DNA of 64,000 nucleotides from Bradyrhizobium sp. (GTDB lineage Bacteria; Pseudomonadota; Alphaproteobacteria; Rhizobiales; Beijerinckiaceae): assembly GCA_004799435.1 (NCBI GenBank), contig SSMV01000166.1, forward strand, positions 16,020 to 80,019, given 5' to 3'. The notes beneath the pieces were generated by a model. The model made no database searches. It was not told the DNA's origin and saw only the letters and a program-made list of their open reading frames with translations. A program made the position numbers and the translations under genes. Below are positions 1 through 64,000 of this stretch, one piece after another; within the stretch, counting starts at the first letter, position 1; the number at the start of each line of letters is the position of its first letter.

Positions 1-1
1 C

Positions 2-166
2 CACGCGGCGGATTGGGAGCGCATCGCCATGGATGGCGATCCTGCAGCCTATGACGTCGCCCTGCGCTTCGAGAAAGGCGGCCGGGCGCTCGCGGTTGCG
101 ACCATCTTTCGCGGCCGGCAGAGCCTCGAGGTCGAAGCGGCGATGGAAGCCGGGCGGTCGCCCTGA
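2..166 (+). CDS. C-terminal end of a truncated CDS (HAADWERIAMDGDPAAYDVALRFEKGG...EAGRSP*); product uncertain, possibly an FAD-dependent oxidoreductase
   Basis: Open frame from the window edge to TGA at 164-166; GC-rich coding character; product is a weak guess. Confidence 0.4.
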   Translation, partial: HAADWERIAMDGDPAAYDVALRFEKGGRALAVATIFRGRQSLEVEAAMEAGRSP

Positions 167-182
167 GCGGCGGCGCAGGCGC

Positions 183-1118
183 TCAGGTGAAGAAATAGCG
201 CGTCAGATGAAAGAAGATCGGCGCGGCGAAGACGACTGAATCCATACGGTCGAGCATGCCGCCGTGACCCTTGATCATGTCGCCCCAATCCTTGGCGCCC
301 AGGCTGCGTTTGACCGCGGAAAGCGCCAGCCCGCCGAGGAACCCCATCACGACGATGACGAAGGCCATGCCGGCCGCCTGAAGCGGCGAAAACGGCGTGA
401 TCCAGGCCATACCCGCGCCGACCGCCACCGCGCCGGCGGCGCCGCCGATAAGCCCTTCTACCGTCTTCGAGGGACTGACGACTGGCGCGAGTTTGTGTTT
501 GCCGAAGAGCTTGCCGCACACATATTGCAGCACGTCGCTGATCTGCACGACCAGCATCAGATAGAAAAGCAGCAGCGCGTTCTGTCCGGCATAGCCGGGA
601 ATCTGCAGCGTCAGCAAGGCGGGCACGTGGCTGATGCAATAGACGCAGATCATCAGCCCCCATTGGATTTTCGCGTTGCGCGCGAGAAAATCCTCAGGGT
701 CGCCGGCGAGCGCCGACACCGCAGGCAGGGTCAGAAATCCGTAGACCGGCAGGAAGATCGCGAAGAGGCCGTACCAATCGGCGGCGATCAGCCCATATTG
801 AATCGGGATGCCGAGGAAAAAAGCGAGCGATAGCGAGCGATGATCGGCCGGCCGGGTCGGCGTCAGCGTGACGAATTCGCGTAGCGCGTAAAACGACGCC
901 AAGGCGAACATCACGATCGTCGCATTCTTGCCCAGCACGAAGGCGGCGGCGAAAATCGCCACCATGCCCCACCAGGCGCGCACCCGCGCGACCAGATTGT
1001 CGATGACCGCGCTTGGCTCCTTCGCCCGCCGGCGCAGCGTTTCAGTGATGAGCGTGGCGATTGCGAGCAGCGCGACGACGCCGCCGATGACGAGATAGAG
1101 CTTATGGTCGGGCGTCAT
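183..1118 (-). CDS. cdsA: Phosphatidate cytidylyltransferase (CDP-diglyceride synthase-like, CdsA/YnbB type)
   Basis: ORF with multi-TM protein and C-terminal signature SPSKTVEGLIGG...DWGDMIKGHGGMLDRMDS; start chosen at MTPDHK. Confidence 0.85.
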   Translation of the reverse strand: MTPDHKLYLVIGGVVALLAIATLITETLRRRAKEPSAVIDNLVARVRAWWGMVAIFAAAFVLGKNATIVMFALASFYALREFVTLTPTRPADHRSLSLAFFLGIPIQYGLIAADWYGLFAIFLPVYGFLTLPAVSALAGDPEDFLARNAKIQWGLMICVYCISHVPALLTLQIPGYAGQNALLLFYLMLVVQISDVLQYVCGKLFGKHKLAPVVSPSKTVEGLIGGAAGAVAVGAGMAWITPFSPLQAAGMAFVIVVMGFLGGLALSAVKRSLGAKDWGDMIKGHGGMLDRMDSVVFAAPIFFHLTRYFFT

Positions 1119-1717
1119 CGGCTGAGCTCCACGACGGCCGCGCGGGCGCGCTCGAGAAAGGCCTGTTTGTCCTCGCCGCCGACGCGCGCGAGCGGCGCGC
1201 CAAAACGCGCCGCGCAATTGAGCGGCACCGGCAGCCACTCGCCCTTTGGCAGGCTACGATGAAGGTTCTCGAGATAGACGGGGATCAGTTCGACATTGGG
1301 GTAGCGCTGGGCGAGATGAAACAGGCCGGATTTGAACGGGCCCGGCAGGGCCTCGTGTCCGCGCGTGCCCTCGGGAAAGAGGATGAGCGACTGGCCGGCA
1401 TCGAGCGCTTCATAAAGCGGCGCGAGCGGATCGACGTTCGGGTCTCTCGGTCCGCGCTTGATCAACACCGCATTGAGGCCTTTGAGCGCGATGAAACGGC
1501 GCGCCGCGCTCGCGCCCCAATAATCGGCCGCGGCGACCGGACGCGTGCGCTTGCGCAGCGGCGCCGGTAACGCCGACCACAGCACGATAGTGTCGGCGTG
1601 ACTGGTGTGATTGGCGAAATAGAGCCGCTGCGCCAGAGTCGGCGGACTGCCCTGCCAGCGCGCCGAAGCGCCAAGCAAAGCGCGCGCCGCGCCGGTCAGG
1701 ATCGTCGAGAGCCACAT
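1115..1717 (-). CDS. 1-acyl-sn-glycerol-3-phosphate acyltransferase family protein
   Basis: NHTSHADTIVLWSAL (NHxxxxD-like) and FPEGTRG motifs of PlsC family; 4-bp overlap with the next gene. Confidence 0.88.
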   Translation of the reverse strand: MWLSTILTGAARALLGASARWQGSPPTLAQRLYFANHTSHADTIVLWSALPAPLRKRTRPVAAADYWGASAARRFIALKGLNAVLIKRGPRDPNVDPLAPLYEALDAGQSLILFPEGTRGHEALPGPFKSGLFHLAQRYPNVELIPVYLENLHRSLPKGEWLPVPLNCAARFGAPLARVGGEDKQAFLERARAAVVELSR

Positions 1718-2343
1718 CAGCGCGCTCGCAACTGACGCGCGATCGCGGCGACGCGGGTGACGCAGGTGAGCGCCGAGCCGATCGCGATGACGAGGCAGCC
1801 GGCGATCAGCGCGTAATGCGTACCGAAGAGCAGCGCTTCGGCCGCGCCGGCGAGGCAGGCGGCGGTGAGGACCGCCATGCGATGCTGCTTGGCCATCGGC
1901 CCGCGAAAATCCTGCGCCAGCCCGAGAGCCCCGCCGAAGACGCGGACATAGGCGGTGAGCGCCGCCGCAAGCGCGCCGAACCAGCCCCATTCCGGCAGAC
2001 CGCAGCGATAGCCGAGCGCGACTATGAACAGACTGTCGGCGATGCGATCGGGAAATTCGTTATAGAGCGGCCCGAGCGGCGTTTTCTTGCCGCCTTCGAC
2101 CGCAATCATCCCATCGAGCAGATTGCAGATGAGGCGCGCCTGGACGCAGGCGGCGCAGGCAATGAGGGCAAGCACGCTCGGCCAGGCGATGAGGAGCGCG
2201 GCGCCAAGCGCGGCGAACAGCGCGCTCACCGCCGAAACTGTATTCGGCGCGACATTTGCTCGCACCAGAGCCGTCGCGGATTTTTGCGCCCAACCGCTTG
2301 AGCGCGCCGCAATCGGACGCCGGTTTTCGACGGGTTCGGTCAT
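1717..2343 (-). CDS. CDP-alcohol phosphatidyltransferase family protein
   Basis: CNLLDGMIAVEGGKKTPLGPLYNEFPDRIAD matches the DGxxA...G...D...D CDP-alcohol phosphatidyltransferase motif. Confidence 0.85.
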   Translation of the reverse strand: MTEPVENRRPIAARSSGWAQKSATALVRANVAPNTVSAVSALFAALGAALLIAWPSVLALIACAACVQARLICNLLDGMIAVEGGKKTPLGPLYNEFPDRIADSLFIVALGYRCGLPEWGWFGALAAALTAYVRVFGGALGLAQDFRGPMAKQHRMAVLTAACLAGAAEALLFGTHYALIAGCLVIAIGSALTCVTRVAAIARQLRAR

Positions 2344-2458
2344 CGCGGCGCGGCCCCAATTTCGATCTTTTTGAGCCGCGGGCGAATCGGCCAACGGCGC
2401 GTTTCAACACATATTATGGGACACGCCTGGGCGGAAAAGCCTCCGCGCCCTCGCTCGG

Positions 2459-2668
2459 TCACTTCTGGGCGGCCTGTTTGACCCACATGACGAAGCCGCC
2501 GCCCCCGCCGACCAGCGCGCAGAGAATCACAATCCATTGCAGCGTCAGCACCCCGGTCGAGGGCGCCTCGGTCGCCGTCGCCATGTCATAGACTTGCCAA
2601 GTGATTGCCGCGGCGCTCATGGCGACCGTAAGGCCCCAATTCGGCCGACGCGCTTTGCCCTGGATCAT
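2459..2668 (-). CDS. Small hypothetical membrane protein (69 aa)
   Basis: Two hydrophobic segments; resembles ORF 61404-61601 (shared WGL..A..AA...W..Y.M..AT pattern). Confidence 0.55.
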   Translation of the reverse strand: MIQGKARRPNWGLTVAMSAAAITWQVYDMATATEAPSTGVLTLQWIVILCALVGGGGGFVMWVKQAAQK

Positions 2669-2715
2669 GATGATTATCCCCTGCCCGAGAGCGATTACGG
2701 GACGGTCGGCGCGGA

Positions 2716-4517
2716 TGGGCGATCAGACCGATAATGTGCTAAGGGGCGTCCGCCTCGCTTTCTCCCGGCGCGTTTGCGGCGCGCCGGCGGTCGGAAGTCG
2801 AAGCGCTTTGGAGGCCGTTGAAAAGGCGGACGCCGGAGCCGATTGGGGACAGATGGAAAAGCGAATCGTGGCGAACGACGACGCCGCAATCGCTGAGCTG
2901 ACGTCGCTTGCCTTGGCTGGCGACGTCGCCGGCGCGCTGGTGATCGTCGATCAGCTTGCCCGCCAGGGCGCCGGCTCGACCTTCGTGTCGGCCCGGGTGC
3001 AGGCGCTATTGGCCCATGCTGCGATGGACGACCCGCGCATGCCGGCCTCGCTGCTCGCCGCCTTGATCCAACGTTTTCATTGGGCCGAGCCGATCAGCAC
3101 GCTCAATCGCTTTCACCCCGATTTACGCGCCCGCGTTGCAGCGCGGCTTTCCGCAGCCCAAATCTGGCTCGACGACCTCCACGCCGGATCGCGGCGCCTC
3201 GATGACGTCGGCTCGGCCGCTCGGCTCGTTCTGCGCCCGCCGAGTACGCCAATCGACCCGACCCGCCTGTCTCCGGGCGCGCGGCAAGCCCTGCAGGAAT
3301 TCGTGAACTCCGCGGTGCGGCTTGGACCGCTTCTTGGCGGCGCCGTCGACGACAAGGGCGTCGACCGGCTCGAAGCGGCTCTGCGCACTGACGCGCCGCT
3401 GATCGACCCGCTCGCTCATATCGGCGCGGCGACGCAGCTGCCGGAGGGCGCGCGCTGGGCCATTGCGCTCGCCGCCATGTATACGATCTCACAAAACGGG
3501 ACTGACGCGACGCTCGAACCCTTTCTCGCCGCGCAAAGCGCTTTGAGCCTGGGCGTCTTGCATGACTATTGGGGAGTCTCCGCCGAGGATCCCGAAGCGC
3601 GGCGCGAGCAGACGATCGACCGGCTCGACTGGCTGCTCAACGAAGGCCATCGCGCCGATCCGCAATGCGCCGAGCCTGGCGACCCGGAAGCCCCCGTCGA
3701 TTTGCTGGCCTGGGATCTCGCCCGCGCGGCGATGACGACGCGCCACGCCTATCTCGCCGACTGTTTCACCGAGGCCGAGGCCTGGAGCTATTTGCTGAGC
3801 ATCGCGCTCAAGGCGCAATCGAGCTTCGAATCCTGGCCCGATTACTGCGAACGCTATCGGCGCGGACGCATTCGCTGGTCGAGCACGCCACGCGACCGTT
3901 TCGACGATATTCTCGATTTCCTGATCGACGATCCGCACTCGCCCTGGCGCCGCCTGCCCTGGCGGGTGCGTCTCGACGAGCGCACGGTGCGTGGGCCTGT
4001 GTCGGACAAAGGCCCTGGCCTCGCGACACGCCTGCTCGGCGTCTGGCGACGCGGCGGCCTTGGACCGTCGGTGGCGGCGGTGGTGGCGGTTGGGCTCGCG
4101 GTCGGCGGATGGCAAGTGATGCAGCGGATGAAGGCGAATCTGACCGTACCCGACGCGCCCAACACGGTCGCCGTCTCGCCGCTCGCCGAACCGACCGAGG
4201 ACGCCAATTCCCCGCGCGGCGAATTCGGCCGCATACAGATGACTTTCACCGGCAACCGCGCCGGCTTGCGGCTGACGTTTCGCAATCCGCCGAACCTGCA
4301 TCCGCTGAGCGATTTTCGCTATGGCTTCGATCGCGACACGCCCGACCGGGCGCTCAGCGCCAAGCAAATCGAAACCTCCAACCGAGGCCTGCCCCAGACC
4401 TTGGACGCGCCGGCCGGCCTCCATTTTCTGACCATTCAGGCGCGCTTCGACGACGGCTCGCAATCTCCGGTGCGTCGCTTCGACGCGCCCGCCGACCCCG
4501 CCCATCCCAATCCCTAA
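2716..4517 (+). CDS. Large hypothetical protein with one internal TM segment
   Basis: Long ORF; hydrophobic stretch GPSVAAVVAVGLAVGGWQVM; start uncertain (MGDQTDN at 2716 or MEKRIV downstream). Confidence 0.7.
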
Positions 4518-4607
4518 GATCGGCCGAACCCAAGTTTTTCGGGCCGGCCCGCAGGCTTGATCGGCTCCCACCGGCGCGCTACACGGCTGGCCGACTGGAG
4601 GACGCAT

Positions 4608-5762
4608 ATGGGGGCCCGTGACGCGCTGATTGAGCGCTTTCGCAATATTTTTGGCGGCGAAGCGCGATTGTACCGGGCGCCAGGTCGGGTCAATCTCATA
4701 GGCGAACACACCGATTACAATGGCGGCTTCGTGCTGCCGGCGGCGCTCGAACAATGCACCTGGATCGCGGCGGCGCCCCGCCCCGAGCGGCGGCTGCGCG
4801 CCCATTCGCTGCGCGAAAAGACGACGCTTGAATTCGACCTCGACGATCCAGCGCCGACGCCGCGTCATGACTGGAGCGACTATGTTCGCGGCGTCGCGGT
4901 CATGTTGCAACGCGACAACCAGGCCATTGGCGGCGCCGATCTCGTCATCGACAGCGACGTGCCGATCGGCTCGGGCCTCAGTTCCTCGGCGGCGCTGGAA
5001 GTGGCGACGGGCTTCGCCCTGCTCGACCTCGCCCACCTGCCCGAAGACCGCACGCGTCTGGCGCTCTCCTGCCAGCGCGCCGAGAACGAATTCGTCGGCA
5101 TGCGCTGCGGCGTCATGGACCAGTTCGCTTCCTGTCACGGCGCCGCCGACCGCGCGCTGCTGATCGATTGCCGCAGCCTCGAATTTCGTCTCACGCCGAT
5201 CGATCCTTCGGTTCGCCTGGTGATCTGCAATTCGATGGTCCATCACGAACTGGCCGGCAGCCAATACAATGTCCGTCGCGCCCAATGCGAGGAAGCGGTC
5301 GCCCGCCTGTCGGCCGTGCTACCCGGCGTGCGCGAGCTGCGCGACGTGACGATGGACGATCTCACCCGCCATGGCGGCCTGCTCAGCGAAGTGGTCCTGC
5401 GTCGTGCGCGCCACATCGTCACCGAGAACGAACGCGTGGTGCGCGCCGCCGACGCGCTTGCGGCGGGCGAAGTGGAGACCTGCGGGCGGTTGATGCGCGA
5501 ATCCCACGTCAGCATGCGCGACGACTACGAGATCAGTTGCAAGGAGATCGACATTCTGGTCGATCTCGCCAGCAAAATTCCCGGCGTCCTTGGCGCGCGT
5601 ATGACGGGGGGCGGCTTCGGCGGCTGCACGATCAATCTGGTGCGGGTCGATGCGGTCGAGCGCTTCGGCGCCGAAATCGCCGAAAGCTATAAGGCGGCGA
5701 CCGGCATCACCGCGCCGCTGCTTGTCTGCCGCCCCGGCGCTGGCGCGGGCGTCGCGAACTGA
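4608..5762 (+). CDS. galK: Galactokinase
   Basis: APGRVNLIGEHTDYNGGFVLPAAL, GSGLSSSAALEVA and GGGFGGCTINLV motifs of GHMP kinase/galactokinase. Confidence 0.95.
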   Translation: MGARDALIERFRNIFGGEARLYRAPGRVNLIGEHTDYNGGFVLPAALEQCTWIAAAPRPERRLRAHSLREKTTLEFDLDDPAPTPRHDWSDYVRGVAVMLQRDNQAIGGADLVIDSDVPIGSGLSSSAALEVATGFALLDLAHLPEDRTRLALSCQRAENEFVGMRCGVMDQFASCHGAADRALLIDCRSLEFRLTPIDPSVRLVICNSMVHHELAGSQYNVRRAQCEEAVARLSAVLPGVRELRDVTMDDLTRHGGLLSEVVLRRARHIVTENERVVRAADALAAGEVETCGRLMRESHVSMRDDYEISCKEIDILVDLASKIPGVLGARMTGGGFGGCTINLVRVDAVERFGAEIAESYKAATGITAPLLVCRPGAGAGVAN

Positions 5763-5800
5763 ACGCCAAGCGAGCGATGGGTTAGGAAGCGAGGACGCCG

Positions 5801-6841
5801 GTGAGCCTGATGCAGAATTCGTCCCACCGCCGATTCAATCCGCTCACGCGCGAATGGGTGCTGGTGTCGCCCCATCGTACGCAACGGCCCTGGCAGGGCC
5901 AGACGGAGCGCACGGCGCGGCCGGCCGAGCTTCGCTACGATCCCGAATGCTATCTCTGTCCGGGCAATAAGCGCGCCAATGGCGCGGTCAACCCGCCCTA
6001 TCCGCATACGCTCGTCTTCCCCAATGACTATCCAGCCCTGAAGAGCGAGTCCGGCGAGAGCGGATTTAACCATCACGGCCTGATCGTCGCCGAGCCTGAG
6101 CGCGGCGTCTGTAAGGTCGTCTGTTTTTCGCCCCGTCATGACCTGACGCTGGCGCGCATGTCAGTCGACGAGATCGAGCCAGTGATTGCGGTATGGACCG
6201 AAGAATATCGCGCGCTCGGCGCCAGGCCAGAAATTTCCTGGGTGCAGATTTTCGAGAATCGCGGCGCAACGATGGGCGCAAGCAATCCGCATCCCCATTG
6301 CCAAATCTGGGCGACCGAGAGCCTGCCAAATGAGGCGGTTAAGGAACTCGGCGCGCAGCGCGACTATCGCGCCGAACACGGCTCCTGCCTGCTCTGCGAT
6401 TATCTTGCGCTCGAGCTCGCCGCCGGCGAAAGGCTGGTCTGCGAGAATGAGCATTTTGTCGCCCTGGTCCCCTTCTGGGCGGTCTGGCCATTCGAAATCC
6501 TGGTTCTGCCGCGCCGTCATATCGGCGCGATGGACGAAATGCAGGGCGGCGAGCCGCGCTCGCTCGCCGACATTCTGCGCCAGGTGACGATCCGCTACGA
6601 CAACCTCTTCGAGATTTCCTTCCCCTATTCGATGGGCTTCCATCAGTCGCCGACCGAGGGGAAAGCCCATCCCGAGTGGCACTTTCACGCCCATTTCTAT
6701 CCGCCGCTCTTGCGCTCGGCGACGGTGCGCAAATTTATGGTCGGCTTCGAGATGCTCGGTTCGCCGCAGCGCGACATCACGCCGGAGGATGCAGCGCGAC
6801 GCCTGCGCGAAGTTTCGGCGATCCATTTTCTCGACCGCTGA
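5801..6841 (+). CDS. galT: Galactose-1-phosphate uridylyltransferase
   Basis: [43 protein letters not shown] (HxH active site); GTG start. Confidence 0.95.
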
Positions 6842-6858
6842 AAACGGCGCCGCCCGCC

Positions 6859-7899
6859 TCAGGCTTGCGCCAGCGCCGCGTCAATCTCGGCCACATCGCC
6901 GCTCGACAGCGCGGGCCCCTTGAGCGCATCGAGACAATCGTCGAGCTGCGCCACCGTGCGGGCGCCAATCAGAGCCGACGTCATCCGCGGATCGCGCAAC
7001 ACCCATTTGAGCGCGAGATGGGTCAGCGACACGCCGAGGCGTTCAGCGATGGCGCCCAGCCGGCGAACGCTGGCGAGCGTCGCCTCGGTTACCCCTTCGC
7101 GGCCCATCGAGCCGCCGCGACTGCCGCGCTCGGCGCGGGAATCGGCGGGGATGCCTGCGAGATATTTGCCGGTGAGAATCCCCTGTCGCAGCGGCGAGAA
7201 AGCGACGCAGCCGACGCCGCCCTCCGCCAACGTCGTCAGCAGGCCGTCGGCTTCAATGTTGCGCTCAAGCAGCGAATAGCGAACCTGATTGACGAGACAA
7301 GAGACGCCGAGCCGGCGCAGTTCGGCGATCGCTTCCCTGGCCTGCGCCGAGCGATAATTGGAGACGCCGGCGTAGAGCGCCTTGCCCTGGCGCACCGCGT
7401 CGGCAAGCGCCGACATGCTCTCTTCGAGCGGCGTGTTGGGATCGGGCCGGTGGTGATAGAAAATATCGACATAGTCGAGCCCGAGACGCTTCAGGCTGGC
7501 GTCGAGACTGGCCAGTAGATATTTGCGCGAGCCCCAGTCGCCGTAAGGCCCCGCCCACATCACATAGCCGGCCTTGGTCGAAACAATAATCTCGTCGCGA
7601 TAGGGCTTCAAATCAGCGGCCAGGATTCGGCCAAACCGTTCCTCAGCGGCGCCGGGCGGCGGCCCATAATTATTGGCGAGATCGAAATGCGTTACCCCGC
7701 GGTCGAAGGCGCGCCGCACAATCGCGCGACCGGCGTCGAACGAATCGAGATCGCCGAAATTCTGCCAGAGCCCGAGCGAAATCGCCGGCAGCGACAGGCC
7801 GCTGCGGCCGCAACGGCGATAGGCGGCGCCCTCGTAACGCCCGGAACCGGCGACATAGGGCTCTTGGAGTTTTTGGGGGTCCTGGAGCTCCAGCGGCAC
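6859..7899 (-). CDS. Aldo/keto reductase (YghZ/MgrA-like)
   Basis: YRRCGRSGLSLPAISLGLWQNFG; DLANNYGPPPGAAEERFG; VSTKAGYVMWAGPYGD. Confidence 0.9.
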   Translation of the reverse strand: MPLELQDPQKLQEPYVAGSGRYEGAAYRRCGRSGLSLPAISLGLWQNFGDLDSFDAGRAIVRRAFDRGVTHFDLANNYGPPPGAAEERFGRILAADLKPYRDEIIVSTKAGYVMWAGPYGDWGSRKYLLASLDASLKRLGLDYVDIFYHHRPDPNTPLEESMSALADAVRQGKALYAGVSNYRSAQAREAIAELRRLGVSCLVNQVRYSLLERNIEADGLLTTLAEGGVGCVAFSPLRQGILTGKYLAGIPADSRAERGSRGGSMGREGVTEATLASVRRLGAIAERLGVSLTHLALKWVLRDPRMTSALIGARTVAQLDDCLDALKGPALSSGDVAEIDAALAQA

Positions 7900-8065
7900 G
7901 GGCGGCCCTCACTTTGCGCCAGCGCGCTGCGGCGCCCGGCGTCTCGGTCGATAACAGCCAAGGCCAGCGGCGATCAACTCGGTCCGCCCGCTGTGCATCG
8001 GCGCGAGGCGGCTCTCGACAAGCGCCGCCCCCTCGGCACAATGGGCGGGCGGTTGCGGAGGCTCA

Positions 8066-11000
8066 ATGGATTCGTCGCTCGTCAAAGCTGTCGGCTTCGT
8101 CCATTTGCACGTCCATAGCGCCTTTTCGCTGCGCGAGGGGGCGCTGCCGATCGAGGTTCTGGCCAAGTTCGCCGCGGCCGACGGCATGCCCGCGCTGGCG
8201 ATCACCGACACCAACAACCTTTTCGGCGCGCTGGAGTTTTCGGAAAAGCTGGCCAAATCAGGCGTGCAGCCGATCATCGGCGCGCAATTGACGGTCGATT
8301 TCGGCGACGGGCCGCCGAGCGCCTCGCGCGTCGCCGAAAGCCGCGCCGCGCGGGCGCCGCTGGTGCTGATCGCCAAGGATGAGACTGGCTACAAGGCGCT
8401 GATGCGGCTCGCCTCGCGCGTCTGGCTCGACCCCAAGGACGGCGAGGACCCGCATATCCCCTTTTCGGCGCTCGCCGAGAACGCCGGGTTAATTGCGCTG
8501 ACCGGCGGCCCCATGGGGCCGATCGATCGCGCGCTGGCGCTTGGCCTGCCGGAGCTTGCGTCCTCACGCCTCGCGCGACTGGCGCCGCTGTTTGGCGACC
8601 GGCTCTATGTCGAGGTTCAGCGCCATGATTCGGAGAGCGAACGGCGCGTCGAACCGGCGCTGCTCGATCTCGCCTATGCGCGCGGCCTGCCGCTGGTGGC
8701 GACCAATGAGCCCTATTTCGCCGCCGCCGCCGATTTCGAGGCGCAGGACGCGCTGCTTTGCGTCGCCGAAGGCGCGCTGCAAAGCGCGAGCGACCGCCGC
8801 CGCCTGACGCCCGAGCATCGCTTCAAGACGCGCGCCGAAATGCGCGCGCTCTTCGCCGATCTCGAAGAAGCCCTCGACAATAGCGTCGAGATCGCGCTGC
8901 GCTGCGCCTATCGGCCGCATACGCGCAAACCGATCCTGCCCCATTACATGGCGCCGGACGGTCAGGCGGTCGACGAAGAGGAGGAGCTGCGCCGCCAGGC
9001 CGCCGAAGGGCTCGAGCGGCTGCTGTCGCGCTACGGCTGCGCGCCGGGATTCACAAACGAGGATTATCGCCAGCGGCTCGAATTCGAGCTTTCCGTGATC
9101 GTGAGGATGAAATTCGCCGGCTATTTTCTCATCGTCGCCGATTTCATCAAATGGGCGAAGGCTCAGGGCATTCCGGTCGGACCGGGGCGCGGCTCGGGCG
9201 CCGGTTCGCTCGTCGCCTATTCGCTGACCATCACCGATCTCGACCCGATGCGCTTCGGTCTCTTGTTCGAGCGCTTCCTCAATCCCGAACGCGTGTCGAT
9301 GCCCGACTTCGACATCGACTTCTGCCAGGACCGGCGCGACGAGGTGATCGCTTATGTGCGCCAGCGCTATGGCAGCGATCGCGTCGCCCAGATCATCACT
9401 TTCGGCTCGTTCCTCGCCCGCGGCGTGATGCGCAATGTCGGCCGGGTGCTGGAAATGCCGCTCGGCCAGGTCGACAAGCTCGCCAAGCTGGTGCCGCAGA
9501 ACCCGGCGCAGCCGGTGACGCTGAAACAGGCGGTCGCCAGCGAGCCGCGCCTTGAAGAAGCCGCCGCAGCCGACCCCAAAGTGGCGCGCATGCTGGCGAT
9601 CGCCGCTCGGCTCGAAGGGCTTTATTCCAACGCCTCGACCCATGCCGCCGGCGTCGTGATCGCCGACCGGCCGCTCGTCGAATTGGTGCCACTTTATCGT
9701 GACCCCAAATCGGACATGCCGGCGACCCAGTTCAACATGAAATGGGTCGAGCCGGCGGGTCTGGTCAAATTCGACTTCCTTGGCCTGAAGACGCTGACGA
9801 CGATCGCCAAGGTCGTGGCGCTGCTCGAATATCGCGAAATTACGGTCAACCCGTCGGCGATCCCGCTCGACGACAAGAAGACCTTTGAAATGCTCGGGCG
9901 CGGCGAAACGGTCGGCGTGTTCCAGGTTGAAAGCGCCGGCATGAAAAAGGCGCTGGTCGACATGCGGGCTGACCGCTTCGAGGATCTGATCGCGCTGGTC
10001 GCGCTCTATCGTCCCGGCCCGATGGCCAATATACCCGCCTATTGCGCGCGCAAACTTGGCGAGGAGCCGGTCGAATACGCCCATCCGCTGCTGGAGCCGA
10101 TTCTCAAGGAGACTTTCGGCGTCATCACCTATCAGGAGCAGGTGCAGCAGATCGCCAAAGATCTTGCCGGCTACAGTCTAGGCCAGGCCGACATTCTCCG
10201 CCGCGCCATGGGCAAGAAAATCAAATCGGAGATGGACGCCCAGCGCGAGCGTTTCGTCACCGGCGCGGTCGAACGCGGCATCGCCAAAGCGACCGCCGAC
10301 ACGATTTTCGACGCCTGCGCGAAATTCGCCGAATACGGCTTCAACAAATCGCATTCTGCGCCCTACGCTTTCATCGCCTACCAAACCGCCTGGTTCAAAG
10401 CCAATCACCCGGCCGAATTCCTCGCCGCCTCGATGACGCTCGACAAATCCAACACCGACAAGCTTGCCGAATTTCGCGCCGAGGCGCAGCGGCTCGGCAT
10501 TCGTGTTGCGCCGCCTTCGATCAATAGCTCCAACATCGATTTCGACGTGCGGCCGGACGGCGACGGCAAGTTCTCGATCGCCTATGCGCTGAGCGCGCTC
10601 AAAGGCGTCGGCGAAGGCCAGGCGGCGGCGCTGATCGCCGCGCGCGGAACGCGCCCCTTCGCTTCGCTCGCCGATCTGGCGCGTCGCATCGACCCGCGCA
10701 TGGTCAACAAGAAGACGCTCGAAAGCCTCGCCGCCGCCGGCGCCTTCGACGAATTGGAGCCCGAGCGCGCCCACGCCTTCGCCGCCATCGAATCGACGCT
10801 TGCGCTCGCCCATCGCGCCGCGCAGGAGCGCGAAGCCGGACAAAGCGGATTGTTCGGCGAGGGCGAAACCGCCCCGCCGCCGAGGCTGCGCGCCGAGCCG
10901 TGGAGTGCGGCCGACCGGCTCAGGCGCGAATTTGAAGCGGTCGGCTTCTTCCTCTCCGGCCATCCGCTTGAAGCCTATGACGCGGCGCTGAAGCGGCTGC

Positions 11001-11527
11001 GCGCCAAACGCTGGGTGGAATTCGTCCAGGCGGTTCGCGCCGGCGCGACGAGCGCGCGGCTGGGCGCGAGCGTCATCGACCGCTACGAGCGACGCACCAA
11101 GAGCGGCAATAAGCTTGGCGTCATCCAGCTTTCCGATCCGAGCGGACAATATGAGGCGATCATCTTTCAGGAAGGCCTCAGCCAGTATCGCGACCTCTTG
11201 GAAAAAGGCGCCGACGTGCTGGTGACGCTGCAGGCCAATGTCGAGGGCGAGGATGTGCGCGCCCGCATCGTTCAGGTCGAATCTCTCACCGAGGCCGCCG
11301 CCAAGGTGCAGAAGGGCCTGCGCGTGTTCGTGCGCGACGAAGCGCCGCTCGCTTCAATCGCCGAACGCCTGCGCGCCAAGGGCGAAGGCGAAGTCTCGCT
11401 GGTCGTTATGCTGGGCCCGCGCGAAGGCGAGGTCGAGGTCAAGCTGCCCGGCCGCTATGCAGTGACCGGACCGATCGCCGGTGCCCTGAAGGCGGTGGCC
11501 GGCGTGGTGGCGGTGGAACACGTCTGA
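8066..11527 (+). CDS. dnaE: DNA polymerase III subunit alpha
   Basis: 1153 aa; FVHLHVHSAFSLREGA PHP domain; PDFDIDFCQDRRDEV catalytic motif; C-terminal OB domain. Confidence 0.97.
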   Translation: MDSSLVKAVGFVHLHVHSAFSLREGALPIEVLAKFAAADGMPALAITDTNNLFGALEFSEKLAKSGVQPIIGAQLTVDFGDGPPSASRVAESRAARAPLVLIAKDETGYKALMRLASRVWLDPKDGEDPHIPFSALAENAGLIALTGGPMGPIDRALALGLPELASSRLARLAPLFGDRLYVEVQRHDSESERRVEPALLDLAYARGLPLVATNEPYFAAAADFEAQDALLCVAEGALQSASDRRRLTPEHRFKTRAEMRALFADLEEALDNSVEIALRCAYRPHTRKPILPHYMAPDGQAVDEEEELRRQAAEGLERLLSRYGCAPGFTNEDYRQRLEFELSVIVRMKFAGYFLIVADFIKWAKAQGIPVGPGRGSGAGSLVAYSLTITDLDPMRFGLLFERFLNPERVSMPDFDIDFCQDRRDEVIAYVRQRYGSDRVAQIITFGSFLARGVMRNVGRVLEMPLGQVDKLAKLVPQNPAQPVTLKQAVASEPRLEEAAAADPKVARMLAIAARLEGLYSNASTHAAGVVIADRPLVELVPLYRDPKSDMPATQFNMKWVEPAGLVKFDFLGLKTLTTIAKVVALLEYREITVNPSAIPLDDKKTFEMLGRGETVGVFQVESAGMKKALVDMRADRFEDLIALVALYRPGPMANIPAYCARKLGEEPVEYAHPLLEPILKETFGVITYQEQVQQIAKDLAGYSLGQADILRRAMGKKIKSEMDAQRERFVTGAVERGIAKATADTIFDACAKFAEYGFNKSHSAPYAFIAYQTAWFKANHPAEFLAASMTLDKSNTDKLAEFRAEAQRLGIRVAPPSINSSNIDFDVRPDGDGKFSIAYALSALKGVGEGQAAALIAARGTRPFASLADLARRIDPRMVNKKTLESLAAAGAFDELEPERAHAFAAIESTLALAHRAAQEREAGQSGLFGEGETAPPPRLRAEPWSAADRLRREFEAVGFFLSGHPLEAYDAALKRLRAKRWVEFVQAVRAGATSARLGASVIDRYERRTKSGNKLGVIQLSDPSGQYEAIIFQEGLSQYRDLLEKGADVLVTLQANVEGEDVRARIVQVESLTEAAAKVQKGLRVFVRDEAPLASIAERLRAKGEGEVSLVVMLGPREGEVEVKLPGRYAVTGPIAGALKAVAGVVAVEHV

Positions 11528-11552
11528 CGAGGCGCGGCGGACCGCTGACGCT

Positions 11553-12518
11553 CTAGGCGCTTTTACGCGCCAGAATGAGCGAGAAATGCTCCAGCGCGTC
11601 GGACCAATTGGCGATCGGCGTCCAGCCGCCGGCGCGCAAAAGCACGCTGGCGTCGCGCGGCCCGTATTTGATGCTGTTCTCGGTGTGAATCGTCTCGCCC
11701 GCACAAAGAGCAAACGGACGGCCTTCGACCTCGAACTGCACGTCGCGGATCGCTTCGAGATGCATTTCGATCCGCGCTTCGGCGTCGTTCCAGCGCACGC
11801 GATGGCGGAACGCCTCGACCGGGATGACGCCGCCGAGCTCGCGATTGACGCGATGAAGCAGATTGAGGTTGAAGGCCGCCGTGACGCCCGCCGCATCGTC
11901 ATAGGCGGGCAGAAGGACGCTCGTGTCCTTGATGCGGTCGAGGCCGATCAGCAGCATGGAATCGTCGCCGAGAACGGTCGCCATGCCGCGCAGCAGATCG
12001 ACCGCGTCGGGAACGAGAAAATTGCCGATCGTCGAGCCGGGAAAGAAACCGAGCCGCGGGGCGCCGTCGAGCGCCTCGGGCAGACGCAGCGCCTCCGTGA
12101 AGTCGCGATCGACCGGATAGATCGGTAGGCCTGCAAACTTCTCGCCGAGCTTGGCCGCCGATTCGAGCAGAAAATCGCGTGAAATGTCGATCGGCACATA
12201 GGCGGCCGGGCGCGTCGCGGCGAGCAGGATCGTCGTCTTCGCCGAAGAGCCGGACCCGAACTCGACGATCGCCCGTCCCGGGCCAACCAAAGCGGCAACC
12301 TCGCCGACCGCGCTTTCGAGCAGCGCGCGCTCCGTGCGCGTGACGTAATATTCCGGCAAGGCGGTGATCGCCTCGAACAATTCAGAGCCTTCCCGGTCGT
12401 AGAACCAACGGGCGGGAATCGAACGCGGCCGAGCCGTGAGGCCGTTCAACACGTCGCGCCGAAAGGCCGGGTCGATCGCGGTCGCGCGCAGGCGCGATTC
12501 ATCATGTCGAAGCAACAT
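11553..12518 (-). CDS. egtD: L-histidine N(alpha)-methyltransferase (ergothioneine biosynthesis)
   Basis: RSIPARWFYDREGSELFEAITALPEYYVTRTERALL; VEFGSGSSAKT SAM motif; adjacent to egtB. Confidence 0.92.
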   Translation of the reverse strand: MLLRHDESRLRATAIDPAFRRDVLNGLTARPRSIPARWFYDREGSELFEAITALPEYYVTRTERALLESAVGEVAALVGPGRAIVEFGSGSSAKTTILLAATRPAAYVPIDISRDFLLESAAKLGEKFAGLPIYPVDRDFTEALRLPEALDGAPRLGFFPGSTIGNFLVPDAVDLLRGMATVLGDDSMLLIGLDRIKDTSVLLPAYDDAAGVTAAFNLNLLHRVNRELGGVIPVEAFRHRVRWNDAEARIEMHLEAIRDVQFEVEGRPFALCAGETIHTENSIKYGPRDASVLLRAGGWTPIANWSDALEHFSLILARKSA

Positions 12519-13846
12519 CACAAATCCCTCGCCAGACGCACGCCGGTGAACTGCCACCGCTGGTGCGGATAGAAAAAGTTGCGATAGCTCGCTCGCGCAT
12601 GTCCGCGCGGCGTTGCGCAACTGCCGCCGCGCAACACGAACTGGTTCGCCATGAACTTGCCGTTGTATTCGCCGACCGCGCCGGCGGCCGGGCGGAAGCC
12701 GGGATAAGCCAGATAGGCCGAGCCGGTCCATTGCCAGAGGTCGCCGAACATCTGGCGAAGCCCGCTGCCCGCCCCGGCCGGAGCGGCGCGGACGGCATGG
12801 CCGTGATCGAGAAAGTTTCCGCTCGTCGCGTCGAAGCCCTCGGCGGCGCTTTCCCATTCCGCCTCGGTCGGCAGGCGCGCCCCCGCCCAGCGGGCGTAGG
12901 CGTCGGCTTCATAATAGCTGACGTGCTGTACCGGATCGGCGTCATCGAGCGCCGTGAGGCCGTCGAGCCCGAACTGATGCGACCATTTCCCGCTCTCGTC
13001 GCGACGCCAGTACAGCGGCGCCTCGATGGCGTTGTCGCGTCGCCAGCTCCAGCCGTCCGACAGCCAGAACTTCGCCTCGCCATGGCCGCCGGCCTCGATG
13101 AAGGCGCGCCATTCGCCATTGGTGATCAGGCGATCGGCAAGCGCATGCCGCGACAGCCAGACTTTGTGGCGAGGCCCTTCGCAGTCGAAGGCGAAGCCGC
13201 GACCGTCATGGCCGATTTCAGCCGGACCCTCGCGCCCCTCGATCCAGACGAGCGGCGCCGGCGCGGGTTGGGCGCGACGTTGGCTTGGTGGCCAGACGGC
13301 AGGGCTCAGCGGATTTTGCGCGAAGAGATGCAGGAGATCGGTCAGCAGCAACTCCTGATGCTGTTCTTCGTGATGACAGCCAAGCGCCACCAGTTCCTGC
13401 GCCTGCGCCGGCAGATCATCCAGCGCCGCGGCGACCTCGGCGTCGATATGGGCGCGATAGGCGCGGATCTCGTCGAGCGAAGGCCGGCTGAGCAGCCCGC
13501 GCGCCGGCCGCGCGATGCGCGCGCCTTCGGCCTCGTAATAGCTGTTGTAGAGAAACTGGAACCGCCCATCGAACGGCCGGTGGCCGGGCACAAAGTCGCG
13601 CAGCACGAAGGTCTCGAAGAACCAGGTCGAATGCGCGAGATGCCACTTGGCGGGCGAGGCGTCGGGCATGGATTGGAGGCTGGCGTCGGCGTCCGACAGA
13701 TTGGCGGCGAGTTCGAGCGTCAGCGATCTGACGCGCGCGAAGCGCTCCCCCAGGCTGCCTGCGCCCCTCGCCTGCACCGAAGGACGCGCGGAGCTTCCGG
13801 CCGAAGCGCCGAAGTCGGCAAAACCTGCTTCCGTGCGATTGGCCAT
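12518..13846 (-). CDS. egtB: Ergothioneine biosynthesis protein EgtB (sulfoxide synthase family)
   Basis: AKWHLAHSTWFFETFVL DinB-like iron site; HHEEQHQELLLTD; FGE-sulfatase C-terminal domain. Confidence 0.93.
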   Translation of the reverse strand: MANRTEAGFADFGASAGSSARPSVQARGAGSLGERFARVRSLTLELAANLSDADASLQSMPDASPAKWHLAHSTWFFETFVLRDFVPGHRPFDGRFQFLYNSYYEAEGARIARPARGLLSRPSLDEIRAYRAHIDAEVAAALDDLPAQAQELVALGCHHEEQHQELLLTDLLHLFAQNPLSPAVWPPSQRRAQPAPAPLVWIEGREGPAEIGHDGRGFAFDCEGPRHKVWLSRHALADRLITNGEWRAFIEAGGHGEAKFWLSDGWSWRRDNAIEAPLYWRRDESGKWSHQFGLDGLTALDDADPVQHVSYYEADAYARWAGARLPTEAEWESAAEGFDATSGNFLDHGHAVRAAPAGAGSGLRQMFGDLWQWTGSAYLAYPGFRPAAGAVGEYNGKFMANQFVLRGGSCATPRGHARASYRNFFYPHQRWQFTGVRLARDL

Positions 13847-14216
13847 GCCGCTCTCCTCGCTTCCCCCGGGCGCATCGACATTTCCTACCGCCACGGCGAC
13901 GGCGGCCCAAACCAACGCTGAACATCGCCTTTGGCTGCCGCCCTACCCGCCAGCCGTCCCATCAAAGCCGAAATTTCCGTCCTCATAATGACGTAGCGAA
14001 AGTGGCGATCGTTACAGACCTTCGCAAGGCGGCAGGCGAGATTTGCCCTCGCCGGCTGACAAACGCCTGTCTTAACCGCCGAATATACGTGAATTTTATG
14101 GGCGTGGATCACGCTGGTCCGCCAAATGCGTCCTGTCGGCCGCCGGCGTTGACTCCGATTTGGCGCGTCATCAATGTCGTGTCGCCTTACCGTATCTCCA
14201 CGCGAAGGAGCGGAAC

Positions 14217-14591
14217 ATGCTGCGTGCGGCCGCCTCGTCGATGGCGCTGTTGCTCTGTCTCGGCGGTTCGCTTCACGCGGCCTGCCGGTTCGATGTCGCC
14301 GGCATCTATATCGGCTTCGAATCCCCGATTAGAGGCGAAGCGGATAGTGGCAAAATCTGTGGCTTTGGCTCGATGGGCATGCATGGCGCGAAGCAGGATT
14401 CTTTTCGCGTCGCCCAGCCGCCGCATCATGGCGTCGCCGGCGTTGGCGATAATTCCGGCATGCCGGTCATCGGCTATCGATCCGCCGCGGGCTACCGCGG
14501 GCCAGACGAATTCATCGTCAGCTTCATTGGCGGCGGCCCCAACACGGCAAACCAGGAAAGCCGCCTCCACGTTTACCTGGACGTGAAGTAA
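14217..14591 (+). CDS. Small secreted hypothetical protein
   Basis: Signal peptide MLRAAASSMALLLCLGGSLHAA followed by soluble domain; SD-like GGAG upstream. Confidence 0.6.
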   Translation: MLRAAASSMALLLCLGGSLHAACRFDVAGIYIGFESPIRGEADSGKICGFGSMGMHGAKQDSFRVAQPPHHGVAGVGDNSGMPVIGYRSAAGYRGPDEFIVSFIGGGPNTANQESRLHVYLDVK

Positions 14592-14598
14592 GCCGAGC

Positions 14599-15207
14599 CT
14601 ATCCGATCCAGCGGAACGCCCCGTTTTCGAAGACGATCGCTCGCCCCTGCCAGATTTCGGCGTTTTCGGCTTCGAGCGGCGCGACGCCGGCGATCAGCGT
14701 CATCAGTGCACGCGCAACGCCGCCATGCGAGACGACAAAACAATCGGCCCGTCGCGCCTCTAACCACGGCAGCAGCCGCTCGGCGAGCATCGCGTAGCTT
14801 TCGCCGCCGGGCGGGCAGAAATTCCATTTGTCGGCCTCGCGCGCCGCGGCGCCGACGGGGTCGCGCGCGCCGACCTCGGGCCAGGTCAGCCCCTCCCAGG
14901 CGCCGAAGGTCAACTCTATGAGCAACGGATCGAGCCGGTAGCGCGATGGCGCGAGTCCCATCGCGGCGCGCGCCAGCTCCATCGTCTCGCGGGTGCGCCG
15001 AAGCGGCGAAGCATGGAATTCGCCGGTCGCGTCGAGCCGCGCCAGTTCTTCCGGCACGAGTTTACGGAGCTTCTCTCCGACCTCCCGCGCCTGCTGGCGA
15101 CCGAGCGGGTTGAGCCCAATGTCGCGCTGACCCTGCAGCCGGTTCTCTGAATTGTAGCTCGTCTCGCCATGGCGCACGAAGAGGATGCGATGGGAAAAGG
15201 ACGGCAA
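14599..15207 (-). CDS. Histidine phosphatase family protein
   Basis: ILFVRHGETSYNSENRLQGQRDIGLNPLG (RHGE) motif and later VVSHGG. Confidence 0.92.
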   Translation of the reverse strand: MPSFSHRILFVRHGETSYNSENRLQGQRDIGLNPLGRQQAREVGEKLRKLVPEELARLDATGEFHASPLRRTRETMELARAAMGLAPSRYRLDPLLIELTFGAWEGLTWPEVGARDPVGAAAREADKWNFCPPGGESYAMLAERLLPWLEARRADCFVVSHGGVARALMTLIAGVAPLEAENAEIWQGRAIVFENGAFRWIG

Positions 15208-15300
15208 AGCGGATCGACCCTCGAGGAAAGAAGACGCGCCTTCTACGCGGGGCGTCTTTGCAGCGTCAAACCGCCCCGCGACGGCGCAGACCCGTCGCCG

Positions 15301-16323
15301 CTAGATCGGGGCGGGCCGATAGCCCCATCTCTCGCCAAGCGCGAGACATTGCGCAACCGTACCGACGCCGGTCGTCGTCGACACCGCCCGCATCGAGGCG
15401 GCGGCGCAGGCATGCGCAAGCCGCAGCGCCGCTTCGACGCCCTGCTCCTCATGCAACGCATAGAGCAATCCGGCGGCGAAGGCGTCGCCCGCGCCATTGA
15501 CGCCGGCGACCGCTTCCGCCGGCGCGGCCACCGAACCGGCGGCGAAGAATTCGCCGTCGCGACCGAGCGCGATCGCGCCGGAGGGAAAATGAACCGCCGC
15601 CAGGCGCATCGGCCCCAGCGCCAGCGTCGCGGCGAGCGCGGCGCGAACGGCGCCCGGATCGGCGAGGCCGGCGCGGCGCGTCTCGACTCCCGCGACGGCG
15701 CCGATCTCGAAATCATTGACGATGAGGAAATCGAGATGCGGCAGGCAGGGCCGGGTCAGCGCGGCGATGCGCGCCGCGCTCGTCGACATCAATTCGAGAT
15801 TGGTCGTCAGACCGGCGCGCCGCGCCGCTTTCAGCGTCGCGACCCAGCCATTGGCTTCGCCGTTCCACGGAACGTCCATTGCGGCATGGGCGCCTGGCAG
15901 GCCGAGATGAAGAATGCGCCCGCGCGCCTTGGCGAAATCGAAATGATCGGGGTTCATTTTCGCCGCGACGCCTTGTCGATAGAAATGCGTGCGCCGGCCG
16001 GTCGAGTTCACGGTGAAGGCGTCGACCGTCATTGTCCCTTCGCCGGCGACGCGGATCAGACCTGTGCGCGCGACCCCGAGAGCGTCGCATTGAGCGAAGA
16101 GGAAGTTTGCTTCGTCGTCGTCGCCGACGACGCCCATTGTCTCGACCGGCAGCGCCGGATCGAGCCGTTTCACATCGAGCGCCAGATTGCAGGCAGAGCC
16201 GCCGCCCTGGCGATCGATCGCCAGAACTTCATTGCTGGTGTCTTCGGCCGGCCAGTGGGAGATCGACTTGTTATAGTCAACGCACCAGGTTCCCGCCGTA
16301 ACGATCCCCCTCGCGGCGCCCAT
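15301..16323 (-). CDS. PfkB-family carbohydrate kinase
   Basis: GGGSACNLALDVKRL and GVNGAGDAFAAGLLYAL (PfkB signature 2). Confidence 0.9.
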   Translation of the reverse strand: MGAARGIVTAGTWCVDYNKSISHWPAEDTSNEVLAIDRQGGGSACNLALDVKRLDPALPVETMGVVGDDDEANFLFAQCDALGVARTGLIRVAGEGTMTVDAFTVNSTGRRTHFYRQGVAAKMNPDHFDFAKARGRILHLGLPGAHAAMDVPWNGEANGWVATLKAARRAGLTTNLELMSTSAARIAALTRPCLPHLDFLIVNDFEIGAVAGVETRRAGLADPGAVRAALAATLALGPMRLAAVHFPSGAIALGRDGEFFAAGSVAAPAEAVAGVNGAGDAFAAGLLYALHEEQGVEAALRLAHACAAASMRAVSTTTGVGTVAQCLALGERWGYRPAPI

Positions 16324-16326
16324 GCC

Positions 16327-17346
16327 CTAACCCATCCGCAACGGGGCCTCGGTGATCTCGCTGTCGGCGGCCAGATCCCGGCGCGACGCCAGGCCCTGGC
16401 GGCGCAACGCGTCATGATAGGCCTTGACCGCCTCGACCGGCGACAGCGCGCCGTCGGCCACCGCGCGCATTAACTTGACGACGTCGAGCGGCGACTCGGC
16501 GAGATTGATCTTGCGGCCAAACAGCGCGATGCGCGCGCCATATTTCTCCGCCTGGCAGATGAGTTCGAAACAGTCGCGTGTGGTGCCGGCGCCGCCGCCG
16601 AGCACGCCGACGATCAGGCTCGGATCGAAAGAGGCGAGCTCGTCGAGCGCGCGCGGACCATTATAGGCGATCTTGAGAAAGCGCGGCCGCTCCGCTTCCG
16701 TCAGGCCGGCGAGGCAACGCACGATCGCGTCATTAACGAAATGCGGCATGTCCTCGGCGCCGACGAAGGCGACATTCGGATTGAACACTTCGAGGAAGTA
16801 ACGGAAGTCATTGGCGAGCGCGTCGGCGCGAAAATCGGCGAAGGCTTCGAGCGAGGCGAGATCCCAATCGAGATCGCCGGTGAAAGTGATCGAATAGAGG
16901 CCGAGATCGGTCAGCGCGACGCGCGAATTGGGCTGCGGCGTCGAACCGCCCGAGCGCACGCGCGACAATGACGCGGTGCGAAACGGCCGCGACGGACTGG
17001 CGGAATATTTCGCGCCGCGCCCCACCCAGATGTCGGTGGTGTCATTGGCGCGGATCGCCGGCTTGACCTTGGAATCGGCGAAAGCGTCGCGCGCGACCAG
17101 GCGCTCGAGGTTCGAGACCGAGGTCAGCATGATGTCGACGATATCCTGGCGGATCACTGCGGCGATCGAATCGATAAACTCGCCGCGCGTGCGCAAACGC
17201 CCCGGATTGCCGCCCTGCCCCGCGGCTTTGCCGACGCCATGCAGCCCCGGCCCCATGTCGGGATCTTTTGCGTCGGCGATGATGAAGTCCGTGCGTCGGT
17301 AGGCGCCGGCGCGAATGCGGGCCAGCTTCTCATCCAACCGAAACAT
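16327..17346 (-). CDS. Uncharacterised aldolase-like (TIM-barrel-like) protein
   Basis: Next to PfkB kinase with a 3-bp gap; segments FIIADAKDPDMGPG, PRFLKIAYNGPRALDEL, LIVGVLGGGAGTTRD, GARIALFGRKINLAE suggest a class I aldolase-like barrel. Confidence 0.65.
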   Translation of the reverse strand: MFRLDEKLARIRAGAYRRTDFIIADAKDPDMGPGLHGVGKAAGQGGNPGRLRTRGEFIDSIAAVIRQDIVDIMLTSVSNLERLVARDAFADSKVKPAIRANDTTDIWVGRGAKYSASPSRPFRTASLSRVRSGGSTPQPNSRVALTDLGLYSITFTGDLDWDLASLEAFADFRADALANDFRYFLEVFNPNVAFVGAEDMPHFVNDAIVRCLAGLTEAERPRFLKIAYNGPRALDELASFDPSLIVGVLGGGAGTTRDCFELICQAEKYGARIALFGRKINLAESPLDVVKLMRAVADGALSPVEAVKAYHDALRRQGLASRRDLAADSEITEAPLRMG

Positions 17347-17507
17347 AAGGGCTCCTCGCCGCCGAATCTGGCTCACTGCATTTATAGTCCTCGCTCGATG
17401 CGAGGCAATGCTGCGCTGCGAACGAAGCAGCGGGCGCACGTCACGGTGGCATGTCAGCTCGCTTCGCGATATGAAGAGCGCGTCTTAAGCGACGACGAAA
17501 GGCCGCC

Positions 17508-18083
17508 ATGCTGATTCTTCTCGTCGGGATCATCGTCTTTCTCGGCGCGCATACGATGACGACGCTGCGCGACAGCCGCGCCCGCATCATCGAGCGCATT
17601 GGCCTCGGCCCCTATCGCGGGCTTCATTCGCTCGTCGCCACGATTGGTCTGGTCCTCATCATCTGGGGCTTTGCGCGCTATCGAGCCGACGGCCTCATTC
17701 CGATCTGGACGCCGCCGCTATGGACGCGGCATCTGACAATCGGGCTGATGTGGTTCGCCTTCGTGTCGCTCGCCTGCGCCTATCCTGCGCCAAGCCGGAT
17801 TCGCGGCTGGCTGCGCCATCCGATGCTGGTCGCAATCAAGATCTGGGCGCTCGCGCATCTTCTCGCCAATGGCGACGCTGGCGGGATGCTGCTGTTTGGA
17901 TCGTTTCTCGCCTGGGCGGTCTATGATCGCATCGCCGTCAAACGACGCGGCGATATGGGCGCTCAATCCTCGCCGTCTTTCACGCGCGCCGATGCGCAGG
18001 CGCTGATCCTCGGCACGCTCGGCTATGTGGCGATGATTGTCCTGCACCCCTATCTGATCGGCGTCGCAGTGATCGGCTACTAA
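17508..18083 (+). CDS. NnrU family membrane protein
   Basis: MLILLVGIIVFLGAHTMTTLRDSRARIIERIGLGPYRGLHSLVATIGLVLIIWGFARYR typical of NnrU. Confidence 0.88.
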   Translation: MLILLVGIIVFLGAHTMTTLRDSRARIIERIGLGPYRGLHSLVATIGLVLIIWGFARYRADGLIPIWTPPLWTRHLTIGLMWFAFVSLACAYPAPSRIRGWLRHPMLVAIKIWALAHLLANGDAGGMLLFGSFLAWAVYDRIAVKRRGDMGAQSSPSFTRADAQALILGTLGYVAMIVLHPYLIGVAVIGY

Positions 18084-18169
18084 ATCAATGCGTGCGCGAC
18101 GCCGGTCATTTTGCCTCCGCCGCGTGCATTCGTTAGTGTCCCGCCATTCTTGCTAAAGGAGCCGGCTCC

Positions 18170-18802
18170 ATGGCTGACGCGCCGCGGTTGCGCATCCTCG
18201 TCATTGGCGCGAGCGGCGTGCTCGGGCGAGCGATCTTCGCCGAGTTGGCGCCGCGACATGACATCGTCACCGCCGGCTCGAAGTCGGGCGAGATTCGCTT
18301 CGACATCGCCGACCCGGCCGCCATCGTCGACGGGTTGAAGCGCGCTGGACCGCTCGACGCGGTGGTCTGCGCGGCGGGAAGCGTCAATTTCACGCCGCTC
18401 GAAGCGATCGCGCCCGCCCGGCTCGAAGCATCGTCCTTCGGGCTCGGGCTGATCAACAAGCTTATGGGACAGGTCAATCTGGCGCTGGCGGCGCGCGACG
18501 TGCTGCGCGACGGCGGTTCGATCACGCTGATTGCCGGCGTCCTCGCCGATACGCCGATCCTCACTGGTTCGTCGGCCAGCATGGTCAACGGCGCCTTGGA
18601 GAGCTTCGCGCTTGCCGCGGCGATCGAGATGCCGCGCGGCCTTCGCATCAATGTCGTCAGCCCGACGGTGTTCGAGGAATCGATGGCGGACTACGGTCCG
18701 TTCTTCCGCGGCTTCGACCCGGTGCCGGTTGCGCGCGCCGCGCGCGCCTTCTCTCGCAGCGTCGAGGGCCGGCAGACCGGCCAAGTCTACAAGGTGCTGT
18801 GA
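18170..18802 (+). CDS. Short-chain dehydrogenase/reductase
   Basis: LVIGASGVLGRAIFAEL nucleotide-binding motif; VVCAAG; SASMVNGALESFALAAAIE. Confidence 0.88.
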   Translation: MADAPRLRILVIGASGVLGRAIFAELAPRHDIVTAGSKSGEIRFDIADPAAIVDGLKRAGPLDAVVCAAGSVNFTPLEAIAPARLEASSFGLGLINKLMGQVNLALAARDVLRDGGSITLIAGVLADTPILTGSSASMVNGALESFALAAAIEMPRGLRINVVSPTVFEESMADYGPFFRGFDPVPVARAARAFSRSVEGRQTGQVYKVL

Positions 18803-19464
18803 GCGGCATGGGGAAAGCATTCTGGGCGATCTGCGCCGCCATCGTGCTGGTCGGCGTGGTCTTCGCCGTCTGGCCGGATCTCGATCTTGTCGTCGCGCAT
18901 TTTTTCTATGACGGCGGCGGCTTCATGGGCGGCGAGGGCTGGCAACGCTTGCTGCGCGAATGCCTCGGCGATCTGCCCTTCGTCGTGCTCGCCGCCTATG
19001 TCGTCCTCTACCTGCTGCGCCGCTTCGGCCGCGCCGTTCCCTGGGCGCCGGACGGGCGCGGAATTGTCTTCCTGATCCTCACGCTGGCGATCGGGCCGGG
19101 GCTAATCGTCAATCTCGGATTTAAGGATCATTGGCATCGGCCCCGCCCCTCGCACATTGTCGATTTCGGCGGCGGCGATCCCTTCCGTCCGTGGTATCTG
19201 ACCGACGGCGCCTGCAAGCGCAATTGCTCCTTCGTCTCCGGCGAAGCGTCCACCGGCTTCTGGATGGTCGCCCCCGCGCTGCTGGCGCCCCCGCCGCTGC
19301 GCAGTGCCGCCGTCGCCGGAGCGCTGGTCTTCGGCGTCGCGGCCAGCGCGCTGCGGCTCGCTTTCGGCGGCCATTTCCTCTCCGACGTTCTGCTCGGCGG
19401 GCTGGTCGCCCTGCTGGTGATTGTCGTCACGCGGCGCTTCCTCTGGCCACGCGGCGGCCCCTAG
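18799..19464 (+). CDS. PAP2-family lipid phosphatase
   Basis: KDHWHRPRPSH, CSFVSGEAS, RLAFGGHFLSDVLLGG phosphatase motifs; GTG start overlaps SDR stop. Confidence 0.9.
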   Translation: MSGMGKAFWAICAAIVLVGVVFAVWPDLDLVVAHFFYDGGGFMGGEGWQRLLRECLGDLPFVVLAAYVVLYLLRRFGRAVPWAPDGRGIVFLILTLAIGPGLIVNLGFKDHWHRPRPSHIVDFGGGDPFRPWYLTDGACKRNCSFVSGEASTGFWMVAPALLAPPPLRSAAVAGALVFGVAASALRLAFGGHFLSDVLLGGLVALLVIVVTRRFLWPRGGP

Positions 19465-19554
19465 GCAGTTGCGCGTCGCTCCCGCGCGTCTATAAAGCCG
19501 CCGACTGGCCGGCCGCCTTCGGCCGCCCCGACGCTACCACCGAGCAGAATCCAG

Positions 19555-20799
19555 ATGTCGCAGCCGAAGATCAAAGTGAAACGGGTCGTGCTCGCCTATT
19601 CGGGCGGCCTCGACACATCGATCATCCTCAAGTGGCTGCAGACCACTTACGGCTGCGAGGTCGTGACCTTCACCGCCGACCTCGGCCAGGGCGAGGAACT
19701 GGAGCCGGCGCGCAAAAAGGCCGAGCTGTTGGGCGTGAAACCCGAAAACATCTTCATCGAGGATCTGCGCGAGGAATTCGTGCGCGACTACGTGTTCCCG
19801 ATGTTCCGCGCCAATGCGCAATACGAGGGCCAATATCTGCTCGGCACCTCGATCGCCCGGCCGCTGATCGCTAAGAAGCTAGTCGAGATCGCCCGCAAGG
19901 TCGGCGCCGACGCGATCGCCCATGGTGCGACCGGCAAGGGCAACGATCAGGTGCGCTTCGAGCTTTCAGCCTATGCGCTGGAGCCGGAGATCAAGATCAT
20001 CGCGCCCTGGCGCGAATGGGAATTCGCCTCGCGCAACGCGCTGATCGCCTTCGCCGAGAAACATCAGATCCCGATATCCAAGGACAAGCGTGGCGAAGCG
20101 CCCTTCTCGACCGACGCCAATCTCCTGCATGTGTCCTCCGAGGGCAAAGTCCTCGAAGACCCGGCGCAAGAGACGCCAGCCTATGTCTATTCGCGCACCG
20201 TCGATCCCGAGAGCGCCCCCGACAAGCCGACCGTGGTCGAGATCGCTTTCGAGAAAGGCGATCCGGTCGCCGTCGACGGCAAGCGTCTGTCGCCGGCCGC
20301 GTTGCTGGCCGCGCTCAATACGCTTGGCCATGACAATGGGATCGGCCGGCTCGATCTGGTCGAGAACCGTTTCGTCGGCATGAAATCGCGCGGCATGTAT
20401 GAGACGCCGGGCGGCACGATCCTGCTCGCCGCCCATCGCGCCATCGAATCGATCACGCTCGATCGCGGCGCCGCGCATCTCAAAGACGAGTTGATGCCGA
20501 AATACGCCGAGCTGATCTACAACGGCTTCTGGTTCGCGCCTGAGCGCGAGATGCTGCAGGTTCTGATCGACAAGAGCCAGGAGTTGGTCGCCGGTCGTGT
20601 GCGGCTCAAGCTCTATAAGGGCGGCGTCCATGTGATCGGCCGCGACAGCCCCAATTCGCTCTACGATCAGGATCTCGTCACGTTCGAAGAGGGCGCGGTC
20701 GCCTACGACCACAATGACGCGGCGGGCTTCATCAAGCTCAATGCGCTGCGCCTGCGCACTTTGGCCAAACGCAAGCGGCGGGCTGAAGCCAAGGCCTGA
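19555..20799 (+). CDS. argG: Argininosuccinate synthase
   Basis: [51 protein letters not shown]. Confidence 0.97.
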
Positions 20800-20873
20800 A
20801 GCGGCGCTCCAAATCTGAACTGCGCCCCTACGCCTCGTCGTCGGGCGCCGGCGAAGCGGGCGTCTCGGCTCCT

Positions 20874-20954
20874 GTCACGCCCGCGCAAGCGGGCATCCAG
20901 ACCTTCCGAATGGCGCCAATGTTAAAGCTGGATTCCCGCTTTCGCGGGAATGAC
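20874..20954. repeat. REP/BIME-like inverted repeat: two 27-nt arms separated by 27 nt
   Basis: gtcacgcccgcgcaagcgggcatccag ... ctggattcccgctttcgcgggaatgac; 23/27 arm complementarity; each arm has its own small hairpin. Confidence 0.75.
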
Positions 20955-20999
20955 GCGCGAATTCACCTCAGGATGAGGGATAGATAAGCCGTGCCGCCC

Positions 21000-21350
21000 T
21001 CAGTGGCGGCACTTGCTCGCCTGCGCGTCGAAGGCGATGCCGAGGAACGGCAGGAACGTCGAAGTCATCGCCTCCTGGCTCGACAATTCGCGACACTGGC
21101 TGTTCCAGATATAGGCCGCATTGACGATCACACTCGCGGTGCCGATGAGGATCGCGACAGCCGGCCAAGGCGACGAAGGATGCTGCGTCGGACAGGGGGA
21201 GCGGGGCGCCCCGCAGGTCACACCGATCGCGCTGCATACGGGAATGAACCCGCAGCCGAATGGCGGAAAAGCCTGCGCCGGGACAGTTGAAGGCCCCCAG
21301 AACGCGAGGCTGGCGGTCGCCAGCACGGCGACGATCCTGCGAAATCCCAT
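21000..21350 (-). CDS. Small secreted/membrane Cys-containing protein, tandem paralog A
   Basis: MGFRRIVAVLATASLAFW...VNAAYIWNSQCRELSSQEAMTSTFLPFLGIAFDAQASKCRH; near-identical C-terminus in paralogs B and C. Confidence 0.75.
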   Translation of the reverse strand: MGFRRIVAVLATASLAFWGPSTVPAQAFPPFGCGFIPVCSAIGVTCGAPRSPCPTQHPSSPWPAVAILIGTASVIVNAAYIWNSQCRELSSQEAMTSTFLPFLGIAFDAQASKCRH

Positions 21351-21463
21351 GTGGCCCCCAAATCTTTGCGCGAAGTCTTTCCACGCTTGCGCCGGCGAGC
21401 GGGCGTCGCGATGCTGGGAACGATGCGGTCGATTGGACGCGGCCTCCGTTTCCATCTCCGCGC

Positions 21464-21826
21464 TCAGTGGCGGCACTTGCTCGCCTGCACGTCGAAGGCG
21501 ATGCCGAGGAACGGCAGGAGCGTCGACGTCGCCGCCTCCCGGCTCGACAATTCGCGACACTGGCTGTTCCAGATATAGGCGGCGTTGACCATCACGCTGA
21601 CCGTGCCGACGAACACCGCGACCGGCGCCCATGGCGACGGCGCATGCCCCGGCGAACCATGGGTCAACATCGGCCCGCAGAAGGCGTAGGCCGTGTCGAC
21701 GGTTCGATATTGCACCTGGTTCGCGCCGCAAGTGACGATTGGAAGCGCCTTGACCGGAATGATCGACGGCGCCCAGAACGCAAGACTGGCAGCCGCCAGA
21801 ACAGCGAGAAACCTGCGAATGCGCAT
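21464..21826 (-). CDS. Small secreted/membrane Cys-containing protein, tandem paralog B
   Basis: MRIRRFLAVLAAASLAFWAPS...VNAAYIWNSQCRELSSREAATSTLLPFLGIAFDVQASKCRH. Confidence 0.75.
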   Translation of the reverse strand: MRIRRFLAVLAAASLAFWAPSIIPVKALPIVTCGANQVQYRTVDTAYAFCGPMLTHGSPGHAPSPWAPVAVFVGTVSVMVNAAYIWNSQCRELSSREAATSTLLPFLGIAFDVQASKCRH

Positions 21827-21864
21827 TGTTATCGCTCCTGCCTCGCCTTTTCCGCCGGCGCGGC

Positions 21865-22212
21865 TCAATGGCGGCACTTGCTCGCCTGCGCGTCGAAGGC
21901 GATGCCGAGGAACGGCAGGAAGGTCGAAGTCATCGCCTCCTCGCTCGACAATTCGCGACACTGACTGTTCCAGATATAGGCCGCGTTGACGATCACGCTG
22001 ACGGCGCCGACCATGATCGCGATGGCTGGCCAGGGCGACGAAGGATGCTGGGTCGGACAGGGCAACGGCGGGGTCGCATAGGCCGTGTCGATCGTTTGGT
22101 ATTGACCAACCAGCCCGCAGCCGACCGGCGCCGCTTTCATCGGAACGATCGAAGGCGTCCAGAACGCAACACTTGCGGTCGCCAACACGGCGACGATCCT
22201 GCGAAGTCCCAT
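21865..22212 (-). CDS. Small secreted/membrane Cys-containing protein, tandem paralog C
   Basis: MGLRRIVAVLATASVAFWTPS...VNAAYIWNSQCRELSSEEAMTSTFLPFLGIAFDAQASKCRH. Confidence 0.75.
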   Translation of the reverse strand: MGLRRIVAVLATASVAFWTPSIVPMKAAPVGCGLVGQYQTIDTAYATPPLPCPTQHPSSPWPAIAIMVGAVSVIVNAAYIWNSQCRELSSEEAMTSTFLPFLGIAFDAQASKCRH

Positions 22213-22318
22213 GACAGCCCCCAAATCCTCCGGCGAAAGCGTCTCGCCGACGGTCTCCGCGACGCGGCCCCCGCCGGCACGAATCGCATCGTCACTTGGG
22301 GAGTGATTCGCGCCGCTG

Positions 22319-22693
22319 TCAACGCGACTCGGAGTCGCAGCCGCATGTCGAAGCCGCGGCGTCAGGTTTGCGCTCGCTTTGGAGCGCAAATGGCGCAAAC
22401 AGAGCCTCGGCCGCCTCGCGAGCGCCTTCCGGCGCGGTGATCGTGACGGCGATCACGTCCGCCCGCTCGCTGACTTCGAAATCGAGGAAGGCGCAGCAGA
22501 TCCGCTCGGCCTCGACCATTCGGCGGACGTCGTGAACCGCGGACGGGTCATAGGCGAGCGTGAGCCGGAGATCGTCTCGAACCGACATTCGCAGGGCGTG
22601 GCGATTGAGATCGGCGATCCAATCCGATCGCCGCTGGAAGCTTCCTATATCCAATGCACAGGCGATGGGCGCGGGTTCTGCGGTTTCGGGCAT
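22319..22693 (-). CDS. Small cysteine-rich protein divergent from a MerR regulator; function unknown
   Basis: ORF with ERICCAFLDFEV and C-terminal CGC; GGAGGAGG SD before ATG at 22693. Confidence 0.7.
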   Translation of the reverse strand: MPETAEPAPIACALDIGSFQRRSDWIADLNRHALRMSVRDDLRLTLAYDPSAVHDVRRMVEAERICCAFLDFEVSERADVIAVTITAPEGAREAAEALFAPFALQSERKPDAAASTCGCDSESR

Positions 22694-22738
22694 GATGACC
22701 TCCTCCGCCATCCTGGGGCTCGCCGGTGGCGCATAACC

Positions 22739-22769
22739 GCTCTACAAGTTAAAGTGACTTGAGGTTCAA
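22739..22769 (-). promoter_or_regulatory. MerR-type promoter/operator (TTGAAC-N19-TAGAGC with spacer dyad)
   Basis: Minus strand TTGAAC CTCAAGTCACTTTAACTTG TAGAGC; 19-bp spacer holds CAAGT-N7-ACTTG dyad. Confidence 0.65.
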
Positions 22770-22791
22770 GTCCCACGCTCGCGAGACGAAT

Positions 22792-23220
22792 ATGTCCGGA
22801 TACAAGATAGGCATTCTTGCCAAGCGCGCGGGCGCCAATGCGCCGACAATCCGTTACTACGAGCAGATCGGCTTGCTGCGACGCCCGGACCGCCAGGACG
22901 GTAATCAAAGACGCTACAGCGACGAGGATGTTGGGCGACTGACCTTCATTCGCCGCTGCCGCGCGTTTGGGTTTTCAATCGATCAAGTCCGAAGGCTCGC
23001 CGCCTTGGTCGAGGATCGGTCGCGCTCATGTGTCGAAGCGCGCGATATCGCGCAAGCCCACCTTGCCGAAGTTCGCGCCAAGCTGCGCGAACTCAGGGCG
23101 CTTGAAAAAAGCTTCGCGGGGTTCGTGGCCGATTGTGACGCCAAATGTGCCGGCGCACTCGGTCCCCAATGCGCCGTCCTTGACGAACTGTCGGTCAATG
23201 GTTCGACCGGAAAGCGCTAG
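22792..23220 (+). CDS. MerR family transcriptional regulator
   Basis: YKIGILAKRAGANAPTIRYYEQIGLLRRPDRQDGNQRRYSDEDVGRLTFIRRCRAFGFSIDQVRRL; three later Cys residues (CDAKCAGALGPQC). Confidence 0.92.
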   Translation: MSGYKIGILAKRAGANAPTIRYYEQIGLLRRPDRQDGNQRRYSDEDVGRLTFIRRCRAFGFSIDQVRRLAALVEDRSRSCVEARDIAQAHLAEVRAKLRELRALEKSFAGFVADCDAKCAGALGPQCAVLDELSVNGSTGKR

Positions 23221-23224
23221 CGAC

Positions 23225-24526
23225 CTAGCGCCCCTGCCCGCTTTTGGCCTGATAGGCCGGGCGGGTGCGGCGGCCCTGACGGGCGCGATGGGGCTGTTGG
23301 CTCGCCGAACGCGGATCGCGATGGGGCTGATGATGCGGCCGGTCCGGGGCCGGCGTCGCCTCGGCCTTGTGGGTCACCGGCGCCGGCTTGGGCGCCTTGT
23401 CGCCGCGACGATCGATCGAGAAAATATGCAGCCGGGTCAGGCGCTCGATCGCCCGCAATTGGTCGCGCTCGCTGCCGTCGCAGAGCGAGACGGCCTGCCC
23501 CGCCGCGCCGGCGCGCGCGGTGCGGCCGACGCGATGGACATAGGCCTCGGGCACCTCGGGCAATTCGAAATTGACGATATGGGTGACGCCGTCGATGTCG
23601 ATGCCGCGCGCGGCGATGTCGGTCGCCACCAACGCGCGCGCCTGTCCAGCGCGAAACGCCGCCAGCGCCCGCTCGCGCTGGCCTTGGCTTTTGTTGCCGT
23701 GAATGGCGAGCGCGCCGATCCCGGCCTCGGCCAGCGTCGTGGCGACGCGATCGGCGCCGCGCTTGGTGCGGGTGAACACAATGGTTTTCGTCATCGCCGG
23801 ATCGGCGAGCAATTCGACCAGCATGTCGCGCTTGCGCGCCGCGTCGACGAAAATGACCGTCTGTTCGACGCGGTCGGCGGTTTTAGCCGCCGGGGTGACC
23901 GCGACTTCCTGCGGGTCGCGCAGCAGCTCGGCCGCGAGTTTACGGATGTCGGTCGGCATGGTCGCCGAGAAGAAGAGGTTTTGCCGCTTCTTCGGCAGAT
24001 CGCGCACGATGCGGCGGATGGGCTTGATGAAGCCGAGATCGAGCATCTGGTCGACTTCGTCGAGGACGAGAAATTCGACGCCGCTCAGATTGGCGACGCG
24101 CGCATCGAGATGATCGACGAGACGGCCGGGCGTCGCGACCAGCACGTCGAGCCCGCGCGCCAGGGCGCGGATCTGCGCACCATGCGGCACGCCGCCGAAG
24201 ACGACGGCGATCTCGAACGGCAGGCCGGCGGAGAGATCGCGAAAGCTCTGCGCGATCTGACTGGCGAGTTCGCGGGTGGGCGCAAGCACCAGCACCCGCG
24301 CGCCGCCGCGCGGCGCGGGTCGCTTGTCGGCGAGCAGGCGATTGAGGATGGGGAGAGCGAAAGCCGCAGTCTTGCCGGTGCCCGTCTGGGCGATGCCGAC
24401 GAGGTCATGTCCATTCATCAGAATGGGAATCGCCTTGGCCTGGATCGGCGTCGGCTTGGAATAACCCATCTTGGTCAAGGCGATAACGAGCGGCGCGGCA
24501 AGGCCGAAGCCGTTGAAATTTTCCAA
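23225..24526 (-). CDS. DEAD-box ATP-dependent RNA helicase (RhlE-like)
   Basis: AQTGTGKTAAF, PTRELASQI, VLDEVDQML (DEVD variant of DEAD), FSATMP, HRVGRTARAG. Confidence 0.95.
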   Translation of the reverse strand: MENFNGFGLAAPLVIALTKMGYSKPTPIQAKAIPILMNGHDLVGIAQTGTGKTAAFALPILNRLLADKRPAPRGGARVLVLAPTRELASQIAQSFRDLSAGLPFEIAVVFGGVPHGAQIRALARGLDVLVATPGRLVDHLDARVANLSGVEFLVLDEVDQMLDLGFIKPIRRIVRDLPKKRQNLFFSATMPTDIRKLAAELLRDPQEVAVTPAAKTADRVEQTVIFVDAARKRDMLVELLADPAMTKTIVFTRTKRGADRVATTLAEAGIGALAIHGNKSQGQRERALAAFRAGQARALVATDIAARGIDIDGVTHIVNFELPEVPEAYVHRVGRTARAGAAGQAVSLCDGSERDQLRAIERLTRLHIFSIDRRGDKAPKPAPVTHKAEATPAPDRPHHQPHRDPRSASQQPHRARQGRRTRPAYQAKSGQGR

Positions 24527-24781
24527 TGGAATCTCTTTTCAGGTAGCCGCAATGGCGCGAAAAACCCGCGCGGCGGCTGATAGTGGCTAAAGGGGGGACG
24601 CCCTGCGTGTCCGGGCAATCGGGTGGTTTACAAACCAGCGCTCGACAGGAGGACAAATCTGCCCTTCACGCAATCGGCGCATGTCGGCCGCAATTCGCGC
24701 GACGGGGCCTTATCCATGCTGCGGCGCACAATGTCAAGCTGATCCCGCATCGGACCGTCGCGACGATGGGCGCCGATCGCC

Positions 24782-25225
24782 TCAAGCGGCCCTGTTTTTG
24801 GGCCGAAGCGCGCTTTCGGTAGGCGTGAGCAGTTTGCAACTGTTGATGAGCCACTGGCCGTCCGGTTGGCGCTCAAGTTGGTAGAGCGCGATCCAGATCT
24901 GATTCTCATCGTCGACCAGCGTCGCCGTGATCGAAATCGTGTCGCCGTCCACCTGTGCCTCACCGAAACCGACCTCGCGGTGGCGATAGACCGGCGCATA
25001 GTGGTTGCGCACCATGCCGATGAAAATGTCCTGATCGGTGAACGTCATCTTCAGGCCCGGCGAGACCAGCGCGTAAGCGCCGGCCGCGTCATCGTGGGCG
25101 AAGGCGTCGAGCTGGCGCGAAATGATCGCCCGTGCTTCCTGCGTCGATTGGGCGCCAGCAGGACCGCTCACAAGCGCGGAGAAGAGAACGGCGACGAGCG
25201 CCAGTCCTCGCATAACACTCGCCAT
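24782..25225 (-). CDS. Secreted DUF4864-like protein
   Basis: Signal peptide plus QEARAIISRQLDAFAHDDAAGAYALVSPGLK...F pattern. Confidence 0.75.
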   Translation of the reverse strand: MASVMRGLALVAVLFSALVSGPAGAQSTQEARAIISRQLDAFAHDDAAGAYALVSPGLKMTFTDQDIFIGMVRNHYAPVYRHREVGFGEAQVDGDTISITATLVDDENQIWIALYQLERQPDGQWLINSCKLLTPTESALRPKNRAA

Positions 25226-25280
25226 GGCCCCGCCCTCCTCAAGACGATGAGAATAGATACGCGCTGACTTCAAGAAAGTT

Positions 25281-26048
25281 TCACAGGGAATCGAGGAACG
25301 CTAGTGCGCGCGCCTTATAGGCCTTGTCGCCGACCGCGAGATTATGGTCGCGACCAGGAATGTCGAAGGCTTCACCCTGCGCCAGCATGGCCGCCAGGCG
25401 ATGCGGGTCGCCCGCCACCGCATCGCGCGTCCCGACCGCCACCAGCGCCGGACAAGCGATGCGCCTGACCTCGTTCTCGTCGAGCGTCTGGCGCGACCCG
25501 CGAATGCAGGCGGCGAGCGCTGGCAGATCGCTCTTGGTCTGTTCGGCGAAGGCGCGAAACATGCGCTGCATCGGGTCGCTCAACTCGTCGAGCGAAGCCG
25601 CCTCCATCGCGTCGGCAATGCCAAGCGGCAGGCCGACCCCGTCGGTCAGATGATCGCCAAGGCCGCCCAAGATCAAGGAGCGCACGAGCTCCGGCCGGGC
25701 GAGCGCGAGGAAGCTGGCGATCCGCGCGCCCATCGAATAGCCCATCGCGTCGGCGCGACTTATGCCGAGATGATCGAGCAGATTGGCGGCGTCCTCAGCC
25801 ATTGTCGCCGAATGATAGGCCTCGGGATCGGTCGGCTTGTCGCTCTGGCCATGGCCGCGATTGTCGAAGGCGATCACCCGCCGGCCGGCCCCGGTCAGCG
25901 TATCGACCCAGCGCGGATTGACCCAATTGACCCGATGGTTGGAGGCGAAACCATGGATAAGCAGAATCGGCTCGCCGCGATCCGCGCCCTGCGGCGCAAC
26001 ATCGATATAGGCGATGCTGAGACCGCCGGAATTGAAAAACGCGACCAT
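25281..26048 (-). CDS. Alpha/beta hydrolase
   Basis: ILLIHGFASNHRVNW; AMGYSMGARIASF nucleophile elbow; GRDHNLAVGDKAYK. Confidence 0.92.
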   Translation of the reverse strand: MVAFFNSGGLSIAYIDVAPQGADRGEPILLIHGFASNHRVNWVNPRWVDTLTGAGRRVIAFDNRGHGQSDKPTDPEAYHSATMAEDAANLLDHLGISRADAMGYSMGARIASFLALARPELVRSLILGGLGDHLTDGVGLPLGIADAMEAASLDELSDPMQRMFRAFAEQTKSDLPALAACIRGSRQTLDENEVRRIACPALVAVGTRDAVAGDPHRLAAMLAQGEAFDIPGRDHNLAVGDKAYKARALAFLDSL

Positions 26049-26127
26049 GACGCCGCCATAGCGCGGCGACCGGATGCGCGCCAGCGTGATAGAAGACGGC
26101 TTGGCGCATAGGCGACGATCGGCCTTA

Positions 26128-26511
26128 ATGGCGCGCCTTGAACCGGAGCCCGCTTTGAAAACCCTCGCCCTTGTTCTCTCCGCCTTCGTCGCGCTGGAGC
26201 ATCTCGGCTTTCTCGGCCTCGAGATGTTCGCCTGGACAACGCCGCTCGGCCAAAGCACCTTCCACACCACGCCCGATTTCGCCAAGGCGACGGCGCCGCT
26301 CGCCGCCAATCAGGGACTCTATAACGGCTTCCTCGCCGCCGGCCTCGCGTTTGCGCTATGGCGGGGCGACATTGGCGCGCAGCTGTTTGTTCTGGGCTGC
26401 GTGATCGTCGCCGGCGTTTTTGGCGCAGCAACCGCCTTCATTAACATCCTGTTCATCCAGGCTTTGCCGGCCGCGCTCGCTTTCGCGGCCACCCTCGCGG
26501 CGAATCGGTGA
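26128..26511 (+). CDS. DUF1304-like small membrane protein
   Basis: Four TM segments; [15 protein letters not shown]...[15 protein letters not shown]. Confidence 0.8.
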
Positions 26512-27239
26512 CTGCGCAATTCGCGCCCCGACTTTCGCTGCGCGCGCCTTTCAAGGCGAGCCCCGGTTCGCCGCCGGTCGAATGGCTCGTCGCGACAGGC
26601 CCCGTCGCCTATCCCGACGCGCTGGCCGAAATGGAGCACCGCTCAGCGGCGATCGCCGAGGGGAGCGCCGCCGAGCGCGTCTGGCTCGTCGAGCATCCGG
26701 CGATTTACACCGCCGGCGCCAGCGCGAAGGACGGCGATCTCCTCGATCCGCGTTTTCCTGTCTATCGCGCCGGGCGCGGCGGCCAGTTCACCTATCATGG
26801 GCCCGGCCAGCGCCTGGCCTATGTGATGCTCGACCTCAAGCGCCGCCGCCAGGATCTGCGCGCCTATGTCGCCGCGCTGGAAGGCTGGCTGATCGACGCG
26901 CTGGCGACGCTGGGCGTCACTGGCGAAACGCGCGAGAGCCGGGTCGGCGTCTGGGTCGCGCGGCCCGACAAAACGGCGGGAGTCGACGGTTCGCCGGCCG
27001 AGGACAAGATCGCGGCGATCGGCGTTCGTGTAAGGCGATGGGCGACATTCCACGGCGTCTCGCTCAATGTCGCGCCGGACCTGTCGCATTTCTCAGGGAT
27101 CGTCCCTTGCGGCGTCGCGGACTCTCATTACGGCGTGACCAGCCTTGCCGATCTCGGCCGCCCCGCGAGCATGGCCAAGGTCGACGCCGCCCTGGCCGCG
27201 GCTTTCGTCGCTCGTTTCGGGCCGACGATCGCAATCTGA
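26508..27239 (+). CDS. lipB: Octanoyltransferase
   Basis: [42 protein letters not shown]. Confidence 0.95.
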
Positions 27240-27364
27240 GCGTTGAGCGCAGCGTGAGCGGTCGGCTGGCGCGGGCGCGACGCTTCGCATAAGAAAACGG
27301 CCGGCCGCCGGCGGCGCCGTCCCTCTTGAGCGAGCGCGGAACCCAAGGGAGCCCAAGGGAGCCT

Positions 27365-28849
27365 ATGTACGTCGCCCCCCAACGTGACCGCGAACGAATC
27401 GACGGCCTGGCGAGCTTCGCCGCGGTCGCATTTCTCGTCGCAATCGGTTTGGTGGCGGCCTTGGCGCGCGTCGGCGCGCCGGCGCGGCTTGTCGAAACGC
27501 TAGGGCCGCTGGTCGCGCTGCTCGGCCTCCTCGTCATCGGCGCCGTCAATCGCACCGCCAGGCTCGCCGATTTTCTCGCCGCACGGCGTTCCGTGCCGCC
27601 GGTCTACGGCGGCCTCGCTTTCACCGCGACCGCGACGGGGCTCGCCCTGACGCTCGGCCCGGAATCGAGCGCAACGCTCGCGCCATGGCCGGCGGCGGCG
27701 CTCGGCCTCGCCGGCGTTGCGCTGGTCGCCGGGCCGCTGCTCAGACGGGTCGACGCCAGCGGCGCGGCGGATGTCGTCGCCACAAGATTTCCCTTCGCGT
27801 CAATTCGCCTGCTCTTCGGCCTGGTCTCGGGCGTTGTCGGGGCGCTGACGGCGGCGGCCGGATTTTCCGCCGCCTCCGTCGCCCTGATCGCCGCGACGGA
27901 CGGAAACCCGCGCCTCGCCGAAATCGTTGTCGCTCTGGCGCTGGCGATCGGCGTCATTCCGGGCGGCCTCAAGGGATTGTTGTGGAGCGACGCGGCCAGC
28001 GCGGCCGGCGCGCTGGCGATCGCGGCGATCGGCGTCGCGGTGGCCTGGGCCGGCGGCGGCGACAATTTGGCGACGCTGGTTCATTGGCTTTCGATCGCGC
28101 CCCAGCCGGCCGACACCGACGCGATGCTGCGCGCGGTCGCCGGCGTTCTGGCGATCGCCGGCTTCCTTCCGCTTGCCGCGCCGGCGCTGGGCGCCCCGGA
28201 GGGAAACGCCCAAAGCGCCGGCGCCTACGGGCTCGCTTTCGGCGTCGTCGCTCTGGCGCTCGGCGCGATCGCCTGGGGCGCCTTTGCGCCCGCGGTGGCG
28301 GCGGCCCGCGCGCCGACCGCCGCCGCGCTGATTGGCGCCGCAGCGTGGTTGCCGGCGCTGGCGCTGGCGCGCGCCGGCGTCTTCGCCTCGGCGCGCGGCT
28401 TTGGCGTCGATCTCTCCGCCGCTTACGCGCGTTTCGCTCTGCTCGCCAGTCGCCGGATTGCGCTGACGCGCCTGACCATGGCGATGGTCATCGTCGGCGC
28501 GGGTGTCGCCGTCGATCGCGGCCTGGTCGACCCGCCGCGAACGCTGGCCTGGGCGCTGGCGCTCAATCTCGCGCTCGCCACGCCCCTGCTGGCGCTCGGC
28601 TTCGCCGATCGCGGCGGCAAATATTCGGCCGCCGCGCTGATGGCGAGCTCAGCCAGCGTGCTGGCGATCCGCCTTGGCCCGAATTTGAGTTCGGTCGACT
28701 CAGGAGACATTCTGGTGGCCGGTTTGATCGCCGGCGCCATGGGTCTGCTGGCGGGCGCTTTCGCCGCGCTCTTCGAAGGCCGGCCGCCGCCGCCAAGTTC
28801 GAAACCCTATGATCCCTTCGCCGATCTGCCTTTTGCGGCGCCGGAGTGA
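27365..28849 (+). CDS. Sodium:solute symporter family-like multi-TM protein
   Basis: ARLADFLAARRSVPPVYGGLAFTAT resembles SSS-family N-terminal region; many TM segments. Confidence 0.6.
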   Translation: MYVAPQRDRERIDGLASFAAVAFLVAIGLVAALARVGAPARLVETLGPLVALLGLLVIGAVNRTARLADFLAARRSVPPVYGGLAFTATATGLALTLGPESSATLAPWPAAALGLAGVALVAGPLLRRVDASGAADVVATRFPFASIRLLFGLVSGVVGALTAAAGFSAASVALIAATDGNPRLAEIVVALALAIGVIPGGLKGLLWSDAASAAGALAIAAIGVAVAWAGGGDNLATLVHWLSIAPQPADTDAMLRAVAGVLAIAGFLPLAAPALGAPEGNAQSAGAYGLAFGVVALALGAIAWGAFAPAVAAARAPTAAALIGAAAWLPALALARAGVFASARGFGVDLSAAYARFALLASRRIALTRLTMAMVIVGAGVAVDRGLVDPPRTLAWALALNLALATPLLALGFADRGGKYSAAALMASSASVLAIRLGPNLSSVDSGDILVAGLIAGAMGLLAGAFAALFEGRPPPPSSKPYDPFADLPFAAPE

Positions 28850-28853
28850 ATCT

Positions 28854-29672
28854 TCACCCCAGCAATAGCCGCTGCGCCTCGTCATAGACGCGGCGATCGC
28901 CAGCGGCGATGATCCGCCCGCCCCCGCTCGCCTCGCCGCCGTCCCACGTCGTCATTACCCCGCCGGCCCCGACGATGATCGGCTCGAGCGCCACGACGTC
29001 ATGCGGCTTCAGGCCGGTCTCGATCACCAGATCGACGAAACCCGCGGCCAGCGCGCAATAGGCGTAGCAATCGCCGCCATAGCGCACGAGGCGCGCCTGT
29101 TCCTCGACGCGGCGATAGGCCGCGCGGTCGGCGTCGTCACGAATGAGCGCCGGGCTGGTCGTCATCACCGTGGCCTCGGCAAGGCTGGCGCAGGGCCGCG
29201 TGCGCAGGGATCGGGTGACCCATTCCCCTGCGGGCGCGTCGGCGCGCGCAGGGGCCAGCGAACGCAGGCGCGCTCTCGCGCCGTCGCCGAAATAACGCTC
29301 GCGGGTGAAGGGCTGCGCCATCATGCCATAGACTGGCTTGCCGCGATGGGTCAGGCCGATCAGCGTGCCCCAAGTCGGCAGGCCGGAGATGAAGCTCTTG
29401 GTGCCGTCGATCGGATCGAGCACCCAGACATATTCCGCATCCGGCCTATCGTGACCATATTCCTCGCCGATGACGCCATGGGCCGGGAACATCTGGGCGA
29501 TCAGCCGCCGCATCGCCGATTCGGCTCCGCGGTCGGCCTCGGTGACCGGGTCGAAGACGCCGCCGCGCGATTTGTCCTCGGCGCCGATCGAGGTGCGGAA
29601 AAAGGGGAGAATCACCTCGCCGGAGACTTGCGCCAGACGGTCGACAAAGGCGGCGAAATCCACCGCAGTCAT
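28854..29672 (-). CDS. hisN: Inositol monophosphatase family / histidinol-phosphatase (HisN-like)
   Basis: DPVTEADRGAESAMRRLI; GEEYG; WVLDPIDGTKSFISG. Confidence 0.88.
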   Translation of the reverse strand: MTAVDFAAFVDRLAQVSGEVILPFFRTSIGAEDKSRGGVFDPVTEADRGAESAMRRLIAQMFPAHGVIGEEYGHDRPDAEYVWVLDPIDGTKSFISGLPTWGTLIGLTHRGKPVYGMMAQPFTRERYFGDGARARLRSLAPARADAPAGEWVTRSLRTRPCASLAEATVMTTSPALIRDDADRAAYRRVEEQARLVRYGGDCYAYCALAAGFVDLVIETGLKPHDVVALEPIIVGAGGVMTTWDGGEASGGGRIIAAGDRRVYDEAQRLLLG

Positions 29673-29917
29673 CTCAGGCGCTCCAAAAGGGCGAAATTGA
29701 TTTGCGCTGTTCGCATATCAGCTATGTCCAATTCTTTCAGGCGGCCCAATCGCAACTTTCCAAGCCGCCCGCAAGCTCTTGTTTCGTATAATATTATTTT
29801 CCGATGACGATTCCGGGCGGTCAAAGGTCTGTTGCAGATTGGTCGCACTCCCCTGAAACCCCGCGCAAAACCTCAGATAAGGCTTGCCTTCGCTGCGACG
29901 CATGCACATATTGTTGC

Positions 29918-30008
29918 GGTGCGGCATGACCTGCCGCATATGCCCTCCTTGGGCGTTTCCTCCCTAGACTCAGGCCGCCGTGGCGACATGGCGGCCTCCT
30001 TTCTTTCT
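29918..30008 (+). ncRNA. Candidate intergenic small RNA with unpaired CCUCCC and intrinsic terminator
   Basis: Promoter-like TTGCCT-N17-CATATT (29884-29912), hairpin TGCGGCA-N5-TGCCGCA, single-stranded GTTTCCTCCCTAGACTC, terminator stem AGGCCGCC...GGCGGCCT followed by CCTTTCTTTCT. Confidence 0.5.
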
Positions 30009-30022
30009 AGGGGTCCCCCTCG

Positions 30023-30913
30023 TCATTCCGCCGCCCAGCGGCCAACGCCTCGCTCGGCCAACGCGCGCGCCGCCAGCCTTTCCATGGCGGTGAGCAGTGC
30101 GGCCGCAAGCTCTTGCGCCCGCTCGAGTTTCGCCATGCGCCGCTCGTCCATATAGAGGGCGCGGTTGACCTCGATCTGCACAGCGTGGCGGCCGGCCGAG
30201 GGTGCGCCATAACGCTCGGTGATGTAGCCGCCCGCATAGGGTTTGTTGCGGCGGACGCGGTAGCCCTGCTCGGTCAGGGTCGCCTCAAGCGATTCGACGA
30301 CCCAGGCGGAAGCGCTGGCGCCGAATCGGTCCCCCAGCACCACATCGAGCGCCCCGGCGTCGGCGAGCGTCGATGGCATGGAATGGCAGTCGATCAGGAT
30401 CGCCATGCCGAACTGGGCGCGGGTTCGCTCGATCAGCCCGGCGAGGCGCTGGTGATAGGGATGATGGAAGGCGGCGATCCGCGACAGACCCTCGGCGACC
30501 TGCAGACGGGCCCGATAGATCGGCTGATTGTCGCCGACGACCCGGGGGATCACGCCGAGCCCCGCAGCGACCCGCAGGGAGCGGGTGTTGGCGTAATCGG
30601 GCAGCGCCGCGTCGAACATCTGCGGATCGAGTTCGAAGGGTTCGCGGTTGACGTCGAGAAAAGCCCGAGGAAAGCGCGCCCGCAGCAGCGGCGCGCCGAT
30701 CGCGACGCAGGGCAAGAACAATTCGTCGACGAAAGCGTCTTCCGAGCGGCGCAAGGTGAGCGGGTCGAGCCGCGCCGCGGCGAGGAAAGCGCCCGGATAG
30801 CAGGAGCCCGAATGGGGCGAATCGAAAATCAGCGGCGCGCCGATGCGCTGGGGTTCGATCACCTCGAACGCCGGCTCGATTTCGCCCCCGCCGGGCCGCC
30901 CCCGTTCGTCCAT
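30023..30913 (-). CDS. N-formylglutamate amidohydrolase family protein
   Basis: LIFDSPHSGSCYP; FLDVNREPFELDP; HHPYHQRL; LIDCHSMPS; HAVQIEVNRALYM. Confidence 0.93.
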   Translation of the reverse strand: MDERGRPGGGEIEPAFEVIEPQRIGAPLIFDSPHSGSCYPGAFLAAARLDPLTLRRSEDAFVDELFLPCVAIGAPLLRARFPRAFLDVNREPFELDPQMFDAALPDYANTRSLRVAAGLGVIPRVVGDNQPIYRARLQVAEGLSRIAAFHHPYHQRLAGLIERTRAQFGMAILIDCHSMPSTLADAGALDVVLGDRFGASASAWVVESLEATLTEQGYRVRRNKPYAGGYITERYGAPSAGRHAVQIEVNRALYMDERRMAKLERAQELAAALLTAMERLAARALAERGVGRWAAE

Positions 30914-31074
30914 CGCCTTTTTGCCGCCATTGTCCTCGCCGGACGCTCAAGGCCCGGCGCTTCATCATAAACGCACCTGACGCTTACCCGCCAACGACGA
31001 AACGAATAAAGTCCGGACGCCTTCACTCGATTTTTACTCGACGGAGGCGATCATTTGGGAATTGCAGAGGATTA

Positions 31075-31461
31075 ATGATGATCGCGCCGGTCGATATTCC
31101 CGCCCGTATCCTGCTCGCCGAAGACGATGGCGATATGCGTCGCTTCCTCGTCAAGGCCCTTCAGAACGCCGGCTACTCAGTCGTGTCCTTCGACAATGGT
31201 CTGTCCGCCTATAACCGGCTGCGCGAGGAGCCTTTCGAACTCCTGCTCACCGATATTGTGATGCCGGAAATGGACGGCATCGAACTCGCCCGCCGGGCGA
31301 CCGAGCTCGACCCCGAAATCAAAGTGATGTTCATCACCGGTTTCGCCGCGGTCGCGCTCAACCCCGACAACAAGGCGCCCAAAGACGCCCGGATCCTTTC
31401 CAAGCCTTTCCACCTGCGCGACCTCGTCAATGAGGTGCAGCGCCTGTTGACGGCGGCCTGA
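31075..31461 (+). CDS. cpdR: Response regulator, CpdR-like
   Basis: Single REC domain: ARILLAEDDGDMRRFLVKALQNAGYSV...LLTDIVMPEMDGIELARRA...FITGFAAVAL; no output domain. Confidence 0.9.
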   Translation: MMIAPVDIPARILLAEDDGDMRRFLVKALQNAGYSVVSFDNGLSAYNRLREEPFELLLTDIVMPEMDGIELARRATELDPEIKVMFITGFAAVALNPDNKAPKDARILSKPFHLRDLVNEVQRLLTAA

Positions 31462-31465
31462 AGCT

Positions 31466-31924
31466 TCAGCCCGCCGTGATCGCCGAGCGCAGTTTCAGCG
31501 GTCGGTCGATCCTGGCGAGGCGCTCCATGGTCGTTCCCGTGCCGCGGATGGTCACCGAGCCATAGTTGAAAAGACGGCCGAGCTGGCTCTGGTCGACATC
31601 GACGCTTTCGACCTTCTGCATATTCATTTCGACCGTATGGCGACGGATGAAGCCGCGCTTGAGCACGACCCGGCGGTCGGTGACGGCGATTTCGGTCGTC
31701 GCGCGGCGAAACCAGGCATGAAGGAAGCTGATGAAGCCGGCGAGCGAGGCGAGCGCGGAGGCGACCAGCACCACCGGGCCCCAGCCGGGCGCGCCTGCGG
31801 TCAGGACCGGCAGAGCGAGCGCGATCACGGCGAAGCCTATCGCCCGGCCATAGACCGTCCAGGAGAGCGAGGTGCGGAAAACCACCCGTTCGTCCGGCTC
31901 GAGAACCTGGTCGACATAACCCAT
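31466..31924 (-). CDS. PH domain (bPH2-type) membrane protein
   Basis: Two TM segments then EIAVTDRRVVLKRGFIRRHTVEMNMQKVESVDVDQSQLGRLFNYGSVTIRGTG. Confidence 0.88.
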   Translation of the reverse strand: MGYVDQVLEPDERVVFRTSLSWTVYGRAIGFAVIALALPVLTAGAPGWGPVVLVASALASLAGFISFLHAWFRRATTEIAVTDRRVVLKRGFIRRHTVEMNMQKVESVDVDQSQLGRLFNYGSVTIRGTGTTMERLARIDRPLKLRSAITAG

Positions 31925-32085
31925 CACGCGGCCTCTTCGCCTCGACGAAGAGGCCATCATTCGTCCGTTGAGATGGGAAGACAAGCCGAGGATTCTCTGG
32001 CCGAGGAGGCGACGCAACAAAACGTATATCTATTGTCTCGCCCCAGCATCATCGGCGGCCCAAGATGAGACCGGCCCGGCGTCGC

Positions 32086-32985
32086 TCATGACCAATTTAC
32101 CCACTCTCGGCACATGCCGATGCAGTCCTGAGCTTGAAAGCTTACTGTATTTTCAGTCAGCCGGAGGATTGCCGACTTCTCCGAATCCGTGAGATTGTAA
32201 GCAGTCGAGTAAATCGGCCTTCGCTTCTCGAGATTGGCAATGTCTAATCGTTCAACGTTAGTTCGATTGAAGCCGAACCCCATAAAGTAAATTTGCTCGG
32301 CTTCCCTAAGAAATTGCTTCGCAAGCGCAAATTCCGTATCGCGCCCGTCTTTGATATCTTCATGGATGATTTTGATACCCTTTATGCATCGCTCCAAAGA
32401 CTCCTTGGACAAATTCGGAGCAAATGGACGACTGTCGGGAGACTCCCACGGCAGGTATCCGAGACGGCCATGCAAGTGAACTACTGGAATACGGTTCATA
32501 ACAGCAAGGCAAGCGTCTGCGTCTTTGCCGTAGGAGTTCATGATCGACGTAAAAAGGAAGTGCTCTACGACTCGATCGTAATTAAAAGTAACAAAGCTTA
32601 CTTGGTTCTCACCAAATTCATCGAAAGTAGTGCTCATTTGGTTGTAGACGTATCTCAACCAATTCTGAGAATCATAACTGAACACCGTGGAATTCTGCTC
32701 GCGGGGAATAAGCACGGCGGCTATGGCAGCCTTCCCGATTTCCATGAAATTCGATCGGTGTTCAAGAAAGGCGTCGATCGAATTTTTGCCTGATTGGAAG
32801 AACGTCTCTCGGAAAAAGACGATCTCTCGCTCAGAGAAAAGGGAGAATTGCTGAAGCAGGTTGTAGGGGCCATTTCCCGGGTGCAACTGTGAGACGATTT
32901 GGTCCGAAAGCGCACTGCCGATGGGGAAATTAAAAGGCGCGCTTGCACCGGCTCCTAGTACGAAGACGGTCTTTTTCGTGAGCAT
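32086..32985 (-). CDS. SIR2-like domain protein, putative defence-associated NAD-binding/NADase protein
   Basis: TVFVLGAGASAPFNFPIGSALSDQI; VSFVTFNYDRVVEHF; VVHLHGRLGYLPW; IYFMGFGFNRTN; visibly lower GC than flanking genes. Confidence 0.75.
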   Translation of the reverse strand: MLTKKTVFVLGAGASAPFNFPIGSALSDQIVSQLHPGNGPYNLLQQFSLFSEREIVFFRETFFQSGKNSIDAFLEHRSNFMEIGKAAIAAVLIPREQNSTVFSYDSQNWLRYVYNQMSTTFDEFGENQVSFVTFNYDRVVEHFLFTSIMNSYGKDADACLAVMNRIPVVHLHGRLGYLPWESPDSRPFAPNLSKESLERCIKGIKIIHEDIKDGRDTEFALAKQFLREAEQIYFMGFGFNRTNVERLDIANLEKRRPIYSTAYNLTDSEKSAILRLTENTVSFQAQDCIGMCREWVNWS

Positions 32986-33103
32986 GGCCTCCCCCAAAAT
33001 GCGAATTGGGCCGTTGCCAAGGCGAATCGCGAGTTGCCTATCAAATATATGCCTGCAGGACGCGACACCCGTGCCAAAAGTAACCCATTTTCACGGGCCA
33101 CCC

Positions 33104-33132
33104 TTGACGCGTGTGGTGCACTCTCCTACTTA
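33104..33132 (+). promoter_or_regulatory. groESL promoter (TTGACG-N17-TACTTA), overlapping an RpoH-like CTTG...CCTACTTACG
   Basis: Exact -35/-10 spacing immediately upstream of CIRCE. Confidence 0.7.
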
Positions 33133-33143
33133 CGCGACAGCCA

Positions 33144-33170
33144 TTAGCACTCTTTATGAAGGAGTGCTAA
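33144..33170 (+). promoter_or_regulatory. CIRCE element (HrcA operator)
   Basis: Perfect TTAGCACTC-N9-GAGTGCTAA. Confidence 0.97.
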
Positions 33171-33229
33171 CAGAGGCCGTAGCGGCCCAATAAAAGGGCT
33201 TATTGCGCAACGAGATAGGAAGCTTCCCT

Positions 33230-33517
33230 ATGAAATTCCGTCCCCTGCATGACCGTGTCGTCGTCAAGCGCCTCGAAGGCGAGGAGAAGACGAAGGGCGG
33301 CATCATTATCCCCGACAACGCCAAGGAGAAGCCGCAGGAAGGCGAGATCGTCGCCGTCGGCCCCGGCGGGCGCGACGAAGCCGGCAAGCTGATCCCGATC
33401 GACGTCAAGAAGGGCGACAAGGTCCTTTTCGGCAAGTGGAGCGGCACCGAGGTCAAGATCGACGGCCAGGAGCTCCTGATCATGAAGGAGTCCGACATCA
33501 TGGGCGTTATCGCCTGA
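33230..33517 (+). CDS. groES: Co-chaperonin GroES
   Basis: [38 protein letters not shown]. Confidence 0.98.
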
Positions 33518-33552
33518 TCTTTCCTCGGAATTTGATCCCATTCGGCCGCTGA

Positions 33553-35214
<1,662 letters not shown>

Positions 35215-35240
35215 CGTCCTAGCTCCTACGAAAAGCGAAA

Positions 35241-35265
35241 AGGGCGGCTTCGGCCGCCCTTTTTG
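35241..35265 (+). terminator. Rho-independent terminator of groESL
   Basis: AGGGCGGC-TTCG-GCCGCCCT followed by TTTT. Confidence 0.9.
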
Positions 35266-35388
35266 TTATTCGCCCGAAATTGCCGAGATTTCATCTGGGT
35301 GGGCGGCCGGCCGCCCTTCTTTTGCCCGGCTCGGTCTGCTAGTGCGGATTCGCCAATTTATTTCCGCCCGTTCATAGGTTTCCGCCTC

Positions 35389-37515
35389 ATGCGTGTGATC
35401 AGCCTCGCCATCTTCGCCGCGATAGCCTTAGTGGCCGGCGCCTATAAATCGGACGGCATGACGATCGGGCTTGGCGCGACGGCGGCGCTCGCCGCCTTCG
35501 CCTCACTGCCGGTGCTCAGGCTCTCGACATTTCTGCGCATGATGGCGGAATTCTTCGCCGCCGAAACGCTGCTTTTCGGCCTCGCCGATCTTGTCAACCT
35601 CCTGGGATTCTGGCCGAGGGCTTACGAAGACTATGCCCTGCCGCGCTACCTGCCGATTGCGACCGCGGTCTTCGTCATCGTCCTGACCCTGGTTTCCTTC
35701 ATCCCGCTCGTCGGCAAGATGATGGCGATCGCCGATCCGTTCTTCGAGGCGCGCACGCCGATCTCGGTTCGCACCTGGCCCCTGCCGGCGATCGTCGCGA
35801 TTCAGAGCCGCTACGCGCGCCTCTGTCTCTATTTTTTGATCTTCATCAATCAGGCGCAGGTCGCGCTCACCGTCCGGGTGAATTTCTGGCAGCGCGACTT
35901 CGGCAACGCGATGCAGGTGGCCGACGACGCGCATCGGGCGGAGTTTTGGCGTCAGTTGGTCGACGTCTTCACGCCGCTCGCTGCGTCGCTCATCATTCTG
36001 TTTCTGATCGAATTCTTCGTCGCGTCGAATTTCGTCCTGCAATGGCGGCGATGGATGACGGCCTCCTACACGTCGCGTTGGCTCTCTAACTCGATACATT
36101 ACAAGCTGGCGCTCTCGGGGAACGTCACCGACAACCCCGATCAGCGTATTTCCGAAGACATTGGCGGCTTCATCAGCGGCGGCGGCGGTTTCGGCGCGAG
36201 CATGAGTCTCGGCTTCTATAATTACACGATTCAACTGATCGCGACCGCGACCAATCTCGTGTCCTTCTCGATCATTCTCTGGGCCATATCGGCCCAGATG
36301 GATCTCACAGTGTTCGGGGTCAGCATTCCCGGATTTCTGTTCTGGGTCGCAATCTTCTACGCGATCTTCGCCACAGGCGTCATGCATCTGATCGGTCGGT
36401 CGTTGACGCGATTGTTCTTCCGCCAGCAAGCCCTGGAGGCCAATTTTCGTTTCGACCTGGCGCGCGTGCGCGAATATAGCGAGCAGATCGCCCTGCTAAA
36501 GGGCGAGGATCGCGAAATCGATCGCGCCAACGGCGCGTTCGCCGAAGTGTTCAGGACGGTTCAGCGCATCATCCGCGTGCGGCTCTGGCTGAATGTGTTC
36601 CTGCAGTTCTACACCCAGGTTTCAATCGTCATCCCCTATGTCGTCGTGGCGCCCTTCTACTTTCTCAAGAAGGTCGATTTCGGCCGCTTCGCCCAGTCGG
36701 CCGACGCTTTCGGCAACGTCAACACGGCGATGAATTTCTTTGTCGATCGCTACACCGGTCTGGCGGCGTTTCGCGCCACCGTCGAACGTCTCACCACCTT
36801 CGACGAAGCCTTCGCGAGAGCCAATGAGGCGCGCGCGCGAAGCATCCGGACATCGGTCGCACCCGCCGACAAACCGGCCCCGATGATCGCCGGTCTCGAT
36901 TTGGAATTGCCCGACGGCCGCAAGCTCGCCCATGTCGGCGATCTCGTCATGGTGCCGCAGGAATCGATCCTGGTCGTCGGCCCATCGGGGTCGGGAAAAT
37001 CGACCTTCTTCCGCGCGATCGCCGGACTATGGCCATTTGGCGCCGGCGAAATCATCCAGCCCGCGCACGCCAAGCTCATGCTGCTGCCGCAGCGGCCCTA
37101 TATCCCCAACGGATCGTTGCGCGAAGCGCTCGCCTATCCGGCGGCGACGGCGGCCTTCTCGGAAGAACAGTTGCACGACGCGCTCGTCAAGGTTGGCCTG
37201 CCCGCCCTCGCCGACCGGCTCGACGAGAGCGACAATTGGCAGATGCGATTGTCGGGCGGCGAACAGCAGCGGCTGGCGGTGGCCCGCGCGCTGCTTGCCG
37301 CGCCGGACTGGCTGTTCCTCGATGAGTCGACCTCGGCGCTCGACGAGGCGAGCGAGCGCGACCTCTATCGCGCGATCGCCGCAACATTGCCGAAGACCAC
37401 CATCGTGTCGATCGGCCATCGCTCGACGCTGTCGGCCTTCCACAAGCGGCAGATCGTCCTCACGCCGCATGCCGGCGCGCCGACGACGGTCGCCGAGGCG
37501 CCGCCGGCGCAATGA
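35389..37515 (+). CDS. SbmA/BacA-like ABC transporter fused permease/ATPase (YddA/ABCD type)
   Basis: NFWQRDFGNAMQ; Walker A VGPSGSGKSTFFRAIAGLWPFG; LSGGEQQRLAVARALLAAPDWLFLDESTSALD. Confidence 0.93.
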   Translation: MRVISLAIFAAIALVAGAYKSDGMTIGLGATAALAAFASLPVLRLSTFLRMMAEFFAAETLLFGLADLVNLLGFWPRAYEDYALPRYLPIATAVFVIVLTLVSFIPLVGKMMAIADPFFEARTPISVRTWPLPAIVAIQSRYARLCLYFLIFINQAQVALTVRVNFWQRDFGNAMQVADDAHRAEFWRQLVDVFTPLAASLIILFLIEFFVASNFVLQWRRWMTASYTSRWLSNSIHYKLALSGNVTDNPDQRISEDIGGFISGGGGFGASMSLGFYNYTIQLIATATNLVSFSIILWAISAQMDLTVFGVSIPGFLFWVAIFYAIFATGVMHLIGRSLTRLFFRQQALEANFRFDLARVREYSEQIALLKGEDREIDRANGAFAEVFRTVQRIIRVRLWLNVFLQFYTQVSIVIPYVVVAPFYFLKKVDFGRFAQSADAFGNVNTAMNFFVDRYTGLAAFRATVERLTTFDEAFARANEARARSIRTSVAPADKPAPMIAGLDLELPDGRKLAHVGDLVMVPQESILVVGPSGSGKSTFFRAIAGLWPFGAGEIIQPAHAKLMLLPQRPYIPNGSLREALAYPAATAAFSEEQLHDALVKVGLPALADRLDESDNWQMRLSGGEQQRLAVARALLAAPDWLFLDESTSALDEASERDLYRAIAATLPKTTIVSIGHRSTLSAFHKRQIVLTPHAGAPTTVAEAPPAQ

Positions 37516-37524
37516 ACGTCGCGC

Positions 37525-37968
37525 CTAGAGAGAGCGGCCGAGGATCATTTCGCCGCGCGGTCCCTTGATGACCAGTTCGCCGTTGACGAGATCCCATGTC
37601 GGCGTGCCGAGCAGCCCGGTCAGGAACGAGGATTCGATCGCCATCGTGTCCTTGTCGCATTGCTTCTTGGTCAGGGCGTAAGGGCCGACGGCGAGGTGCT
37701 GATCCTTGATCGGGTACATCGTCGCCGACCAGGAATTGCAGCCGGTAAAGCCGGACCCGCGCAGCGCGCTGTCGATCTTGAGGCTGGCGTCGATATCGGC
37801 GGAGACCGGCTTGCCGTTCAGCTCACGCAACTGCCAGGTCTGATCGAGCGGGAAATTCTTCTGCAACGGCGGCAGCGGTTTGGGCGGCCCTTTGTCGTCC
37901 GCCAAAGCCACAGAGACGACGCCGACGGCGGCCAAAGCGAAAAGCGCGCGTAACAGGATTGTCTTCAT
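37525..37968 (-). CDS. Secreted META domain (HslJ-like) protein
   Basis: Signal peptide; LDQTWQLRELNGKPV...GSGFTGCNSWSATMYP...TKKQC. Confidence 0.85.
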   Translation of the reverse strand: MKTILLRALFALAAVGVVSVALADDKGPPKPLPPLQKNFPLDQTWQLRELNGKPVSADIDASLKIDSALRGSGFTGCNSWSATMYPIKDQHLAVGPYALTKKQCDKDTMAIESSFLTGLLGTPTWDLVNGELVIKGPRGEMILGRSL

Positions 37969-38193
37969 CGGTCCGATCCTCGATCCGCCGGTTCGGGCGC
38001 GGAATTTCCGCGTTTGGGTATAGCCAGCCGCCCTGATGGACGCAACGACCCCGCTATCGGGACATGCGAGCAAATTTGCGCTTCCAGCGCCCCCGGGGCC
38101 TTGCGCAACACAGCCGCAACACCAGATTCATGAGCGACGCGGGCCCATTCAGGGACGCGTCGTTCGAGCGCCGCCAGGACGGGACGCCGGACG

Positions 38194-38218
38194 CATGTCG
38201 CTTCTCACGGAGGATATG
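38194..38218 (+). promoter_or_regulatory. ROSE-like RNA thermometer hairpin over the hsp20 Shine-Dalgarno
   Basis: CAUGUCGCUUC-UCAC-GGAGGAUAUG; conserved U(Y)GCU opposite AGGA with one bulged G; SD 9 nt before ATG. Confidence 0.7.
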
Positions 38219-38222
38219 GATC

Positions 38223-38705
38223 ATGTTGAACTATGATTTTTCGCCCTTCTATCGCTCGACCGTCGGTTTCGACCGGTTGCTTTCGCTCCTCGACAAGAGC
38301 GCCGGACTTGACGCCGGCTCGCCCACTTACCCGCCCTACAATATCGAACGAACCGGCGAGAACGCCTACCGCATAACGCTGGCGGTGGCGGGCTTTGCGG
38401 GCTCCGAATTGTCGGTCGAGACGCGGGAGAACACGCTGACCGTGCGTGGGGCCAAGGATGCCGAGCAGAAGGCCGGCGACAAGCGCGACGTGCTCTATCA
38501 GGGCATCGCGGCGCGCGCCTTCGAGCGTCGCTTTCACCTCGCCGATCATGTGAGCGCGAGCGGGGCGACTTGCGAGAACGGTCTCCTGCACATCGATCTG
38601 GTGCGCGAAGTGCCCGAGGCGCAGAAGCCGCGCGCCATCCCGATCCAGGGCGGCGCTACGACCATCCAGGCCGTTCCCGCCGGGCAGACCAAACAGGCCG
38701 CCTGA
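38223..38705 (+). CDS. Small heat shock protein, Hsp20/IbpA family
   Basis: MLNYDFSPFYRSTVGFDRLLSLLDKS...NIERTGENAYRITLAVAGFAGSELSVETRENTLTVRG. Confidence 0.95.
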   Translation: MLNYDFSPFYRSTVGFDRLLSLLDKSAGLDAGSPTYPPYNIERTGENAYRITLAVAGFAGSELSVETRENTLTVRGAKDAEQKAGDKRDVLYQGIAARAFERRFHLADHVSASGATCENGLLHIDLVREVPEAQKPRAIPIQGGATTIQAVPAGQTKQAA

Positions 38706-38730
38706 CGCAGCCAACAGTTGCGATTTTGGG

Positions 38731-38760
38731 AGGGCGCCCTTCGGGGCGCCCTTTCTTTTT
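38731..38760 (+). terminator. Rho-independent terminator after hsp20
   Basis: AGGGCGCCC-TTCG-GGGCGCCCT then TTCTTTTT. Confidence 0.88.
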
Positions 38761-38763
38761 GGC

Positions 38764-39585
38764 TCAGTCGAGCGGCGTGACCGGAATGTCGTTGACCGGC
38801 TTGCCCTTGGCCGAAGGGGCCGGCGTCGGCGCGCTTGGGGCGGGCGCCACGACGGGAGCGGCGGCCGGCGCGTCAACCTTGGCGGCCTGTTGGCTCGCGC
38901 TTGGCGAAGGGGTCGGCGCCGCTGAAGCCGCCGGGGTCGGCTTTGCCGAGGCCGCCGGAGTCGGCTGCGCCAGGGTGGGCGCCGGTTTGGGAGGAGCAGA
39001 GCTCACCGGCGCGGGCGTCGACCGGATCGCCGGCGGATTGGCGACATTGGCCACCGGCGTCGGTGTCGGCTTGGGTTTCGTTTCGACCTTCTTGGGCGCG
39101 CTCTTGGGCGTCTCGATCGCGGCGGGCGCCGCCGGCGCCAGCGCCGGACCCTGCGGAACCCAATCGTCTTGCGGCGGCGGTACGCCGGGGCCGATGTCAG
39201 CGGGCGGGCGCGGCCCGTTCCACTGGCGCGGATCCTGATCCCAGCCGTTGGGGGGCGGCGCTGCGGCCTCGCGCCAGCCCTCGCCGCGCATGCGGAAACG
39301 CTGCATGATGCGCCCGCTCTCCGGGTCGATGACCAGGCGCTCAGGTCCCTCGCCGCGAACGACGACATCGGCGAGATAGACGTCGCCGCGCATGAGCAAC
39401 GGGCCGGTGACGATATAGCCGCTCGCCTCAAGCTGCCGCTCGATTTCATAGGACGACGGCTCGCCCCCGCGGAACATGGAAAACAGGCCCTGCGCGTTCG
39501 CCGCCGCCGGGAGAGCGACAAGGGCGATCGCCAGTGCGGCCCAACCTGCCCGACGCGGCGAGAGGCGGTGCGGATGCCGGATCAT
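38764..39585 (-). CDS. Secreted hypothetical protein with Pro/Ala-rich C-terminal tail
   Basis: Signal peptide; SSYEIERQLEASGYIVTGPLLMRGDVYLADVVVRGEGPERLVIDPESGRIMQRFR; low-complexity P/A/T/K tail. Confidence 0.75.
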   Translation of the reverse strand: MIRHPHRLSPRRAGWAALAIALVALPAAANAQGLFSMFRGGEPSSYEIERQLEASGYIVTGPLLMRGDVYLADVVVRGEGPERLVIDPESGRIMQRFRMRGEGWREAAAPPPNGWDQDPRQWNGPRPPADIGPGVPPPQDDWVPQGPALAPAAPAAIETPKSAPKKVETKPKPTPTPVANVANPPAIRSTPAPVSSAPPKPAPTLAQPTPAASAKPTPAASAAPTPSPSASQQAAKVDAPAAAPVVAPAPSAPTPAPSAKGKPVNDIPVTPLD

Positions 39586-39630
39586 TGCGGAAAACTCCCT
39601 GAAAGGCGCGCGGCCCAAGTTTAAGTCTTG

Positions 39631-40707
39631 CTAAGAATTGCGGCTTCGATACGGCGCGGCGGCGAGCGCGATCAACGCGTCGATTTCCTTTTCGTCGGTC
39701 TCGAAGGACGTTACGAAACGCGCCATCGCCTCGCCCGCCCGAGGCGCGGCTTCCGGCGGCGTCGCGCGGGTCGACCAGTCATGGAACCGTGCGCCCGCCG
39801 CCCGCCACGCGGCAAGGGCCGCCTCGGGCGCAACCACGAAGACCTCGTTGACCTCGACGGGAAAGACAAGCCGAACGCCCGGCGCCTTGGCGAGTCCCTC
39901 GCCAAGGCGCCGCGCGCTCGTATTGGCGCGGCGCGCCAGGTCGAGCCAAAGGCCGCCGGCCAGCCACGCCTCCATCTGCGCGCCGAGAAACCGCCCTTTC
40001 GACAGGGTCTGACCCGCCCGCTTGCGTTGATAGGGCGTCGCGGCGGCCAGCGCGGGATCGAACATGATCACCGCCTCGCAGGCGAGCGCGCCGTCCTTGG
40101 TCGCTCCGAGCGATAAGACATCGACGCCGGACCGCCAGGTCATTTCGGCGGGCGAAGCCCCGGTCTTGACCAGCGCATTGGCGAAACGGGCGCCATCTAA
40201 ATGCACGCGCATGCCCGCCTCATGCGCGATCGCCGCCAGCGCGGCGATTTCCGCGGGACGATAGGCGGTCCCCGCCTCGGTCGCCTGGCTAAGCGACAGC
40301 GCGGCCGGTTGCGTCGTCTTCGCCTGCCCGAGCGGAAAACGGGCGAGCGTCGCTCGCAGCGCCGCGGGTTCGATTTTGCCGTTCAGGCCGGGGATCCCGA
40401 CAAGCTTGGCGCCGCCGCTGAAAAATTCCGGCGCGCCGCATTCGTCGTCGATGATATGCGCTTCTTCGTGGCAGAAAGCCGCCTGCCAGGGCTTGGTCAG
40501 GGCGGCGAGCGCCAGCGCATTGGCGGCGGTGCCGGTCGACACAAGAAAGACGGCGAGTTCGCGTTCGAAGATTTCGCAGAGCCGGCTGGCGGCGCGCGCG
40601 GTGTAAGCGTCGGCGCCATAGGCCGGCGCGTTGACCCGGCTCGAGGCGACAATTGCCTCGAGAATAGGCGCGGCGACGCCTGCCCCGTTGTCGCTGGCGA
40701 AATTCAT
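39631..40707 (-). CDS. Low-specificity L-threonine aldolase family protein
   Basis: MNFASDNGAGVAAPILEAI; VSTGTAANALALAAL; MRVHLDGARFANAL; LSLGATKDGALACEAV (PLP Lys). Confidence 0.92.
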   Translation of the reverse strand: MNFASDNGAGVAAPILEAIVASSRVNAPAYGADAYTARAASRLCEIFERELAVFLVSTGTAANALALAALTKPWQAAFCHEEAHIIDDECGAPEFFSGGAKLVGIPGLNGKIEPAALRATLARFPLGQAKTTQPAALSLSQATEAGTAYRPAEIAALAAIAHEAGMRVHLDGARFANALVKTGASPAEMTWRSGVDVLSLGATKDGALACEAVIMFDPALAAATPYQRKRAGQTLSKGRFLGAQMEAWLAGGLWLDLARRANTSARRLGEGLAKAPGVRLVFPVEVNEVFVVAPEAALAAWRAAGARFHDWSTRATPPEAAPRAGEAMARFVTSFETDEKEIDALIALAAAPYRSRNS

Positions 40708-41097
40708 TGCCGCGCCGCCCGCCCGCCAATCCCGAGCCAAAACCGTCGTCGCGCTTCTCTTGCCTGCGCCCCGACGGATTGGCAATGACGATCGGCAAAA
40801 TCTGCGTCGCCGACACGGATCAAAAAAATCAGGTTTCGATGCTCGCCGTCGTCTTGTATCGTGAGGACGTTTCTGTCATGGTCAGCGAAATAGGACAGCG
40901 GTGCTGACCATTTAGGCGGTCAGCCTTCGGAGCAGGCAATATGCCGGACGCAACGATCAAAATGGATCGCAAAAAACGCGCCGCGTGAATGCCCTCGCGG
41001 CTGCGCGGTCGCGCCGCTTAATTCGTGTCCAACGTCAGCCAAATCCAATCGTCGAACGAAGCCCGGAACGCAGTGCGACCGTGCGGGGAGTGGAAAA

Positions 41098-45804
<4,707 letters not shown>

Positions 45805-45859
45805 AGACGACGGTTGAAGGCTGAGCGATCCGGGGATTTACGAGGGGAATGGCGTCGCA

Positions 45860-47278
45860 ATGGGCAAGGTGACAGGTTTCATGGAAATCGACCGCGTGGA
45901 TCGCCGCTACGCGCCGGCGTCAGACCGCATCCGCCATTATCGCGAATTCGTGCTGCCGCTCAGCGAGGAAGGCACGCGCGACCAAGCGGCGCGCTGCATG
46001 AATTGCGGCATCCCCTATTGTCACAACGGCTGCCCGGTCAACAACCAGATCCCGGACTGGAACGACCTCGTCTATCGCGCCGATTGGCAGGAAGCCTCGC
46101 GCAATCTCCACAGCACCAATAATTTCCCCGAGTTCACCGGACGCGTCTGTCCGGCGCCCTGCGAAGCCGCCTGCACGCTCAACTTGCAGGACACGCCCGT
46201 CACCATCAAGACGATCGAATGCGCGATCGTCGATCGCGCCTGGCGCGAAGGCTGGCTCAAGCCCGAGCCCGCCCCCCGCCGCACCGGCAAGCGCGTCGCC
46301 GTGGTCGGCTCCGGCCCGGCGGGCCTCGCCTGTGCCCAGCAGCTCGCCCGCGTCGGCCATGAGGTTCATGTCTACGAGAAGAACGCCGAGCCCGGCGGTC
46401 TGCTTCGTTACGGCATTCCCGACTTCAAGCTTGAGAAGAGCCATGTCGAACGCCGCGTCGAACAGATGAAGGCGGAGGGCGTGGTCTTTCATTGCAACGT
46501 CGCGGTGGGACGGGACGTGTCGGCCGCCTCGCTCGTGGACTCCTATGACGCGGTCGCGCTGGCCGGCGGCTCGGAATCGCCGCGCGATCTTGCGGTGCCG
46601 GGACGCGACCTTGGCGGCGTCCATTTCGCCATGGATTTTCTGCCGCAGCAGAACCGCCGCGTGTCCGGCGAGCCGATGGGCGCCAACGACCTGATTGTCG
46701 CCGCCGGCAAGTCGGTGGTGGTGATCGGCGGCGGCGACACCGGATCGGACTGTATCGGCACCTCGATCCGCCAGGGCGCGCTCAAGGTCACGCAGCTCGA
46801 AATCCTCGCCCAGCCGCCAAAGGCGGAGGACAAGCTGATGAGCTGGCCAAATTGGCCGTTCAAGCTGCGCACGTCGTCGAGCCATGAAGAAGGCGCCGAG
46901 CGCGACTTCGCGGTGATGACCAGCGCCTTCCGCGGCGAGAACGGCGTCGTGACCGGGCTCGAATGCGTGCGCGCCGACGAGAAGATGAAGCCGATCCCCG
47001 GCTCGGAATTCGTTCTGAAGGCCGATCTCGTGCTGCTGGCGATGGGCTTCGTTTCCCCAGTGCGCGAAGGCATGCTGGAGGAACTCGGCGTGAGCCTCGA
47101 CGGGCGCGGCAATGTCGCGGCCGACACCCGCCGCTACGCCGCCAGCCGGCCCAAGGTCTTCGCCTGCGGCGATATGCGGCGCGGACAATCGCTGGTTGTC
47201 TGGGCGATCCGCGAGGGGCGCCAATGCGCCGCTTCGATCGACGAAACGCTGATGGGCGCGACGGTGCTGCCGCGCTGA
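45860..47278 (+). CDS. gltD: Glutamate synthase small subunit
   Basis: [45 protein letters not shown]. Confidence 0.97.
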
Positions 47279-47322
47279 GCGGCGGCCTCAGACTGCGCTG
47301 GCGACGCGCGCGTCGGCGCGTC

Positions 47323-47772
47323 TCATAGCAGCGAAGCCTTCTTGTCGCTGCGCACGACCATCACTGTGCAGACCGCATGGCGCACGATCGCCGCCGCGCT
47401 CGATCCCAGGAGATAGGTCGCCATCGAGGGCTTATGGGCGCCGACAATGATGAGATCGGCGCGCCATTCCTCGGCCTCGGCGAGAATTTCCGGATAGACC
47501 GCGCCGACCCGCACGACGCTCGACACGCCTTCCGCAGGGCGATTGATCGTCGCCGCCAGCCGCTGCAGCTCCGACTTCTCATAGACGCCGACCTGCTCGT
47601 AAAGCGCCTGCGGCACCACCGCCAAAGGCGAGCCGACGACGATCGGGCTGGCGACGTTGATGAGCCGGATTTGCGCGTTGAAAGCCTCGGCGAGCGTCGA
47701 AGCCGTCCGGATCGCTTCGAGCGCGACATCATCCTCGCCGATCGCGATGGGAAGCAGGATCTTGCCGAACAT
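47323..47772 (-). CDS. Universal stress protein (UspA family)
   Basis: KILLPIAIGEDDVALEAIRTASTLAEAFNAQIRLINV...ADLIIVGAHKPSMATYLLGSSAAAIVRHAVCTVMVVR. Confidence 0.92.
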   Translation of the reverse strand: MFGKILLPIAIGEDDVALEAIRTASTLAEAFNAQIRLINVASPIVVGSPLAVVPQALYEQVGVYEKSELQRLAATINRPAEGVSSVVRVGAVYPEILAEAEEWRADLIIVGAHKPSMATYLLGSSAAAIVRHAVCTVMVVRSDKKASLL

Positions 47773-47958
47773 CGATCCTCCAATTGTCGCCCGGCGCCTT
47801 GCCGGCGCGGCCGGCCGCTCCGGCGGGTGCGGACCCGCCTGAGAGCGGCCAAAACTCGACCTTTGGACGGCTTGCCACGTAAGCCGCGTCGGCGCAACAT
47901 CGCGGCCAACCCCGGGCGGCAATGCCGCGCGGCGAAAACGACAGGGAGGATGGCGACG

Positions 47959-49161
47959 ATGAAACCGTTGAAAGTTCTTGCGTATGTCGGCGTGTTCGCC
48001 GCCAGCCTGTGGGCCGTGGGCGCCAATGCCGCCGAGAAGGTCGTCATCGGCGACATCGACGACATGTCGGGCCCCTATGCCGATGTCATTGGCGCCACCG
48101 GCATCGAGGCGATCAAAATGGCCATCGCCGATTTCGGCGGAACGGCGCTCGGCCAGCCGATCGACATTCTCACCTTCGATCATCAGAACAAGCCGGCGCT
48201 CGGCGTCGAGAAATTCCGCGAATGGGCCGATCAAAGCGGTCTGACCATGCTGCTGGGCGGCTCCAACACCGGCGTCAGCCTCGCCATCAGCGCCGCAGTC
48301 AAGGAGAAGAAAGTGCCCTTCTTCGCCATCGGCGCGGCGGGCGCGTCGCTGACCGGAAAAGACTGCACGCCCTATACGATCCATTATGGCTACGACACGA
48401 CCGCGCTCGCCAATGGGACCGCCAAGACGCTGCTGGCGCAAGGCGGCAAGAGCTGGTTCTTCCTGACCGCCGATTACGCTTTCGGCACCCAGTTGCAGAA
48501 CGCCGCCAGCGGCGTGGTGACGGCGGGCGGCGGCAGCGTCGCCGGCGCCGTGCGCGTGCCGCTCGGCACCACCGACTTCGCTTCTTATCTTTTGCAGGCG
48601 CAGAGTTCGGGCGCGCAAGTGCTCGGCCTCGCCAACGCCGGCACTGACTTCTCCAACTCGCTCAAGGCGGCCAATGAATTCGGCATCGCCAAGACGATGA
48701 AGCCTGCGGCGTTGCTGGTCTTTCTTTCCGACATCAAGGCGATCGGCCTCGACGCCGCTCAAGGCCTAACGCTGACCGATGGCTGGTACTGGGATCTCAA
48801 CGACAAGACCCGCGCCTTCGGCGCCGCCTTCATGGCCAAGACCAACCGCGAACCGACGATGCCGCAGGCGGCCGTCTATTCGGCGACGATGACCTATCTC
48901 AACGCGGTCAAAGCCGCCGGGACGACCGACCCGGACAAGGTGATGGCGGAGCTGCATAAGGCGAAGATCGACGACATGTTCACCGCCAACGGCGTCATCC
49001 GCGCCGATGGCCTCATGCAACACGACATGTACATCATGCAGGTCAAGACGCCGGCCGAATCGAAAGGCCCATGGGATCTCTACAAGCTCGTCCAGACGAT
49101 GGGCGGCGAAGAGGCTTTCGGCAAACTGACCGATTCCGCCTGCCCGCTGGCCAAGAACTAA
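47959..49161 (+). CDS. ABC transporter substrate-binding protein (branched-chain amino acid type)
   Basis: Signal peptide; EKVVIGDIDDMSGPYADVIGATGIEAIKMAIADFGG...; start 47950 or 47959. Confidence 0.9.
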   Translation: MKPLKVLAYVGVFAASLWAVGANAAEKVVIGDIDDMSGPYADVIGATGIEAIKMAIADFGGTALGQPIDILTFDHQNKPALGVEKFREWADQSGLTMLLGGSNTGVSLAISAAVKEKKVPFFAIGAAGASLTGKDCTPYTIHYGYDTTALANGTAKTLLAQGGKSWFFLTADYAFGTQLQNAASGVVTAGGGSVAGAVRVPLGTTDFASYLLQAQSSGAQVLGLANAGTDFSNSLKAANEFGIAKTMKPAALLVFLSDIKAIGLDAAQGLTLTDGWYWDLNDKTRAFGAAFMAKTNREPTMPQAAVYSATMTYLNAVKAAGTTDPDKVMAELHKAKIDDMFTANGVIRADGLMQHDMYIMQVKTPAESKGPWDLYKLVQTMGGEEAFGKLTDSACPLAKN

Positions 49162-49209
49162 GGCCAAGAACCAAGGCATAAAAGCCGCGTCGCCCTCAGG
49201 CGGCGCGGC

Positions 49210-49255
49210 AGTGGCGCGGACCTCCGTGGCCGCGGGCGCGGAGGCCCGCGCCACT
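49210..49255. repeat. 46-nt intergenic palindromic repeat, copy 1
   Basis: agtggcgcggacctccgtggccgcgggcgcggaggcccgcgccact; inverted-repeat ends; second copy at 56813-56858. Confidence 0.8.
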
Positions 49256-49437
49256 CCCCCGACTGGCGCCCGATGACTCCGCCATGACTCGGAGCGACCA
49301 ACGCTGTCGCCCGTTAACGCTTTGTTGGGCGTGATTCGAGTTCGGCAAACGAAGCGTGAAAAAGAACGGTAAAATTCTCTCCAATCGCCGACCCGGCCAT
49401 TCGGCATGGCCCGCCAATTCGGCCTGGAGTGTTCGTC

Positions 49438-50043
49438 ATGCGTCGCCTTGTCCTCGGCCTTTCGCCTGTCGCCGCCCTGCTCTGCGCAACCGCCGCCGGC
49501 GCGGCTGACGTCAACCGCACCTACACCGGCCCCGGCGTCGCCGATTTCTCCGGCGTCGAACTCGGCCCCGACCTCGGGGTGGCGCTCGGCACGGTCGGCT
49601 CGGCCAATATGTCCGGCCCGGCCGGGGGCGCGCATCTGGGCTATAATTTTCAGTCGCAGCAATTCGTCGGCGGCGTCGAGGGCGACGTAACTTTTGGTTC
49701 GATCCGCACCGGCTCGCTGGGCTCGGCCGAATTCAATGAGAACTTCATGTCTTCGGCCCGCGTGAAGGCCGGCTACGCCTTCGGGCCAATGCTCGCCTAT
49801 GGCACGCTGGGCTGGGCGTGGTCGACCACCAACTATTCCGATCTCGGCTCGTCTAGCGGGCAGACGGTCAAGGGCGTCGTCTTCGGCGCCGGCGTCGAAT
49901 ACGCCATCACCCGCAATGTCTCGCTGCGCGCCGAGTTGCTGCGCTATGACTTCAACGGCGCGGACTATGTCATTCCGCCCTCGTCGCAGTCTTTGACGAC
50001 GTCGACCAATGTCGCGCGCATCGGCGCGAGCGTGCATTTCTAG
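49438..50043 (+). CDS. Outer membrane beta-barrel (porin-like, Omp25/OmpA-like) protein
   Basis: Signal peptide ending AAGAADV; GGAHLGYNFQSQQFVGGVEGDVTFG; C-terminal ARIGASVHF aromatic end. Confidence 0.85.
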   Translation: MRRLVLGLSPVAALLCATAAGAADVNRTYTGPGVADFSGVELGPDLGVALGTVGSANMSGPAGGAHLGYNFQSQQFVGGVEGDVTFGSIRTGSLGSAEFNENFMSSARVKAGYAFGPMLAYGTLGWAWSTTNYSDLGSSSGQTVKGVVFGAGVEYAITRNVSLRAELLRYDFNGADYVIPPSSQSLTTSTNVARIGASVHF

Positions 50044-50059
50044 CTGCTGCGCAACGACT

Positions 50060-51151
50060 CTAGCCGCCGACCTGCCCGCGATGCCTTAGGAATGCGTCGG
50101 CGAGAACGCAGGCGACCATCGCTTCGCCGACCGGCGCCGCGCGAATGCCGACGCAGGGGTCGTGCCGCCCCGTCGTGACAATATCGGTGTCTTCGCCCGC
50201 GCGCGTGACGGTGCGCCGCGGACTCAGGATCGACGACGTCGGCTTGACCGCGAAACGCGCAACGATCGTCTGACCGGTGGAGATGCCGCCAAGAATGCCG
50301 CCGGCGTGGTTGGAGAGAAACTGCGGCCGGCCGTCCGCCCCCGCGCGCATCTCGTCGGCATTCTCCTCGCCCGACAGTTCCGCCGTGGCGAATCCATCGC
50401 CGATCTCGACCCCTTTGACCGCGTTGACGCTCATCAGGGCGGCGGCGAGCTCGCCGTCGAGCTTGCCATAGATCGGCGCGCCCCAGCCGGCCGGCGCGCC
50501 TTCGGCGACGACCTCGACCACCGCGCCGACCGAGGAGCCGGATTTGCGCACGCCGTCGAGATAATCGGCGAAGCGCGCCGCCGCCTCGGCGTCGGGGCAG
50601 AAGAAGGGATTGCGCTGGGTCTCGTCCCAATCCCAGCGTGCGCGGTCGATCTTCAGCTTGCCGATCTGCACCAGCGCGGCGCGAATGCGCACAGCGGGGA
50701 TGATTTTGCGTGCGATCGCGCCGGCGGCGACCCGCGCCGCGGTTTCGCGCGCCGACGAACGTCCGCCGCCGCGATAGTCGCGCAAGCCATATTTGGCTTC
50801 ATAAGTGTAGTCGGCGTGGCCGGGGCGAAACTTGTCCTTGATTTCGCTGTAGTCTTTCGAGCGCTGATCGACATTGTCGATCAGCACGGCGATCGGAGCG
50901 CCGGTGGTCACCTGCCGCCCCGTCGAGTCGTCGATCATGACGCCCGACAGAATCCGCGCTGTGTCCGGTTCGCGCCGCTGCGTCGTGAAGCGCGACGTGC
51001 CGGGTCGACGACGATCGAGATCGGCCTGGATGTCGGCGACATCGAGCGCGAGCAGCGGCGGGCAGCCGTCGACCACGCAGCCAATTGCCGGCCCATGGCT
51101 CTCGCCAAAGGTGGTGACGCGAAAGAGATGGCCGAATGTGTTGTGGGACAT
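50060..51151 (-). CDS. aroC: Chorismate synthase
   Basis: [61 protein letters not shown]. Confidence 0.97.
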
Positions 51152-51247
51152 GCCGTGAAGCCTCGGCGCTTCTTTAGGGAGCAGCCGGGCGGCCGTCAAA
51201 CCGCAGTCGCGCCGACAGAAGCCCTCGGCCCCGCGTTCAAGCTTCGC

Positions 51248-52006
51248 CTAGCGCGCCCAGAGCGTCCGGCCTGTGGAGACCAGCATTCCGAGGCCAGAGG
51301 CGAGCAGTAAGGCCAAAACCAGTCGCTCGAAGCCCCGATCATCGACGCGGTGAAACAGGCGCGCGCCCAAAAGCGAGGGGATCAGCATCGCTGGCGCGAC
51401 CAGCGCGAAGAGGCGCAAGGCGCCGGCGTCGAGGCCGCCGGTGCGCGCGTAAGCCGCCAGCGTCAGCAGATGCATGACGACGTTGTAGACCTGCATCGTC
51501 GCCCGGCGCAGTTCGCGCTTCCAGCCGCGCAATTGCGTCCAGATCGCCGGGACGGTTCCCGACATGCCGGCAAGGCCGCCAAGCAACCCGCCGATCAGAC
51601 CGGCGAAAGCGTCGAGGCCGACGCCGCCCGCCTCGACGCGCGGCGGATTGCGAACGGCAAGGCCGTAAAGCCCATAGAGGGTCAGCAGCGCGCCGATCGC
51701 CAGTCGGAAATGCAGCGGATCGGCGTTATGCAGCAGGAAGACCCCGAGCGGCACGCCAAGCGCGCCACCGATCACCAGCGGGGCGATGCGTCGAAGATCG
51801 AAGCCGCCCCGGATCGAGGCGAAGCTCGCAACCTGGCCAAGCAGCGCGCCGAACACCGCCAGCGGCGCGGCGACTTGCGGCGGCAGCGCCCAGGCCCAGA
51901 GGCCGAAGGCGACGAGGGAAAAGGCGAAACCCGAGACGCCCTGAACGAAGCCGGCAAGCGCCGCGCCCGTCACCACCAGCGCAATCGTCGACCAGCTTTC
52001 GCTCAT
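51248..52006 (-). CDS. TauE/SafE family sulfite exporter-like membrane protein
   Basis: GFVQGVSGFAFSLVAFGLWAW; GGLLGGLAGMSGTVPAIW repeats. Confidence 0.88.
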   Translation of the reverse strand: MSESWSTIALVVTGAALAGFVQGVSGFAFSLVAFGLWAWALPPQVAAPLAVFGALLGQVASFASIRGGFDLRRIAPLVIGGALGVPLGVFLLHNADPLHFRLAIGALLTLYGLYGLAVRNPPRVEAGGVGLDAFAGLIGGLLGGLAGMSGTVPAIWTQLRGWKRELRRATMQVYNVVMHLLTLAAYARTGGLDAGALRLFALVAPAMLIPSLLGARLFHRVDDRGFERLVLALLLASGLGMLVSTGRTLWAR

Positions 52007-52017
52007 CCCGGCGCCGC

Positions 52018-53700
52018 TTAGCCAGCGGCGCGACGCGCGAGCGCGGCCTGGCGAATGGCGCTCAGCGTCGTCGTCGGCGTGATTGTCTCGGGATCGACTT
52101 TCAGATGGAGGATCGCCGGCTTGCCCGAGGCGAGCGCGCGTTCGAAAGCGGGAAGGAATTGGCGCGTTTCCGCGACGGTTTCGCCGTGACCGCCGAAGGC
52201 GCGCGCATAAGCGGCGAAATCGGGATTGCGCAGCGCCGTCGCGCTGACGCGGGCGGGATATTCGCGCTCCTGATGCATGCGGATCGTGCCATACATGCCG
52301 TTGTCGACGATGATGACGACGATCGGCAGATCATATTGCACGGCGGTGGCGAATTCCTGTCCGTTCATCAGGAAGTCGCCGTCGCCGGAAAAGGCGACGA
52401 CCATCCGCTCGGGATGCGCGCGCTTGGCGGCGACCGCCGCCGGAACGCCGAAGCCCATCGAGCCGGACACCGGCCCCAGCTGCTGGTTGAAACGGCGGAA
52501 GCGCAGGAACCGGCCGGGCCATAGGCCGAAATTGCCGGCGCCATTGGCAAAGATCGCCTCTGGCGCGGCGCGTCGCAGCGCCAGCATGATCTCGCCGAGT
52601 TGCACGGGACCGGGATTGGCGGGCGCGACGTCGCTCCAGGCGAGAAATTCGGCGCGCGCTTCACGGGTCGTCTCGCTCCAGGGGATGGCGTTGGGCGGCT
52701 GCAGGCCTTCAAGCGCCGCGCAAAAGGCCGTTGGCGTCGCGACGATTCCAAGCCGCGGATGATAGACGCGGCCAATCTCCTCAGCGTCGGCATGAACATG
52801 CACGAGCCTCTGGCGCGGCTCGGGAATTGAAAACAGCGAATAGCCCTGCGAGGGGACCTCCGCCATGCGGCCGCCGATCAGCAGCACGAAATCGGCGGCT
52901 TCGACGCGCGCCTTGAGCTTGGGATTGATCCCGAGGCCCAGCTCGCCAACGTAATTGGGGTGATCATTGTCGATCAGGCTGGCGCGGCGAAAGGACGCGG
53001 CGAGCGGCAGATCGAAACGCTCGGCAAAACGCATCAGCGCCTTGCCGGCGCGTTCGCTCCAGCCGCCGCCGCCGAAGATGACAAGCGGGCGGTGCGCCGC
53101 CCAGAGCATCTTCTGCAACTCCGCCATCTGGGTTTGGCCGGGCCAGATCGCGCTCGCCTCGACGCGCGGCGCGTCGGCGACGGTCGCGGTCTCGGTCAGG
53201 ACGTCCTCGGGCAGCGCGATCACCACTGGCCCCGGGCGACCTTGCATCGCGACGCGGAAGGCGCGCTGGATGATTTCGGGCAGGCGCGCCGCATCCTCGA
53301 CCTCGGTCGCCCATTTGGTCGTCGAGCCGAAGAACGCGCGATAATCCATCTCCTGAAAGGCGCCGCGGCCGCGCATGCCGCGCTCCACCTGGCCGACGAA
53401 CAAGATCAGCGGAACGGAATCATGTTCGGCGATATGGACGCCATGGGCGGCGTTGGTCGCGCCGGGGCCGCGCGTGACGAAACAGACGCCGGGGCGACCG
53501 GTCAGTCGTCCATCGGTCACAGCCATGATTGCCGCGCCAGCCTCCTGACGGCAAACGGTCACGCCAATCCTGGCGTCATGAAGCGCGTCGAGCGCGGCGA
53601 GATAGGATTCGCCGGGCACGCAATAGAGCCGCTCGACGCCCTGGGCGACAAGTTGATCGACGAGAATCTGTCCGCCGGTGCGCGGAGCGTCGGACCGCAT
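52018..53700 (-). CDS. Thiamine pyrophosphate-dependent enzyme (acetolactate synthase large subunit-like)
   Basis: GVERLYCVPGESYLAALDAL; CRQEAGAAIMAVTDGRLTGRPGVCFVTRGPGATNA; GDGDFLMNGQEFATAVQYDLPIVVIIVDNGMYG. Confidence 0.92.
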   Translation of the reverse strand: MRSDAPRTGGQILVDQLVAQGVERLYCVPGESYLAALDALHDARIGVTVCRQEAGAAIMAVTDGRLTGRPGVCFVTRGPGATNAAHGVHIAEHDSVPLILFVGQVERGMRGRGAFQEMDYRAFFGSTTKWATEVEDAARLPEIIQRAFRVAMQGRPGPVVIALPEDVLTETATVADAPRVEASAIWPGQTQMAELQKMLWAAHRPLVIFGGGGWSERAGKALMRFAERFDLPLAASFRRASLIDNDHPNYVGELGLGINPKLKARVEAADFVLLIGGRMAEVPSQGYSLFSIPEPRQRLVHVHADAEEIGRVYHPRLGIVATPTAFCAALEGLQPPNAIPWSETTREARAEFLAWSDVAPANPGPVQLGEIMLALRRAAPEAIFANGAGNFGLWPGRFLRFRRFNQQLGPVSGSMGFGVPAAVAAKRAHPERMVVAFSGDGDFLMNGQEFATAVQYDLPIVVIIVDNGMYGTIRMHQEREYPARVSATALRNPDFAAYARAFGGHGETVAETRQFLPAFERALASGKPAILHLKVDPETITPTTTLSAIRQAALARRAAG

Positions 53701-53875
53701 TGAAGACTGGCGCCTCGGGACAAAGGGGAAACGCGGATCGCGACCCGTTTTGGCGCCTCCCTGTCCTCCCGGCAAGGCGAACCGGCCCTTCCCCATCGCG
53801 AATCCGCGTCAGGGCCTCGCCCGGACCAACTCAGGGCCGCCCCTTGCGCCCCGGTCCTCGTCTCGCCATTGTCTT

Positions 53876-54967
53876 ATGATGTCCGCTCCCGTCGAACGCG
53901 CCGCCGCAGAGCCCAGCGCTCTCGCCAATCTCGACGCGCGGGCGCGCGAAATTTTCCGCCGCATCGTCGATTCCTATCTCGGCAGCGGCGAGCCGGTCGG
54001 CTCGCGCCATCTGTCGCGAATCCTGCCGATTTCGCTGTCGCCCGCTTCGGTGCGCAACGTGATGCAGGATCTCGAGGAGCTGGGCCTGATCTATGCCCCC
54101 CACACCAGCGCGGGGCGGCTGCCGACCCAGACCGGCTTGCGCTTCTATGTCGACGCCATGCTCGAAATGGGCGGGCTGGCGAACGAGGAGCGCGCCCGGA
54201 TCGATTCCAAGGTGCGCGCCGCCGCTGAGGAAGGCGGTTTCGAAGGCGCGCTCACCCAGGCGACCTCCCTGCTCTCCGAGCTGACCCACAGCGCCGGCGT
54301 CGTGCTGAGCACGAAGGACAACATCCGCCTGAAGCATGTCGAGTTCGTCCGGCTCGACGCGCGCCAGGCCCTGGCGGTGCTGGTCGGCGAGGACGGATCG
54401 GTTGAAAATCGCGTCGTCGCCACGCCAGCCGGCATGCCGGCCTCGACGCTTGCGGAAGCGAGCAATTACCTCAGCGCTCATGTGCGCGGCCGCACGCTGA
54501 GCGAGGCGCGTGACGAGATTGCGCGGGTTCGCCTGGCGGCGCGGGGCGAACTCGACGCACTGGCGGCGCGACTCGTCGATGCCGGGCTCGCTTCCTGGGC
54601 CGGCGCCGAGGAGGCCAGCCGTCAGCTCATAGTGCGCGGTCAGGCCAATCTCATTGGCGACTTGCACGCCGAGTCCGATCTTGAGCGCATCCGCCGCCTG
54701 TTCGCCGACCTCGAAACCCAGACCGACGTCATCGATCTCCTGCACCGCGCCGAGGATGGCGAAGGCGTCAAGATCTTCATCGGCTCGGAAAACAAGCTGT
54801 TCTCGCTCTCCGGCTCGTCGATGATCGCCGCGCCCTGGCGTGGCGGCGACAGCCGCGCCGCTGGCGTGCTCGGCGTGATCGGCCCGACGCGGCTCAATTA
54901 CGGACGCATCGTGCCGATGGTCGAATATGCCGCGCAGGTGCTTGGAGACCTCAAGCTTTCAAGATGA
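53876..54967 (+). CDS. hrcA: Heat-inducible transcriptional repressor HrcA
   Basis: LDARAREIFRRIVDSYLGSGEPVGSRHLSRILPISLSPASVRNVMQDLEELGLIYAPHTSAGRLPT. Confidence 0.97.
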   Translation: MMSAPVERAAAEPSALANLDARAREIFRRIVDSYLGSGEPVGSRHLSRILPISLSPASVRNVMQDLEELGLIYAPHTSAGRLPTQTGLRFYVDAMLEMGGLANEERARIDSKVRAAAEEGGFEGALTQATSLLSELTHSAGVVLSTKDNIRLKHVEFVRLDARQALAVLVGEDGSVENRVVATPAGMPASTLAEASNYLSAHVRGRTLSEARDEIARVRLAARGELDALAARLVDAGLASWAGAEEASRQLIVRGQANLIGDLHAESDLERIRRLFADLETQTDVIDLLHRAEDGEGVKIFIGSENKLFSLSGSSMIAAPWRGGDSRAAGVLGVIGPTRLNYGRIVPMVEYAAQVLGDLKLSR

Positions 54968-55020
54968 GACGTTCTGGAGACGCTCCGGAGACGCTCCGGA
55001 GACACTCCAGAAGCGCTCTG
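54966..55020 (+). repeat. Five 11-bp imperfect tandem repeats at the hrcA stop codon
   Basis: gagacgttctg/gagacgctccg/gagacgctccg/gagacactcca/gaagcgctctg. Confidence 0.8.
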
Positions 55021-55074
55021 GAGCGGCGGCCGATTTTGCGATAGAAGCAGGCCAAAGTTTGGGGGGAACGCGCT

Positions 55075-55647
55075 ATGTCCGACGCCGCCAGCAACCCGAC
55101 GCCGCCCCATAGTCTCGGCTTCGCGATCGAGCATCTTCGCCGTCGCTGGGGGGCGTTCGTCGCCTTTGGCGTCCTCCTCTTCGTGCTCGGCGTCGCCGCG
55201 CTGATCTTCACGCTCGCTTCGACGGTGGCGACCGTCACGCTTAACGGCGCGTTCTTCCTGATCGCCGGCGTCGCCGAGATCGGCGTCGGCGCGCACGCCA
55301 AGAGCTGGGGACGGTTCTTCCTCTGGCTGATCGGCGGCGCCCTCTATCTGGTCGCCGGCATCATCTGCATCGTCAATCCGATCTTCGCTTCGGCGGCGCT
55401 GACGCTGGCGCTCGGCGCCGGGCTGATCGCCGCGGCGGCGGTGCGCTTTTACCTCGCCTTCCAACTGCCGGCCGACAACCGCGCCTTCGTCTTTCTCGCC
55501 GCGGCGGTGACCCTGCTGCTCGGCCTGATCATCGTCGCGCATTGGCCGATGGACAGCGTCTATGTGCTGGGAACGCTGCTCGGCGTCGATCTGTTGTTTC
55601 ATGGCGCGAGCTGGACAGCGTTCGGATTCCGGCTGCGCACGCATTAG
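55075..55647 (+). CDS. HdeD family membrane protein
   Basis: Six TM segments; FVAFGVLLFVLGVAALIFTLASTVATVTLNGAFFLIAGVAEIG...HWPMDSVYVLGTLLGVDLLFHGASW. Confidence 0.9.
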   Translation: MSDAASNPTPPHSLGFAIEHLRRRWGAFVAFGVLLFVLGVAALIFTLASTVATVTLNGAFFLIAGVAEIGVGAHAKSWGRFFLWLIGGALYLVAGIICIVNPIFASAALTLALGAGLIAAAAVRFYLAFQLPADNRAFVFLAAAVTLLLGLIIVAHWPMDSVYVLGTLLGVDLLFHGASWTAFGFRLRTH

Positions 55648-55694
55648 CGCAGAGACTTCGCCGCGAAACGCCGCAATGAAGAACTGAGAGCGCA

Positions 55695-56789
55695 ATGGCG
55701 GATCGGGAAATTAACGTCGGCGTCGTCGGCTTTGGACTGGGCGGACGCGTTTTTCATGCCCCCTTCGTCAACGCCGTCCCCGGCATGCGCGTGGCGGCGA
55801 TCCTGCAGCGCAAGGGCGACGAAGCCGCCAAAGCCTATCCGGCGGCGCGGATCATGCGTTCGCTCGACGAATTGCTGGCCGACAAGGCGATCGATCTGGT
55901 GGTCGTCACGACGCCGAACCCGACGCATTTCGAAATGGCCCGGCGAACGCTGGAAGCCGGCAAGCATGTCGTCATGGACAAGCCCTTCACGGCGACCAGC
56001 GAGCAGGCCGCACAGCTTGGCCAGCTCGCCAAGCGCAAGGGCCTGTTGGTCGTTCCTTTCCACAATCGCCGTTGGGACGGCGATTTCCGGACGGTCAGGA
56101 AGCTGATCGAAACCCATGCTCTCGGGCGGCTCGTCACCTTCGAGTCGCATTTCGATCGCTTCCGCCCGGTCCCGCGCGCCGATCAATGGCAGGAGGCCGA
56201 AGACCCCGCCAATGGCATGCTGTTCGACCTCGGCCCGCATCTTCTCGATCAAGTTCTGGGGTTGTTCGGGCCGCCCGAGTCGATCGTCGCCAGCGTCCGC
56301 TCGGACCGCGACGGCACCGCGATCGAGGATGCTTTCGACATCACGCTGATCTATCCCGGCGCCGAGGGCAAAGGCTTTCGGGCGCATTGCCGGACCAGCT
56401 ATCTCGCCTGCGACTATTCCCCACGCTTCCTGCTGCATGGAACGAAGGGCAGCTTCCGCAAACACGGGCTCGATCCGCAGGAGCCCAAGCTGGTCGGCGG
56501 CGCCGCGCTGCCGAGGCTCGGATCGCCGGAAGTGTGGCTCGAGGAGGATGAGTCGGCCTGGGGTACGCTGACGCTGGCGCCCAACCCGAATCTTCCCGGC
56601 GCATTGGTTCAGAGTCAGGTGAAAACCGAACTCGGCGATTATCGCGGCTTCTACGCCAATGTGCGCGACGCGATCCTTGGCGCGGCGCCGCTGGCGCTCA
56701 CGGCCGAGGACGGCTACCGCGTCATCCGGCTTTTGGAGCTGGCCCGCCAAAGCTCGGCGGAAGGGCGCACATTGAAGGCCAATCTCTGA
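55695..56789 (+). CDS. Gfo/Idh/MocA family oxidoreductase
   Basis: NVGVVGFGLGGRVFHAPFVNAVPGM; VVTTPNPTHFEMARRTLEAGKHVVMDKPFT. Confidence 0.95.
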   Translation: MADREINVGVVGFGLGGRVFHAPFVNAVPGMRVAAILQRKGDEAAKAYPAARIMRSLDELLADKAIDLVVVTTPNPTHFEMARRTLEAGKHVVMDKPFTATSEQAAQLGQLAKRKGLLVVPFHNRRWDGDFRTVRKLIETHALGRLVTFESHFDRFRPVPRADQWQEAEDPANGMLFDLGPHLLDQVLGLFGPPESIVASVRSDRDGTAIEDAFDITLIYPGAEGKGFRAHCRTSYLACDYSPRFLLHGTKGSFRKHGLDPQEPKLVGGAALPRLGSPEVWLEEDESAWGTLTLAPNPNLPGALVQSQVKTELGDYRGFYANVRDAILGAAPLALTAEDGYRVIRLLELARQSSAEGRTLKANL

Positions 56790-56812
56790 CGGCTGAGTGG
56801 AACTGGAACAAC

Positions 56813-56858
56813 AGTGGCGCGGCCCTCCGTGGCCGCGGGCGCGGAGGCCCGCGCTACT
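56813..56858. repeat. 46-nt intergenic palindromic repeat, copy 2
   Basis: agtggcgcggccctccgtggccgcgggcgcggaggcccgcgctact; only 2 differences from 49210-49255. Confidence 0.8.
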
Positions 56859-56874
56859 GACCGCGACTGCGCGG

Positions 56875-57351
56875 CTAGGAATTGCAGCCGACGCCCTTGC
56901 CGATTTCGAAGGCGTTGACCCAGAAGCGCCACGGCACTGAGCCGATGCGCGCCAAGACCGGCTGATCGATGCGGCCGCAGATTTCGATCTCGTCGATCTT
57001 GGTGCCGCCATTCAGGCCGGTGATGAGGAAATCGATCGGCTGCGCGGTCTTCTCGGTCACGGTGATCTGATTGTAGAACTCGTCCTTGATCTTTTCGAGG
57101 CCGATCGTGATCTCGCCGCTCTTGGGCTGCGCGCCGGCCAGCGGCCCCAGACGCGCGACGCCCGCCGTCACCTTGCCATCGACGATCGAAATCGGGATCG
57201 TCAGGGCCATGCCCGGCTTGGCGTCGAAAGGATGCGGCGCCTCTCGCGGCGGCGCGACCGCTTTGTGCGGAGCGATCGGATGGCGCGGCGCAGCCGAGGC
57301 GGTCGTGCAGCCAAGCGCCAGGACGACAGCGGAAATGATTGCGATCTTCAT
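56875..57351 (-). CDS. Secreted hypothetical protein
   Basis: Signal/lipoprotein-like N-terminus MKIAIISAVVLALGCTTASAAP; full-length ORF. Confidence 0.7.
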   Translation of the reverse strand: MKIAIISAVVLALGCTTASAAPRHPIAPHKAVAPPREAPHPFDAKPGMALTIPISIVDGKVTAGVARLGPLAGAQPKSGEITIGLEKIKDEFYNQITVTEKTAQPIDFLITGLNGGTKIDEIEICGRIDQPVLARIGSVPWRFWVNAFEIGKGVGCNS

Positions 57352-57488
57352 GGCGACTCGCGAGCTTGGCCCCGGTGCGGCCATTCTATCCCCGCTCGCC
57401 GCCGCGCCAAGCGGAAGTCGCAGCGAAGACGTAAGTTTGGGCTGTTCGGACCGAATCCGGCCTCCTCGCGGACCGTCGCCCGCCACGC

Positions 57489-60400
57489 TCAGCGCTTTTT
57501 CGCCTCGGCCTTGTCGGCAAGCCTGGCGATCTCGCGCATGATCGCCAGCACGCCTTCGAGGCGGTCGGCGAGATCGTCGAATTCGCCGCCGACCACGATT
57601 CGCATATCGGGGCGAACCCGCGCGTTCGGCCCTTGCGCGCCGACCCAGCGCACCAGACCGCTGGGATCGGCGAAGGAATTGTCGCGAAAGGCGAGCGTCA
57701 CGCCTTTGGCGCCGGCCTCGAGCTTCTCGACGTGAGCGCGGCGGCAGAGAACCTTGATCGACACCAGCTTGATCAGCAGCGCGACTTCCGGCGGGGGCGG
57801 CCCAAAGCGATCGACGATCTCCGCGCCCATGGCGTCGATCTCGGAATCCTCGGCAAGCGCCGACAGACGACGATAGAGGCCGAGGCGCGTCGTCAGATCG
57901 GGAATATAGCTCTCGGGGATCGTCACCGGACTGCCGAGCGAAATCGTCGGCGACCACATGTCCTGCGCCGGCTCGTCCTCGCCCGCCTTCAGCCGCTCGA
58001 TCGCGTCCTGCACCATCTGCTGATAGAGCTCGTAGCCGACCTCCTTGATGTGGCCGGACTGTTCCTCGCCCAAGAGATTGCCGGCGCCGCGCAGATCGAG
58101 ATCGTGGCTGGCGAGCTGGAAGCCCGCCCCCAATGTGTCGAGCGACTGCAGCACGGCGAGGCGCTTCTCCGCCTGCGGCGTGATCGGCTTGCCCACCGGC
58201 GTGGTGAAGATCGCATAGGCGCGCGCCTTGGCGCGCCCGACCCGGCCGCGCAACTGATAGAGCTGCGCCAGACCGAACATATCGGCGCGATGGACGATCA
58301 GCGTGTTGGCGCGGGGAATGTCGAGGCCGGATTCGACGATCGAAGTCGAGAGAAGAATGTCGTATTTGCCGTCGTAAAAGGCGCCGATCCGGTCTTCCAA
58401 TTCGCTCGCCGCCATCTGGCCATGGGCGACGACGAATTTCGCCTCCGGCACATTCTGGCGCAAGAATGCCGCCGCCTCGTCGAGATCGTCGATGCGCGGG
58501 CAGACATAGAAGGATTGGCCGCCGCGATAGCGCTCGCGCAGCAGGGCTTCGCGCACGATCAGCGCATCGAAGGGCGAGACGAAGGAACGCACCGCAAGAC
58601 GATCGATCGGCGGCGTCGCGATGATCGATAGTTCCCGCACCCCGCTCATCGCCAGTTGCAGCGTGCGCGGAATGGGCGTCGCCGACAGGGTCAGCACATG
58701 CACCTCGGCGCGCAGCTCTTTCAGCCGCTCCTTGTGACCGACGCCGAAATGCTGCTCCTCGTCGATCACCACCAGGCCGAGATCCTTGAAGCTCACGTTC
58801 TTGCCGAGCAAGGCGTGCGTGCCGATGGCGATGTCGATTGACCCTTCGACGAGGCCTTTCTTGGTCTCGCGCTGTTCGAGCGCGCCGACCATGCGCGACA
58901 ATTGCCCGACCCTGATTGGCAGGCCGGCGAAACGAGCGGCGAAGGTCTTGGCATGTTGACGCGCCAGAAGTGTGGTCGGGGCGACGATCGCCGTCTGCTT
59001 GCCATTGATCGCGGCGCAGAAGGCGGCGCGCAGCGCGACCTCGGTCTTGCCGAAGCCGACGTCGCCGCAGACCAGCCGGTCCATCGGCCGGCCGGCGGCG
59101 AGATCGTCGAGCGTCGCTCCGATCGCGCCTTCCTGATCCTGCGTTTCGTCATAGGGGAAACGCGCGCAGAATTCGTCGTAAAGCCCCTCGGGCGGAATCA
59201 ATCGCGGCGCCGAGCGCGTCATGCGCTGGGCGGCGATGCGGATCAACTCGCCGGCCATTTCGCGCACGCGCTTCTTCAGCCGCGATTTGCGGGTCTGCCA
59301 GCCGGTCGAGCCCAGGCGGTCGAGCTCGCCCTGCTCCGAGCCGTAGCGCGACAGAAGTTCGAGATTCTCGACCGGCAGGAACAGTCGGTCGCCTCCGGCA
59401 TAGTGAAGCTCGAGGCAATCATGCGGCGCGCCGGCCGCCTCGATGGTCTTCAGGCCGATGAAGCGGCCGACGCCGTGATCGATATGGACGACGAGATCGC
59501 CGGCGGTCAGCGCGGCGGCTTCCGCCAGCACATCCTGAGCGCGGCGCTTGCGTTTGGACGCGCGCACGAGACGATCGCCGAGCATGTCCTGCTCGCCGAC
59601 GATCGCCAGATCGTCGGTCTCGAAACCGCGCTCCAGCGCGATCACCGCCAGCGGCAGCGCATTGGCGCGGGCGTCTTTCGCCTGCGGCCAGGAGGAGACG
59701 AGTTCCTGGCTCTTGATCCCATGCTCTGCCAGCACATGACCGAGACGGTCGCGCGAGCCGTCGCTCCAGCCGGCGACCACCACCTTGAGCCCGCGTTCGC
59801 GTAAAGTCGCGATATGGCGCGCGACGGCGTCGAAGACATTGATGTTTTCGTCGAGCCGTTCGGGCGCGAAGTCACGCCCGACGCGGCCGCCGCAATCCAC
59901 TGCATGGGCGTCGCCAGGCAGGCCCTCGAAGGGGGCGAGCCGCGCCAGACCGCCCCGCGCCAGGCTCGCGGCGAATTCGTCGGCGGTCAGATAGAGCCGA
60001 TCGGGCGGCAAGGGCCGATAATCGGCCTTGACCGGATCCTCCTGCAGCGCGGTCCGACGCGCGGAATAATAGTCCTCGATCTGCGCGAAGCGCGCTTTCG
60101 TGACCTCCTCGACCCGGGTGTCAAGCACGAAGGGGGCGTCGCCGACATAGTCGAAGAGCGTGTCGAGCCGCTCGTAGAAGAGCGGCAGCCAATGTTCGAG
60201 ACCGATGGCGCGGCGACCCTCGCTGACCGCCTCATAGAGCGCGTCGCCGCGCGGCGGCGCGCCGAATTCGGCGGTGTAAGTCTGGCGGAAGCGGCGGATG
60301 GTCTCGCTTGTGAGGCGCGCCTCGCTGACCGGCGCAAGATCGAGCGAGCGCAACTGGCCGATGCTGAGCTGGGTTTCGGGGTCGAAAGCGCGGATCGATT

Positions 60401-61007
60401 CCAGCGTGTCGCCGAAGAAATCGAGACGGATCGGCGCCGGAGCGCCCGGGGGATAAAGATCGAGAATGCCGCCGCGGGCCGCGTAATCGCCGACGTCGCG
60501 CACCACGCCGACCCGCGTATAGGCGCTGTCGGTGAGCCATTGGGCGAGGTCGTCCATGCGCACGCTATTGCCGGGCGACGCGGAAAAAGCCGCGCCGGTC
60601 ACGAAGCTGAGCGGCGGAACCCGCTGCGTCAGGCCATTGACCGAGACGACCAGCACGCGCGGCCGCTCGATCGCACCGCGACTGCGCGCCAGCCGCGCCA
60701 GCGCAGTCATCCGCGCCGCGGATGTCGCAGCATTGGGCGAAACGCGATCATAGGGCTGGCAATCCCATGACGGGAGATAGAGCGCCTCGATCTCAGGCGC
60801 GGCGAAGGCCAGCGCATCGATCAGGCTTTGGGCGCGCGCCCCGTCGCGCGCGACGAAAACCAGCGCCGCCGCTCGCGTCTCGCCAGCGCGCGCCAGTCCG
60901 CGCGCCAATTCGGCGAGGACGAAGGCGTCAAAGCCTTCCGGCGCGCGGGAGAGCGTGAGGGCGCCCCCTGCCCCAAGGCGCGCGATGGCCCCTGTTAAGG
61001 ATCTCAC
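57489..61007 (-). CDS. mfd: Transcription-repair coupling factor
   Basis: 1172 aa; GDVGFGKTEVALRAAF; VIDEEQHFGVGHKERLK; QLRGRVGRAKARAYA. Confidence 0.98.
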   Translation of the reverse strand: MRSLTGAIARLGAGGALTLSRAPEGFDAFVLAELARGLARAGETRAAALVFVARDGARAQSLIDALAFAAPEIEALYLPSWDCQPYDRVSPNAATSAARMTALARLARSRGAIERPRVLVVSVNGLTQRVPPLSFVTGAAFSASPGNSVRMDDLAQWLTDSAYTRVGVVRDVGDYAARGGILDLYPPGAPAPIRLDFFGDTLESIRAFDPETQLSIGQLRSLDLAPVSEARLTSETIRRFRQTYTAEFGAPPRGDALYEAVSEGRRAIGLEHWLPLFYERLDTLFDYVGDAPFVLDTRVEEVTKARFAQIEDYYSARRTALQEDPVKADYRPLPPDRLYLTADEFAASLARGGLARLAPFEGLPGDAHAVDCGGRVGRDFAPERLDENINVFDAVARHIATLRERGLKVVVAGWSDGSRDRLGHVLAEHGIKSQELVSSWPQAKDARANALPLAVIALERGFETDDLAIVGEQDMLGDRLVRASKRKRRAQDVLAEAAALTAGDLVVHIDHGVGRFIGLKTIEAAGAPHDCLELHYAGGDRLFLPVENLELLSRYGSEQGELDRLGSTGWQTRKSRLKKRVREMAGELIRIAAQRMTRSAPRLIPPEGLYDEFCARFPYDETQDQEGAIGATLDDLAAGRPMDRLVCGDVGFGKTEVALRAAFCAAINGKQTAIVAPTTLLARQHAKTFAARFAGLPIRVGQLSRMVGALEQRETKKGLVEGSIDIAIGTHALLGKNVSFKDLGLVVIDEEQHFGVGHKERLKELRAEVHVLTLSATPIPRTLQLAMSGVRELSIIATPPIDRLAVRSFVSPFDALIVREALLRERYRGGQSFYVCPRIDDLDEAAAFLRQNVPEAKFVVAHGQMAASELEDRIGAFYDGKYDILLSTSIVESGLDIPRANTLIVHRADMFGLAQLYQLRGRVGRAKARAYAIFTTPVGKPITPQAEKRLAVLQSLDTLGAGFQLASHDLDLRGAGNLLGEEQSGHIKEVGYELYQQMVQDAIERLKAGEDEPAQDMWSPTISLGSPVTIPESYIPDLTTRLGLYRRLSALAEDSEIDAMGAEIVDRFGPPPPEVALLIKLVSIKVLCRRAHVEKLEAGAKGVTLAFRDNSFADPSGLVRWVGAQGPNARVRPDMRIVVGGEFDDLADRLEGVLAIMREIARLADKAEAKKR

Positions 61008-61309
61008 GGCGCTGCGGCGTCCCTCGTCAGGGCGCTCGCGGGCGCCGATCGCAGACGGGCGAACAGCGGCGTGTCGAAATCGGCCGGCGTCGGCGCTTCG
61101 CCGGTGATCCAGCTCAACACCAGCGGATCGGGCGCATCCAGCAGACGCTCGAACTCGTCGAGCTCTTCGTCGCTCATGGCGGCTAGGTTCATGTCGGCGA
61201 ATTGGCCGAGCACCAGATCCATTTCGCGCATGCCGCGACGCCAGGCGCGAAATAAAACGCGCCGCCGCCGCGGGTCGAGCCCGGCGCTGGTAAGGTTATT
61301 GCCAGACAT
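61004..61309 (-). CDS. sdhE: Succinate dehydrogenase assembly factor 2 (SdhE/CptB family)
   Basis: RRRVLFRAWRRGMREMDLVLGQFAD...MSDEELDEFERLLDAPDPLVLSWITG. Confidence 0.93.
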   Translation of the reverse strand: MSGNNLTSAGLDPRRRRVLFRAWRRGMREMDLVLGQFADMNLAAMSDEELDEFERLLDAPDPLVLSWITGEAPTPADFDTPLFARLRSAPASALTRDAAAP

Positions 61310-61403
61310 GATTGTCCTTTTGCGCGGCGGGCTAGGCCCGTCGCCGCGCCGGCTTATAGCCGGGCTAAGGACGATTGTCAGCCAGCGCGGGTCGCTTCGC
61401 GGG

Positions 61404-61601
61404 TCAGGATTCGGTCGACAGCTTGAGCAGCGAGGCGATAAGGCCGGTGAGCGCCCCGCCGACGATCAGCAGGCCGACAGTGTCGCTGTCGCCCGAATTG
61501 ACCACCGTCGCCGAGACCATCTCGTAGATGCGCCAACCGGCAATCGCCGCGCAGGCGGCTGCGCAGAGGCCCCAATGCGATCCTTGACGTTTTGCAATCA
61601 T
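61404..61601 (-). CDS. Small hypothetical membrane protein (65 aa)
   Basis: Hydrophobic; HWGLCAAACAAIAGWRIYEMVSAT resembles ORF 2459-2668. Confidence 0.5.
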   Translation of the reverse strand: MIAKRQGSHWGLCAAACAAIAGWRIYEMVSATVVNSGDSDTVGLLIVGGALTGLIASLLKLSTES

Positions 61602-61795
61602 GGCGGCATGTCCGCAGTAATCTTCGATAAACCAAGTCTGCGCATAGAAGATTGCCGCCGGCTTGCGAAAATCGTTGCAATTCTAGCTAAGGCGCGCCGG
61701 CGGGACACAACGCTTCGCCCCGCAATTCGGGCGCCGGCTCACCGCCCGCGATGATTTTCTGTGAAGCTCGGCGAAGGATGAAACTTCCTTCGCGC

Positions 61796-62752
61796 TTATT
61801 CATATCCGGCCGGCCCGCGCGGCACGATTCCGTTCGGATTGATGAACTGCAGGCTCTCGTAATAATGATGTCTGATGTGAAAATAATCGATTGTCTCGGC
61901 GACGCCGGGCCAGGCGCGAAGCTCGGCGAAGTAGCGACTAAGATGCGGGTAGTCGGCAATGCGACGCAGATTGCATTTGAACAGGCCGACATAGACCGGA
62001 TCGAAACGAACCAAGGTTGTGAACAGCCGCCAATCGGCTTCGGTGGCGCGCGCGCCGCAGAGGAAACGCCGGTCGGCGAGCCGCGCCTCCAGCCAGTCGA
62101 GCGTGTCGAACAGCGCGGTCGCCGCCTCGTCATAGGCCGACTGCGTTTTGGCGAAGCCGCTGCGATAAACGCCATTGTTGACCGTCGCATAGACGCGCGC
62201 ATTGAGCGCATCGATCTCCGTGCGCAGATCGGCGGGATAGAAATCGCCCGCCGCCGCGCCGACCCCATCGAAGGCGGAGTTGAACATACGGATGATCTCA
62301 GCGGATTCATTATTGACGATGCGCTTTCGCACCTTGTCGAACAGGATGGGGACGGTGACACGGCCGGTATAAGCCTGACGCGAGGCGCCGTAGAGCTCAT
62401 ACAGGCGCTTGGCGCCGAAGACCGGATCGGCGACGACGCCGGCGCCGGGCGCGAATGTCCAGCCGTCTTCCCTCAGCAGCCAGTTGACGACCGACAGGCC
62501 GACGATCCCCTCGAGGCCCTTGAGCGCGCGAAAGATCAGCGCGCGATGCGCCCAGGGACAGGCGAGCGACACATAGAGATAATAGCGCCCCGGCTCGGCG
62601 CGGAATCCGCCTTCCCCCGCCGGCCCGGGCGCGCCGTCGACGGTGACCCAGTCGCGAAACTGCGTCTCGGCGCGCATGAAGCGCCCGTTCGGATCGCGCG
62701 AGACCTGATCGTCGCTGCGCCACACCCCATCGACCATGACGCCCATGCTCAA
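61796..62752 (-). CDS. Glutathionyl-hydroquinone reductase / Xi-class glutathione S-transferase
   Basis: YYLYVSLACPWAHRALIFRALKGLE (CPWA); VPILFDKVRKRIVNNESAEIIRMFNSAFD. Confidence 0.93.
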   Translation of the reverse strand: MSMGVMVDGVWRSDDQVSRDPNGRFMRAETQFRDWVTVDGAPGPAGEGGFRAEPGRYYLYVSLACPWAHRALIFRALKGLEGIVGLSVVNWLLREDGWTFAPGAGVVADPVFGAKRLYELYGASRQAYTGRVTVPILFDKVRKRIVNNESAEIIRMFNSAFDGVGAAAGDFYPADLRTEIDALNARVYATVNNGVYRSGFAKTQSAYDEAATALFDTLDWLEARLADRRFLCGARATEADWRLFTTLVRFDPVYVGLFKCNLRRIADYPHLSRYFAELRAWPGVAETIDYFHIRHHYYESLQFINPNGIVPRGPAGYE

Positions 62753-62765
62753 ACTCCGATGCTCG

Positions 62766-63293
62766 TCACTTCGTCTCGTTCAAGGCGGCGATCACCTGCG
62801 GCGCAAGTCGCTCGGCCAGCAGGCGATGCCCTTCAGCCGTCAGATGGATGTGGTCGGGCTGGATAAACTGGGGCGGCATGTCGCGATTGGTGTCGAGATC
62901 GACGATGGCGATGGCGCGCGCGCGAAGCTTCGCCTTCATGGTCGTGAAATCGGCGACGCCGACCGCATAATCGACATGCAGCCGCGCATCGTTCCACATG
63001 CCGCCGCCAATATCGAGAATGACCACCCGCGTGCCGGCCGGGATCGCCGCATCGAAGCGCGCCAGCATTTGCCGGCTGCCGTCGCCGGAGACGCCGGCAT
63101 TGGTCACCGCGACCGCATAGCCCTGCGCGCGGAGAATCCCCTCAAGCTGTGCCGGAAAGGCCTCAACGCGACTGACGCCGCGGCCGGCGACATTGCTGGC
63201 GCCGAAGGCGACCACCTGCGCCTGCGCCGTCGCTGCGAGACCTGCCAGCCACAGGCCGAGGGAGGCCGTCGCAACGATCCGCCGCATGGTCAT
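62766..63293 (-). CDS. SGNH/GDSL-type hydrolase (TesA/arylesterase-like), secreted
   Basis: Signal peptide; VVAFGASNVAGRGVSR; VTNAGVSGDGSRQML; DHIHLTAEGHRLLAERL. Confidence 0.85.
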   Translation of the reverse strand: MTMRRIVATASLGLWLAGLAATAQAQVVAFGASNVAGRGVSRVEAFPAQLEGILRAQGYAVAVTNAGVSGDGSRQMLARFDAAIPAGTRVVILDIGGGMWNDARLHVDYAVGVADFTTMKAKLRARAIAIVDLDTNRDMPPQFIQPDHIHLTAEGHRLLAERLAPQVIAALNETK

Positions 63294-63309
63294 CGCAGCC
63301 GCTCCCGCG

Positions 63310-63975
63310 TCACGATCCGGCGATCCTTTCCGCGCTTGCCAGCCATTGCCGCTCATTGGCGCGCACATGCGGTGGCGCGCGGCGCAGCGACGTGACGACA
63401 TCCTGCGCGACCGCCTGCGCCTCGGCGTCGCGGCCGAGCCGCTTCAGCAATTGCGCCAAACGCACATTGGGTTCGACGCCGGGAAAATGCTGGCTCGCCG
63501 CGCCATAGCCGGCGAGCGCCTCATCCATGCGCCCCGCCCCTTCGAGCGCGATCGCGCGCACAAGCTCGGCTTCCGGTGTTTCATATTTCGGCCAGAGCCG
63601 CTTGAGTTCATCGAATGTCGTGACCGCGCCGGCGGCATCGCCCAGGCCGAGTTGCGCCCGCGCCTTGCCGAGCATGAAACTGGGTTCGTCGCCAAGCGGC
63701 ATCGCCAGCACGGCGTTATATTGCGCCAGTGCTTCATCGAAGCGCCCGAGCGCGAGACATTCCTCGGCGAGGCTCGATCGATTGGCGACTGTATCGACAA
63801 CCGCCAGTTGGTCGCGCAATTCGCGGTAGCGGCGGCCGGGATCGAGCGCACCGGCGAGGCGGCCGCGCGCCTGGCGGGCGCGCCGCGAGCCGAGCCATTC
63901 GGGAGCCAGCTCGACGACCACATAGGCGAGCGCGCCGATCGCCGGCAGGAAAAGAATGATGAAACCCCACGGCAT
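63310..63975 (-). CDS. Membrane-anchored tetratricopeptide repeat protein
   Basis: N-terminal TM; repeated A-x-L/A-rich TPR helices (EECLALGRFDEALAQYNAVLAM; LGDAAGAVTTFDEL). Confidence 0.85.
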   Translation of the reverse strand: MPWGFIILFLPAIGALAYVVVELAPEWLGSRRARQARGRLAGALDPGRRYRELRDQLAVVDTVANRSSLAEECLALGRFDEALAQYNAVLAMPLGDEPSFMLGKARAQLGLGDAAGAVTTFDELKRLWPKYETPEAELVRAIALEGAGRMDEALAGYGAASQHFPGVEPNVRLAQLLKRLGRDAEAQAVAQDVVTSLRRAPPHVRANERQWLASAERIAGS

Positions 63976-64000
63976 GAAACGGCCGGTGCGGGCGGCGTGG

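Follow-up and report, generated by a model that had tools for sequence, protein, structure and literature searches.

Small Cys-bearing membrane proteins under MerR control are familiar from the Mer-type mercury proteins MerT, MerC, and MerF. The three tandem genes described here, termed A, B, and C, resemble them in encoding predicted small Cys-containing membrane proteins beside a MerR-type regulator, but the products of A–C have one predicted membrane helix followed by a short helix, and the linkage to the regulator is not conserved. The Mer transporter profiles in Pfam and NCBIfam returned no match to A, B, or C at E values up to 10. In their evolution, the three copies recall the concerted evolution of prokaryotic paralogs (PMC6053082), in that similarity among copies within the same genome exceeds that to the nearest homolog, synonymous sites included; they differ in that the effect is confined to one part of the gene and that the pattern was seen in a single genome. 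Strings of nonidentical small-protein genes shaped by recombination between neighbors are also found among the tandem T7SS immunity genes of Firmicutes (PMC9484751). Compared with these, A–C belong to another phylum, no toxin or secretion locus was recognized with them, and no sequence relation is evident.

The array occupies the minus strand of the window (the whole 64,000-nucleotide stretch of Bradyrhizobium sp. DNA that was analyzed), where A (22212–21865; 115 amino acids, a predicted small exported one-helix protein), B (21826–21464; 120 amino acids), and C (21350–21000; 116 amino acids) are separated by gaps of 38 and 113 bases. A first-pass annotation of this DNA had described three consecutive minus-strand genes for proteins of 115–120 amino acids with a single architecture, and all three reading frames were found in that place. 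GC content is 0.80–0.82 at the third codon position vs. 0.54–0.60 at positions 1 and 2 in all three frames, and the similarity between copies ends abruptly at both the start (ATG) and stop codons. Together with the protein-level homologs found elsewhere, these features indicate that A, B, and C are genes and not chance frames. Each product begins with a predicted N-terminal export signal, which is followed by a variable Cys-containing loop, a single hydrophobic helix, and a tail that is nearly identical among the three. The near-invariance reported for the tails of A and C was borne out, with one difference in the last 44 residues (E in A and Q in C, after RELSS), and B differs from A and from C at 4 of the last 41 residues. 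The middle loops are, as claimed, unlike in length, sequence, and Cys placement, with two Cys residues in A, two in B, and four in C; the loop of B (FCG...HGSPGHAPS) is the most divergent, and the DTAYA motif present in A and B is missing from C. At the nucleotide level, a repeat finder recognized two repeat families, one with three copies formed by the 3′ 231 bases (79% and 86% identical to C) and another of 84 bases in the start region, leaving the middle as the variable part. The description of a fixed anchor with a diversified loop therefore holds for the tail and the loop, but conservation also extends to the first 20 residues (MxxRRxxAVLAxASxAFWxPS), both among A, B, and C and in the homolog L020, so the truly variable part extends only over approximately residues 28–58.

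The family was not recognized by the first-pass annotation, and library searches agree with that statement. No matches to A, B, or C were obtained in Pfam and NCBIfam at E values up to 10; PADLOC gave no match and PHROGs no credible one. A Pfam scan of ten relatives yielded no credible family, the weak matches being all below cut-off and mutually inconsistent, and a PDB sequence search returned designed helical proteins only, with no match to a natural protein. Plasmid and phage records contained no matching homologs, and a literature text search for the CRELTSQEA motif found nothing. The family nevertheless has a clear signature missed by the annotation libraries: a helix (often starting PWP) followed by xxCREL(T/S)xxEA, approximately 20 residues, and a Cys. 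In the recurrent layout, an N-terminal signal precedes a loop of 6–37 residues, the hydrophobic helix, the xxCREL[TS]xxEA motif, and a second Cys 25–31 residues further on. The same order of parts was seen in homologs from at least five genera, and the tail is the most conserved portion across the whole family.

Searches of sampled genomes with a core profile found homologs in at least 7 of 298 genomes of the taxonomic family and at least 7 of 398 of the order, counts that are lower bounds since a limited number of candidates was scored. A wider profile at E 0.01 raised the count for the order to at least 13 of 398; of the six matches gained in this way, five proved on reading to be nonmembers and the sixth (L040) is a candidate only. 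The only match listed for the phylum sample (399 genomes) was the genome of the array itself, and the class sample (387 genomes) added one further weak match. Occurrence is thus sporadic, at about 2% of the sampled genomes of the order. Seven weak genome matches (L007, L010, L037–L039, L041, and L042) were rejected as family members after reading; another, a 50-amino acid frame with the sequence HSRQCRELTTPEV (L058), is a candidate only. A contig scan of GTDB genomes identified two more homologs: L020, which is from a Xanthobacteraceae metagenome-assembled genome and shares 66% identity with A, and L021, from a proteobacterial one. A fourth paralog is present on another contig of the same genome (L004, 1363–1683; L057, 5326–5676); its loop, DKDWWWHHHHHHHF, includes a run of seven His residues (WWWHHHHHHH), and its tail reads NTQCRELTSQEAF...NNKCKHHA. 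It is located between GMP-reductase-like and ParA-like genes. A dihydrouridine-synthase-like gene follows 2 kb further along, and a gene of this type also lies near three distant homolog loci (L052–L054), which may be chance. Most members occur singly, in unrelated neighborhoods, and a tandem pair of distant homologs occurs in a distant genus (L009, 1034–1345 and 1465–1800). When the homolog loci were compared for a common neighbor gene, none spanned lineages. As judged from these searches, A, B, and C belong to an undescribed, sporadic family of small predicted envelope proteins that is almost confined to the order. The suggestion of an undescribed system is sustained as far as the family is concerned, but no recognizable system surrounds the genes and no neighbor is common to the lineages; the array represents an undescribed protein family, which is a genuine finding of modest weight, and does not amount to a system of a new kind.

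Divergence of the tail was compared with that of the rest of the gene, using L020, the nearest homolog and a putative ortholog, as the outside reference. The tail tracts cover approximately 45 codons up to the stop codon on the minus strand (21865–21999 in A, 21464–21598 in B, and 21000–21134 in C). In the tail, dS among A, B, and C is 0.12–0.21 vs. 0.48–0.69 to L020, so synonymous sites in the tail are not inherently fixed. In the signal and loop, dS between paralogs (0.38–1.40) is about the same as that between paralogs and L020 (0.66–1.24). Dividing the differences among the paralogs by those to L020 gives 0.35 for the tail and 0.93 for the remainder of the gene, or 0.31 and 0.87 when third positions alone are considered, and codon permutation reached the tail contrast in none of 5,000 trials (p < 0.0002). 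A GENECONV-style run-length test identified a run of matching polymorphic sites shared by B and C at alignment codons 86–98 (p = 0.00035); the same test was not significant for A–B or A–C on their own. The paralogs are therefore closer to each other than to outside homologs at synonymous sites in the tail only, and one pair shares a significant tract. Gene conversion is the simplest account of the homogenized tail, and the tails have probably been kept alike by recombination between copies; of the two origins offered by the first-pass annotation, this one gained support from the difference ratios and the run-length test. The array is a compact case in which half of a gene is homogenized between tandem copies and the other half is not.

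Two other histories could leave tails more alike than loops. An old triplication followed by purifying selection, with no exchange between copies, would fit the status of the tail as the most conserved part of the family, but the synonymous sites of the tail are homogenized among the paralogs and not toward L020, and this history is decidedly unlikely. Alternatively, A, B, and C could be recent duplicates whose 5′ halves were replaced from divergent alleles or homologs, generating the same mosaic. Separate sources for the 5′ halves would be consistent with the loop of B, which is identical to L020 at 19 of 39 positions, to A at 16 of 38, and to C at 8 of 39. No donor alleles were found, however, and conversion between existing copies is simpler, making replacement of this kind possible but rather unlikely.

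The remaining alternatives concern selection on the loop and the purpose of the array. The other origin proposed by the first-pass annotation, fast-evolving surface proteins, implies diversifying selection through contact with phage, predators, or a host. A variable loop between a signal and a membrane helix, with a differing number of Cys residues, is what such selection might produce, and the tandem pair in a distant genus points the same way. The pairwise estimates for the loop (dN 0.40–0.71 vs. dS 0.71–1.45) nevertheless give a ratio of approximately 0.5 in all three pairs and so do not point to positive selection, although the loop dS values approach saturation and the alignment there is uncertain. 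The loops of relatives are short, Gly/Ser-rich, His-rich, or Cys-containing, a variety that looks like relaxed constraint; the very short and Gly/Ser-rich examples, like the lack of a phage or plasmid homolog in the records searched, speak against diversifying selection, which is improbable. A related proposal, in which conversion keeps the tail uniform while the periplasmic loops vary, giving a self-diversifying envelope locus of sensors or binders that act through a common CREL tail, is very improbable. An array of orphan immunity proteins directed at secreted or membrane-active toxins would also comprise small membrane proteins encoded by successive, nonidentical gene copies that recombine with one another. 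No toxin gene was recognized beside A–C, however, most members of the family are single copies in unrelated neighborhoods, and the PADLOC and PHROG searches pointed to no cognate toxin or immunity family, so that an immunity function is very improbable.

The preferred explanation is that A, B, and C are tandem envelope paralogs subject to tail conversion and loop drift, with a metal or thiol role. Its structural and evolutionary part is likely, its functional part is doubtful, and the explanation as a whole is evenly poised. The protein would be exported via its N-terminal signal, placing the loop in the periplasm; residues ~61–80 would cross the inner membrane, followed by a turn and then by another, short helix formed by the CREL...C tail. 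The tail sequence would be spread by recombination between copies and held by selection, while the loop, under weak constraint, would drift. The likeliest role would be binding of a metal or thiol-reactive compound, in which the His/Cys-containing loop and the Cys pair of the tail would take part; additional copies would be retained for dosage or for their slightly different loops, and expression in this genome may depend on the MerR-type regulator upstream. Should the Cys pair and loop indeed bind metal, proteins now called hypothetical would gain a role.

AlphaFold modeling with a five-sequence input placed helices at residues 3–18, 61–94, and 99–113 around an unstructured loop, at low confidence (mean pLDDT 52); the core alone was modeled as two helices, also at low confidence (mean pLDDT 70). 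The tail Cys residues of A (85 and 113) flank the turn that joins the last two helices at roughly equal distances, and a hairpin in this model would bring them together. Counting of segments suggests that the loop is periplasmic, and the tail would be cytoplasmic if the helix spans the membrane. With helix 61–80 membrane-spanning, the tail Cys residues would be cytoplasmic and a stable disulfide is not expected. A Cys just before REL and a second at +25 to +31 are present in 15 of 18 full-length members. The exceptions, the two L009 copies and L024, come from one other taxonomic family and lack both tail Cys residues, having an alternative pair 10 residues before and 18 after the Arg; in the L009 pair, one substitute lies in the membrane helix and the other at +18. 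Because these exceptions form one clade, they probably reflect one event. His and Cys together constitute 9.6% of loop residues in 19 related members vs. 1.9% in eight other genes of the window, a comparison for which no significance is claimed. About half of the members have His/Cys-rich loops, and that of L017 is His-rich. The loops of 8 of the 19 contain neither residue, so metal binding by the loop cannot be general.

The neighbors of the array are argG, the MerR-type gene, and a DEAD helicase gene. Upstream of A on the minus strand, a gene for a 130-amino acid protein (22319–22711) with an ERICCAFL motif and a Cys-containing C terminus (TCGCDSESR) has no Pfam or NCBIfam match, and among 11 congeners it was found in this genome only. 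Its strand and 106-bp spacing suggest that it is possibly cotranscribed with A–C, its membership being uncertain. The divergent plus-strand gene (22789–23220) encodes a MerR-type metalloregulator for which the best models were CueR, CadR-PbrR, and MerR, all below cut-offs. The divergent intergenic region, which was also flagged as a stem, contains a possible MerR-type operator, ACCTCAAGTcactttAACTTGTAGAG (22740–22775, minus strand). The link of the regulator to A–C is uncertain. Conserved linkage of the family to a MerR-type regulator was not found across the homolog lineages, and since the linkage is not kept elsewhere, the metal or thiol role is only a lead.

The homolog in the congener G005 is flanked by argG and a pyruvate-kinase-like gene, with assembly joins nearby. 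This only copy in G005 has a two-N assembly join inside the gene, just after CREL (L056, 468–469), as expected if near-identical tandem tails had collapsed during assembly; it was left out of the tail comparison because the join lies within the gene. Elsewhere in the window, GC content falls to 0.547 over positions 32001–34000 vs. approximately 0.66. Within this stretch, a minus-strand gene (32086–32997) adjoining groES-groEL-like genes encodes a 303-amino acid SIR2-like protein with PADLOC SIR2 matches (best E 4e-11) and a Pfam SIR2_2 match below cut-off, and is possibly an acquired defense gene.
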